NCBI GenBank assembly: GCA_031274365.1
Contig: JAISQF010000020.1
Location: 1-51,066, forward strand
Source of the DNA: Elusimicrobiota bacterium
GTDB taxonomy: Bacteria; Elusimicrobiota; Endomicrobiia; Endomicrobiales; Endomicrobiaceae
Reading direction: 5' to 3'
DNA length: 51,066 bases
The notes under the pieces are model-generated. The model saw nothing but the letters and a program-made list of their open reading frames with translations, was not told where the DNA came from and ran no database searches. The first letter of the stretch is position 1; every line of letters begins with the position of its first letter. Of the stretch, positions 1-51,066 are shown piece by piece. The translations under genes were made by a program, and so were the position numbers.

Positions 1-24
1 CACCACCCCACTCCCCCACCCCCC

Positions 25-94
<70 letters not shown>

Positions 95-168
95 GTCTCT
101 TCTAATACCTATAGAAAGCTCAACAACTCAAATAGAATTTTTATATATTTTATAAATACATTTATCAA

Positions 169-208
169 AGACATTTATCTGTTTTTTTCAGATAAGTGTC
201 TTTTTTTT
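169..208 (+). terminator. Rho-independent terminator
   Basis: A 13-base stem pairs 169-181 with 189-201, with one G-U pair and a seven-T loop, and is followed by eight T at 201-208. It would end transcription from a gene left of the window and isolates the secreted-protein array. The rest of 93-342 shows no gene. Confidence 0.75.
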
Positions 209-342
209 GCCAAAATTTATAAAAAAAGTTTTAGTATTCAGAGATAGTATCAAAGACCATATTATAGTCAGCAGCTGATTAGTCTGAAGTTTTTTATGCG
301 CCGCTCAAAAGTTGTTATTTATATATTAAAGGAGAAATAAAA

Positions 343-828
343 ATGAAAATTTTAAAAAGAGTAGCTGTCTCAGTTCTATTAGTAACTGCTTTATTTGTAA
401 TGTCTATGGCTATTGAACAAAATATGGTAGTAGCTCAAATAAATGATAATGAAAGCTATGAACTAACAAAATCTCTTTGGGAAGAGATGAAAGCAGGCAT
501 TAGCAAGAAGTCCCCAGCCGAGCAGCAAGAAGCTTGGGAGGAGTTTTCCGAGTGGATTTTCAGTCTCCCTCAGGTTAAAGAGATATACCTTGAGAGTTTA
601 GAAGAGGAGAAAGATCCAGAGTTCAAACAGACTGCTAGAAAGTTGAGAATGAATGAAAAGTTCAATATAGAATTTCCTGGAGACGGTCCCAAGAGAGGCA
701 TTCATACGTGTTACATCGTTTATACGCGCACTCCAGAGGGACTGCTTAAAAGTTTGGTGGTAGCAGTATGGGATGACCTTGTTGAATGTGGCGGAATTGA
801 ATATGTAAATCCTAATCCGTATAAATAG
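343..828 (+). CDS. Secreted protein, first member of a tandem paralogous array
   Basis: 161 residues, family not recognised. The N-terminus is a Sec-type signal peptide: MKILKR, then a hydrophobic stretch to about residue 25. The mature part is acidic and Glu-rich. The C-terminus reads LLKSLVVAVW, then GGIEYVNPNPYK, which matches the closing GDVEYVDPxKYK motif of the downstream paralogues, so it belongs to the same family although its middle has diverged. The start is supported by AAAGGAG before the ATG. Role unknown; export to the periplasm or beyond is inferred from the signal peptide. No lipobox cysteine and no membrane anchor after the signal are visible. Confidence 0.75.
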   Translation: MKILKRVAVSVLLVTALFVMSMAIEQNMVVAQINDNESYELTKSLWEEMKAGISKKSPAEQQEAWEEFSEWIFSLPQVKEIYLESLEEEKDPEFKQTARKLRMNEKFNIEFPGDGPKRGIHTCYIVYTRTPEGLLKSLVVAVWDDLVECGGIEYVNPNPYK

Positions 829-909
829 AAAGGAGAAGTAAATTAAGAGGAGTGTTGATTTCTCCACGGACGCGGGGACGTTTCTAAAAAAGGAGAAAGC
901 ATAGGATAA

Positions 910-1170
910 ATGAAAAAGCAAAACAACGGCTGATTAAAAGCGCAACAGTTATATTAATGTTATTAATGTTTTTTGGAGTTAGTTATAGCCGCGACATTGT
1001 TAATATTATAACCAGTCCGGAAGCTAATCAGATAGCGACTGAGTTGCATCAGGGTTGATCCTAATAAGTTTGGGGGAAATGATCTAATCAAAAGTTTGTA
1101 TGTTAGTGTTTGGGGAGATCTGATTAACTGTGGAGAAATCGAAATAGTCAGTCCCAGAAAGTATAATTAA
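910..1170 (+). pseudogene. Decayed copy of the secreted-protein family
   Basis: Family features are spread over several frames. After a GGAG site, ATG 910 reads only seven codons (MKKQNNG) before a stop. A second frame carries a signal-peptide-like segment (KSATVILMLLMFFGVSYS) that runs to a TGA near 1056. A third frame resumes with VDPNKF, then LIKSLYVSVWGDLINCG, then EIVSPRKYN and ends at the TAA of 1168-1170. The C-terminal part is closest to the 343-828 gene. At least two frameshifts separate the pieces, so it is a pseudogene unless sequencing errors explain them. Confidence 0.7.
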
Positions 1171-1189
1171 AAAAGAAAGGAGATTAAAA

Positions 1190-1750
1190 ATGAAGAAGTT
1201 TTTATTAGCAGGTTTAGTATTAATGCTATTGTTTATTAGCGCAATAAGCGCTCAAGCGGCTCCTCCCGCTAAACCAAAAGCTAAAAGCGCGCCTGCGGCG
1301 CCGGCTCCTGACCCAAGATTCAAAGATGCAAGAGCATTTATTGCAAGTTCTTTAGATGCTAAAAGAGTGTATGGCGCATCATTTAAACCAAAAGCTAAAA
1401 GCGCGCCTGCGGCGCCGGCTTCTGACCCAAGATTCAAAGATGCAAGAGCATTTATTGCAAGTTCTTTAGATGCTAAAAGAGCGTATGCCGCATCATTAGA
1501 ATATGAGAAAACTGAGGAATTTAGAGAGGCAATCAGTGAATTGAAAAATTTCGACGACGAAGTAAATTACACAAATGAAGAAGGACCTATACTGTTCATG
1601 TTTACCTATAAAGCTGAGTTTAAGGGAGTGGTTAAGAGCTTGTTTGTAAAGATAGAAGAAAGAAGTAAGCCGTGGATGGAGGGCGAGTGGGAAGACGAAT
1701 GGAACAGAATTGGGGATGTTGAATATGTTGATCCCAAAAAATATAAATAA
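1190..1750 (+). CDS. Secreted array protein with internal duplication
   Basis: 186 residues. The signal peptide (MKKFLLAGLVLMLLF, cleavage likely after SAQA) is followed by an Ala/Pro/Lys-rich linker and a helical block (FKDARAFIASSLDAKRAY) that occurs twice because of a near-perfect 114-bp tandem duplication (1271-1384 and 1385-1498). After that come AASLEYEKTEEFR, a beta-like FKGVVKSLFVKI stretch and the family ending GDVEYVDPKKYK. A strong AAAGGAG precedes the ATG. Only about 20 bases separate it from its neighbours, so the array is probably one operon. Function unknown; the duplication keeps the frame and looks recent. Confidence 0.8.
   Translation: MKKFLLAGLVLMLLFISAISAQAAPPAKPKAKSAPAAPAPDPRFKDARAFIASSLDAKRVYGASFKPKAKSAPAAPASDPRFKDARAFIASSLDAKRAYAASLEYEKTEEFREAISELKNFDDEVNYTNEEGPILFMFTYKAEFKGVVKSLFVKIEERSKPWMEGEWEDEWNRIGDVEYVDPKKYK
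1271..1498 (+). repeat. Tandem 114-bp in-frame duplication
   Basis: Two adjacent 114-bp units (38 codons) begin at 1271 and 1385 and differ at only a few positions. Each encodes the Ala/Pro/Lys linker plus the FKDARAFIASSLDAKR block. Paralogues downstream have one copy, so this is a duplication peculiar to this gene. Confidence 0.9.
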
Positions 1751-1770
1751 AAAAGAAAGGAGATTTGAAA

Positions 1771-2229
1771 ATGAAAAAATTTATATTAACAAGTTTAGTA
1801 TTAACTATATTATTTGTCGGCGAGATTAGCGCTCAAGAATCATCTACACATGCTATTAGTCAGGAGGAAGCTATAGTCGCAGCTCCTGACCCAAAAATTG
1901 AATATGTAAAATCATTTATTGCGCGTTCTTTAGATGCGCAAAAGGCGTATGCAGCGTCTTTAGAATATGAGAAAACAGAGAAATTTAGACAGTCAGTCAG
2001 CAAATTCAAAGATAGCGAAGATTATACAGATTACATATATAAAGCTGGATTTATAGAATTCAGATTTATATATAAACCCGAGTTTAGAGATGTGATCAAA
2101 AAGTTAGAGATAACGCTTCCACATCTAAATTATGACGGGGTGCTCATCGGAGGGGACTACAAAATAGACGAACTGGTCACAGAATATATCGGGGATGTTG
2201 AATATGTTAACCCCGAGAAGTATAAATAA
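1771..2229 (+). CDS. Secreted array protein
   Basis: 152 residues from ATG 1771, chosen because AAAGGAG lies just upstream; a TTG six bases earlier overlaps the spacer. The signal peptide is MKKFILTSLVLTILFVGEISAQ. The body carries the family block FIARSLDAQKAYAASLEYE, a YIYKAG/FRFIYKPEF beta-rich section and the ending GDVEYVNPEKYK. Its signal region is almost identical to that of the gene at 2700-3404, two places downstream, while the gene between them resembles the one at 1190. The alternation suggests duplication of a two-gene unit. Function unknown. Confidence 0.8.
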   Translation: MKKFILTSLVLTILFVGEISAQESSTHAISQEEAIVAAPDPKIEYVKSFIARSLDAQKAYAASLEYEKTEKFRQSVSKFKDSEDYTDYIYKAGFIEFRFIYKPEFRDVIKKLEITLPHLNYDGVLIGGDYKIDELVTEYIGDVEYVNPEKYK

Positions 2230-2250
2230 AAAAGAAAAGGAGATTAAAAA

Positions 2251-2679
2251 ATGAAGAGGTTTTTATTAGCAAGTTTAGTATTAACATTATTATTTATTAG
2301 CGGAATAAGCGTTCAAGCGGCGCCTGCCGTCGCTAAGCCAAAAGCTAAAAGCGCAGCTCCAGTAGACCCAAGATTCAAAAAGGCAAAAGAATTTATTGCA
2401 GGTTCTTTAGATGCGCAAAAGGCGTATGCCGCGTCATTAGAATATGAGAAAACTGAGGAATTTAGAAACTCAATCAGTAAGCTTACTCCTGACAATAGTA
2501 GTAGTTACATATATAAAAATGGACTTACAGACTTCTTGTTTTATTATAAGTTAGAATTTAAGGGTTTGACCAATAAATACTTGGTCAAGGGATTATCCGT
2601 AAGGTTTGAAGGACAAGATTGGGAAGCGTGGAGAGATATTGGGGATGTTGAATATGTTGATCCAGAGAAGTATAAATAG
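2251..2679 (+). CDS. Secreted array protein
   Basis: 142 residues, the simplest member of the family: signal peptide (MKRFLLASLVLTLLF), a short Pro/Ala/Lys linker, FIAGSLDAQKAYAASLEYE, then YIYKNG, LEFKGL and the ending GDVEYVDPEKYK. Most similar to the 1190-1750 gene minus that gene's duplication. GGAG precedes the ATG and the intergenic gap is about 20 bases on each side. No catalytic motif or cysteine pattern is recognisable. The conserved aromatic and charged C-terminus suggests a small folded domain rather than disordered filler, but that is inference. Confidence 0.8.
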   Translation: MKRFLLASLVLTLLFISGISVQAAPAVAKPKAKSAAPVDPRFKKAKEFIAGSLDAQKAYAASLEYEKTEEFRNSISKLTPDNSSSYIYKNGLTDFLFYYKLEFKGLTNKYLVKGLSVRFEGQDWEAWRDIGDVEYVDPEKYK

Positions 2680-2699
2680 AAAAGAAAGGAGATTTGAAA

Positions 2700-3404
2700 A
2701 TGAAAAAATTTATATTAACAAGTTTAGTATTAACTATATTATTTGTTGGTGAGATTAGCGCTCAAGAAGCATCTACACATACTATTAGTCAGGAAATTTA
2801 TATAAGTAGTATGACGGATAGGATTTTGAAAGGTGTGCCGGCAAAATCTATTAATAATCCTCAAATTATAAATTCGTTGACGAATATCGTTCTAAATGCT
2901 ATATCACTACCTGACGCGGATACCCAAAATAGCAAAGAGGAAAGAGTTGACGGTCGTTTAGCGTATACAGCGAAAAGCGCCATCGAAAATCTTTTAGCAT
3001 CTACATCTGATCCGAAAGCTATAAAAGCTGGTCTCAACAAAATTGTGAAGATCTTGACGCCGCCGCGGATAGACCCAAACGCAAGATTTGAAAGGGCTAA
3101 ATCGCTTATTGCGCGATCTTTAGATGCGCAAAGGGCATATGACGCATCCCTGAAATATGAGAATACTGAGAAATTTAGGAACTCAATCAAGAATCTTACT
3201 CCCAATAGTAATGGAAGTGAATACATATATGAAAATGGGCCTTTACGCTTCGAGTTTAGATATAAAGCCGATTTTAAGAATTTGACCTTGACCAAAAGTT
3301 TGTTTGTGGATTTCAAAGAAGAATACACGGGATTCAGGGGATACAGGCCGCCCGGCTATGATTTTGGAGCTGTCGAATTAGTTGACCCTAAGAAATATGA
3401 ATAA
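2700..3404 (+). CDS. Secreted array protein with an extra central segment
   Basis: 234 residues from ATG 2700 (AAAGGAG upstream). The signal peptide matches that of the 1771 gene. About 95 residues not found in the other members follow (roughly 25-120, with TDRILKGVP and SAIENLLAST, predicted helical). The family domain then resumes with ERAKSLIARSLDAQRAY, NTEKFRNSIKNL, YIYENG and an ending AVELVDPKKYE that departs slightly from the family motif. The insert may be a lineage-specific domain or a fusion of two secreted genes. Function unknown. Confidence 0.8.
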   Translation: MKKFILTSLVLTILFVGEISAQEASTHTISQEIYISSMTDRILKGVPAKSINNPQIINSLTNIVLNAISLPDADTQNSKEERVDGRLAYTAKSAIENLLASTSDPKAIKAGLNKIVKILTPPRIDPNARFERAKSLIARSLDAQRAYDASLKYENTEKFRNSIKNLTPNSNGSEYIYENGPLRFEFRYKADFKNLTLTKSLFVDFKEEYTGFRGYRPPGYDFGAVELVDPKKYE

Positions 3405-3436
3405 AAAAGATAATGAAAAAGACAGAGGATTTCAAA

Positions 3437-3514
3437 ATGAAGAAGTTTTTATTAGCGAGTTTAGCATTGACCGCTTGTTTTTATTTATGTTGTTTTTTCT
3501 TTCAGACAGCCTGA
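3437..3514 (+). pseudogene. Truncated array member: signal peptide only
   Basis: An ATG at 3437 opens with MKKFLLASLALTA, the family signal peptide, and then runs into a stop at 3512-3514 after 25 residues. The usual mature region is absent, replaced by a nested palindromic sequence starting at 3507. It looks like a seventh copy cut off by insertion of, or deletion up to, that palindrome. Confidence 0.65.
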
Positions 3515-3561
3515 AAGGCTGAATCTCCATAACCGCAGGTCAGCGACCTGCGGTTCAGCCT
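3507..3561. repeat. Nested palindrome (REP-like element)
   Basis: Three interlocking inverted repeats: CAGCCT/AGGCTG (3507-3512 with 3516-3521), AGGCTGAA/TTCAGCCT (3516-3523 with 3554-3561), and a perfect 11-bp stem with a 3-base loop (3531-3541 with 3545-3555). The segment is richer in GC than its surroundings. No T tract follows, so a plain terminator is less likely than a REP/MITE-type mobile palindrome. Confidence 0.7.
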
Positions 3562-3624
3562 ACTTGCCACCCTCTGCCCGAAAGACAGGACTAAAAATAA
3601 CATAATTAAAAACAACAATCATAA

Positions 3625-4305
3625 TTACAAATCCTCTATGCCTTTTTTATTTTCATATAAACTTGCCCAATCGTTATTAAAAACATCAACGGCTTGATTT
3701 ATAGACGGGACTTTGAAAACGTCGCATAAAAGAGATAATGGAGCGGTTATGCTTTGAGCGCCGGCGTCAAACGCTTCATTTATTTGCGCGATATTTTTGA
3801 AACTCGCGGCAAGAATTTTTGTTTTATATTGATACTTGGAAATTTTGTCGGCAAATCCAGAAATGACAGACTTAGAGCAAATATTCAAATTTTCCATACG
3901 GTTGAGATAAAGAGCCAAATAATCAATACCCGCTTCTAAAGCCAAATATCCCTGCATTTTTGTATATACCGCGGTTGCCGTAATATTTAACCCTTCTCTT
4001 TTTAATATTTGAATAGCTTCAAGACCTTGCGCGGTAACGGGAATCTTTATATAAATATCCTGATCTATATTTTTTAATATCGCTTTGGCGTCGGAAATCA
4101 TTCCATCGCAATTTTGCGAAACTGTTTGAATGTGTAAAGATCTTTGTTTGCCTATAATTTTTCTGATCTCTTTGAAATGATTAAAAAAATCTATCTTGCC
4201 TTCTTTTTTGATAATTGTCGGATTACAAGTGATTCCTCTTATGGGAAAATGTTTAATTCCTTGTTTTATTTCTTCAATATTTGCCGTGTCTAAAAAAAAT
4301 TCCAT
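3625..4305 (-). CDS. Transaldolase / fructose-6-phosphate aldolase-like protein
   Basis: 226 residues, the size of the small TalC/FSA class of the transaldolase family, which transfers or cleaves a dihydroxyacetone unit through a Schiff-base lysine. Visible motifs are MEFFLDTANIEEI at the N-terminus, GITCNPTIIKKEG (family GxTTNPS), and YIKIPVT around residue 90 holding the expected catalytic lysine. Further on come the ALEAGIDYLALYLNRM strand and the C-terminal FDAGAQSITAPLSLL block. A GGAG site precedes the ATG on the minus strand. It is transcribed alone, divergent from the cupin gene. Transaldolase and F6P aldolase activity cannot be told apart from sequence by eye. Confidence 0.88.
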   Translation of the reverse strand: MEFFLDTANIEEIKQGIKHFPIRGITCNPTIIKKEGKIDFFNHFKEIRKIIGKQRSLHIQTVSQNCDGMISDAKAILKNIDQDIYIKIPVTAQGLEAIQILKREGLNITATAVYTKMQGYLALEAGIDYLALYLNRMENLNICSKSVISGFADKISKYQYKTKILAASFKNIAQINEAFDAGAQSITAPLSLLCDVFKVPSINQAVDVFNNDWASLYENKKGIEDL

Positions 4306-4450
4306 TTTTTTATTTTCTCCTTTTTTTGTTTTTTACCGACATTTTAGATAGTATAAATTAAAGTTTATTAAATCAATATGAAATTTATTAGAAGATTTTA
4401 TAAAAAAATCTTTTACAGACGCTGAAAAGAAAGTAAAAAAGGAGATGAAA

Positions 4451-4795
4451 ATGAAAACGCAAAAAGATCAGGAATTTGTAAAAAACGCAAGTATAGATTT
4501 TGAAACTAATCCCAAGACAAGAAAAATTTTATCTTTTACCGACGACTTAATGCTTGTTGAGAATCATTTTGAAAAAGACGATATTGCTCCCGCGCACAGC
4601 CATTATCACACGCAAATAGTTTATGTCGTTTGCGGAGTTTTTGAATTTGTAATAGAGGACCGCAAATATATTATTTCAAAAGGCGATTCTCTTTTGATAA
4701 AGAGCGGAGTAAAACACGGTTGTAAATGTATAGAGAAAGGAATTTTGCTTGATGTTTTTACTCCTATGAGAGAGGATTTTATAAAAGAAAAATGA
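4451..4795 (+). CDS. Cupin-domain protein (KdgF-like)
   Basis: 114 residues from ATG 4451, preferred over ATG 4445 because the GGAG at 4441-4444 would abut the earlier start. Single cupin barrel with metal-binding pattern HSHYHTQIVYVVxG in motif 1 and GDSLLIKSGVKHGC in motif 2. The C-terminal VFTPMREDF resembles KdgF-type cupins, which help open unsaturated uronates, but many small cupins share this and no pectin genes are nearby. Its stop overlaps the start of the next gene (ATGA), so the two are probably translationally coupled. Confidence 0.8.
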   Translation: MKTQKDQEFVKNASIDFETNPKTRKILSFTDDLMLVENHFEKDDIAPAHSHYHTQIVYVVCGVFEFVIEDRKYIISKGDSLLIKSGVKHGCKCIEKGILLDVFTPMREDFIKEK

Positions 4796-7239
4796 ATAAA
4801 AATATTTTAGATGAAATATTGATGTCGGTAAAAAAACCGTCGAGATATATAAATCACGAGCTGAATTCTCATCCCGCCGATATGTCTGCGGATTTTTCAA
4901 TATGTTTGTCTTTTCCCGACATTTATGAAGTGGGAGCGTCTAATCTTGGAATTGAAATTCTCTATCATCTTATAAATGAAAAAAAACTTGCTCGCTGCGA
5001 ACGCTGTTATGCTCCCGATATTGATATGGAAAAACTTTTAAGGGAACGAAAAATTCCTCTTTTTTCAATTGAATCAAACAGCCCTTTGTCGAGTTTTGAC
5101 ATTATCGGATTTACAATTCAATGCGAGCTTGCCGCCACAAATATTGTCAATATGATTGATTTGGCGGGCTTGAATTGTTTTGCAAAAGACAGAAAAGAAA
5201 ATGATCCTCTAATAATAGCCGGAGGTCCGGCTCTGACAAACCCCGAACCTTTTTGCGATTTTTTTGATTTATTTGTTTTAGGAGACGGCGAGGAAGTTAT
5301 TGAGGATATTATAAACGTTTGTCTAAGAAATAAAAAAAAGATAAGCAAAGAAAATCTTTTGAGAAAACTTTCTGAAATAGAAGGCGTGTATGTTCCTTCC
5401 TTATATATAGTTGAATACAATGACGATAATACAATTAAATCCGTCATCCCAAAAGACGGCGTGAAACCTGTTGTTAAAAAAAGGGTTTTGAATTTGGAAA
5501 ATGCTTTTTTCCCAAAAAATAAAATCGTTCCTTTTGTCGAGACGGTTCATAATAGATTAAATATTGAAGTTGCACGCGGCTGTCCGGGTCAATGTCGTTT
5601 TTGTCAAGCGTCAAAGTATTATCGTCCTTGGCGTCAAAGATCTATTGATAATTTACTTCAACTTGTCGATGAGGGGATTAAATCCACGGGATATGAAGAA
5701 GTTTCTTTTGCGTCTCTTTCTTGCAGCGATTATAAAGATTTGGATAAACTTTTAATCAAAGTCAACGAAAAGTATTTGGATTCAAAATTAAATATTTCTC
5801 TCCCGTCTCTAAGATGCAATGAACGTTCGATAAAAATAGTGCAGTATATAAGTAGAAATAAAAAACCGACATTGACTTTTGCTCCCGAGGCCGGAACGGA
5901 CAGACTTAGAAATGTCATAGGAAAATATCTTAGCCGCAATCAAATTTTAACCACTCTGTTTTTAGCAAATCAAATGGGCTGGGAAGTTATCAAATTGTAT
6001 TTTATGATCGGACTTCCGACTGAAACAAAAGAAGATTTGGACGGGATAAAAGAGCTTGTTCAAACAGCCCGCCAAAATGCCAAAAAATTAAAATTTACGA
6101 TAACGGTTTCTCCTTTTGTTCCAAAAGCTCAAACGGCTTTTCAGTGGGCGCCGATGGAAAAATCAGAAATTGTAGAGGAGAAAATTAAATATCTAAAAAC
6201 TTTGTTGTCGGCCGATATAAAAGCGCATAATCATTTTGCAAGCATTTTAGAGGCTTTTATTGCGCGCGGGGACAGACGCTTGAGTTCCGTTATTTATAAA
6301 GTTTGGCAAAAAGGATCGCGTTTTGATCAGTGGGCTGATAGATTTGGAAATCAGGGTTGGCTTGATTGTATTAAGGAAAGTTCTTTGGATTTAGATTTTT
6401 ACGTTTATCGGCAAAGAAAATCAGATGAAATTTTTGCATGGGATCATTTGAATTTTGGAGTTGATAAAGAAACTTTATATGCCGATTATATTAAAGGAAT
6501 AAATGAAACTGCTCAAACTATAAATGAATCTTTTAATCAAAAAAATGCGGAGTTTCCAAAAAATTTACCAAAGTTGGAAGAGACCGCCCCGCCTATTATG
6601 AGAGTCCGCTTGAGATTTTCCAAAAAAGGAATTGTCAAATATATATCGCATTTGGAACAGATTGAAGTTTTTAGGCGCGTCATAAGAAGAAGCGGATTGC
6701 CGATAGCTTTTAGCGCGGGGTTTAGTCCTCAGATAAAAGCGTCTTACGGTCCGCCTCTGACGGTAGGATATGAGAGTTTGAGCGAATATGTGGATTTATG
6801 TCTTATAGAAAAAATATCTCTTGATCAAATACGAGACGCTATTTCAAAAACATTGCCGGAATCTTTTTCTCTTTTAGACATTAAACATATTCCCGTGTTT
6901 TTTCCGTCGATAGATTCTCTTGTCAATTTGGTTGAATATAAAATTTATGACTGTGAATTTTTGCAAAAAGAAATAGACGATTTTCTTATCCGCGATGAAA
7001 TAATAATTAAGAAAGAGAAAAAAGGAAAGGTAAATGAAATAAATATCAAACCTATAATAAAAGAAATAAAAATTGAAAATAAAGATTTAATCTTAAAACT
7101 TTATTATGCTAAAGATAAAGTTATAAAACCCGATTTAATCTTAAAAGAAATATGTCCTGAAAAATCTGCGGAAAATTTTTTAATTGAGAGGAGCAATTTG
7201 TTTATTGAATTGCCCGACGGAAGCGATTATATTATTTAA
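4792..7239 (+). CDS. Radical SAM protein (TIGR03960-like) fused to a DUF2344 domain
   Basis: 815 residues. The N-terminal third resembles a B12-binding-type fold (SLSFPDIYEVGASNLG). The radical SAM core holds the CxxxCxxC cluster motif at C264, C268 and C271, followed by a TIM-barrel with LPSLRCNE, FAPEAGTDRLRNVIGK and KLYFMIGLPTET. From about residue 600 a DUF2344 domain begins (MRVRLRFSKKGIVKYISHLE, then FSAGFSPQIKASYGPPL). In many bacteria these two parts are separate adjacent genes or a fusion near RNase G and ribosomal-protein genes; the substrate is not known to me. Here it is coupled to a cupin instead. Confidence 0.9.
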   Translation: MNKNILDEILMSVKKPSRYINHELNSHPADMSADFSICLSFPDIYEVGASNLGIEILYHLINEKKLARCERCYAPDIDMEKLLRERKIPLFSIESNSPLSSFDIIGFTIQCELAATNIVNMIDLAGLNCFAKDRKENDPLIIAGGPALTNPEPFCDFFDLFVLGDGEEVIEDIINVCLRNKKKISKENLLRKLSEIEGVYVPSLYIVEYNDDNTIKSVIPKDGVKPVVKKRVLNLENAFFPKNKIVPFVETVHNRLNIEVARGCPGQCRFCQASKYYRPWRQRSIDNLLQLVDEGIKSTGYEEVSFASLSCSDYKDLDKLLIKVNEKYLDSKLNISLPSLRCNERSIKIVQYISRNKKPTLTFAPEAGTDRLRNVIGKYLSRNQILTTLFLANQMGWEVIKLYFMIGLPTETKEDLDGIKELVQTARQNAKKLKFTITVSPFVPKAQTAFQWAPMEKSEIVEEKIKYLKTLLSADIKAHNHFASILEAFIARGDRRLSSVIYKVWQKGSRFDQWADRFGNQGWLDCIKESSLDLDFYVYRQRKSDEIFAWDHLNFGVDKETLYADYIKGINETAQTINESFNQKNAEFPKNLPKLEETAPPIMRVRLRFSKKGIVKYISHLEQIEVFRRVIRRSGLPIAFSAGFSPQIKASYGPPLTVGYESLSEYVDLCLIEKISLDQIRDAISKTLPESFSLLDIKHIPVFFPSIDSLVNLVEYKIYDCEFLQKEIDDFLIRDEIIIKKEKKGKVNEINIKPIIKEIKIENKDLILKLYYAKDKVIKPDLILKEICPEKSAENFLIERSNLFIELPDGSDYII

Positions 7240-7334
7240 GCTGCGCGTTAAAGAAAATATCTTGAAATAAATTCAAAATAAATGACAGCGGACTTTGATT
7301 TATTTTTTTGAAAAAAATACAATAAAAAAATTGA

Positions 7335-7434
7335 GAATAATTTTACAGACAAATGTATAAAGATGATTATTCGTTATTGTAAGAGTTAACGATTTTGATG
7401 GAATAATTTTACAGACAAATGTATAAAGATGATT
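7335..7434. repeat. Two 34-bp perfect direct repeats upstream of the PTS operon
   Basis: Identical 34-base copies lie at 7335-7368 and 7401-7434, separated by 32 bases. Each contains an imperfect dyad (TTTACA, six bases, TGTATAAA) like a helix-turn-helix operator half-site pair. They lie about 150-250 bases before the permease start, consistent with paired regulator sites. The rest of 7240-7584 shows no gene. Confidence 0.75.
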
Positions 7435-7584
7435 TATGGTATTGCAGACTTGCCTTAAACTTTCAATACAATATTGGCTTTGCCGACACAAACTTGGGCT
7501 GTGCGGAGGCGGTCGCAAAATTATAATAGCAGCACAATCGCGGTTTTGTATAAACCGTAATATTGTATGGAAGGGAGGATAGGC

Positions 7585-7887
7585 ATGGCAAAAGATTTTG
7601 TAAAAACAGCTCTAGGCGTTCTTGACGGAGTAGGCGGTAAGGATAATATTAAAACTGTGGTGCATTGCGCAACAAGACTTAGGTTCACTTTGGCGGATTC
7701 AGCTAAAGCGTCTGACGAATCTGTTAAAGCTGCGACGGGCGTAGTCAGTGTGGTAAAAGCGGGAGGACAGTATCAAGTTGTTATAGGTAATGATGTGCAT
7801 GAAGTATTTGTTGAGTTGGAAAAGTTGGGCGCCCCAACTGGTGAAAGTGACGGGGGGGGGGGGGGGGCGTCGAAAAGCAGTCGATAG
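7585..7887 (+). CDS. PTS enzyme IIB domain (beta-glucoside/glucose family), cut off at a G16 tract
   Basis: 100 residues from ATG 7585, chosen because GGAAGGGAGG lies 5-10 bases upstream; an in-frame ATG at 7567 precedes that site. This is the IIB domain that passes phosphate from IIA to the incoming sugar; C28 in HCATRLRF is the phosphocysteine. In this copy the frame runs into the 16-G run at 7852-7867, reads five glycines plus ASKSSR, and stops at 7885. The IIC-IIA part continues in another frame directly afterwards. Frame arithmetic: 17 or 14 G would join both parts into one protein of about 647 residues, the normal size of a BglF-type IIBCA permease. Confidence 0.9.
   Translation: MAKDFVKTALGVLDGVGGKDNIKTVVHCATRLRFTLADSAKASDESVKAATGVVSVVKAGGQYQVVIGNDVHEVFVELEKLGAPTGESDGGGGGASKSSR
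7852..7867 (+). repeat. G16 homopolymer inside the PTS permease gene
   Basis: Sixteen consecutive G lie exactly at the IIB-IIC linker. The IIB frame occupies positions 1 mod 3 and the IIC frame 0 mod 3, so the present length is out of frame; gain of one G or loss of two restores the fusion. Poly-G of this length is a classic slipped-strand hotspot but also error-prone in sequencing. Confidence 0.93.
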
Positions 7888-7940
7888 GCAAAATTCTTAT
7901 AGGCACTATCAGCGGAGTATTCACGCCGATTTTAGCCGCA

Positions 7941-9527
7941 TTGATGGGCATCGGTATTATCAAAGGTTTAATTGCTAGTCTATCCGTAATATTCCCCGCG
8001 TGGGCGGCTTCAGGCGATATGTCTTACACGATTATATACGCAGCCGGGGACACATTGATGTATTTCCTACCTATATTAGTCGCATACACAGCATCTCAAC
8101 GTTTTGGACTTGACCCGATAGTCGGTATGGTTATCGGCGCGTCTCTTGTATATCCATCCATTGTGGCAGAATATCCTTTCGGTCCCTGGGGCGTGCATAA
8201 ATTTTTTGGTATGGATATTTTAGTTATGATGCGTTATAGCGGCACCGTTTTACCGTCTATTTTTGCAGTGTATGGAGCAAGTAAGTTGTATAAATATTTT
8301 CGCAGAACGCTGCCTTCCTCAATAAAAAATTTCATCGCCCCATTTGCAACGCTCATCATAATTATTCCATTGATGTTTTTGATAATTGGTCCCATATTTG
8401 GAGTTGTAGGTCTTGGGATTCAAGCTGGCATAAAAGCCATCGTAGCGATAAGATTTATCGGACCTGTAATTTTGGGTTTGATAATCGGCGGATTTTGGCA
8501 AGTTTTGGTTATCTTCGGACTTCATTGGGCGGTAGTGCCCATAGGCATACACGAAGCTACCGTGCCAAATCTTTTCTTTGGCGATATTGGCGTCACTATG
8601 ATTCTTGCTTATACTCAGATTGCGGTAATTGCGCAGATGGGCGCTGTTTTTGCAATGGCGCTCCGCATAAGAAATATTGAGCGCCGCTCTGCGGCGATTG
8701 CTGCGGGAGTAAGCGGAATTTTCGGCATCACCGAGCCTATTATCTACGGTTTTACTTTGCCTAAGAAAAAGCCATTTTTATTAGCTTGTGTGTCCGGCGC
8801 GATTTTTGGCGCTCTGGCCGGCTTGTTAGGCAGTTTTAATTCCGGCGGTTATGGTATTGCTCAGCAAATGGGCGCGTTGGGAATTTTTACATATCCGAGT
8901 TATTTGTTGCCGGGATTTGCCGGTTCCACAATGAATTTTATTATCGCTCTATCGATGAGTATTCTTTCTATGGGTGTAACTTTTCTTTTAGTTTATCTTA
9001 CCTATAAACCGGACAGCGCGGAGTTAAAAGTTGATAAGGAAGTGATTATCGACACATCAAAAGTAAATACGGCGACAGCAAAGAAAATTTACGCGCCGGT
9101 AAAAGGCCGCATATTGCCTATAAGTCAATCGGCTGATGCAGCGCATCAACAAGAAACGCTCGGCAAAGGCGTGTGTTTTATGCCTCTGGGCGGAAAAATT
9201 TTCGCGCCTTTTAACGGAACTGTTGATATGGTATTTGATACAAAACATGCGATAGGTCTTCGTTCTGACGACGGCGTCGAACTTTTAATCCATTGCGGCA
9301 TTGACACTGTTAAACTTGGCGGCAAAGGATTTACTATGCATGTAAAAGAGGGTGATAAAATTACAACCGGTCAGTTGTTGTTTGAATATGACAAAGATAT
9401 TATCGCCCGCTCCGGATACAGTCTTGAGACGCAAGTTGTTGTGACAAATTCTGAAAATTACAAAGCGATAACTCAAGCAAAGTCCGGCGATTGCGCAGTT
9501 GGAGATTTGATTTTATATGTGGAGTAG
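7941..9527 (+). CDS. PTS enzyme IIC-IIA (beta-glucoside family), downstream part of the split permease
   Basis: The frame is open from 7851, just before the G tract; upstream of the nominal TTG at 7941 it already reads VEKQSIGKILIG and GVFTPILAALMGIG, typical IIC start sequence, so 7941 is not a natural start and the segment belongs with the IIB ORF. IIC spans about residues 1-350 with multiple membrane segments and the GITEPIIYGFTLP signature. IIA of the Glc type follows at roughly 390-528, with FAPFNGTVDMVFDTKHAIG and GVELLIHCGIDTV holding the conserved histidines. Substrate is inferred as a beta-glucoside from the phospho-beta-glucosidase downstream. PTS EI and HPr are not in the window. 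Confidence 0.9.
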   Translation: MMGIGIIKGLIASLSVIFPAWAASGDMSYTIIYAAGDTLMYFLPILVAYTASQRFGLDPIVGMVIGASLVYPSIVAEYPFGPWGVHKFFGMDILVMMRYSGTVLPSIFAVYGASKLYKYFRRTLPSSIKNFIAPFATLIIIIPLMFLIIGPIFGVVGLGIQAGIKAIVAIRFIGPVILGLIIGGFWQVLVIFGLHWAVVPIGIHEATVPNLFFGDIGVTMILAYTQIAVIAQMGAVFAMALRIRNIERRSAAIAAGVSGIFGITEPIIYGFTLPKKKPFLLACVSGAIFGALAGLLGSFNSGGYGIAQQMGALGIFTYPSYLLPGFAGSTMNFIIALSMSILSMGVTFLLVYLTYKPDSAELKVDKEVIIDTSKVNTATAKKIYAPVKGRILPISQSADAAHQQETLGKGVCFMPLGGKIFAPFNGTVDMVFDTKHAIGLRSDDGVELLIHCGIDTVKLGGKGFTMHVKEGDKITTGQLLFEYDKDIIARSGYSLETQVVVTNSENYKAITQAKSGDCAVGDLILYVE

Positions 9528-9580
9528 AATGCAAGAAACGCGTTGTAAATTTTTTGTAAATTAAAATTAAGGAGCTAATC

Positions 9581-12579
<2,999 letters not shown>

Positions 12580-12737
12580 ATATAATAAAGCGGTTTTGAA
12601 TTTTGATATTTTCATATTGATATATTCAAATGATAAAATATCGAAATGGAATTATGGGTTATCGTTTGCGGGTAAAACGCCGCGACAGAAATTATAATCA
12701 GCTTTGAGGACTTTGAGCGCAATGACATTATGACCGC

Positions 12738-12765
12738 TTGATATTTAAGAAAATTTTGATATAAT
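12738..12765 (+). promoter_or_regulatory. Sigma-70-type promoter for glnA
   Basis: TTGATA at 12738-12743 and TATAAT at 12760-12765, spaced 16 bases. Transcription would begin near 12772, just before the hexaloop leader. No gene is visible in the upstream stretch 12580-12737. Confidence 0.75.
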
Positions 12766-12778
12766 CCCGTATGTTTAG

Positions 12779-12815
12779 ATTAAAGCAGCTTAATAGTCTT
12801 GAGCAAAGGCGCTCA
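12779..12815 (+). promoter_or_regulatory. Dual-hexaloop ANTAR-type RNA in the glnA leader
   Basis: Two perfect 5-bp hairpins each close a six-base loop. P1 pairs 12779-12783 with 12790-12794 (loop AGCAGC). P2 pairs 12800-12804 with 12811-12815 (loop AAAGGC). The linker is five bases. ANTAR proteins are known to bind two hexaloop hairpins with A at loop position 1 and G at position 4. P2 fits both; P1 has A at position 4. The P2 3' arm lies inside the terminator 5' arm, so the two folds exclude each other. Confidence 0.8.
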
Positions 12816-12850
12816 TTAAAGAAAATTCTTTAATGGGCGCTTTTTGTTTT
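12809..12850 (+). terminator. Leader terminator upstream of glnA
   Basis: A stem of about 14 pairs (12809-12822 with 12827-12840, one G-U pair) with an A/T loop is followed by TTTTTGTTTT. It lies about 50 bases before the glnA start and downstream of the promoter, so unregulated transcription should end here. Binding of an antiterminator to P2 would sequester 12811-12815 and prevent it from forming. Confidence 0.85.
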
Positions 12851-12897
12851 TATGGCTAAAAAATGGCTTTTATAAAGCCTGATAAAAGGAGAGAAAA

Positions 12898-14232
12898 ATG
12901 AGTTACACAAAAGAACAAATTGTCCAATTAGTTAAGGACAATGATGTAAAATTTATCAGATTGCAATTCACAGACATTATCGGAACGCTAAAGAATGTTG
13001 CCGTTACCGCAAGCCAGCTTGAAAAGGTTCTCAGCAATAAGTGTATGTTTGACGGTTCTTCAATTGAAGGATTTGTCCGCATAGAAGAGAGCGATATGTA
13101 TTTGTTTCCTGATTTAGACACATTTACTATTTTTCCATGGAGACCGCAGGAAGGAAAAGTCGCAAGATTTATATGCGATATTTATACGCCGGATCAAAAA
13201 CCTTTTTTAGGCTGTCCAAGAAATGTTTTGAAAAGCGTCATAAAAAAAGCGGAGAATATGGGATATTCGTTAAATGTGGGACCGGAATGCGAATTCTTTC
13301 TTTTCTTGCTTGACGAAAACGGCAATGCCACGACAATCACTCATGACGATGCGGGATATTTTGATTTAGCTCCCGTGGATATGGGCGAAAATGCGAGAAG
13401 AGATATTTGTTTAACTCTTGAAAGTATGGGTTTTGAAATAGAGGCTTCTCATCACGAAGTCGCAAAAGGCCAGCATGAAATTGATTTCAAATATGCCGAC
13501 GCATTAAAGACTGCCGACAATATAAACACATTTAAGATGGTTGTAAAAACTATTGCAAAAAAACATGGACTTCACGCCACTTTTATGCCTAAACCGATTG
13601 CCGGAATAAACGGTTCGGGAATGCATACCAATATGTCTTTATTTGATATTAAAGCCGGCAAAAATGCTTTTGACGATCCTAAAGGCGAATTTGGCATTTC
13701 AGAAACAGCTCTTAATTATATAGGCGGATTGATAAAAAATATGAGGTCAATAGCGGCTGTTACAAATCCTACAGTGAACTCATATAAAAGATTAGTCCCC
13801 GGTTATGAAGCGCCAGTTTATATCGCATGGTCGCCTCGCAATCGCAGCCCTCTTATAAGAATTCCGGCGGCAAGAGGAGCAAGCACAAGAACTGAACTTC
13901 GTTGCCCGGATCCGTCGTCAAATCCTTATTTGGCTCTCGCCGCATGTTTAGCCGCTGGACTTGACGGAATAAAGAATAAAATAAAACCTCCTAAAGCAGT
14001 CGATAGAAATTTGTTTAAGATGTCTGCCGCGGAGAAAAAAGAATTGGGAATAGGAGATTTGCCCGGGACTTTGCTTGAGGCTATAAATGAATTCAAAGCA
14101 AGTTCTTTAATGAAAGAAACTTTCGGCGATCATGTTTTTGAGCGTTATATTGAAACAAAAGAAAAAGAGTGGAATTCTTATAAAGCGACGGTTCATCAGT
14201 GGGAGCTTGATAATTATTTATCATTATATTAA
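12898..14232 (+). CDS. glnA: Glutamine synthetase, type I
   Basis: 444 residues, the length of the GSI-alpha class found in Firmicutes and others. It makes glutamine from glutamate, ammonia and ATP as a dodecamer. Motifs: [17 protein letters not shown] near residue 60, GPECEFFLF in the metal-binding strand, the ATP loop [13 protein letters not shown], and the substrate segment [13 protein letters not shown]. The tail ends [11 protein letters not shown] see no adenylylation-site sequence of the GSI-beta class, so control is more likely transcriptional, fitting the antiterminator leader. AAAGGAG precedes the ATG. The ANTAR regulator gene follows. Confidence 0.96.
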
Positions 14233-14266
14233 ATCTCTCTGACGTATTGTTTTATTGTCATTGCGG

Positions 14267-14340
14267 GCAAAGCAATCCAATAGTTATTTTTATTTTTGTT
14301 TGTTAATTAAACAATTTCTAAAAACTTTGGATTGCTTTGC
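14267..14340. repeat. Perfect 14-bp inverted repeat (MITE-like remnant)
   Basis: 14267-14280 and 14327-14340 are exact reverse complements around a 46-base A/T-rich centre. The outer sequence (TCATTGCGGGCAAAGCAATCC) resembles small dispersed repeats seen in many genomes. It occupies much of the 252-base gap between glnA and the ANTAR gene; a transcription terminator is possible, though the long loop and weak T tract argue against it. Confidence 0.7.
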
Positions 14341-14484
14341 GGTAAAGTTTTTTATAATGAAGTCGGAGTTGTGTTGTTTTTTTGTTTGAATTACTTTAAT
14401 TTAATAAAAAAAACGTTGCGCGGCGACAATCTTTTTTCCTTATGATAAAAACAATTAGCGTTTTATTTACAACAAGGAGAAAAT

Positions 14485-15072
14485 ATGTATCAGAAAAGCA
14501 AAATTATTATAGCAGGTTCAAAAGAAATTGTTACTTCATTAAAAAAACAAATAGAAATAGCAAATTTTATTTTGCTTGATTCCTCTTATTCCGGCAATGA
14601 GACAATAAGAAAAACAACAACTCTTTTTCCCGATATAGTCGTCAGCGATTATAAATTGTCCGATATGACGGGTTTGGATCTTGCAATATCTATTGAAAAT
14701 CTGAAGCTTTGTCCCGTAATAATTCTTGCAAGCGCCGAACAAGCGGAATATATAGAAGAATTAAAAACATCCAGCCTTAATATTTTTTGCGTCTCAAAAC
14801 CGGTAAATCCCAGCGCGTTAAATCACACCATATTGCTTGCCGTAAAACTCACAAAACGTATTCATGAATATGAATATCAAATCGACAGTCTAAAAAAGCA
14901 GCTTGAGGATAGAAAAGTTATAGAAAGAGCGAAAGGAATTCTTATGAAAAAGTTTAATATGAGCGAGGATGAAGCGTATAAAGAAATGCGCTCGAAAGCT
15001 ATGAATTCTTCAAAACCTCTTGCTGAAATAGCAAAGACCATTGTTGAAATGTTTAAGATATTCTCCAATTAA
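14485..15072 (+). CDS. ANTAR-domain RNA-binding regulator (NasT/AmiR type)
   Basis: 195 residues. The N-terminal receiver-like domain (about 1-120) has D55 in VVSDYKLSDMTG and a lysine in CVSKPVN, but lacks the usual N-terminal acidic pair (KIIIAGSKE instead), so it may be a pseudo-receiver. A coiled linker (about 125-145, IDSLKKQLEDRKV) leads to the ANTAR domain (IERAKGILMKKFNMSEDEAY through LAEIAKTIVEMF). ANTAR proteins prevent leader termination by binding paired hexaloops. The glnA leader 1.7 kb upstream carries that structure, so glnA control is the obvious role. AAGGAG precedes the ATG. Confidence 0.92.
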   Translation: MYQKSKIIIAGSKEIVTSLKKQIEIANFILLDSSYSGNETIRKTTTLFPDIVVSDYKLSDMTGLDLAISIENLKLCPVIILASAEQAEYIEELKTSSLNIFCVSKPVNPSALNHTILLAVKLTKRIHEYEYQIDSLKKQLEDRKVIERAKGILMKKFNMSEDEAYKEMRSKAMNSSKPLAEIAKTIVEMFKIFSN

Positions 15073-15212
15073 AATCTAAAAAAACAAATAGTAAAAATAT
15101 AAAATTATATTGATAATTTTTTATTAGTCCTGTAATATATGTGAAATATATTTCGAACTTGCTTTATGATATTTTGTTATTAAGGAATTGCGGGCAGGAT
15201 AAGGATGATAAT

Positions 15213-16586
15213 ATGTCTCTAAAAAATCAAATAGTTTCAGTTGAAGTTGAAAAAATAGTTTTTCCGGGGCGCTCTTTATGCAGATGCCAAGACGGCATAG
15301 CGTTATTTACAGACGGTTTATTGCCCGGAGAAAAAGCGTTCGTTTTGGTTATAAAAGATAAAAAAACTTTTAGAGAGGGGATTGTTAAAGAGATTGTTGA
15401 AAAATCTCCCGATAGAATAGAACCGGTATGTTCTTTGTTTAATAAATGCGGCGGCTGCTCTTTTCAAAATACTGATTATGCAAATCAAATAAAACTTAAA
15501 TATGCATATGTGTCTGAATTATTAAAAAGCGTGGAGATAGAACTTTCTGAAATTTTCAAAAGTCCGGAGATTTGGAAATATAGAAATAAAATGGAATTTA
15601 GCTTTTTTGATAATGAAGGCAATGCGGATTTAGGTCTGCACTGCAAAGGAAGTTTTAATAAATATATTTCGGTAAGAAACTGTCTGATATGCGGAGACCT
15701 TTTTATGCAAGCCGCCAGTTTGGCAAGAGAAATTGCAAATGAAAAAAGATTATGCGCTTATGATAATAAAAGCCATAAAGGTTTTTTGAGGCATTTGGTT
15801 TTAAGAGAAGCAAAAAATAATAATCAATTTCTTGTAAATATATCAACGTCGCCGATAGATTTGAGCGTCACGGACGGTATAAACGAGAATAGCTTTATAT
15901 CCGAGCTTGGAGATAAATTAAAAAGTTTTTCGGACGGAATATTCTGGACAAAAAACGGATATAAATCCGACGCTGTTATAATTGAAAATATTTCTCTTAT
16001 CCGCGGAAGCAATAGCATTGAGGAAAAATTAAATGTCAACGGTAAAGATTATTTCTTTAAGATTTCACCCTCTTCGTTTTTTCAGACAAATTCAAAAGGA
16101 GCCGAACTTCTTTATAATACGGCGCTGAAATTATTAGATCCGCAAAAGACGGATACTATTCTCGACTTATATTGCGGAACGGGAACAATATCAATATCAA
16201 TATCTAAAGAAGTAAAAAAAGTCGTCGGCATTGAAATAAATCAACGCGCCGTCGAAGACGCAAAATCAAACGCCGCGTTAAACGAAATTTCAAATGTTGA
16301 CTTTATCGCGGGTTCCGCGCAGGAGTGGGTAAAAAATGTCAAAGAAAATTTTGACGCAATTATTCTCGACCCGCCAAGAAGCGGTTTAACAAATGAGGTA
16401 ATAAAATTTTTATTAGAAAATTTGTCCCCAAAGATAATTTATATATCCTGCAATCCGTCCACGCTTGTTAGAGATTTGACTCTGTTAAAAAATTCCGGCA
16501 AATACGAAATAAAATCAGTCGTTGCCATAGATTTGTTTCCTCAAACATATCATATAGAAACGGCCGTATTATTAAAATCAGTGTAA
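15213..16586 (+). CDS. 23S rRNA (uracil-5-)-methyltransferase, RlmD/RumA family
   Basis: 457 residues from ATG 15213, chosen because AAGGA sits seven bases upstream; an ATG at 15141 has no such site. It is a SAM-dependent methyltransferase that methylates C5 of uracil in 23S rRNA or tRNA. Domains: TRAM (about 1-65), an Fe-S cluster loop with C73, C79 and C82 (CSLFNKCGGCSF) and a later cysteine in NCLICGD, then the Rossmann methyltransferase with LDLYCGTGTISI and LDPPRSGL, and the nucleophile cysteine in YISCNPSTLVRD. All catalytic elements are present. RlmD, RlmC and TrmA cannot be separated with certainty by eye. Confidence 0.92.
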   Translation: MSLKNQIVSVEVEKIVFPGRSLCRCQDGIALFTDGLLPGEKAFVLVIKDKKTFREGIVKEIVEKSPDRIEPVCSLFNKCGGCSFQNTDYANQIKLKYAYVSELLKSVEIELSEIFKSPEIWKYRNKMEFSFFDNEGNADLGLHCKGSFNKYISVRNCLICGDLFMQAASLAREIANEKRLCAYDNKSHKGFLRHLVLREAKNNNQFLVNISTSPIDLSVTDGINENSFISELGDKLKSFSDGIFWTKNGYKSDAVIIENISLIRGSNSIEEKLNVNGKDYFFKISPSSFFQTNSKGAELLYNTALKLLDPQKTDTILDLYCGTGTISISISKEVKKVVGIEINQRAVEDAKSNAALNEISNVDFIAGSAQEWVKNVKENFDAIILDPPRSGLTNEVIKFLLENLSPKIIYISCNPSTLVRDLTLLKNSGKYEIKSVVAIDLFPQTYHIETAVLLKSV

Positions 16587-16795
16587 ATATTTATCAATTT
16601 TATCGCAAGAAATTTCACGCTCTTTTGATTAGAATTTATCTATGATAAAATCATTAAAACATATTTAATATATAATATTATAAAATATTAGAGAAACTTA
16701 ATTTTTTATGATATTATTTAGACGATCTTTTTTGAGCTTTTGAGTATTATAAGAATATAGGATTAGTAAAAACAAAAGCAAAAAGGAGGAAAACT

Positions 16796-17032
16796 ATGTC
16801 AACTGAAATTAAGTATGAAATTATTAAAAAATTGGGCGTGCTTTTTCAAACGAAAAGCGGCTGGAAAAAAGAAGTGAACATTATCAAATGGACCGGCAAT
16901 AATAGAGAGAATAAACAAAAATTTGACATTCGCGATTGGGCGCCGGACGGTTCAAAAATGGGCAAAGGTATTACTCTCGATAGAGAAGAAGCCGACAAAC
17001 TCATAGAAATGCTGTCTAATACGGAACTTTAA
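16796..17032 (+). CDS. PC4/YdbC-like single-stranded DNA-binding protein
   Basis: 78 residues covering one PC4-like fold. YEIIKKLGVLFQTKSGWKKE, the FDIRDWAPDGSKMGKGITL core and a C-terminal helix EEADKLIEML match bacterial YdbC-type proteins. Eukaryotic PC4 and bacterial YdbC bind single-stranded nucleic acid as dimers; the cellular role in bacteria is not settled. It appears monocistronic, with a strong AAAGGAGG site before the ATG and about 210 A/T-rich bases without a gene upstream. Confidence 0.85.
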   Translation: MSTEIKYEIIKKLGVLFQTKSGWKKEVNIIKWTGNNRENKQKFDIRDWAPDGSKMGKGITLDREEADKLIEMLSNTEL

Positions 17033-17164
17033 ATATTTTTTATTTGCAATGTAAAAGAAGTTAAGGGCTTTTTAAGTCTTTAATTCTCTTTTTATCGAGA
17101 GATAAGTAAAATTAAAATTTGCTTATCAGGGAAAGCGGCATAGTTTAGAAAAGGAGAAAATAAA

Positions 17165-17560
17165 ATGAAAAAAATTTTATTGGTATTGTTTTTATTGGTT
17201 TTTACTGTTCCCGGAGTTTTTGCGGCAAAAATGGTTGAGGCAAATTCTGTGGAAGAAAAGTTTTATCTAAGACCCGAACATGCGAGTTTTGTTCATAGAG
17301 CGATTGTTAAAGCTTGCGAGGATAGAAAATGGCGAATCGTTCAAGATGACGGGAAAGAAATAACCGCCGTATTGGATGGACGGAATTATTCTTTAACTAT
17401 AGCCATTACTTATGGCAATACCGGATATACGATAGCTTATAAAGACAGCAAAGGGTTAAAATATAATCCTGAAAAAAATACAATTCATTCAAGCTATGAG
17501 AGATGGCTTAGAAATCTTAATAAAGATATAAATGCAAATATTAATTTATTGAAAGGATGA
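17165..17560 (+). CDS. Secreted protein of unknown function, first gene of the APE-like operon
   Basis: 131 residues with a clean signal peptide (MKKILLVLFLLVFTVPGVFA, cleavage after AFA-like residues near 20). The mature part has a repeated beta pattern: VHRAIVKACEDRKWRIV, ITAVLDGRNYSLTIAI, YTIAYKDSKGLKYN and HSSYERWLRNLNKDI. Small periplasmic proteins with a similar HxxV, W, IAY and IH-Y-W layout occur in other Gram-negatives with no assigned function that I know. Its stop overlaps the next start by four bases (ATGA), tying it to the lipid-type operon. AAAGGAG precedes its ATG. Confidence 0.75.
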   Translation: MKKILLVLFLLVFTVPGVFAAKMVEANSVEEKFYLRPEHASFVHRAIVKACEDRKWRIVQDDGKEITAVLDGRNYSLTIAITYGNTGYTIAYKDSKGLKYNPEKNTIHSSYERWLRNLNKDINANINLLKG

Positions 17561-17988
17561 AAAATTATAAAGATTTTAACTTAAGAAAAAATATGATTCA
17601 TCAGCCTCCTATGCTTATGGTTGACGAAATTTTATGTGAAAATTCCATGAGCGGAAAAACATTGTTTAGAGTTCATAAAGATTGTATTTTTCTTAACTCG
17701 CGGGGAGTTCTTCAAAGAACGGCAATGATAGAAATAGCCGCTCAATCTTTTGCCGCAATAGACATTTTTCAAAAGAAAGAAAAAGGGCTTAAATATTCAA
17801 AAGGTTTTATAGCCGGAATTAGAGATTTTCAATTTTTTTCCGACGCAAAAATAGACGATGAGATAATATGCAACACGGAGAAAATAGACGAGCTTGGACA
17901 ATTGTATATAACCAAAGCGGATTTAATAAATAAAAAGACAGGAGAAGTTTTAGCAAAAGGGGAAATCAGAATTTATGAAATGTTGTAA
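17557..17988 (+). CDS. Hotdog-fold 3-hydroxyacyl-ACP dehydratase-like (ApeP-like)
   Basis: 143 residues. FabZ/ApeP-type hotdog fold: MIHQPPMLMVDEIL near the start contains the expected active-site histidine, and QRTAMIEIAAQSFAA forms the central helix with an acidic residue. Relatives dehydrate 3-hydroxyacyl groups on acyl carrier protein; in aryl-polyene clusters such proteins work during chain growth. It overlaps both neighbours (4 bases upstream, 14 downstream). A thioesterase-like role within the same fold cannot be excluded. Confidence 0.8.
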   Translation: MKNYKDFNLRKNMIHQPPMLMVDEILCENSMSGKTLFRVHKDCIFLNSRGVLQRTAMIEIAAQSFAAIDIFQKKEKGLKYSKGFIAGIRDFQFFSDAKIDDEIICNTEKIDELGQLYITKADLINKKTGEVLAKGEIRIYEML

Positions 17989-18574
17989 AAAAATATTCTT
18001 ATCCCTGTTCTTTGTTTTTGCCGTTTCTTTTTGTTTTGCTAAAAATTTTGATTTAGATGAATTTCATAGAGTCAACACTATAGAAAGCGATTTTGAGATG
18101 AGAACTCTGTATTCTTTTTCCAAACAACCGATTATAAGTGGAGGAAAACTTTATTTCAAAAAACCCGATTTAATAAAATGGGAATATCTTTATCCGGCCG
18201 CCAATAGAGGCGGTTTTTTATTTGAAAAAAAGAAGATTCTTTCTTGGACTTTTACTAATAACGGAGTAAAAGAAATTGCCGATATTTCAAAAAGCCGTCA
18301 GGCAAAGGGAGCGCTTTTTATACTTAACAAATTTCTTAATATGGATATAACCGCTTTAGAAAAAATTTATACTGTGGAGACTGTGAAAAACTCAATGATT
18401 TTTTATCCTAAAAAAAGCGCCGGCAGTTTAGAGAAAATAGAAGTTTATCTCCAAGAAAATATGCCGGCCGTCCAACGTATAATTATTTTTAACGAGTATG
18501 GAGATAAAACGGAAATTTATTTTACTGAAATAAAAATCAACGGGGAAATTGCGCAAAATGCTTTTGATATTTGA
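17975..18574 (+). CDS. LolA-like outer-membrane carrier protein
   Basis: 199 residues with a signal peptide (MKCCKKIFLSLFFVFAVSFC, cleavage after FA near 22). LolA-type half-barrel features follow: TIESDFEMRTLYSFSKQPIISGG, LYFKKPDLIKWEY and a late KTEIYFTEIKINGEIAQNAFDI. LolA itself carries lipoproteins; LolA-like proteins in aryl-polyene clusters are thought to carry the lipid product across the periplasm alongside an MMPL exporter, which is the next gene here. It overlaps that gene's start by about 17 bases. It is probably a paralogue specific to this pathway rather than the housekeeping LolA. Confidence 0.82.
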   Translation: MKCCKKIFLSLFFVFAVSFCFAKNFDLDEFHRVNTIESDFEMRTLYSFSKQPIISGGKLYFKKPDLIKWEYLYPAANRGGFLFEKKKILSWTFTNNGVKEIADISKSRQAKGALFILNKFLNMDITALEKIYTVETVKNSMIFYPKKSAGSLEKIEVYLQENMPAVQRIIIFNEYGDKTEIYFTEIKINGEIAQNAFDI

Positions 18575-20834
18575 TTTTTTATTAAAATATAAAAAAAGTT
18601 ATTTTGTTTTTTTGTGTTTGTTTTTTTTGTGTTTCCTTTTTTTGTTTTTAAGAATAAATTATACTTCTGATTTTTCAAAAATGCTGCCTTCAGTATTAGA
18701 CAGAGAGATGCGGTTGTTTAATCATTCTCCTTTGTCTAATAAAGTTTTTGCAGTCATTTCTTCAAAATCCGATTTGTCCGCGCAAGAAGCCGCTGAATTT
18801 ATTTTGGCTTTTATTGGCGAGAATGAAAATTTAGGATTGAAAACTTTTGCAATAGATAATGATTTTTTATTTTCTTATTTTCATTATTTTCCAAATTTGT
18901 GGAATTTGTCGCCGGAAAAGCAGATTCTGGCTGTTTTTAATAAAAAAGAAATAAAAGAAAGAGTAGAAAAAAACATAGACAAACTTTTATTGCCGACGGG
19001 TATTTTTGAACGTAAAATTATTGCTTTGGATCCGTTAAATATTCTTCCGGTTTTTTTAGAAGAATTAAAAGTTTTTAATTTCAGCAATTCTTTGGATATA
19101 AACGGCGGTTTTGTAAAAAGCAAGGATTTGACTCAAATACTTTTGCTCTTTGATTATGACGGCAATGTTTTAGATTTGCAGAAATCTCAAAAAATAAAAG
19201 AAACTTTTGAAAAAATTAAAGAAAATATTCCGGCGGACGTTGATGTTTTTTATATGGGAGCTCCGAGATTTACAAGCGAAAATCACGAAACAATAATTGC
19301 CGATATTTTCCGTATATCGATTATTTCAATTGTTTTGATGATAGTTTTATTTCTCGTTTTTTTAAGAAATAAAGAGGCCTTGTTTATTTATTTTGCGGCG
19401 CCTATAGTAATTGTTTTTGCCGGTGTGATAACAAATTGGATCTTTGGAAATCTTTCGATTATAACTTTGGGTTTTGGTTCCGTATTGATGGGTTTAACCG
19501 TAGATTATTTTTTATATATGTTTTTTGCCTTAAAATCTGCCGATGAAAATCAAAAATTCAAAACGGCGCAAGAAATGTTTAAGCCTATAACCGCAAGCGC
19601 CGTTACTTCAATTGCCGCTTTTTTACTTTTGCTGTTTTCCGGTATCGAAATTCTTAGACAGACGGCGGTTTTTTGCGCAAGCGGTTTGATAGCGGCTTTA
19701 TTTATTTCTCTATTTGTTTCTCCTTTTATTTTTCCGTCTAAAAACAAACAAAGCCGAGAAATTTTTCAAGAAAAACAAAAGGTTTATTTGTCCTATAGAA
19801 AAGCTTTGTTTATTCTGTTTATCATTATTGCGTCGGGTGTTGCCGGTTTTTATTATGCCGAAATAAATGTTTCCGCAGAGTCATTAAATGTCTCGTCGAA
19901 ACAATTGAAAGACGATAGAGAAATGTTTGATAAAATAACAGGCTCGGCTTTTAATAAAAATAAAATGCTTTTTATTTTCGGCTCTTCCATTGACGAAGTT
20001 TTAGAAAGTAATGAGAAAATATCCGCATTAAATCCTAAATATCTCAAACTCTCAAACGTTTTCCCGTCTAATAAAACAAAAGAAAAAAATATTGAGAATT
20101 GGAAAAGATTTTGGGATGATGTAAAAATAAATCAAATAGAAAACATAGCGGGAGAAGTTTTAAGAAAACGTAATCTCAAAGAAAATCTTTTTGATAATTT
20201 TTATAATTTTCTAAAAACTGCCCGCGGAGAGATTTCAACGGATTTTAATTTGAATATGTTTTTCAATCCTATTATAAATCTTGACGCTAAATTTGCTTTT
20301 GTAAATATAATTCCGTCGGATGCTCAAATAGACGGCATAGAACAATTTGATTGCGAGATAATTTCAAACGATTTGCTTATTAAAAAAATCGCCGCGGATG
20401 TTTTGTCGAGATTTAGCAAAATATTTTTATTTCTTTTTATATGTTCTTTTATAGTTTTAACCTTAATATTTAGAAGTCTGAAACTTTCTTTAATTGCTAT
20501 TGCGCCGCCTTTGTGCGGCATAAGCGCATTTTTTGCAGCTTCAGCTTTATTTGGAATAGAAATAAATTTAATCGCTATTTACGCTTTGCCTTTATTGATA
20601 GGGCTTGGCGCGGATTACGGCGTGTTTATGATTTATCAGAAAAAAACCGGCGCAAAACTTCATCCGACAAAAGCGTTAGTCATTGCCGCATTATCCACAA
20701 TCATTGGTTTTGGTTCTTTGACGGCAGCTCATCATAATGTTTTGTTTATAATAGGATTTATGGTTTGCAGCGGAATCATTGTTTCAATTTTGACGAGTAT
20801 TTTTGTTTTGCCGTCTTTGATAAAAGATGTGTAA
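18558..20834 (+). CDS. MMPL/RND-family lipid exporter
   Basis: 758 residues from ATG 18558; a TTG at 18549 is an alternative, as a GGGG lies 3 bases before the TTG and 12 before the ATG. Two similar halves each have one membrane helix, a periplasmic domain and a cluster of about five helices. Clusters run roughly 250-390 and 630-758. Conserved patterns GFGSVLMGLTVDYFLYMFF in the first and LPLLIGLGADYGVFMIY in the second hold the paired acidic residues typical of proton-driven RND pumps. Homologues in aryl-polyene and xanthomonadin loci are thought to move lipids from the inner membrane, here presumably to the LolA-like partner. Confidence 0.87.
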   Translation: MLLIFDFLLKYKKSYFVFLCLFFLCFLFLFLRINYTSDFSKMLPSVLDREMRLFNHSPLSNKVFAVISSKSDLSAQEAAEFILAFIGENENLGLKTFAIDNDFLFSYFHYFPNLWNLSPEKQILAVFNKKEIKERVEKNIDKLLLPTGIFERKIIALDPLNILPVFLEELKVFNFSNSLDINGGFVKSKDLTQILLLFDYDGNVLDLQKSQKIKETFEKIKENIPADVDVFYMGAPRFTSENHETIIADIFRISIISIVLMIVLFLVFLRNKEALFIYFAAPIVIVFAGVITNWIFGNLSIITLGFGSVLMGLTVDYFLYMFFALKSADENQKFKTAQEMFKPITASAVTSIAAFLLLLFSGIEILRQTAVFCASGLIAALFISLFVSPFIFPSKNKQSREIFQEKQKVYLSYRKALFILFIIIASGVAGFYYAEINVSAESLNVSSKQLKDDREMFDKITGSAFNKNKMLFIFGSSIDEVLESNEKISALNPKYLKLSNVFPSNKTKEKNIENWKRFWDDVKINQIENIAGEVLRKRNLKENLFDNFYNFLKTARGEISTDFNLNMFFNPIINLDAKFAFVNIIPSDAQIDGIEQFDCEIISNDLLIKKIAADVLSRFSKIFLFLFICSFIVLTLIFRSLKLSLIAIAPPLCGISAFFAASALFGIEINLIAIYALPLLIGLGADYGVFMIYQKKTGAKLHPTKALVIAALSTIIGFGSLTAAHHNVLFIIGFMVCSGIIVSILTSIFVLPSLIKDV

Positions 20835-20892
20835 AATTAAATTTTATTGCAAAGCCGTAAAAAGAAAACCTTTATAATTATGAGGAGAAGAA

Positions 20893-21231
20893 ATGAATGT
20901 AATTTGCAGCATTGAAGAATCTTTTAGAGGAATGGAAAATGGAGTTTTCTCTTTTTTCATTGATAAAAATTTTCCGGCTTTTAACGGACATTTTCCATCA
21001 TTTCCGATTTTACCGGGGATTGTTCAAGTGGAAATGGCGCTGTTTTGTATAAAGAAAATCTTAAATAATGAAAATGCAAACATACAAGAAATTAGAAAGA
21101 TTAAGTTTATAAAACCGATATTTCCTCAGACTGAAGTTTTTGTAGAGATTATTCAAAACGATTCTAAATTTAACGCAACGGTTAAAGATTGCAATGTTGT
21201 TTTTTCTCAAATTTTTATGTCTGTGAAATAA
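20893..21231 (+). CDS. FabZ-like dehydratase (ApeI-like)
   Basis: 112 residues, a short hotdog-fold protein. FPAFNGHFPSFPILPGIVQVEMAL contains the GHFP histidine and the PILPGI loop of FabZ/FabA dehydratases and ends in the central helix; the IKFIKPIFPQTEVFVEI strand pair follows. This is the second dehydratase-like gene in the operon, as in aryl-polyene clusters with ApeI plus ApeP. A GGAG site precedes the ATG, 58 bases after the exporter. The typical partner ketosynthase and ketoreductase are missing from the window. Confidence 0.8.
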   Translation: MNVICSIEESFRGMENGVFSFFIDKNFPAFNGHFPSFPILPGIVQVEMALFCIKKILNNENANIQEIRKIKFIKPIFPQTEVFVEIIQNDSKFNATVKDCNVVFSQIFMSVK

Positions 21232-21258
21232 GCCGATTAAAAGTAGGATGTATATAAA

Positions 21259-21726
21259 ATGAAAGAAATTTATTTTAAGCAAAATCCAAACGATCCTAAT
21301 CCTTTAAGAGCTTTTACTAAACGTAAAGTCCGTTTTGACGAGATAGATCCTCTAAATATTATGTGGCATGGTCATTATGCAAGTTTTTTTGAGGAGGGGC
21401 GGTTGAGCTTGGGCGCGAAATATTCAATAGGTTATATGGATTTTTATAAAGCGGGCGTTATAATTCCATTAAAAAAATTTCATATCGATTATATTTTGCC
21501 TTTGGAGTTTGACAAAGTTTATGAAATAGAAACTATATTGCATTGGAATGAAGCCGCGAGATTGGATTTTTCCTACAATATTTTTTCGAATGATAAATTG
21601 ACGACGACAGGTTATAGCGTGCATTTAATGCTTGATAAAAATAAAAATATTTTGGTTAGCAAGCCTGCTTTTTTTGAGGATTTTTGCTTAAAATGGAAAG
21701 AGGGCGTTATCTGTGAAAAATATTAA
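21259..21726 (+). CDS. 4HBT-type thioesterase
   Basis: 155 residues. The hotdog core carries RKVRFDEIDPLNIMWHGHYASFFEEGR, the 4-hydroxybenzoyl-CoA thioesterase pattern with the acidic residue and H-x-x-Y, then KKFHIDYILPLEFDKVYEIET and a final LDFSYNIFS strand. It would release or transfer an acyl group from ACP or CoA. The next gene starts inside its 3' end (14-base overlap). Thioesterases of this sort are regular members of aryl-polyene operons. Confidence 0.85.
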   Translation: MKEIYFKQNPNDPNPLRAFTKRKVRFDEIDPLNIMWHGHYASFFEEGRLSLGAKYSIGYMDFYKAGVIIPLKKFHIDYILPLEFDKVYEIETILHWNEAARLDFSYNIFSNDKLTTTGYSVHLMLDKNKNILVSKPAFFEDFCLKWKEGVICEKY

Positions 21727-22894
21727 ACCGCTGATAGTAATTCCTCTCTATAATCATGGTTCTTTGATTGAAAAAACGATTTACGATTGCTTGAAATATT
21801 ACGGCGATATTTTAGTTATAGACGACGGAAGCACAGACGAAGCTTTAGAAAAAATAAAAAAGTTTAAGATTAGTTTAATTTCTTTTAAGAAAAATCGCGG
21901 AAAAGGAGAGGCGATTTTAGCCGCCGCTAGATTTGCAAAAGAAAAAAGTTTCACTCATATCGTTTCGATAGATGCCGACGGACAGCATTACGCTATAGAC
22001 ATTGAAAAACTTTTAATTGAATCGGATTTATATCCTCGCTCAATAATAATAGGCAAGAGAGATTTTACTTCAAAAAATATTCCCGCGATTTCGAAATTTG
22101 GCAGAAAGTTCGCGTCTTTCTGGGCAAAAGTTCAAACATCAAAAACTATAATAGATATGCAAAGCGGTTTTAGAGTTTATCCTTTGGAAATTTTTGATAA
22201 GTACAAGATTTTTACAAAAGGTTTTGCTTTTGAGACGGAGATAATTATTAAAGCTGTTTGGGCCGGTTTTGATATTAGAGAAATTGACGTCGGCGTTTTT
22301 TATCCGACAAGAGAAAAAAGAATTTCGCATTTTCAGCTTTTTGGCGACAATTTTAATATCGCCGTATTAAATACATATTTGACTATTCGTTCTATGATTC
22401 CCATTCCTCATAAAAAATATATGCAAAACTCCGACGGGAAAATAATTTCTCTAAATCCTTTTAAGGTTGTCGTAGAGCAAATTAAAAAAAATGACAATCC
22501 TTTCCATCTTGGCATAAGCGCCGCTTGGAGTATGTTTTGCGCAAGTTTGGCTTTGCCGGGTTTTAGAAATATGATTTTGATTGTCGGCGTAGGATGGTTT
22601 AACTTAAATAGATTGATTGCTTTTAGCGTGGATAAACTGGCTATGCCGCCTTTTATTCCTTTTGTGTGCGTTGAGGCCGGATATTTTATAAGACATGGAA
22701 AATTTTTAACGGAAATAAGCTGGCAAATTATCGGGCGCCAATTTTTACAGAGAGTTTGGGAATGGTTTTTGGGTTCTCTTATTGTCGCGCCGATTGCCGC
22801 TCTTGTCGTCGGATTTATAGTTTTTATCATAGGCTGTATTTTAAGGAAATGCGTAATTTATGGTTCAAAAATGGACGGGAAAAAGCCGCAGTAA
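21713..22894 (+). CDS. Family 2 glycosyltransferase with C-terminal DUF2062 membrane domain
   Basis: 393 residues from GTG 21713 (AAAGAGGG upstream). A GT-A domain covers about 1-240: KPLIVIPLYNHG, ILVIDDGSTD, IVSIDADGQH (the DxD metal site) and MQSGFRVYP. The C-terminal 140 residues form a DUF2062 membrane region (FHLGISAAWSMFCASLALPGFR, IVGVGWFNLNR, IVAPIAALVVGFIVFII). In aryl-polyene loci a GT plus acyltransferase pair attaches a head group to the acyl chain; here the two enzymes are separate genes overlapping by 35 bases. The sugar donor is unknown. Confidence 0.87.
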   Translation: MKNIKPLIVIPLYNHGSLIEKTIYDCLKYYGDILVIDDGSTDEALEKIKKFKISLISFKKNRGKGEAILAAARFAKEKSFTHIVSIDADGQHYAIDIEKLLIESDLYPRSIIIGKRDFTSKNIPAISKFGRKFASFWAKVQTSKTIIDMQSGFRVYPLEIFDKYKIFTKGFAFETEIIIKAVWAGFDIREIDVGVFYPTREKRISHFQLFGDNFNIAVLNTYLTIRSMIPIPHKKYMQNSDGKIISLNPFKVVVEQIKKNDNPFHLGISAAWSMFCASLALPGFRNMILIVGVGWFNLNRLIAFSVDKLAMPPFIPFVCVEAGYFIRHGKFLTEISWQIIGRQFLQRVWEWFLGSLIVAPIAALVVGFIVFIIGCILRKCVIYGSKMDGKKPQ

Positions 22895-23750
22895 ATCTTT
22901 TTTTCATACTATTCAGATTATTTTTATAAAAATCGGCGCAAGAAGCGCGGCTTATTTCTTTTTGTATTTTATAGCTGCTTTCTATACTTTGCTTCCGTCA
23001 ATTAGAAAGAATTCGTCCTATTATCTAAAAAAAAGATTTTCTTCCGACGGTAAATTGAAGATTTTTTTTAGGATTTATAAATTAAATCTTACATTTGGAA
23101 AAATTTTAATGGATAGAGCGGTTTTTGGCGTCAAAGGAGACATCAAAATAATTTCGTCCGCCGCTAACAAAGAAAAATGCCGCGATTTATATTTACAAAA
23201 TAAAGGATTGATAATTTTGACGGCGCACTGCGGTTCGTGGCAATCGGCGATGTCGGCTTTTGATTTTATAGAGGCGGAGAAGTTTGTCGTTTATCATAGG
23301 AGTAAAGAAGATATAGACAAACATGTTCACGAACTTTCTCAAAAAAGTTCTCCGATAAATTTTATAGATCCTCAAAATAATTATGGAGGCAGCGTTGAAA
23401 TTATGGCGGCTTTGCAAAGAGGCGCCATAGTGTGTATGATGGGCGATAGAACTTTTGGCGGTAAAAATAATGCGCTACTTGTAAATTTTTTTGGAGAGAA
23501 AGCCGCGTTCCCTTTCAGTATTTATAGAATAGCGGCGGCGTTAAAAATTCCGATAGCGGTTATTTTCTTCCCTTATAGAGGGCGCGGGAAAATTGATTCT
23601 TTTATTGCCGATACTTTCTTTGTTGAGGATAAAGGCAGAAAAGCGGAAAATTATTTTGACGAAGTGCGGCATTTTGCTTTGCTGCTTGAAGATTTTTGTA
23701 TGGAATATCCGTATCAGTTTTACAATTATTTCAATATGTGGGAGGAATAA
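22860..23750 (+). CDS. LpxL-like lysophospholipid acyltransferase
   Basis: 296 residues, membrane-associated at the N-terminus (hydrophobic near 25-48). The acyltransferase motif is H123-C-G-S-W-Q128: the usual HX4(D/E) pattern has glutamine at the acid position. Other family features stand: GGSVEIMAALQRGAIVCMMGDR, FPFSIYRIAAALKIP, and YQFYNYFNMW at the end. It would move an acyl chain, perhaps from the ACP next door, onto the product of the glycosyltransferase. Whether Gln is normal in this cluster-associated subfamily I cannot tell. Confidence 0.85.
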   Translation: MVQKWTGKSRSKSFFHTIQIIFIKIGARSAAYFFLYFIAAFYTLLPSIRKNSSYYLKKRFSSDGKLKIFFRIYKLNLTFGKILMDRAVFGVKGDIKIISSAANKEKCRDLYLQNKGLIILTAHCGSWQSAMSAFDFIEAEKFVVYHRSKEDIDKHVHELSQKSSPINFIDPQNNYGGSVEIMAALQRGAIVCMMGDRTFGGKNNALLVNFFGEKAAFPFSIYRIAAALKIPIAVIFFPYRGRGKIDSFIADTFFVEDKGRKAENYFDEVRHFALLLEDFCMEYPYQFYNYFNMWEE

Positions 23751-24008
23751 ATGATTAAGACGACATTAGATGAAGTGAAAAAAGTTTTGGAGGAAAATTT
23801 GGATTTAGGCGCGACAGATTTGACGGAGATAAATGAAGATTCTCCTCTCTTTCAGTCATTAGGGCTTGACAGCTTGGACGCTATAGAAATAGTCGTGATT
23901 TTGCGTAAATATTATGGTATAATAATTGAAAATATGGAACAGGGCAGAGAAGTTTTTAAGACTATTGGAGCATTAAGAAAATTTATTGAACAAAATAGAA
24001 CAAAATAA
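23751..24008 (+). CDS. Acyl carrier protein
   Basis: 85 residues, starting one base after the acyltransferase stop. S41 in LGLDSLDAIEIVVIL is the phosphopantetheine attachment site, with the usual acidic helix II. The C-terminal part is longer and less acidic than fatty-acid AcpP, resembling the dedicated ACPs of aryl-polyene clusters. It closes the operon and implies that an acyl chain is held locally, although no ketosynthase, ketoreductase or ligase is encoded here. The 280 bases after it (24009-24288) hold no gene that I can support. Confidence 0.9.
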   Translation: MIKTTLDEVKKVLEENLDLGATDLTEINEDSPLFQSLGLDSLDAIEIVVILRKYYGIIIENMEQGREVFKTIGALRKFIEQNRTK

Positions 24009-24288
24009 AAATATCCGCAGCGTCATTTAGTTAATCAGAAAGAACACACATCACATCAACACATTGTTTGAGCAATTACACGTATTAGAGTAAAGTCTAA
24101 AAGTATGGAAATTATTGTTTATAATAAACATATTTTGTGAAATTATTAAATCAATTTTAACAATATTTACAGATGTTATTTTGTAAGTTGTCTTATTATC
24201 CCTATGTATCGTTATTGTGAGAGATTTCGCTTTTATTTAATTGAACTGAAAATTAATTCCCGGGTGCGTAATAATATAGAGGATAAAA

Positions 24289-25584
24289 ATGACAAAATTT
24301 TTCAAAATACTTTTGATATTAATTTTATTATTTTTAGGGAATTTTGCTTTTGCGGCAAATATAAATCTATTGGATTCATCTTATAATCAACAAGAGATTG
24401 AAAATATAATCAATCAGATGAGCGCGGGTTCTCCTTTGGTCGTTAAACTTTTAGAAATAGCAAGCGACGAGGAGAAATTAAGAGAAGTATTGGATAGTTT
24501 GAGCGGATCTTTTTTAACAAATATAATGACTATGGGGGCAAGAGGGGATTATTTTGGAATGTTTCAAGCGATGAAAATTCCTGTCTTGTCAACGACAATA
24601 AATACGATGACGCCCGGGGCAAAAGCTATTTGGTTTCAAGGTTTATACAATGAATTATATTTTGGCAGCGGCAATAATCAGACATTAGGAAATTTTATCT
24701 CAAGAGGAGGCCGCGCGCGAGTAGGAAAAGATTTGTATTATTTTCTAAATGGAATGTTTGGTATTTTTGCAGGTTATGACAGAAAAGAATTGTCGCAAGC
24801 AAATAATAAAGCGGATATGGATGATTTTGAATTTGGAACTTACGGGGGATTAAATATCCCGCTAAATTCCGGCTATCCCGTAAATATCAAATGGATAGTT
24901 AGCGGAGCATATCAAGAATATAGAACGTTGAGAAAAATAGATTTGCCTGATTTTGTTTTTTGGCCGCGCGCTAAGATTAACACTTATGGCGCAAGAGGAG
25001 CGGCGGAAATAGAAATGCGGATTAAACAAAATAAAGTGTTGCTGGAATATATTCCTTTTGTAACAGTAGAAAGCGGATATATAATAAATGATAAGTATGA
25101 AGAAACCGGAGGAGAATATACCGCTTTGGCAGCCGGCGCTTCAGCTTATACGCGTCTTGAGACTTTAGGCGGACTTCGTATCGAAGGGAGAAATAAGAAC
25201 GTTAAATGGTATGGAAAATTTTTTGCAGGACAATTGATTGTCGGCGCGCGGCAAAAATATTCTTTGAGTCTTAGCTCTTATTCGTCGCTTGGAAATATGA
25301 ATATAGAAAACGACGAGATGTCGGAACTTTACGGCGGAGCGGGCTTTGGCATAGAGTATAATTTTACAAAGATAAAAAAAATTGGAATAGACGAGGAATT
25401 TGCCTTAACGGGATTATCTTTATACTTTGATATAGAGGGAAGATTTTCAAAAAATTTGCAAAGTTACGGCGGACAAGCCGGTTTAATATATAAATTTCCG
25501 CAAAAAATAAGATTTGTAAAGCCGCGCGTTCAAAAGAAATATTTAGAGTCAAAAGATTTAATCATAAGAAAGAAAGATTTATAA
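24289..25584 (+). CDS. Outer-membrane autotransporter-type barrel protein without passenger
   Basis: 431 residues with a signal peptide (MTKFFKILLILILLFLGNFAFA). A helical segment (about 30-105) includes VLDSLSGSFLTNIM, which matches LDELSGSFLLTSFK before the barrel of the 31361 protein. The rest is a series of amphipathic strands with aromatic girdles (FGIFAGYDRK, GTYGGLNIPL, VKWYGKFFAGQLIVGARQKYS, GGQAGLIYKF), an autotransporter-type barrel of about 12 strands. A basic tail (KPRVQKKYLES, IIRKKDL) follows where autotransporters normally end. No beta-helix passenger is present, so it may be a porin-like or scaffold relative. It is monocistronic. Confidence 0.75.
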   Translation: MTKFFKILLILILLFLGNFAFAANINLLDSSYNQQEIENIINQMSAGSPLVVKLLEIASDEEKLREVLDSLSGSFLTNIMTMGARGDYFGMFQAMKIPVLSTTINTMTPGAKAIWFQGLYNELYFGSGNNQTLGNFISRGGRARVGKDLYYFLNGMFGIFAGYDRKELSQANNKADMDDFEFGTYGGLNIPLNSGYPVNIKWIVSGAYQEYRTLRKIDLPDFVFWPRAKINTYGARGAAEIEMRIKQNKVLLEYIPFVTVESGYIINDKYEETGGEYTALAAGASAYTRLETLGGLRIEGRNKNVKWYGKFFAGQLIVGARQKYSLSLSSYSSLGNMNIENDEMSELYGGAGFGIEYNFTKIKKIGIDEEFALTGLSLYFDIEGRFSKNLQSYGGQAGLIYKFPQKIRFVKPRVQKKYLESKDLIIRKKDL

Positions 25585-25653
25585 TAAAAATAGATAAAAC
25601 AAATCTAAATAAAATATTGCATACGCAGCTTAAAATAAATCCCGCCTTAAATT

Positions 25654-26946
25654 TTAATCACCAAAAGTTCTTGAAAAAATATAATTGATATTTTTGAACT
25701 GGCTATTCATATCGCAGTCTCTTTTAATCTCATCTTTATTAAGATAATTTTTTATTTCCGTTTCTAAACACGCTTCTATCATGGAAATTTTTTCATCTCT
25801 TGATTTGAAAGCGGCTTTTTGGACCATAGCGTAGGCTTCTTGGCGGGAAATTCCTTTATCTATAAGAGATAATAAAAGCGCTCCTGAAAAAATTATATTT
25901 TTTGTTTTATCAATATTTGCCAGCATGTTTTTTGGATAAACATTTAAGCCGGAAATAAGAGTCTGCATTCTTAAAATCATATAATGAATAATTTCAGACG
26001 CGTCGGGCAGCATTATTCTTTCCGTGGACGAATGACTGATGTCGCGCTCATGCCAAAGAGCGATATTTTCCATAGCGGTAACAGAATATCCTCTTAACAA
26101 TCTTGCCAAACCGCAAATATTTTCAGATATTATCGGATTTCTTTTATGAGGCATTGCCGACGAACCTTTTTGTCCTTTTGTAAAAGGTTCTTCCGCTTCG
26201 GCAACTTCAGTCCTTTGCAAATGTCTTATTTCCGTGGCTATTCTTTCAAGGGCTGCCCCCAAATGCGCCAAGGTAAATATATAAACCGAATGTCTGTCGC
26301 GCGGGATAATTTGCGTCGAAACCGGCTCGGCTTTTAATCCCATTTTTTTGCACACATATTTTTCAACTCGGCAATCCAAATGCGCCATCGTCCCGACTGC
26401 TCCGGATATTTTTCCATAGCTGACGGTCTCAAGCGCAAAATTTAATCTGTCAATACAGCGTTCGATTTCGCAATACCAAGACGCTGCTTTTAATCCGAAA
26501 GTCATCGGTTCTGCGTGGACGCCGTGCGTTCTGCCCATTATTGGAGTCATCTTATATTTTTTTGCAAGTCTTTTAATTATTGAGGATAATTTTTTTGTTT
26601 CTTTAATAATTAAGAGAACGGATTCTTTTAATTGAGCGCCGGTTGCAGTATCTAAAACGTCTGATGAAGTCATACCCAAATGTAAAAATCTTCCTTCTTC
26701 TCCTATCGTTTCGACCACTGCCGTTAAGAAAGAAATTACGTCGTGTTTTACGGTTTTTTCAATTTCATTTATTCTATCGACATTTATTTTCGCTCTTTTT
26801 TTTATGGTCTCGACGGCTTTTTTAGGCACTGTTGCAAAAAGCGACATAGCCTCGGCGGCAAAAATTTCCACCTCAAGCATTTTTGCAAATCTATTTTCCT
26901 CCGACCATATTTTTTCCATTTCAGGTTTGACATATCTTGATATCAT
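25654..26946 (-). CDS. purB: Adenylosuccinate lyase
   Basis: 430 residues, normal length. It cleaves SAICAR to AICAR and adenylosuccinate to AMP. The fumarase/aspartase superfamily signature is clear: GSSAMPHKRNP holds the mobile signature loop with its catalytic serine, GRTHGVHAEPMTFG and HLGMTSSDVLDTA hold the other active-site residues. AGGAGG on the minus strand precedes the ATG. It is the last gene of a four-gene minus-strand purine/pyrimidine operon, 14 bases after purN. Confidence 0.96.
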   Translation of the reverse strand: MISRYVKPEMEKIWSEENRFAKMLEVEIFAAEAMSLFATVPKKAVETIKKRAKINVDRINEIEKTVKHDVISFLTAVVETIGEEGRFLHLGMTSSDVLDTATGAQLKESVLLIIKETKKLSSIIKRLAKKYKMTPIMGRTHGVHAEPMTFGLKAASWYCEIERCIDRLNFALETVSYGKISGAVGTMAHLDCRVEKYVCKKMGLKAEPVSTQIIPRDRHSVYIFTLAHLGAALERIATEIRHLQRTEVAEAEEPFTKGQKGSSAMPHKRNPIISENICGLARLLRGYSVTAMENIALWHERDISHSSTERIMLPDASEIIHYMILRMQTLISGLNVYPKNMLANIDKTKNIIFSGALLLSLIDKGISRQEAYAMVQKAAFKSRDEKISMIEACLETEIKNYLNKDEIKRDCDMNSQFKNINYIFSRTFGD

Positions 26947-26960
26947 TAAAACCTCCTGTT

Positions 26961-27548
26961 TTAACGCTTTTGCTCGTTGTCTGACATTTTCAATATCACT
27001 GATTTTATAGCTTCGGGATATATTTTATGCTCTATTTCTAAAACTCTTTTAGCCAAAATTTCAGACGTGTCGTTTTCAAAAACTGGGATTTCTTTTTGTA
27101 TTATGATTTTTCCGGTATCATAATTTTCATCGACAAAATGGACTGTCGCGCCTGATTTTTTTTCTCCCGCTTTTATAACCGCTTGATGCACGTAATGTCC
27201 ATACATTTTTTTTCCGCCAAATTTCGGAAGCAGAGACGGATGAATGTTTAGAATTCTATTATTATAAACATCTATTATTTTTGAACTTATTAAAGACATA
27301 TAACCCGCAAGACAAATTAAATCTATTTGAGATATTTTAAGTTCTTGCAAAACTTTCTCGTCGGAATTTTTAATGAAAAGAGATTTTATTTTTTCTTTTT
27401 TTGCTCTTTGTAAGGCAAAAGCCGAAGGGTTATTTGAAATTACAAGACTGACCGCGGCAAGATTTTTTAATATCCCGTTTTTTGTTTGGTCTATTATCGA
27501 TTGTAAATTTGAACCGCCTCCGGAAACAAAAACGGCAATTTTTTTCAT
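26961..27548 (-). CDS. purN: Phosphoribosylglycinamide formyltransferase
   Basis: 195 residues. PurN uses 10-formyltetrahydrofolate to formylate GAR. MKKIAVFVSGGGSNLQSIID is the phosphate-binding start, and NIHPSLLPKFGGKKMYG carries the catalytic N-x-H; the matching aspartate lies in VDENYDTGKII (pattern VD-x-x-x-D-x-G). Gap to purM is about 28 bases and to purB 14, so it sits in the middle of the operon. The folate-independent PurT is not needed if this is active. Confidence 0.95.
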   Translation of the reverse strand: MKKIAVFVSGGGSNLQSIIDQTKNGILKNLAAVSLVISNNPSAFALQRAKKEKIKSLFIKNSDEKVLQELKISQIDLICLAGYMSLISSKIIDVYNNRILNIHPSLLPKFGGKKMYGHYVHQAVIKAGEKKSGATVHFVDENYDTGKIIIQKEIPVFENDTSEILAKRVLEIEHKIYPEAIKSVILKMSDNEQKR

Positions 27549-27576
27549 CTCTATTCCTTATATTTTTATATATTTT

Positions 27577-28536
27577 TTATATTAACTCGACGGTGTTTTT
27601 ACCTTTTACTATTGAGCCGATTATTTTAGAACCTTTTATAAAATTTTGCGCTTGTCTGGCTATTTGTGGACGAACGATTAAAACCATTCCAATACCCATA
27701 TTGAGAGTTCTATAAATTTCCTTTTGAGGAACATTTCCCTTTTCTTTAATTAAGTTAAAAATTTTCGGGACTTCCCATGACTTTGTATCTATAACGGCGC
27801 AAAGATTTTTAGGAATAATTCTGCCGATCTTATCGTAAAAACCGCCGCCGGTTATATGAGCTATGCCCGTTATATTTTCTTTTTTTTGATTGAATTTTTT
27901 AATTGCCGAAAGAATTTCATTAACATAGATTCGCGTCGGCTCAAGCAGTTCTTTCCAATATTTTTTTATTTCTTTTTGAGAAAAAACTTTGCGTATAAGA
28001 GAATAACCGTTCGAATGAGGTCCGCTTGAATTTATGCCTATCAAAACGTCGCCGGCATTGATATTTTTTCCTGAAATTTCCTTGCCTTTTTCAACAATTC
28101 CGACGGAAAATCCCGCTAAATCATATTCTCCGTTTTTATAAAAGCCGGGCATTTCAGCCGTTTCTCCTCCGATAAGCGGAGAGTTTGCCAAAGCGCAGCC
28201 TTTTGATATTCCTTTTATAATTTCTTGGGCTTTTGCCACATTTAATTTTGAGCATGCAAAATAATCTAAAAAGAAAAGCGGTTTTGCGCCCACGCATATT
28301 AAATCGTTGACATTCATAGCGACTAAATCAATGCCGATTGTGTCGTGTTTGTTTAATAAAAAAGCGAGTTTTAATTTTGTTCCGACTCCGTCTGTGGAGC
28401 CGACTAAATTGTATTGCGTTTTATATAGAGGAAATAAACCTCCAAATCCTCCTATGTGCGGAAAGTTTTTTTTTATTTTTTTAACAAGCTCGTTTCCAGC
28501 GTCAATATTTACTCCTGATTTTTTATAGGTAATCAT
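27577..28536 (-). CDS. purM: Phosphoribosylformylglycinamidine cyclo-ligase (AIR synthase)
   Basis: 319 residues from the ATG at 28536, chosen because GGGGAG lies six bases upstream and the ATG overlaps the pyrE stop (ATGA); a longer open frame reaches back to 28587. PurM closes the imidazole ring of AIR using ATP. Motifs: YKKSGVNIDAGN at the start, STDGVGTKLKLAF, ANDLICVGAKPLFFLDYFA-like (MNVNDLICVGAKPLFF), GGETAEMPGFY, SSGPHSNGYSL and HITGGGFYDKI. All match the family. Confidence 0.96.
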   Translation of the reverse strand: MITYKKSGVNIDAGNELVKKIKKNFPHIGGFGGLFPLYKTQYNLVGSTDGVGTKLKLAFLLNKHDTIGIDLVAMNVNDLICVGAKPLFFLDYFACSKLNVAKAQEIIKGISKGCALANSPLIGGETAEMPGFYKNGEYDLAGFSVGIVEKGKEISGKNINAGDVLIGINSSGPHSNGYSLIRKVFSQKEIKKYWKELLEPTRIYVNEILSAIKKFNQKKENITGIAHITGGGFYDKIGRIIPKNLCAVIDTKSWEVPKIFNLIKEKGNVPQKEIYRTLNMGIGMVLIVRPQIARQAQNFIKGSKIIGSIVKGKNTVELI

Positions 28537-29108
28537 TTTCTGCTCCCCGGTTTTATTGGAATATCGCCTTGTTTGCACATAGGGCAATCCTGCGGTTTAT
28601 AATTTTTAACTTCTAAATTCAATAATGAAAATTTTGGAACATTGAAATTGATTTTCCCCGCGCTTCTATCCACCAAAGAGAGAATGGCAACAATTTCCGC
28701 GCCGAAAGGTTTGATTGTATTTATGACTTCATTTGTCGAAAGACCAGTTGTGATGACGTCCTCGGCAATTACAACTCTTTCATTTTCTTTAATGTGAAAT
28801 CCTCGTCTCAAAACGGATTTCCCGTCAACCTTTTCAGTAAAAATGGCTCTCACTCCCAGAAACCGCGCAATCTCTTGGCCTAAAATAATTCCTCCTATTG
28901 CGGGGGAAATCACAACGTCCGCTTTTATTGAATTTTTTATTAAATTACCTCCCAATTCCTCAGCCAATTTTTCAGCCTCTTTTGGATATTGCAAAATTAA
29001 AGCGGATTGAAAATAAACGTCGGAATGTAATCCGCTTGATAAAAGAAAATGACCGGATAAAAGAGCGTTATTTTTTTTAAATAATTCACTGACTTCACTT
29101 TGATTCAT
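28533..29108 (-). CDS. pyrE: Orotate phosphoribosyltransferase
   Basis: 191 residues from ATG 29108, preferred because GGAG sits seven bases upstream; the open frame extends to a TTG at 29123. PyrE joins orotate and PRPP to form OMP. The PRPP loop VVIAEDVITTGLSTNEVI is the family 13-residue signature, and FTEKVDGKSVLRRGF and SGLHSDVYFQSALIL also match. The C-terminal CPMCKQGDIP looks like the small Cys pair seen in one PyrE subclass. It is the first gene of the pyrE-purM-purN-purB operon, mixing pyrimidine and purine synthesis. Confidence 0.95.
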   Translation of the reverse strand: MNQSEVSELFKKNNALLSGHFLLSSGLHSDVYFQSALILQYPKEAEKLAEELGGNLIKNSIKADVVISPAIGGIILGQEIARFLGVRAIFTEKVDGKSVLRRGFHIKENERVVIAEDVITTGLSTNEVINTIKPFGAEIVAILSLVDRSAGKINFNVPKFSLLNLEVKNYKPQDCPMCKQGDIPIKPGSRK

Positions 29109-29190
29109 TTTGTCTCCTTTCAATTAGCGCTTCTGTCAAACGTTAAATCATTTTTGATGACAATTGACAAATTTTGTTTGTATTTACTGA

Positions 29191-29250
29191 TTATATAAAA
29201 ATAGATTTTTATCTCAAATTATATAAAACAGATTAGATTTTTATCTCAAA
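29191..29250. repeat. Imperfect tandem repeat (28/32 bp) in the pyrE upstream region
   Basis: 29191-29218 and 29219-29250 share TTATATAAAA at one end and GATTTTTATCTCAAA at the other, with a four-base difference in the middle. They lie 80-140 bases before pyrE on the other strand and 180 before the TSCPD gene. They may be paired operators or promoter elements. Otherwise 29109-29430 has no visible gene. Confidence 0.6.
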
Positions 29251-29430
29251 AAATGCCGCTGCTGATATTTGTCATCTTGCGGTCATTGAGTTTGCGCTCT
29301 TGCTTTGCCATATGTTGATAAGCTTTGTATAAAATGATATTATTTAACAGCTGTTGAAATAGGAAATATTCAATTTTTAAAAGGTTGAAAGATGTATAAG
29401 AGATCGTAATATAGTATAGAGGTGAAAGTT

Positions 29431-29724
29431 ATGGAAAAAAATAATAATAAAATTGAGAAATTTGAATATAAGCCTTCGGGAGTTTGCTCTACTTTAATAG
29501 AATTTCAAATTGAAGACGGGCTTATTAAAAATGTGGTTTTTACAAAAGGTTGTAACGGCAATGGTAAGGGAATAGCCGCTCTTGTTGAGGGAATGGCCGC
29601 GCAAGATGTCATGGAAAAACTTTCTGGAATAAAATGTAAATATAAGTCCACTTCATGCCCGGATCAACTCGCAAAGGCTGTCGATAATGCGCTTAATAAA
29701 AATTCAAGCAGAGCCGGCGGATGA
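29431..29724 (+). CDS. TSCPD-domain protein
   Basis: 97 residues from ATG 29431 (GAGGTG upstream; an in-frame GTG at 29422 overlaps that site). A single TSCPD domain: YKPSGVCSTLIEFQIEDG, FTKGCNGNGKGIAALVEGM and the name-giving TSCPDQLAKAV near the end, with four conserved cysteines likely to bind metal. The same domain ends some adenosylcobalamin-dependent ribonucleotide reductases; stand-alone versions have no proven function that I know. It is a single-gene unit followed by a clear terminator. Confidence 0.85.
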   Translation: MEKNNNKIEKFEYKPSGVCSTLIEFQIEDGLIKNVVFTKGCNGNGKGIAALVEGMAAQDVMEKLSGIKCKYKSTSCPDQLAKAVDNALNKNSSRAGG

Positions 29725-29762
29725 TTGCGGTTTGCGGATTGTAATGTAAAAAATAATCAAAG

Positions 29763-29800
29763 AAAAGAGCAGAAAAGCGCAATTTCTAAAAAAAGATTTT
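29763..29800 (+). terminator. Rho-independent terminator after the TSCPD gene
   Basis: AAAAGCGCAA at 29763-29772 pairs with TTGCGCTTTT at 29789-29798; the run of T at 29795-29799 completes it. The stem is A-rich on the 5' side, so it could work in both directions. Confidence 0.8.
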
Positions 29801-29933
29801 GCGCTTTTTGTATTTTACTGTTTTTTTATCGCTAATATATTTATTTAATAAAGTAATGGCAGCAGATAATGAAAAAATTGAAAGCTCAATGCTTTTATCA
29901 TATTCATAGAATTTTATTTGAAAGGAGAAAGAA

Positions 29934-31292
29934 ATGTTGAGAGATGAATTGCCCAATATCAAAACGGAATTGCCCGGCCCCAAAGCTCAAAGCATTATTG
30001 CAAGACGTTTGCAGGCTGTTCCCGAAGTTATAGGCTGTATTTATCCATGCGTTATCAAACGCGGGGAAGGGGCGGTGTTTGAAGACGTTGACGGAAATAT
30101 TTTTTTGGATTGGGTGGCGGGCGTTGGAGTTTTAAATATTGGATATAGCAATCCTGAAATTATCGAAGCGGTTGTAAAGCAGGCTCAAAATTATTTTCAC
30201 GCTATGCAAAATATTGTCGTCCACGAAGGATATGTTTCTCTTGCCGAAAAATTAAATAAAATTGTTCCGACAAAAGAAGAAAAGCGCAAAACAATTTTTG
30301 CAAATTCCGGCGCCGAAGCAATTGAAAACGCGGTAAAAATTGCGCGCAGCTCCACGAAACGTCCAAACATTATAGTCTTCTCGGGAGCATTTCACGGGCG
30401 CACTCTTTTAGCGGCGACTATGACTTCCAAAAAAAATTATTATCACGGTTTGGGTCCTTTGCCCGACGGAATTTACCGCGCTGAATTTCCTTATCTATAC
30501 CGCGCGCCGAAAGGATTTAGCCAAACAGAAGCTATTGATTATTATATAGGAAGATTGAAAGCGGTTTTTGAAGAGGCGTCTTTGCCGCAGGATGTGGCGG
30601 CAATTGTCGTCGAACCGGTGCAAGGGGAGGGGGGTTTTATTCCCGCTCCAATGCAATGGGTGAAAGCCGTTAGAAAAATATGCGACGATAATGGAATTTT
30701 ATTGATAGCCGACGAAGTCCAAACTGGGTTTGGGCGCACGGGAAAAATGTTTGCTTCAAATTATTGGCTCGAATGGGGCTGCCCGCCTGATATTATAGCG
30801 ATGTCAAAATCTATTGCTGGTGGACTGCCTCTTGCGGCTGTAACAGCGGGCGCTTCAATTACTTCAAAAATTACTCCCGGCATAATCGGCGGAACTTTTG
30901 GCGGAAACGCTTTGGCTTGCGCCGCGGCATTGAAAGTCATTGAGATAATGGAGAGAGATAATATCCCGCAAAAAGCTTTGAAAAATTCAGAAAAAATTAT
31001 GGCGATTATAAATGAGTGGCGCAAAACAATTTCATCAATAGGGGATGTGAGAGGATTGGGATGTATGATGGGGGTTGAATTTGTTAAAAAAGATAAATCG
31101 CCTTATCCGGAATTAGTGTCTGTAATTATCAATAATGCTGTAAAAAAAGGTCTTGTAATTGAGGCCGCAGGAACTTATGGAAATGTTATAAGAATTTTAT
31201 TTCCGCTTATTATAACGGACGCTCAGCTTGAAAGAGGTTTGGAGATATTTAAGGTATCAATAGAAAATGCCGTAATGACGCAAGGGGAATAA
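29934..31292 (+). CDS. Class III aminotransferase, 4-aminobutyrate type
   Basis: 452 residues, PLP-dependent. LPNIKTELPGPKAQSIIARR at the start and YPCVIKRGEGAVFEDVDGN are typical of GabT-like enzymes. GAEAIENAVKIAR and HGRTLLAATMTSK bind the cofactor phosphate, ADEVQTGFGRTGKMFA carries the PLP-interacting aspartate, and the lysine of AMSKSIAGGLPLAA forms the Schiff base. It probably interconverts 4-aminobutyrate and succinic semialdehyde; ornithine- and lysine-type relatives are close, and no succinate-semialdehyde dehydrogenase is nearby to settle it. GGAG precedes the ATG. Confidence 0.86.
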   Translation: MLRDELPNIKTELPGPKAQSIIARRLQAVPEVIGCIYPCVIKRGEGAVFEDVDGNIFLDWVAGVGVLNIGYSNPEIIEAVVKQAQNYFHAMQNIVVHEGYVSLAEKLNKIVPTKEEKRKTIFANSGAEAIENAVKIARSSTKRPNIIVFSGAFHGRTLLAATMTSKKNYYHGLGPLPDGIYRAEFPYLYRAPKGFSQTEAIDYYIGRLKAVFEEASLPQDVAAIVVEPVQGEGGFIPAPMQWVKAVRKICDDNGILLIADEVQTGFGRTGKMFASNYWLEWGCPPDIIAMSKSIAGGLPLAAVTAGASITSKITPGIIGGTFGGNALACAAALKVIEIMERDNIPQKALKNSEKIMAIINEWRKTISSIGDVRGLGCMMGVEFVKKDKSPYPELVSVIINNAVKKGLVIEAAGTYGNVIRILFPLIITDAQLERGLEIFKVSIENAVMTQGE

Positions 31293-31360
31293 TTTTTATT
31301 TCTCATAATATGATGATAAAAGTAATAAAGAGTTTGAATTGATAATATAATAAGGAAAAT

Positions 31361-33742
31361 ATGAAATTAAAAAAATCATTTATAATTTTTACTGCGGCAT
31401 TGTTGTTTAATATTTCTTATGCTTATGGCGTAAATATATACACATGGGCAAACTTGAAAACTCAATATCAGGCTGATGTTTCAGAGACATTAACAATAAT
31501 GAATAAATTGACAGCAAACGAGAATTTAGGCTATGTGGGCAAGTGGTCAAATTTAACTCTGCAAGGAAACGGGCAAACATTAGATGGAAACAATCAGTAT
31601 TCTGCTTTTAATATAGCCGGACCAAAAACTTTAAATATTAAAAATATAAGTTTTGTAAATTTTAAGAAAGATACAGATGGCGCGGCAATTTTTTCAGATA
31701 GTAATATTTTTTATATAAACTTTTATGAGAATGTATATTTTACAAGCAATAGTGCGACAAATGGCGGAGCAATATACACTAATGTTTCAAATATAAAGTT
31801 TAATGGAAATTCTCTCGTTAGATTTTTTGATAATGTCGCTTTGTCAAGCGGCGGAGCGGTAAATTTTGCAAATGGAACTAATGTAAATGCCGACAATTCA
31901 AGAATATTATTTACTTCAAACACAGCTCAAATAGGAGGCGCTTTATACATTGAAGGAATTAGCACATCGACAATAAAATTCTCAAATAGTTATATTGAAT
32001 TTTCATCTAATACCGCTTTAATAAATGGCGGAGCGTTTTATGCCGGAGACAATTCACAAACAGAATTTAATAATTCAACCGTATATTTTACAAGCAATAC
32101 GGCAAAAAACGGCGGAGCGTTTTTTGCATCCACGTATTCAATAACAATATTTTTAAATTCAAATGTGAACTTTATAAATAATTCGGCGCAAGAAAACGGC
32201 GGAGCATTTTTTGCAGACGGCAACTCAACTGTTACATGGGCGAGCAATGTTAGATTCGCGGGGAATTCGGCAAAAGGAAAAGGCGGGGCAATTTATATAG
32301 GCGAAAATCTAATCAATACTTTCAATGTTTCACAAAATATTTTGTTTGAAAATAATACGGCTTATAACAATACGGCTAATCCTGTTGCAAATGATATTTT
32401 TATAGATTCAAATTCTCAGCTGATATTAAATATTGCCGGCAATGCGTCAATAGATATTAACAGCGGAATTATGGGTATGCAAAACAGCACTATAACAAAA
32501 CAAGGAACGGGAAGTTTGAAATTAAAAGGCAATTTTGCTTTTGACGGGACATTGCTGATAAAGCAGGGAGAAATTTTAATTTCAAAGCAAAGTCAGCCGT
32601 TAAATATTGGAATGATGAAAATAGAAATGGCTGGACTTTTTAATTACACTTCCACAGAAAAAATATTTACGTCAACGATAGTTGTGGAAGGAACATTTGA
32701 AACTATGGTAAATAAAAAAGATTTCGTTTTAGAATCAAGCGGAACATTGCAATTTCTCAGAGGAAGCTCTTTGATATTAAAAGGATATGGGACGGGTTCT
32801 GGCAGCATTCGAGTATTTAGAGCCTCAGATATTTCTATAGATGCCGACACTATCAATCTTATAGGCGAGGGAACAATAAAAAGATATGAGATTATTCCGT
32901 CTCCCTTCGGAAATAAAGAATTATGGATATATTATGAAATGGGAATAAAAGAAATTTCCGGTTTGACGCCAAATCAAAGCGCCGTGTTTAATTTATTAAA
33001 TGAGAACACTCAAGACGACAATGCGCCGCTTTTATCTTTAATGCTGCCGGTTCAAAATGAAGTAAAAAACGGAAATACGCAAGACGCAAAAAAAATGCTT
33101 GACGAATTGAGCGGCTCTTTTCTTTTGACGTCTTTTAAAGCCGCTTTGATGGATAATAACGCTTCAGTTTTTTATTCCAGAATAAATGAGATAAAAGACG
33201 AAAGCGAACTTTCCTCCCGCAATGTGTGGGCGCAATTATATTTTGACGGATATTCTCTAACCGACAGCGATAATGAAATGGGGGCGTTCAAATATCAAGG
33301 AGTCGGTTTTATAAGCGGATTTACGATACAGAAATTAAGTAATTTTTTGGGCGGATTATTTTCTCAATATTCTCATAAAAATCTAAATCAAGATTCGGCT
33401 TCAGGGGCTATAAATTCTATTGATTTTGGCGTTTATTCCTCTTATGATATGCCTATAAAAAAAGAGATAATTAACTTAAAAGGAGTTTTAAGTTTGGGGT
33501 TTAATAATTTTAGTTTAAAGAGGAAAGCTTACGCAGGTTATATAGATGAAAATGAAAATGTTTATATAACTCAAAAAACTGCCGAAGCGGATTTCTGGGC
33601 GACTGCTCTGAAATATATTTTAAGCGCGGATTATTCATTTGAAGACATAGGCAAACATAAATTAATAATCACTCCTTTTATTAATTTTCAAGGCGGGTTT
33701 TTATTTAATCAGGCTGTTCATGAAAAAAAGGAGAGGAAATAA
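31361..33742 (+). CDS. Pmp-like autotransporter adhesin, upstream part of a frameshifted gene
   Basis: 793 residues with a signal peptide (MKLKKSFIIFTAALLFNISYAYG). Residues about 110-330 are a beta-helix with repeated F-x-x-N-(S/T)-A and GGA(I/F/L)Y motifs (FTSNTAQIGGALY, FSSNTALINGGAFY, FTSNTAKNGGAFF, FINNSAQENGGAFF), the pattern of chlamydial polymorphic membrane proteins. A linker with LDELSGSFLLTSFKAAL precedes the barrel, which starts near residue 620 (NVWAQLYFDGYS). The frame stops at 33740-33742 after HEKKERK in mid-barrel. The remaining strands continue in another frame from 33724, so this is a split gene. Confidence 0.85.
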   Translation: MKLKKSFIIFTAALLFNISYAYGVNIYTWANLKTQYQADVSETLTIMNKLTANENLGYVGKWSNLTLQGNGQTLDGNNQYSAFNIAGPKTLNIKNISFVNFKKDTDGAAIFSDSNIFYINFYENVYFTSNSATNGGAIYTNVSNIKFNGNSLVRFFDNVALSSGGAVNFANGTNVNADNSRILFTSNTAQIGGALYIEGISTSTIKFSNSYIEFSSNTALINGGAFYAGDNSQTEFNNSTVYFTSNTAKNGGAFFASTYSITIFLNSNVNFINNSAQENGGAFFADGNSTVTWASNVRFAGNSAKGKGGAIYIGENLINTFNVSQNILFENNTAYNNTANPVANDIFIDSNSQLILNIAGNASIDINSGIMGMQNSTITKQGTGSLKLKGNFAFDGTLLIKQGEILISKQSQPLNIGMMKIEMAGLFNYTSTEKIFTSTIVVEGTFETMVNKKDFVLESSGTLQFLRGSSLILKGYGTGSGSIRVFRASDISIDADTINLIGEGTIKRYEIIPSPFGNKELWIYYEMGIKEISGLTPNQSAVFNLLNENTQDDNAPLLSLMLPVQNEVKNGNTQDAKKMLDELSGSFLLTSFKAALMDNNASVFYSRINEIKDESELSSRNVWAQLYFDGYSLTDSDNEMGAFKYQGVGFISGFTIQKLSNFLGGLFSQYSHKNLNQDSASGAINSIDFGVYSSYDMPIKKEIINLKGVLSLGFNNFSLKRKAYAGYIDENENVYITQKTAEADFWATALKYILSADYSFEDIGKHKLIITPFINFQGGFLFNQAVHEKKERK
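33723..33729 (+). repeat. A7 tract at the autotransporter frameshift
   Basis: Seven A within GAAAAAAAGG lie where the two autotransporter frames meet. An A8 tract would read HEKKGEEINLNIQADHYSRL across the junction, a smooth barrel strand. Loss of two A would also restore it. The tract is short for phase variation, so mutation or sequencing error is just as plausible. Confidence 0.8.
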
Positions 33743-33744
33743 AT

Positions 33745-34566
33745 TTGAATATCCAAGCCGATCATTATTCAAGATTGGAAGGAATTATCGGGACGAGAGT
33801 CGGGCAAAAAAAAGAACGTTATCAATGGGATGCAAAATTGGGTTTTGGATATTTGATGCTCGGCAATAACAGCGAATTTGACGTCCAAATAAAAAGTATT
33901 TCAGAGCTTGGATATGCGCGAATAACGGCTGATAAAGAGCCGCCATTTTTTGTAAATTTAGGAGCTTATGGAAAATATGACGTCAATAAAGATATTGATG
34001 TTTTTATAAATACCGATTTGAAATTGGCAAGCAATGCTTCGGCTTATTATGTCGGTTTTGGCGCAAGTTATAAATTTAAGCTTGAAAGAAAAATTCCAAG
34101 ACCTAAAAACCTCTTAATAACAAAAGACGAAACGCGGCAATCTAAAGAAGAAAACACAGATACTCAAACTTCGTCCTCCGCAACGGGTTTTGGCGCTCGC
34201 TCGGAAGATGAAATTGCAATTCAAGAGTTGACTCTTGCGACTTTGAGAGGACCTATTTTTATAAACAAGAGCGACGAACTTACCCCCGAAGCTAAAAACT
34301 ATATAAAAAATTTAGCCGAAAGAATAAAGTCGTATAAAAAATCATATAGATCCGTTGAAATAGTTGTTGAAGGTTATGCGGGCTGGGACGAGCCGGACAA
34401 TAAAAATCTTGCGGTTAAACGCGCAAGAATTGTCGCTAAGGAATTATCGCAATATGGATTTAAGGTAAAGTATAAAGGAAATCCAATGGTAAAATCTAAT
34501 AATGCCGGCGAATATAAAAAAGATGAATTTAGAAAAGTGGAATTTAAGACGACGCTTATTAAATAA
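33745..34566 (+). CDS. Autotransporter barrel end plus OmpA-like domain, downstream part of the split gene
   Basis: 273 residues from a nominal TTG; the frame is open from 33724 and no good start exists, so it is the continuation of the 31361 gene. Residues 1-113 are the last barrel strands (YSRLEGIIGTRVGQ, WDAKLGFGYLML, SAYYVGFGASYKFKLE). A linker rich in Ser/Thr/Glu follows (about 125-150). Residues 170-273 look like an OmpA-type peptidoglycan-binding domain: GPIFINKSDELTPEAKNYI, VEIVVEGYAGWDEPDNKNLA, VKRARIVAKELSQYGFKV. Autotransporters normally end at the barrel, so a periplasmic domain after it is unusual. Confidence 0.78.
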   Translation: MNIQADHYSRLEGIIGTRVGQKKERYQWDAKLGFGYLMLGNNSEFDVQIKSISELGYARITADKEPPFFVNLGAYGKYDVNKDIDVFINTDLKLASNASAYYVGFGASYKFKLERKIPRPKNLLITKDETRQSKEENTDTQTSSSATGFGARSEDEIAIQELTLATLRGPIFINKSDELTPEAKNYIKNLAERIKSYKKSYRSVEIVVEGYAGWDEPDNKNLAVKRARIVAKELSQYGFKVKYKGNPMVKSNNAGEYKKDEFRKVEFKTTLIK

Positions 34567-34972
34567 AGAGAATAAACGGTTGTCTTTTGCCGTAATACAT
34601 CAAATGAAAAACATCAAACAGATAATAACTTATGTTTTTGTCGTAGAAGTCCTGCAGAGATGGCGTTTGCTTTTGTTCTTTATTATTACAATATTTTTTG
34701 TTTTTTAGCTCCGCCCGCTTCGGACATTCGTTTATGTTTTTTTGGCATTTGACGAACTCCCCGCCCTCGCGCATAACGACATAAGGAAGTGCGTCTCACA
34801 CACCGTCAAATGATAATCCAAAAAAACATTTCACTCATAGACTTGTCCTCTAAGGCGGTCTCCGCTAAAAAACTTTGATAAATAAAGACACAACAAAATA
34901 ATTAAATTATGCTATTGATTTACTTAACCTTTCATCCAAAAAGTCTAATATGTTAAGAGATATTACATCAAA

Positions 34973-35001
34973 TTGATTTTCAATATTCTTTAATGTATAA
35001 T
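34973..35001 (+). promoter_or_regulatory. Sigma-70-type promoter for the PPDK gene
   Basis: TTGATT at 34973-34978 and TATAAT at 34996-35001 with a 17-base spacer. Transcription would start about 90 bases before the gene. The preceding 34567-34972 has no gene I can support; 34700-34860 is richer in GC and may be a decayed fragment. Confidence 0.75.
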
Positions 35002-35041
35002 CGCATTAGTTTTTATTGTTATAGAGAGAGTAAATAAAAGC

Positions 35042-35069
35042 AGGCGAAATTCCTTAAAAGGAAAAGCCT
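35042..35069 (+). promoter_or_regulatory. Hairpin in the PPDK leader
   Basis: AGGC (35042-35045) pairs with GCCT (35066-35069) around an inner TTCCTT/AAGGAA stem (35050-35063). There is no T tract after it, so it is not a simple terminator. It lies 30 bases before the start and may influence stability or translation; no known riboswitch is recognised. Confidence 0.45.
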
Positions 35070-35098
35070 CTGAATTATGTTATAAAAGGAGATTAAAG

Positions 35099-37921
35099 AT
35101 GGCAAAGTATGTGTATTCGTTTGGCGGAGGTAAAGCCGATGGAAATGGAAGTATGAGAAATTTGCTTGGCGGCAAGGGCGCAAATCTTGCCGAAATGGCA
35201 GGATTAGGATTGCCCGTTCCTCCCGGATTTACAATTACGACGGAAGTTTGTACCTATTATTATCAGAATAAGAAAAAATATCCTCCCGAACTAAAAAAAG
35301 CGGTGGGCGACGCTATTAAAAAAATTGAGAAAATTATAGGTAAAAAATTTGGCGACGAAGTTAATCCTCTTTTGGTTTCCGTTCGTTCGGGAGCAAGAAG
35401 TTCGATGCCGGGGATGATGGAAACAGTTCTAAACGTAGGCCTCACCACAAAAACAATTCCGGCTTTAATAAAGAAAACTAATAATCCGAGATTTGTTTAT
35501 GACGCTTATAGAAGATTGATAATGATGTATTCTGACGTCGTTATGGAAAAAGCGGCTGGCATTGAGCCCAGAGACGGCGAAGGAATACGCAAGCAGCTTG
35601 AAGATATTATGAAAGCTAAGAAAAATGAAAGAGGAGTTACTCTTGATACCGAGCTGACTGAAGAAGATTTGCAGGAATTGTCCGAGAAATTTAAGGAGCG
35701 CGTAAAAGAAGTTTTAGGAAAAGATTTTCCCGACGACGCTTATGAGCAGATTTGGGGAGGAATAGGAGCGGTTTTTTCCTCTTGGAATGGAAAAAGAGCC
35801 ATATCTTATAGAAAGATAGAAGGAATCCCCGACGAGTGGGGAACTGCCGTAAACGTTCAATCGATGGTTTTTGGAAATATGGGAGAGACTTCCGCCACCG
35901 GAGTCGCTTTCTCAAGAAATCCGGGAAATGGAGATCCGAGATTTTATGGAGAATATTTGGTAAATGCTCAGGGTGAAGACGTTGTTGCCGGAACGCGCAC
36001 GCCCGCTCCTATCAATGAAGCCGCAAAGAGCGAACATAATCAAGGAGAAAAAACTTTAGAGGAATTTATGCCTGAAGTTTATAAAGAACTTTTTGCTATT
36101 CAGAAAAAACTTGAAAAACATTATAAAGATATGCAGGACATTGAATTTACCGTTGAAGATAATAAACTTTGGATGCTTCAATGCCGCAATGGAAAAAGAA
36201 ATGGAACTGCGGCTGTGAAAATGGCAATTGATATGGTAAAAGAAAGACTCATAACTAAAGAGGAAGCCGTTATGAGAGTTACGCCCGATCAATTGGACGA
36301 ATTGCTTCATCCTATAATAGATCCCAACGCTGAAAAATCGGCTGAGATTTTGGTTAAAGGATTGCCTGCCGGCCCGGGAGGCGCTTCCGGAACTATTGTT
36401 TTCTCGTCTGAAGACGCGGTAAAAGCGGCTGAGGAAGGAAAAAGAGTAATTCTTGTTAGAGAAGAAACAAATCCTGAGGATGTGGAAGGTATGAGAGCGG
36501 CGGAAGCCGTTTTAACCGCTCGCGGAGGTATGACTTCTCATGCGGCTCTTGTCGCGCGCGGTTGGGGAAAATGTTGTATAGTAGGCTGCGCTGCAATTCA
36601 TATTGACTTAAACACTAAGACAATGACAATTGGATCAAAAACGTTTAATGAGGGCGACGGTATAACCCTTAACGGAACCAAAGGAAATGTATATGAAGGA
36701 CAGCTGCCTATGGTTGACGCCACGGAAAATGCGACTCTTTATGAATTTTTATCTTTATGCGATAAAGTAAAAGTTCTTAAAGTTAGAACAAATGCCGACA
36801 CTCCAAGCGACGCTGCAAAAGCAAAATCTTTTGGAGCTGAGGGCATAGGACTTTTTAGAACGGAGCATATGTTTTATGGAGAAAATTCAGAGAGACCTCT
36901 TTTTGCTTTGAGAAAGATGATAATTTCAAAAACTCTTGAGGAGAGAAAAGCGGCTCTTGACGAACTTTTCCCGTATGTTAAAAATGCAATTAAAGGGACA
37001 TTGGAGGCGATGGATGGATTTGCCGTTACTATTAGGTTGTTAGATCCTCCTCTTCATGAATTTATTCCAAGAGAAGAAATTGGTCAAAAAGAAGTTGCGG
37101 ACAGTCTTGGAATAACTATTGAAGAGTTTCAATCCAGAGCTGAAAAACTTCACGAGACAAATCCTATGATGGGGCATAGAGGCGTCCGTCTTGGAATTAC
37201 TTATCCGGAAGTTACTGAAATGCAGGTTCGCGCTATTTTTGAAGTAAGCGCCGAGCTTATAAAAGACGGAAAGAAAGTAAATCCTGAAATAATGATTCCA
37301 GTCACTTGCTCTGTAAATGAACTTAAACATCAGAAAGAAATAGTTGAAAGAGTCTATAAAGAAATTATAGCGGCGCAGGGAATTAAAAAGATTTCTTATT
37401 CTTTTGGAACTATGATTGAAATTCCAAGAGCGGCTCTTTTGGCTGATAAGATGGCTTCGGAAGCGGAATTTTTCTCTTTTGGAACAAACGATTTGACGCA
37501 GATGACATTTGGTTTTTCCAGAGATGACGTTGGATCTTTCTTAGGCGATTACCAGGAAAAGAAAATTCTTGCTAACGATCCTTTCCAAACTATAGATGTG
37601 GAGGGAGTTGGCCAGCTTATAAAATGCGGCGTCGAGCTTGGAAGAAAAGAAAGACCGGGAATGAAAATAGGAATATGCGGAGAACACGGCGGAGATCCAA
37701 AAAGCGTGGAGTTTTGCCATCAAGTTGGGATGACATACGTTTCGTGCTCGCCTTTTAGAGTTCCTATCGCAAGACTTGCCGCGGCTCAAGCTGTTGTGAA
37801 GTATTCTCTGAAAGGGAAAACAAAAACAACGCAGAAAGCAAAATCGAAATCTGTAAAAGCAAAAGCTGCCGTAAAGAAATCAGGCGCTAAAAAACTTGCG
37901 AAAAAGTCAAAAAAGAAATAG
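35099..37921 (+). CDS. ppdK: Pyruvate, phosphate dikinase with lysine-rich tail
   Basis: 940 residues. PPDK interconverts pyruvate, ATP and phosphate with PEP, AMP and pyrophosphate; in anaerobes it often works in glycolysis. Domains: nucleotide-binding (about 1-340, SVRSGARSSMPGMMETVLNVG), the phosphohistidine domain with H481 in GGMTSHAALVARGWG, and the PEP/pyruvate barrel (SFGTNDLTQMTFGFSRDD, GICGEHGGDP). Family members end near ARLAAAQAVVKY; here about 37 further residues are almost all Lys, Ala, Ser and Thr (for example KAKSKSVKAKAAVKK), like histone H1 tails. AAAGGAG precedes the ATG. Confidence 0.95.
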   Translation: MAKYVYSFGGGKADGNGSMRNLLGGKGANLAEMAGLGLPVPPGFTITTEVCTYYYQNKKKYPPELKKAVGDAIKKIEKIIGKKFGDEVNPLLVSVRSGARSSMPGMMETVLNVGLTTKTIPALIKKTNNPRFVYDAYRRLIMMYSDVVMEKAAGIEPRDGEGIRKQLEDIMKAKKNERGVTLDTELTEEDLQELSEKFKERVKEVLGKDFPDDAYEQIWGGIGAVFSSWNGKRAISYRKIEGIPDEWGTAVNVQSMVFGNMGETSATGVAFSRNPGNGDPRFYGEYLVNAQGEDVVAGTRTPAPINEAAKSEHNQGEKTLEEFMPEVYKELFAIQKKLEKHYKDMQDIEFTVEDNKLWMLQCRNGKRNGTAAVKMAIDMVKERLITKEEAVMRVTPDQLDELLHPIIDPNAEKSAEILVKGLPAGPGGASGTIVFSSEDAVKAAEEGKRVILVREETNPEDVEGMRAAEAVLTARGGMTSHAALVARGWGKCCIVGCAAIHIDLNTKTMTIGSKTFNEGDGITLNGTKGNVYEGQLPMVDATENATLYEFLSLCDKVKVLKVRTNADTPSDAAKAKSFGAEGIGLFRTEHMFYGENSERPLFALRKMIISKTLEERKAALDELFPYVKNAIKGTLEAMDGFAVTIRLLDPPLHEFIPREEIGQKEVADSLGITIEEFQSRAEKLHETNPMMGHRGVRLGITYPEVTEMQVRAIFEVSAELIKDGKKVNPEIMIPVTCSVNELKHQKEIVERVYKEIIAAQGIKKISYSFGTMIEIPRAALLADKMASEAEFFSFGTNDLTQMTFGFSRDDVGSFLGDYQEKKILANDPFQTIDVEGVGQLIKCGVELGRKERPGMKIGICGEHGGDPKSVEFCHQVGMTYVSCSPFRVPIARLAAAQAVVKYSLKGKTKTTQKAKSKSVKAKAAVKKSGAKKLAKKSKKK

Positions 37922-37949
37922 TTCACATTTTGCGGCGTTAAAATAGAAA

Positions 37950-37990
37950 AAACGGCGCGTTTATAAAAATATAGACGCGCCGTTTAATTT
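37950..37990 (+). terminator. Rho-independent terminator after PPDK
   Basis: AAACGGCGCGT (37950-37960) pairs perfectly with ACGCGCCGTTT (37975-37985), a GC-rich stem flanked by A and T runs; it may also act on the opposite strand. It separates PPDK from the next gene, which starts 20 bases later. Confidence 0.85.
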
Positions 37991-38009
37991 AATATAGGTT
38001 AAGGGAAAG

Positions 38010-39176
38010 ATGAAAAAATTATTTTTTGTTTTGTTTATATCAATTATTATGCCGTCTTTGATTTACGCCGCTCCGTTAGATGATGGAAAAATTCCCTCTT
38101 TTAACGTTGAGGTTGAAAATCCGATATTTTCTCCTATTGCTCATATGAAAGAGGGGGTTGTTTTTTTGCCGGTTGTCAATAATATAAAGAGAATAAAAGA
38201 ATGGGTGCTGACTGTAAAAAATGAATATGGAAAAGATATCGCCGTTTTTTTAGGAAAAAGAGAAATTCCGAAACGTATCGTTTGGGACGCCAAAGGGACG
38301 GATGGAAATCCCGTCGCCGACGGCAAATATACTTTTGAATTTATTTTAGACGCCAGCGACGAGGTGTATGTGTTTGACGGATCGCAAATTATGATAGATT
38401 CAACGTCGCCTCATGCGGAGATGAGATTGATCGACGACGTCTATTTTTTAGACCGCCAAAAGCAGAAATTAGTTAATGATATAAATATAAACATAAAATG
38501 TTCCGACGAGAACGGCATTGATTATAGCCGATCTTTTTTAAATGTTTTAAACTTTAACGGTAAGGAAGTTAAAACGTTTCATTTTCAAAATGATTTTCCC
38601 GAATCGCTTTATTGGGACGGAGTTGACGACACATATAATATTCCATTGCCGGCGGGGGATTATAAAGTAAATTTTACCGTTTTTGACATTGCGGGAAATT
38701 CTTCGCAAGTCTCCGCTAATTTTTTAATCGTAACGCTTGCTCAACCTCAAAAAGCGGACGAAACTGAAATAGATATTAATATTAAAGAAAAAGAGCAAAA
38801 TTTGCCGCCAAAAGCTGCAGTAGAAAAATCGGCAGAAAAAGCGGCAGAAAAAAATGAGAGTATAAATTTTCCTTTAAAAATATTTTTTGAAAGCGCTAAA
38901 AACCAATTGAGCAATGAGAATAAAGAGGAGTTAAAAAAAGCGGCCGATTTCTTAAAGAAAGATAAGAAGTATAAAATTAAAATTGCGGGATATACGGATG
39001 TGCTTAGCGAGGAAGGCGAGATTAAAAATATCGCGGCAAACAGAGCCGTTGCCGTTAAAAAGTTTTTAATAGAAGCAGGAATTCCTGTGTCAAGGATGAG
39101 AGTTCTATGGTATCCAGCCCCTAAAAAAGCTAATGAAAAAAACAGAAGAGTTGATATTTCTATAATAAAGGAATAG
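38010..39176 (+). CDS. Secreted protein with FlgD-like Ig domains and C-terminal OmpA domain
   Basis: 388 residues with a signal peptide (MKKLFFVLFISIIMPSLIYA). Two Ig-like repeats of the FlgD/gliding-motility kind follow: IVWDAKGTDGNPVADGKYTFEF near residue 100 and LYWDGVDDTYNIPLPAGDYKVNF near 210. A charged, low-complexity linker (about 250-290, Glu/Lys/Ala) leads to an OmpA-like domain (about 295-388): NENKEELKKAADFLKK, IKIAGYTDVLSEEGE, ANRAVAVKKFLIEAGI, RRVDISII. It probably binds peptidoglycan in the periplasm. Five bases separate it from the next gene, so they are likely co-transcribed. Confidence 0.82.
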   Translation: MKKLFFVLFISIIMPSLIYAAPLDDGKIPSFNVEVENPIFSPIAHMKEGVVFLPVVNNIKRIKEWVLTVKNEYGKDIAVFLGKREIPKRIVWDAKGTDGNPVADGKYTFEFILDASDEVYVFDGSQIMIDSTSPHAEMRLIDDVYFLDRQKQKLVNDININIKCSDENGIDYSRSFLNVLNFNGKEVKTFHFQNDFPESLYWDGVDDTYNIPLPAGDYKVNFTVFDIAGNSSQVSANFLIVTLAQPQKADETEIDINIKEKEQNLPPKAAVEKSAEKAAEKNESINFPLKIFFESAKNQLSNENKEELKKAADFLKKDKKYKIKIAGYTDVLSEEGEIKNIAANRAVAVKKFLIEAGIPVSRMRVLWYPAPKKANEKNRRVDISIIKE

Positions 39177-39181
39177 CAAAA

Positions 39182-40084
39182 ATGAGACGAGAAAAAGGCG
39201 TTTTTTCATTTTTATTTTTAAGCGTAGTCGCTTTTGCGGCGGTTTTGTCCATTTCATATTTTGTCGCTTTTAAACTTTATTTTACTCAGACGAGAGTGAT
39301 AAAAGCCGCGCATAGTTTTATCTATTCGGTTATTAATCAAGAAAGCAGAATTTATCACGCCTCTTTTTCTCCCATGGGAAATTTTCAAATAAAAAAACTC
39401 GAAATATTAAGGTCCGGAGATTATTCGAATTTACCGGCACGGGCGACTATTTCCACGTTAGACACAAAAATCAAATTGTATAAATTGCCACTTGGAAAAA
39501 TTTCGATGAAAGATTTTAATATCAATGGATTTGATTTTTATTTCACATACGGAGAGATTAAAAAGTTTAACTTTGTAAAGATGATAAATAATGCAAATAG
39601 TTATATTTCGCGCAGTTTTCAAGGCGATAGTTTTTCAGATATAGTAAAAATAGAAAATATACGGATTGACAACGGCGTAGTCTCTTTGTTTAACGATAAG
39701 AGGACGATGATATTTCGCAGAATTCTCTTGGAATCGTCCGTTTTTGACAGCGATACTTTTTTTGACGGCAGATTGTTTTTTTATTTGGAAAGCAGAAGTG
39801 CCGCCGGTTATATAAATATATCTATGGATTTTCGTTTTGATAAAAATGAAAATGTTATTTATATTTCGAAAGTTAAAATTGACGGAATAGATATGCCGGG
39901 CGAGGGTAAAATTTTTCTTAAAAATTCAGGCGGTTTTAATGCGCAATTTTTTGTGGATGAAAGCCGTGAAATTACCCGCCAAACTTTAATAAATATTATT
40001 GGGAATGAAATTTCTTATAATGAATTCTCGGCATTTTTAGACGATATAAAAGAAGATTTTCAAATAACTTATCTTAAGGAATAG
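39182..40084 (+). CDS. AsmA-like membrane-anchored periplasmic protein
   Basis: 300 residues. A short basic start (MRREKG) and one hydrophobic helix (about 8-34) indicate an inner-membrane anchor or uncleaved signal. The rest is beta-rich with patterns such as FQIKKLEIL, LPLGKISMKDFNINGFDFYF and IVKIENIRIDNGVVSLF, reminiscent of AsmA/DUF748 proteins that bridge the envelope. No stronger family identification is possible by eye. It follows the OmpA-domain gene by five bases and its 3' end overlaps the convergent antiporter gene by 11 bases. Confidence 0.6.
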   Translation: MRREKGVFSFLFLSVVAFAAVLSISYFVAFKLYFTQTRVIKAAHSFIYSVINQESRIYHASFSPMGNFQIKKLEILRSGDYSNLPARATISTLDTKIKLYKLPLGKISMKDFNINGFDFYFTYGEIKKFNFVKMINNANSYISRSFQGDSFSDIVKIENIRIDNGVVSLFNDKRTMIFRRILLESSVFDSDTFFDGRLFFYLESRSAAGYINISMDFRFDKNENVIYISKVKIDGIDMPGEGKIFLKNSGGFNAQFFVDESREITRQTLINIIGNEISYNEFSAFLDDIKEDFQITYLKE

Positions 40085-41846
40085 TATTGTTATCTTCGTT
40101 TTCTTTTGCGGCTTCTTGCGCTTCTTTGATTCTTTGTTTGTTTAAGTGATCTAATACAAGAGCGGCAAGCCCTTTAGACACTTCTTCCTCTTCAAAAGCT
40201 ATATCCGCCACGCCTATTTGTTTTAGATATTCCTCAGTATTTAGAAAACGCGAACGCGCTAATATGCGCGCGTCAGGGTTTAGTATGGAAGCTAATGAAG
40301 CTGTGGCTGTTGTTACGTCGAGATTGGGAACTGTAATAATTAAATAAGAAGCATTGTCTATACCCGCCGCTTGTAGAACTTCTTTTTTTGAAGAGTTGCC
40401 ATAGACTGCCGAAATAGATTTTTTCGTAAGATTTATCACAGTATCTATATTCATTTCTATTATTGTGGGATTGATTCCATTTTCTATTAAAGTTTCGCTT
40501 ACTTTTTGTCCAGCGGGTCCGTATCCGACCACTATGGCAGTTTTTTCATTAACATTTCTATTGAGATTTGAAAAATCCGGCTTTTTAATTTTGTTTTTTT
40601 TATTACTTTTTCTTTCGGCAAAAAAGGATAATGCTTTCCATATTTTTTCTTTCTTTGATAAAAAAGCGCTGAACCTTGGAATTTGTTTAAATATTGTCGG
40701 ATTTAACGTAATGGAAACTATGGCGCTTACGACTATGGCATTATAAACCGCGTCTTCTGCAAGACCGAGTCTTTTTGCTTCTTGAGCGAGGATAAAAGAA
40801 AATTCTCCGACTTGAGCAAGCGACGCAGCCACGATAAGAGATGTTTTTGGGGAATATCCGAGAATTGTTACGACAATTAAAGCTGTGAGAGGTTTGATAA
40901 GAATAACTATTCCAAGACAAGCCGCTATCAAAATAGGATATTCAATTATAAATCTTGGATTAAGAAGCATTCCGACCGAAAGAAAAAACAAAACTGCAAA
41001 AGCATCTTTTAACGGCAGTATATCGGCGCCGGCTTGATGACTCATTTTTGTTCTTCCAACAACCATGCCTCCTAAGAAAGCCCCAAGCGCAAGAGAGGCT
41101 TGAAATGTATAAGCTGCAATTACGGCAGTTGTAAAAGCCATGACCAAAACTGCGAGCGTGAAAAGTTCCTGCGAGCGAGTTTTTGCTATCTTAGACAAAA
41201 GCCAAGGAATAAAACGTCCTCCTATTTCAACGACAATAACCCATAAAGCGCATAGCCGTAAAAGCGCCAATCCCGCGGCTTTAACTATATGCAAAGTCTC
41301 ATTATTTATTTGATTGTCTGTCAATAAAACGCCTGCAAGCGTCGGCAGTATAACTAAAATCAGAATAGTTAAAATATCCTCGACGACAAGCCAACCGACT
41401 GCGATATTTCCCTGAATTGTTCCGATGACATTATTATCGGTTAAAACTCTTATCAAAACAACAGTGCTGGCGACAGCAAGCCCTAATCCTAAAATCAAAC
41501 TTGAAGAAAAAGAAAGCCCAAGGTGCGTTCCGATAAAAGTTCCAAAAAATGCGGCGATGCCGCTTTGAGCTATGGCTCCGGGTATGGCGACTGTTTTGAC
41601 AGAGAGAAGATCTTTTAAGTCAAAATGTAAACCTACTCCAAACATCAGCAATACTACGCCCGCTTCAGAAAGCTGAAAAGCGAGGTCTGTGTCCGCGATA
41701 AATCCTGGCGTAGAAGATCCTATGCAAAAACCTGCTATAAGATATCCGACTATTGAGGAAAGTCCTATTCTTTGGGTTATATATCCAAACAATAAAGCAA
41801 ATACAAAACCAATGGCCAAAATTCCAAGTAGTTGATAATGTTCCAT
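40074..41846 (-). CDS. Kef/YbaL-type monovalent cation:proton antiporter (CPA2)
   Basis: 590 residues. The first 385 form about 12 membrane helices of a CPA2 exchanger (GLSSIVGYLIAGFCIG, SEAGVVLLMFGVGLHF, and VVEDILTILIL with the family acidic pair). A soluble RCK/TrkA-N domain follows (about 425-540): TAIVVGYGPAGQKVSETL is the dinucleotide-binding loop, with AVYGNSSKKEVLQAAGI after it. A charged tail ends the protein. The domain order matches E. coli YbaL and KefB/C, which move K+ or Na+ against protons; the substrate is not settled by sequence. Transcribed alone, divergent from the polysaccharide genes. Confidence 0.9.
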   Translation of the reverse strand: MEHYQLLGILAIGFVFALLFGYITQRIGLSSIVGYLIAGFCIGSSTPGFIADTDLAFQLSEAGVVLLMFGVGLHFDLKDLLSVKTVAIPGAIAQSGIAAFFGTFIGTHLGLSFSSSLILGLGLAVASTVVLIRVLTDNNVIGTIQGNIAVGWLVVEDILTILILVILPTLAGVLLTDNQINNETLHIVKAAGLALLRLCALWVIVVEIGGRFIPWLLSKIAKTRSQELFTLAVLVMAFTTAVIAAYTFQASLALGAFLGGMVVGRTKMSHQAGADILPLKDAFAVLFFLSVGMLLNPRFIIEYPILIAACLGIVILIKPLTALIVVTILGYSPKTSLIVAASLAQVGEFSFILAQEAKRLGLAEDAVYNAIVVSAIVSITLNPTIFKQIPRFSAFLSKKEKIWKALSFFAERKSNKKNKIKKPDFSNLNRNVNEKTAIVVGYGPAGQKVSETLIENGINPTIIEMNIDTVINLTKKSISAVYGNSSKKEVLQAAGIDNASYLIITVPNLDVTTATASLASILNPDARILARSRFLNTEEYLKQIGVADIAFEEEEVSKGLAALVLDHLNKQRIKEAQEAAKENEDNNTIP

Positions 41847-42116
41847 TTCTTCCTCAATATTTAATTTTATTTAATATGATGATTATAGCAAATCTTTGAC
41901 AGTTGATTATTATTTTGTTTTTATTTTTTAAGCGGCGAAATGAATTTGGGAGTCGGAGATTAAAATTTTAGATTATTTGGTATAATAACGCGCAGTTTTT
42001 GAGCGCTTTGAGAATATGACAAGATTTTGAAAGCATAAAAAATGTTGTAATGTAAATATTAGATTCATACTTTATAATGAATTTTTGTTTTTTTATAGAA
42101 TAAAATGGAGTAAGAA

Positions 42117-43154
42117 ATGCCAAAAATATCAGTGATAATACCGGTGTATAATGCGGAGAAATATTTAAGACAATGTCTTGACAGCGTGATAAATCAAATG
42201 TTGAAAGATATAGAAATAATATGCGTCAATGATGGATCTACTGATAATTCTTTGTTAATTCTAAATGGATATGCGGCGCAAGACTCAAGGATTATTATTA
42301 TAAATCAAGAAAATCAAGGACCTGGAGTAGCAAGAAATAAGGGTTTAGAAATTGCAAAAGCAGAATATATTACTTTTGTTGATTCTGATGACTGGATAGA
42401 ATTAAATACTTGTGAAGTTTTTTTAAATATTATGGAGACAGAGAACGTAGATTTAGTTATAGGACATCTTGATGTCATTGATATTGAAAAAGAAATAGAC
42501 AAAACATATATGTACGAAAGATTAGAAGAAATTAAAAACTATTATAATAAGTATAAGATAAAATCAGGCAAATATAAATTTACGGGTAATTTTTTACAAT
42601 ATAGAAGCGCTGCTTGGTGTAAGTTATACAAAAAATCAATTATTGATAGATATAATTTCAGATTTCCTAAAGGACTTATAAATGAAGATGAGGCTTGGCA
42701 TTGGTATTATTTTTCTGTGATAGAGACTTTGTATTTTATTGACGAACCTCTTTACAAAAGAACAATTCATAAAGATACACTTATGTATAACTTAACGATG
42801 AAACAAGAAAAAATAATGGATATGGTTTATATTTTGGAAATCATTCGTGATTATTTAATAAGAAATGACTTATATACGAAATATCAATCTCAATACAGAG
42901 ATTATTTTATTGTGATGGTTGATGTTATTATTAGTAGATGTGATAAAACTTGTAGAAAAAAGGTTGTCGCCAGACTTGAGGAGTTAGCAAAAAATTATCA
43001 TATTATAAAAGAAAAAAGATTATCTTCAAGAATCTTTGAAACAATATTGTCTATAAAAAATGAGAATATTCATAAAGTTATTTGTATTTTAGGGTTAAAA
43101 ATAAAAATAAGAAGTAAAAAATTAGAACATAGAATTTTAGAAAAACAAAAATAA
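42117..43154 (+). CDS. Family 2 glycosyltransferase
   Basis: 345 residues. GT-A fold with ISVIIPVYNAEKYLRQCLDSV, IICVNDGSTDNS and ITFVDSDDWIE (DxD-type site); AAWCKLYKKSIID and NEDEAWHWYYF in the second half are usual for surface-polysaccharide GT2 enzymes. The last 60 residues (SSRIFETILSIKNENIHKV, ICILGLKIKIRSKKLE) form a module repeated almost intact at the start of the next gene's product, which is otherwise unrelated. It opens the polysaccharide locus. Donor and acceptor unknown. The 270 bases upstream (41847-42116) hold no gene. Confidence 0.9.
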   Translation: MPKISVIIPVYNAEKYLRQCLDSVINQMLKDIEIICVNDGSTDNSLLILNGYAAQDSRIIIINQENQGPGVARNKGLEIAKAEYITFVDSDDWIELNTCEVFLNIMETENVDLVIGHLDVIDIEKEIDKTYMYERLEEIKNYYNKYKIKSGKYKFTGNFLQYRSAAWCKLYKKSIIDRYNFRFPKGLINEDEAWHWYYFSVIETLYFIDEPLYKRTIHKDTLMYNLTMKQEKIMDMVYILEIIRDYLIRNDLYTKYQSQYRDYFIVMVDVIISRCDKTCRKKVVARLEELAKNYHIIKEKRLSSRIFETILSIKNENIHKVICILGLKIKIRSKKLEHRILEKQK

Positions 43155-43171
43155 TTTTTGCTTATGCAGGT

Positions 43172-44119
43172 GTGTGCTTGTTAGTCAAGAAAATTATTGA
43201 GAGAAGTATAAAAAAATCAGAGAAAATCTTTATTGTTAAGGGAGACAAATATGGACAGGACAGGACAGGACAGGACAGGACAGGACAGGACAGGACAGGT
43301 TCACTCACTTCTAGAATTTTAGAGAAAATACTGTATGTAAAAAATGATGATATTTATAAAGTTATTTGTATTTTAGGATTGAAAATAAAAATAAAAATTA
43401 AAAGACTGGAATTACGTGAACAAATATCTCGTATTATAGAAAAAGAAAAACAGTTGTTTATTAGAATAGAAGAGTTAAAATTTGCCGAAATTTTTAATAG
43501 CAGTATTGTTCAATCTCAATGGTTAAAGGAAACGGCTTTCTCTCCTAATAAAGGGTCTGCTAATTATTCTTTTTTATATACATTATTTAAAATTCTTGAC
43601 GAAATAAAACCTAAAAATATTCTTGAATTTGGAATGGGTCAGACTACAAAGATGACTACACAATACGCTTCTTTTTATAAAGCTTTTTTGGATGTTGTGG
43701 ATGACAGCGAGCTTTGGATAAATGTATATAAAGAGAAATTATTTTTGTCGCCTAAGATAAAAATACATTGTCTGCCTTTGATTGATTTTAATTATAACAA
43801 TACGATTAATACTAAATACGATAAGTTAAACGATATTGTAAAAGATAATAAATATGATTTGATAATAGTGGATGGTCCCGTGGGCGGTGGACAAAAATAT
43901 CCGAGATCAAATATTCTTGATTTGATTCCTCAAAATTTGGCCAAAGATTTTATTATTATCATTGACGACGCAGAACGCCAGGGGGAACGGAATATTGCAG
44001 AACTTGTTTTGTCAAAAATGCAAGATAATCAAATCAAATATGTTAACGTTATTGAAGGAGCAATGAAATATCAAATGATTATATGCAGTCCTTCATATTC
44101 ATTTGTGACTGCTCTCTGA
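43172..44119 (+). CDS. Methyltransferase-like protein with GGACA pentanucleotide repeat near its start
   Basis: 315 residues if begun at the GTG of 43172, which has no ribosome-binding site. A much better start is ATG 43251, preceded by AAGGGAG, but with nine repeats it reads into DRTGQ repeats and stops at 43320-43322. With 8 or 11 copies that ATG would enter the main frame. The main frame continues with TSRILEKILYVKNDDIYKV, a heptad-like helix (about 75-100), then a SAM-methyltransferase-like fold: NILEFGMGQTTKMTTQYA, LDVVDDSELW, YDLIIVDGPVGGG and FIIIIDDAERQG. The target is probably a surface glycan or lipid, by context. Confidence 0.75.
   Translation: MCLLVKKIIERSIKKSEKIFIVKGDKYGQDRTGQDRTGQDRTGSLTSRILEKILYVKNDDIYKVICILGLKIKIKIKRLELREQISRIIEKEKQLFIRIEELKFAEIFNSSIVQSQWLKETAFSPNKGSANYSFLYTLFKILDEIKPKNILEFGMGQTTKMTTQYASFYKAFLDVVDDSELWINVYKEKLFLSPKIKIHCLPLIDFNYNNTINTKYDKLNDIVKDNKYDLIIVDGPVGGGQKYPRSNILDLIPQNLAKDFIIIIDDAERQGERNIAELVLSKMQDNQIKYVNVIEGAMKYQMIICSPSYSFVTAL
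43253..43299 (+). repeat. GGACA x9 simple-sequence repeat
   Basis: Nine perfect GGACA units plus GG begin two bases after the start of an ATG that has a good ribosome-binding site. Unit length 5 is not a multiple of 3, so each gain or loss changes frame. In this copy the ATG frame is off; loss of one unit or gain of two turns it on. Confidence 0.95.
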
Positions 44120-44237
44120 TTAAAAGTTATCACTTCTTTTCGTTGTCTTTTTGCCTATAGCAGAATAGACTGCTTATGCAGTTATTACCATCGTAAAATT
44201 ATGATGAAAGCAAGAATAAAAAAGGAAAAATTAGAAA

Positions 44238-46787
44238 ATGTATTATTTAGTATCGTTTATTAAAAGTTTGTTTTTGCTTTTTGTTAATACAGTTCATTCA
44301 TACGGAATTTCAATTATTTTTCTTTCAATAGCCGTCACGGTATTTTTAACGCCTTTTTATTATCTTACGGGAATATTAGAAAAGCGCGAAAAGAATACAA
44401 GGGAAAGATTAGAGCCTTTTATAGAGCGTATAAATAAAATTAAAGATTCTCAAATTCGCCATAAGCATATGCAAAAGCTTTACAAATCGTTTAAGTATTC
44501 GCCGATATATTCATTGCGTTCATTGTCATCGCTGCTTATACAAATTCCATTTTTTATAGCCGCATATGAAATGCTAAAACATTTTGAAGGACTTAGAGGA
44601 GTAAGTTTTTTATTTATAAATGACTTGGGCGAGCCTGATAAAATTTTGGGCGGAGTAAATTTATTACCGATAATGATGACATTGATAAATTTTGCGGCCG
44701 CGATATTTATGACTTGGGGCGCTCAAAGCAAAGAAAGAATACAAAGTTATATCATTGCTATATTTTTTCTGGTCTTACTTTATATGTCGCCGTCAGGATT
44801 AGTTCTTTACTGGACATTTAATAATCTTATCAATATGATAAGGTATTTTATAATTTGGATTAGAAAGAATGCTTTCTCAACGTTATTTAACTCAATTTTC
44901 AATTTTGTAAAAACTCTTGTGGGGGATGGGGCAAAATGGACAAGCGCATTTATTTTTTGCTCTATTTTATATTGTTCGATCAACATTGCCGCGTCAGGTT
45001 ATTTTTATGAAAAAGTCTCATATTTTAATGCATTCTTACTTTATCCGTTATACTTTCTTGTTTTAATTAAGACATATAGTTTTATTCAAACAAATTTATT
45101 GACAAATATATCAAAGTTTACAAAACAAATATCGTTTTATTTTCGAGTTGAAAATAACTTTTTATTAAAAACTTCAATTTTACTTCTGCTTTTTGTCATA
45201 TCTTTTTTTGTTTACAGATATGAAAGTTGGCATTATTTGCTTGGGATTTTATTATTAATTCCAATATTTTTGAAGAGTATAACTTTTGATAAATTCAAAG
45301 AAATCCTAAAAAGAAATATTGTTTTTGCAGTTCTTATAATGCTCTTTCCAGCGATACTGTATTATAAATCTAACTTTGCATATTTTTCCGGAGATGAGAT
45401 AATTACTTACGCAATTGTTTTATTTTCTTTTGCCATATTGTTTCCGATTTTTGTATGGATTTTTAACGGAGAGTTTTTGCCAAAAGAAATAGATATTCTT
45501 TCTTTATCATTTTTATCAGCTGCGATGTTTTTGCCTATAGTAAGGGATTGGACGCGTTATTCGGGCGATACGCCGATAGATTTTGTGTTTTTCTTTGCGA
45601 TTACAATGTTTATAGCTAAATTAATTATAAAGTATAAAAAACTTATAATGATATTTCTATTGTCTTCTTCATTATTTATTACTGTTTTACCAATAAAAGA
45701 TACATATACACATAAAGAGAGCACGCAATTGCAAACTATTGTTCCCAATGATTTGCTTAGACTTAAAATGAAAGAGACACCTAATATTTTTCTATTTATG
45801 CACGATGCGTTTCCAAGAAAAGATTTAGTAGCAAGATATGAAAAAGAATATGGAGTGAATATGATGGGTGAATATGAAGAAATGGAGAAAATGTTAAAAG
45901 AAAACGGCTTTGAAATTTACAATGTCTATTCTATTACTAATTCCACATTAGGAACCATGGCGGGAGTTTTTGAAATGTATCGTTCTGTACGGTCTTTCGT
46001 TAATGAGAGTGGATTAGCTAGAGCTGTGGCGGGAGATAGTATAGTAAATATTTTATTGCAAAAGAGTGGTTATGATACAGGTATGGCTGATAGGTCTCTT
46101 TCTAGTACTGTGAAAAGGGCTGGTTTAGTAGAAAGTTTTTACAATAAAAAATGGATAATAGATGATAGTCAAGAAAGTATTGTTGTTAAAGGAATAATGC
46201 AGGGGAATCTTGATACTATGAAATTTAAAGAAGTTAATGTTAGCGTTAATAGTGGACTGTATGATATCATCAGTCAAATGACACAAAAGGATAAAAACTT
46301 TATCTGGCAGGTTCTTGGGCCGGGTCATGGGGCATTGGGAAAAATTGGTGATTTCAGGAAAGATTTCGATGTGTGGTTGCCGGAATATTTTATAGCTATA
46401 TCAGATATAAAAGATGAAATAAAATTAACAATGGAAAAATACCCTGATGCAATTATTATATTTATGAGCGATCACGGTCCTTGGCTCCTTGGCGATCATA
46501 CAAAGGCTTATAATACTGTTGCCGAAAAAGATATAGATGAAATATTCTTTAGAGATAGTTTTGGCGCTTTTATGGCAATTCATTGGCCTGATAAACAAAG
46601 AGCGGGAAAATATGATAAGGATTTTGATGTGACGCAGGATTTATTCTCTGTAATTTTTGCATATTTATTTGATTCTTCGGAGCCGCTTAAATATGAGATA
46701 AAAGATACGGCGGTTAGGCTAAAGGATCATAAATTTGACAAAGGGAAATTTTATCCGTATTTTTATAAAGAAGGTGAGCAAAAATGA
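44238..46787 (+). CDS. YidC/Oxa1-like domain fused to a polytopic region and sulfatase-type domain
   Basis: 849 residues. Residues about 20-210 match the YidC/Oxa1 insertase core: YGISIIFLSIAVTVFLTPF, QIRHKHMQKLYKSFKYSP, SLLIQIPFFIAAYEML and MSPSGLVLYWTFNNLINMI. Residues 230-490 hold about nine more membrane helices. From about 510 a periplasmic alkaline-phosphatase/sulfatase-like domain begins: TPNIFLFMHDAFPR (metal aspartate), ITNSTLGTMAG (possible nucleophile Ser/Thr), GPGHGALG, and S744-D-H-G. Such domains transfer phosphoethanolamine or glycerol phosphate to glycans. The stop overlaps the next start (ATGA). The three parts are in one uninterrupted frame. Confidence 0.85.
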   Translation: MYYLVSFIKSLFLLFVNTVHSYGISIIFLSIAVTVFLTPFYYLTGILEKREKNTRERLEPFIERINKIKDSQIRHKHMQKLYKSFKYSPIYSLRSLSSLLIQIPFFIAAYEMLKHFEGLRGVSFLFINDLGEPDKILGGVNLLPIMMTLINFAAAIFMTWGAQSKERIQSYIIAIFFLVLLYMSPSGLVLYWTFNNLINMIRYFIIWIRKNAFSTLFNSIFNFVKTLVGDGAKWTSAFIFCSILYCSINIAASGYFYEKVSYFNAFLLYPLYFLVLIKTYSFIQTNLLTNISKFTKQISFYFRVENNFLLKTSILLLLFVISFFVYRYESWHYLLGILLLIPIFLKSITFDKFKEILKRNIVFAVLIMLFPAILYYKSNFAYFSGDEIITYAIVLFSFAILFPIFVWIFNGEFLPKEIDILSLSFLSAAMFLPIVRDWTRYSGDTPIDFVFFFAITMFIAKLIIKYKKLIMIFLLSSSLFITVLPIKDTYTHKESTQLQTIVPNDLLRLKMKETPNIFLFMHDAFPRKDLVARYEKEYGVNMMGEYEEMEKMLKENGFEIYNVYSITNSTLGTMAGVFEMYRSVRSFVNESGLARAVAGDSIVNILLQKSGYDTGMADRSLSSTVKRAGLVESFYNKKWIIDDSQESIVVKGIMQGNLDTMKFKEVNVSVNSGLYDIISQMTQKDKNFIWQVLGPGHGALGKIGDFRKDFDVWLPEYFIAISDIKDEIKLTMEKYPDAIIIFMSDHGPWLLGDHTKAYNTVAEKDIDEIFFRDSFGAFMAIHWPDKQRAGKYDKDFDVTQDLFSVIFAYLFDSSEPLKYEIKDTAVRLKDHKFDKGKFYPYFYKEGEQK

Positions 46788-47050
46788 ATATTATAAGATT
46801 AGTTTTTATTATTATTGTTTTTTATCCGATTTCAGCTTATGCTTATCTTGACCCGGGAACGGGAAACGCTTTATTAGCCGCTTTATTTGGCTTGATAGGC
46901 AGTCTTATATTTTTTGCAAAAAGTATTTATTATAGAATAAGAGAAACAATAACGGGAAAGAAAGAAATATCGTCAAAAATTGAACTTGCAATTTTTTCGG
47001 AAGGTAAAAGATATTGGATTTATTTTGAATTAATTACACAATGGATATAG
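46784..47050 (+). CDS. Small YLDPGTG membrane protein, probably truncated
   Basis: 88 residues. A signal-anchor (MNIIRLVFIIIVFYPISAYA) is followed by YLDPGTGNALLAALFGLIGSLIFFAKSIYY and a basic stretch. Proteins with YLDPGTGS at the mature N-terminus are common in surface-polysaccharide loci. The last residues (IFSEGKRYWIYFELITQWI) resemble the start of a soluble domain that in longer relatives continues with many more residues, so this copy seems cut short; a small inverted repeat starts at 47051, directly after the stop. Function unknown. It is coupled to the YidC-sulfatase gene. Confidence 0.7.
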   Translation: MNIIRLVFIIIVFYPISAYAYLDPGTGNALLAALFGLIGSLIFFAKSIYYRIRETITGKKEISSKIELAIFSEGKRYWIYFELITQWI

Positions 47051-47071
47051 ATGACCCTCTGTAGTGGTCAT
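47051..47071. repeat. Short inverted repeat after the truncated YLDPGTG gene
   Basis: ATGACC (47051-47056) and GGTCAT (47066-47071) form a 6-bp dyad with a 9-base centre, immediately after the stop. Such ends occur in insertion-sequence scars, and a weak hairpin is possible. The remaining 47072-47220 has no gene. Confidence 0.4.
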
Positions 47072-47220
47072 TTGTAATTAGCAGAAATATTCTTTAGATT
47101 GTTATGATACGATAATTTTGACGGGAAAAATTTTTAAAAAAGACATTCGAACTCTTAAGAGAAAAAAAATTTGTATTTTTGAAGCGGATTTTATAGAACA
47201 ATTGAAAGGAGAGTTGAATT

Positions 47221-48939
47221 ATGAAAGAGAAAGTAAAAAAGATTTGGCAAGTTTTGAATGATGATTGGATTAGAATATCTTTTAACTGTTGGAAAAATAT
47301 TTACCCTATATATGTAAAATCGTTTATTATAATTTTTATAGGAATAAATATAGCTTTTGCATTTCATAGTTTTAGTTTTATAAATGGGGATCATGATTGG
47401 GGTTCCTTAAGAGGACCTATGAGCATAAATTCAACAGTGCAATTTGGTAGATTTTCGTCATATTATTTACCTTTTTTATTGACGGGAAATCATATCTTAC
47501 CAGTTCTTACAAATTTATATGCATTTGTAGGCCTTGCACTTGGCGCTATAGCGCTCTGCATTTATTGGAAAGTTCCAAAATCAGCTTTTTCTTATTCAAT
47601 TATAGGATTGCTTTTATGCATACAGCCTTATACATTATCATGGTTATGGTATTCGATTGAAACAATTCCTCATCTTTGGATGCCTCTATTTGTAATCATT
47701 GCATATATTCTTTCAGAAAAAGCTGCAAGAGAAGAAGTTTCAAGGACAATATCCATAGTCTATATAATCATTGCTGCTTTATTATTTGTTCTTGTTCTTG
47801 GGACATATCCGTCAATAATAAATACGATGGCGGTAGTTCTTATAGGGCGATTGATAATTGACATTTTTTTGAAGAAAGAAATATCTTTTATATTGCTAAA
47901 AAATATTTTTACAAGGCACAAATATTCATTTTTATCAGCGATAATAGGCGGTATAATATTTAAGTTGATTCTTGAGTGGTTAGCGGTTATAGGGAGATTG
48001 AGTACAAATACATATCATATTCAGACAATAGCATTAAAAGAGTTTCCAGAGCATTTTATAAAAGTAACTGATATAATTTTTAGATATGTCTGGGAAAATC
48101 TACTTCCATTTCTTCCAACACCTTTAATACGATTATTTGCGTATGTATTTATTCTTGCTTTAGTTATGGTTATATTAAATGTGTTTTTTGAAGACGGTAA
48201 TAAAAAGAAAAAGATTATAAAAATTGGAATAATTCTTTTAGGAACTGCATTACTTATTACTCTTAGCAATACGGCAATGCTGATCTCCCCTGAGTTAAGC
48301 GATACTCGACAGCCTAATGTTTTATTTTTTGGCGATGCCTTTTTACATGTTTTTCCAATAGCATTACTTTTTATTCAAAGGTTTCAAATAGCAAAAAATA
48401 TAGTGATTATTGCAAGTATTATTTTGCTTAATATGTGTCTAATTCAAGATGCTCTGGCATTGAAAGCTTGGAAATTTGGATTTGAAGCAGAGAAAGCATT
48501 GTGGAATAGACTTGTTATGAGAATAGAGGAAGCGCCGCTTTTTAACAAAAATATTAAATATAAGTTAATACCTATAGGAAATTCATATTCTTATCGTCCT
48601 CATTATTATTACAGAGCAAATGAAAAAAGGATGATTACAGTCTCTCATATATTATATAGAAGTTATGGAGGAGTTCTTCTTCCAAAAGCTCTTTCATTTT
48701 TTTCTCCCGATCTTTCTTTAGAGGGATTTTTTCGCTATAATTTTTCAGCATATTTAAGAAGGAATGACAAAACTGCATGGGAATATGCATTGAAATATAA
48801 AAATGATATATATAAAATGGATGTTTATCCATCCAAAAATTCAATAATAGTCAAAGACGATGTTATAATAATTGTTTTTGATGAGAGCAGCTTAGATGAG
48901 GCAAAAAAACTAATAGCAGAGAGAGAAAAGAAAAAATAA
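47221..48939 (+). CDS. GtrII-like membrane glucosyltransferase
   Basis: 572 residues with about 10-11 membrane helices. FINGDHDWGSLRGP in the first periplasmic loop and GRFSSYYLPFLLTG after it match the glucosyltransferase GtrII-type family, which adds glucose from a polyprenyl carrier to O-antigen or similar polymers outside the inner membrane. The C-terminal 130 residues (PLFNKNIKYKLIPIGNSYSY, VLLPKALSFFSP) are periplasmic. AAAGGAG precedes the ATG. A GtrB-like carrier glucosyltransferase lies at 49825-50817; a GtrA-type flippase is not visible. Confidence 0.8.
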   Translation: MKEKVKKIWQVLNDDWIRISFNCWKNIYPIYVKSFIIIFIGINIAFAFHSFSFINGDHDWGSLRGPMSINSTVQFGRFSSYYLPFLLTGNHILPVLTNLYAFVGLALGAIALCIYWKVPKSAFSYSIIGLLLCIQPYTLSWLWYSIETIPHLWMPLFVIIAYILSEKAAREEVSRTISIVYIIIAALLFVLVLGTYPSIINTMAVVLIGRLIIDIFLKKEISFILLKNIFTRHKYSFLSAIIGGIIFKLILEWLAVIGRLSTNTYHIQTIALKEFPEHFIKVTDIIFRYVWENLLPFLPTPLIRLFAYVFILALVMVILNVFFEDGNKKKKIIKIGIILLGTALLITLSNTAMLISPELSDTRQPNVLFFGDAFLHVFPIALLFIQRFQIAKNIVIIASIILLNMCLIQDALALKAWKFGFEAEKALWNRLVMRIEEAPLFNKNIKYKLIPIGNSYSYRPHYYYRANEKRMITVSHILYRSYGGVLLPKALSFFSPDLSLEGFFRYNFSAYLRRNDKTAWEYALKYKNDIYKMDVYPSKNSIIVKDDVIIIVFDESSLDEAKKLIAEREKKK

Positions 48940-49018
48940 AGATTTGTAACGACAGCATACAAAAATTCTCAATTATGAATATATGGCCGCAATGCCGATA
49001 AATAAAGGATATTTTACA

Positions 49019-49813
49019 GTGCAATTTTTTTATAATGCAGACGATTATGGTCTTTCAAAACAATCTACAGAATCTATAAATAAATGTATAGATATGGGTT
49101 TAATAGACGCAATAAGTCTTATGTGCGGCGGAAAGGATATTTGTAATGCTTTTGATGTGCTTAAAAATAAATATGCAAAATCTGTAATTATTACCGTTCA
49201 CCTCAATCTCTTTGATGGAAAATGCAGCGCTAAAAAAGAGGATGTTAGCAGTTTATCGGATGGCGGCGGATTTTTTAAGTTAAATCTTTTTAAATTATGG
49301 TATGCTGTCAATATCTCAAGAAAGAAAGAGGAAATTAAAAATCAAATATTTATTGAATTTTGCGCGCAGATAGATTTTTTTATTTTGCATTTTCCAAAAA
49401 TGCCTATTAGAATAGATGGGCATCAGCATATACACGCTATGCCGGCTTTGCTTGATGTTATTGAGAAACTGATAAATAAATATCAAATCTCATATGTCAG
49501 AACTCCTATAGAAAACAATTATAAATTTCAAACTTCGCCTGTAAAAAAATTAAAAGGTTTGTTTAGAAGATATTTGTTAAAAAAATGGGGGCTATCTCTA
49601 AAATCTCTTTTAGAAAAATATAAGATCAAAACTTCGGATTATTTTATAGGTTCGGCTTTAAGCTGCGATATGAATTATGAATATTTGGATTATGTCTATA
49701 AAAAAATATCCGATAAAAAAGGTCTTGCGGAAATAATGTTGCATCCTTGGAGTGCAAATGAATTTAATTTAATAATGTCTAAAGATTTTCAAAGATTGAA
49801 AAATTGTGAGTGA
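49019..49813 (+). CDS. YdjC/ChbG-type carbohydrate deacetylase
   Basis: 264 residues from GTG 49019, chosen because AAAGGA lies upstream and the family begins directly with this strand (FFYNADDYGLS); the open frame extends to ATG 48983 without a good site. Metal ligands appear as ADD near the start, VHLNLFDG and DGHQHIHAMP, the Asp-His-His pattern of YdjC-fold deacetylases. The end reads AEIMLHPW, also conserved. It would remove N-acetyl groups from sugars, in this setting probably during glycan modification. It lies between the GtrII-like and GtrB-like genes. Confidence 0.85.
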   Translation: MQFFYNADDYGLSKQSTESINKCIDMGLIDAISLMCGGKDICNAFDVLKNKYAKSVIITVHLNLFDGKCSAKKEDVSSLSDGGGFFKLNLFKLWYAVNISRKKEEIKNQIFIEFCAQIDFFILHFPKMPIRIDGHQHIHAMPALLDVIEKLINKYQISYVRTPIENNYKFQTSPVKKLKGLFRRYLLKKWGLSLKSLLEKYKIKTSDYFIGSALSCDMNYEYLDYVYKKISDKKGLAEIMLHPWSANEFNLIMSKDFQRLKNCE

Positions 49814-49824
49814 TGGAGATTTCT

Positions 49825-50817
49825 ATGGAAGCTAAAGTAAAAACCGTATATTTTGTTTTGCCATGTTTTAATGAGGAAAAAGTTTTGCCCAAAACTTCGG
49901 TGATTTTATTTGAAAAAATACAATCTCTTATTAGTCAAAATAAAATATCAAAAGAAAGTAAGGCTGTTTTTATAGACGATGGATCTACTGACAATAGTTG
50001 GGAGATAATCAAAGATATATCCGAAAAAATGAAAGTTTTTGGCGGAATAAAATTAACTTGTAATAGAGGTCATCAAAATGCGCTTTTGGCCGGATTATTA
50101 TCTTGTAAAGATTTTGCAGACGCTGTTATTTCTTTAGATGCTGATTTGCAGCATAATATAGATGCATTTGACGAAATGACAGATCGCTTCAATGAAGGTT
50201 TTGATATTGTCTATGCCGTAAGAGATTCAAACGCTTCGGATTCTTTTATGAAAAAAATCTTTTCTTCTTGGTTTTATAAGGTTATGAATTTTATGGGAGC
50301 AAAGTTGGTTTATAACAGCGCGGATTATAGGTTGATGAGTAAGAGAGCTTTGAATAGTTTGGAGAAATACAAAGAGGTCAATTTATTTTTGCGGGGTATT
50401 GTTCCGACGATAGGATATAAAAGCTGCGTTGTGCATTATAGTGAAAATAAAAGATTTGGCGGCGAAAGTAAATACACTCTTAAAAGTATGATTTCTTTAG
50501 CTTTGCAAGGCGTGACGTCTTTTACAATAAAACCTGTGCGCATGATAATGTATGTGGGAATAATAATTGTCATTATGAATATACCCGTTTTAATTTATAT
50601 ATTGATGGCTTTCTTTGTTCATAATTATATGCCGGGATGGGGAAGTTTATTATTATCAATATGGTTTCTTGGAGGGGTTGAACTTATAGCTATAGGAATA
50701 GTCGGTGAATATCTTGGCAAAATATATCTTGAAACAAAAAATAGACCGAGATTTTTAATTGAGGAAAGCACTTTAGATACCCCTCATATAATTTCACAAA
50801 AAATAAATTTTGATTAG
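49825..50817 (+). CDS. Polyprenyl-phosphate glycosyltransferase (GtrB/DPM1-like)
   Basis: 330 residues from ATG 49825, preferred because GGAG lies five bases upstream; ATG and GTG codons 12-15 bases earlier overlap that site. GT-A domain: TVYFVLPCFNEEKVLPK, AVFIDDGSTDNS, VISLDADLQH and YNSADYRLMSKRAL. Two membrane helices (about 230-255 and 265-290) and GIVGEYLGKIYLETKNRPRF at the end are diagnostic of the GtrB/DPM1 type, which loads a sugar onto undecaprenyl phosphate in the cytoplasm. It is the natural partner of the GtrII-like enzyme. Confidence 0.92.
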   Translation: MEAKVKTVYFVLPCFNEEKVLPKTSVILFEKIQSLISQNKISKESKAVFIDDGSTDNSWEIIKDISEKMKVFGGIKLTCNRGHQNALLAGLLSCKDFADAVISLDADLQHNIDAFDEMTDRFNEGFDIVYAVRDSNASDSFMKKIFSSWFYKVMNFMGAKLVYNSADYRLMSKRALNSLEKYKEVNLFLRGIVPTIGYKSCVVHYSENKRFGGESKYTLKSMISLALQGVTSFTIKPVRMIMYVGIIIVIMNIPVLIYILMAFFVHNYMPGWGSLLLSIWFLGGVELIAIGIVGEYLGKIYLETKNRPRFLIEESTLDTPHIISQKINFD

Positions 50818-50843
50818 CGATTGAAAATTGAAAGGAGTGTTTT

Positions 50844-51066
<223 letters not shown>

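Follow-up and report, generated by a model that had tools for sequence, protein, structure and literature searches.

Slipped-strand phase variation is mostly known from the surface structures of pathogens. The closest described systems in nutrient use differ from the locus reported here in mechanism or in target. In Mycobacterium tuberculosis, according to work cited in PMC11868660, the carbon-use gene glpK is switched by a reversible homopolymer frameshift; its product is a kinase and not an importer, and both tract and organism are different. Glycan-use genes of Bacteroides undergo invertase-mediated phase variation that affects nutrient acquisition (PMC11868660), by DNA inversion rather than slippage, in glycan-use systems of another phylum. 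In Mycoplasma fermentans a poly-A homopolymer frameshift is found in p78, a gene of an ABC-transporter operon (PMC2831843); this gene encodes the surface lipoprotein subunit of the ABC system and its tract is a 7-base poly-A. Two further candidates were rejected as precedents, namely the Gardnerella ulaA PTS, whose authors treat the change as homopolymer-unassociated and found it non-causal, and a sugar transporter tract of Propionibacterium acnes, which is a deletion scar and no switch. In the open-access literature searched, we found no report of a PTS sugar permease switched by strand slippage or simple repeats, and none of G tracts in termite-gut treponemes. An earlier sequence-only reading of this DNA had stated that slippage at nutrient importers is rarely described, and publications on sugar importers switched by simple repeats are indeed few.

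We analysed a stretch of 51,066 nt (the window) in which a PTS permease gene is interrupted by a long G tract. We put the probability at about two in three that sugar import is switched here by slipped-strand events at a contingency locus, of a kind that has evolved recurrently at one permissive glycine linker. The features are as follows.

7585 to 7887, + strand: open reading frame of the EIIB domain with Cys28 (PF00367, E 4e-15; best NCBIfam model TIGR01995).
7852 to 7867, + strand: G16 in the glycine linker between IIB and IIC, leaving the domains out of frame; recurs at the same site in relatives.
7868 to 9527, + strand: EIIC-EIIA coding part in another frame (PF02378, 2e-29; PF00358, 1.5e-45), with 0 internal stops.
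9581 to 11110, + strand: 5'-nucleotidase/calcineurin-like phosphoesterase (PF02872, PF00149), second gene of the apparent operon.
11146 to 12579, + strand: intact GH1 6-phospho-beta-glucosidase (NF007158, 718 bits against a cut-off of 639).
12805 to 12844, + strand: intrinsic-terminator-like hairpin of 18 pairs, which follows the GH1 gene and probably marks where the operon ends.

Read directly from the window, the tract is an exact G16 homopolymer and, apart from a C67 at 26 to 92 within the contig's first 92 bases that looks like an assembly end, it is the sole G/C run longer than 6. Under a first-order Markov model, 1.6e-5 G/C runs of at least 16 would be expected in the whole 1.04 Mb genome; as in contingency loci, this is a simple repeat within a reading frame, of a length far above chance. 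The IIB frame starts at the ATG at 7585, reads across the tract and meets an early stop (TAG, 7885 to 7887), and the IIC-IIA frame continues through the linker to the stop at 9527. The order IIB, IIC, IIA and the active-site Cys and His regions are present in the assembly, split over two frames, with Cys28 within HCATRLRF, GITEPIIYG in IIC and LLIHCG in the IIA region. The sequence-only reading was therefore right that three intact domains are thrown out of frame by a 16-G run at the IIB/IIC linker, since 86 nt separate the motifs of IIB and IIC; it was also right in its arithmetic, as the frames rejoin only when the tract has 14 or 17 G or another length in this series of three-base steps. 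The tract is the sole frame lesion in the gene. The same reading called the permease switched off. The domains are indeed split, but this describes the state of the assembled consensus only, and because metagenome assembly can miscount a G16 by one base, the OFF call for the window is weak on its own.

Separate translation of IIC-IIA was ruled out, since the window holds no plausible start codon ahead of the first membrane segment; the TTG and ATG at 7941 and 7944 fall inside IIC, and the open reading frame from the TTG at 7941 has 528 aa. A 34-nt sequence occurs twice, as identical direct repeats 66 nt apart, at 7335 to 7434 (+ strand), ahead of the PTS gene.

From the gene order and the terminator-like hairpin, the PTS gene, the 5'-nucleotidase-like gene and the GH1 gene probably form a single operon. 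The cytoplasmic phospho-beta-glucosidase had been described as intact, which its model score bears out, with the 5'-nucleotidase-like gene lying between it and the permease gene. The same gene order is found in a single-contig Treponema-family genome (G203, locus L161), in which the nucleotidase counterpart at the same place has 27% identity, and GH1 genes 75-78% identical adjoin spirochaete PTS orthologues. Genes for EI and HPr were found in the window genome. TIGR01995 (BglF-type) is the best model for the PTS gene, though its curated cut-off is missed; intact in-frame orthologues reach 565-568 bits against the cut-off of 614.7, which points to a divergent relative. Since a 6-phospho-beta-glucosidase gene is linked, the transported substrate would be beta-glucosides such as cellobiose or salicin.

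The window genome was placed in Endomicrobiaceae, the family of Endomicrobium proavitum. A misbinned contig was ruled out by a glutamine synthetase on the same contig that is 90% identical to that of a same-genus genome. Only 1 of 35 family relatives has a match to the PTS protein, and it is distant (26%), while the protein is found at 65-78% identity in named termite-gut Spirochaetaceae and Treponema MAGs. The nearest relatives come from termite-gut Treponema/Spirochaetaceae and share 62-79% identity with the window gene over IIC-IIA, and a transfer of the PTS gene between phyla appears likely. The tree does not reject a position of the window gene outside the spirochaete set (p-AU 0.44), so that only composition and the patchy distribution of the gene speak to the direction of transfer.

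In order to compare the linker among orthologues, we used named contigs and 200 genomes of one spirochaete family and read the linkers. Among about 35 orthologues, a G tract was observed in exactly the IIB-IIC linker at 13 loci in 9 genomes, with lengths of 14, 14, 14, 15, 16, 17, five of 11, and two broken tracts of 14-15, as listed below.

Window: G16, off.
G062: G14, in frame.
G064: G14, in frame.
G067: G15, in frame.
G099: G17, in frame.
G108: G14, in frame.
G063, five paralogues (L131, L148-L151): all exactly G11, 1 in frame and 4 off.
G060: broken tract, 7+C+6, in frame.
G061: broken tract, 5+A+9, in frame.

Tract length thus differs among related copies and gives both frame states, as is the case for contingency loci. 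Five of the 13 tract loci are out of frame, by differing offsets and with the coding sequence otherwise intact; the window and L150 are shifted one way and L148, L149 and L151 the opposite way. The sequence-only reading had proposed a comparison of the same locus in related genomes, with a short non-repetitive linker counting against it. The outcome is divided: eight further genomes bear tracts, in and out of frame, but about 20 orthologues, including that of the single-contig genome G203, have an ordinary tract-free linker. For this reason the tract, on the sequences compared, is a recurrent, lineage-specific gain and no fixed feature of the gene. In 69 kb scanned (a few genes twice), all G/C runs of at least 7 fall in a narrow zone 72-89 nt upstream of the reference point in IIC, with none elsewhere in these genes. 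Tract-free orthologues encode the glycine linker with GGC and GGA, so that GGG codons are not needed. Outside G063, uninterrupted tracts are in frame in 5 of 6 cases (p 0.018 against one third); the frame therefore seems to matter and ON to be favoured, and for the same reason the OFF state may be rare or unfavourable. In a distant PTS of another subfamily (L154, G092:C109; 33% identity), a G11 also lies in the IIB-IIC linker, out of frame.

These comparisons bear on whether the G16 is a consensus error, a miscall or a minority variant of a tract that is in frame in most cells. In that event the linker would still hold a G tract but would not be off. Short reads are error-prone at long G homopolymers, the contig ends in G runs of up to 70 indicate that the assembly handles G runs badly, and single-copy orthologues are mostly in frame. 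However, off-frame tracts recur in four G063 copies and in the different PTS of G092, and other tracts of the window genome split genes too, and we regard this explanation as improbable.

Long G runs can cause slippage. Programmed transcriptional slippage or ribosomal frameshifting on the tract would yield free IIB and full-length permease in a constant ratio, with the DNA unchanged in length, and the conservation of some off-frame genes would fit with this. A programmed frameshift would be expected to keep a constant frame offset, whereas the offsets observed vary or are zero. The differing offsets of the off-frame copies, which would need shifts of opposite sign, disfavour this explanation, and most orthologues are in frame or tract-free. 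RNA folding around the tract is ordinary (z -0.25 in a fold model without G-quadruplexes), and an action of the tract through RNA structure was ruled out for structures covered by that model. We consider a programmed shift very improbable.

We built a tree on IIC-IIA with the linker left out. It requires eight or more changes of tract state, and a topology that unites all tract-bearing genes in one clade is rejected (p-AU 0.0023). The G063 paralogues are scattered over the tree, beside tract-free relatives. Despite their differing tree positions, four G063 copies have similar or shared bases flanking the tract, which suggests that gene conversion may have spread a tract cassette among them.

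The off-frame copies retain a full-length IIC-IIA frame with 0 stops. By the NG86 method, the off-frame copies of G063 have dN/dS values of about 0.11-0.17, compared to 0.07-0.14 for in-frame pairs. For pairs that include the window gene dS is saturated; differences are found at 61-65% of third positions and at 10-21% of first and second positions. These substitution patterns indicate that the out-of-frame copies are under purifying selection. This leaves scarcely any room for a decaying pseudogene, formed after a spirochaete-like operon entered an Endomicrobium-like host. The gene is largely absent from the family, and the orthologue in G127, with multiple lesions, does appear to be decaying. 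Yet the window frame is disturbed by the tract only, its IIC-IIA part is stop-free and reaches 79% identity with the spirochaete copies, with differences mostly at third positions, and the GH1 gene is intact.

In order to place the tract in its genomic context, we counted G tracts in whole genomes. The window genome has 26 pattern matches of G9 or more, about half of them near contig ends, against 0.86 expected G/C runs of at least 9. Internal tracts split genes for a glycosyltransferase-8, a PMT-like protein, an FkbM methyltransferase and a hexapeptide transferase. The coding tracts of the window genome are thus mostly in glycosyltransferase-type genes, typical of contingency loci, in accordance with the earlier remark that G-tract switches usually control surface structures. 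Several further observations were made in this genome. Three paralogous FkbM-type methyltransferase genes (L061, L068 and L069, on C11, C21 and C22) have tracts of 16, 15 and 12 at the same place, one in frame and two out. Dispersed similar repeats (C15:149, C17:76010, C4:25779, C2:39423) each contain a G14-G18 tract, outside long open frames. A G9 lies immediately before the stop of a PALP-family, threonine-synthase-like gene (L062, C13:10053), where slippage would alter the C-terminus. Contigs of this genome (G000) have G-rich tips of low complexity and terminate within or close to G runs that reach 70 bases, from which it follows that assembly breaks at G tracts. Same-family genomes have 0 to 53 tracts of G9 or more. 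Since single-contig, isolate-sized genomes also bear such tracts (11 in G011 and 41 in G203), they are not merely a MAG artefact.

The main rival to a contingency locus is a G tract that is neutral and simply tolerated. Tolerated tracts would grow in a hypermutable linker through mutational bias or poor repair, and frame errors would be a load, with no adaptive switching. Tracts of at least 9 G are present in 198 of the 200 spirochaete relatives (range 0 to 307 per genome), and in genomes so rich in G tracts a glycine linker might expand without selection. Most of the G061 tracts are located elsewhere than between long open frames. Tract length has a sharp genome-specific mode, as if set by the species, being exactly 15 in 43 of 65 tracts in G061 and 11 in the G063 sample. 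In-frame states prevail outside G063, and the two interrupted tracts are both in frame. On the other hand, four of the five G063 paralogues are off-frame yet conserved, the tract recurs at one exact site in independent lineages, and the coding tracts of the window genome are mostly in contingency-type genes. We consider the neutral explanation unlikely, although it deserves more weight than the other rivals.

The proposed switching of sugar import agrees with the domain split, the sole lesion, the recurrence, the purifying selection and the EI and HPr genes; the sequence-only interpretation is partly supported. Within a clonal population, replication slippage would add or remove single G's. 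A frame-keeping length would give a single IIB-IIC-IIA beta-glucoside permease that imports the sugar as its 6-phosphate, and the neighbouring 6-phospho-beta-glucosidase would then cleave the sugar phosphate. Other lengths would lead to a stop soon after the tract, leaving a soluble IIB alone (about 100 residues) with IIC and IIA lost, and such OFF cells would lose uptake. The flexible glycine linker would allow ON cells to tolerate tracts differing by multiples of three. Switching at the level of the population may serve as bet-hedging, for example with sugar competition set against the avoidance of sugar-phosphate stress; alternatively, the OFF state may allow escape from a phage or a toxin for which the permease is the point of entry or attack.

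More broadly, and with somewhat less than even confidence, we suggest that termite-gut symbionts of two phyla may use slipped-strand switching of plant-sugar import. The PTS linker would repeatedly gain G tracts, one spirochaete would hold several independently phased copies, the switchable operon may have crossed phyla, and cells would vary in carbon diet. A sugar importer with repeated gain at the same linker offers a clean test of whether contingency loci can be selected by metabolic bet-hedging instead of immune evasion, and among the orthologues there are naturally occurring ON, OFF and seemingly locked alleles to compare. A further caution is that functional genes may be split at G tracts when genes are called in termite-gut MAGs.

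Compared to BglF-type permeases (TIGR01995 / PRK09824), the window gene has the same IIB-IIC-IIA order, active Cys, IIA domain and 6-phospho-beta-glucosidase neighbour; it differs in its sub-cut-off model score and in the G tract of its linker, of which we found no mention for BglF-type permeases in the open-access literature. Phase variation of nutrient use is already known, and the suspected new point suggested by these sequences is that insect-gut symbionts switch a PTS sugar importer by strand slippage at a G tract. The locus resembles the simple-repeat contingency loci of Neisseria, Campylobacter, Haemophilus and the treponemal tpr genes in having a long poly-G within a reading frame, frame-changing lengths and several such tracts per genome. 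In contrast to those loci, its target is a cytoplasmic-membrane sugar importer and not a surface structure, and its switching is inferred from sequence.
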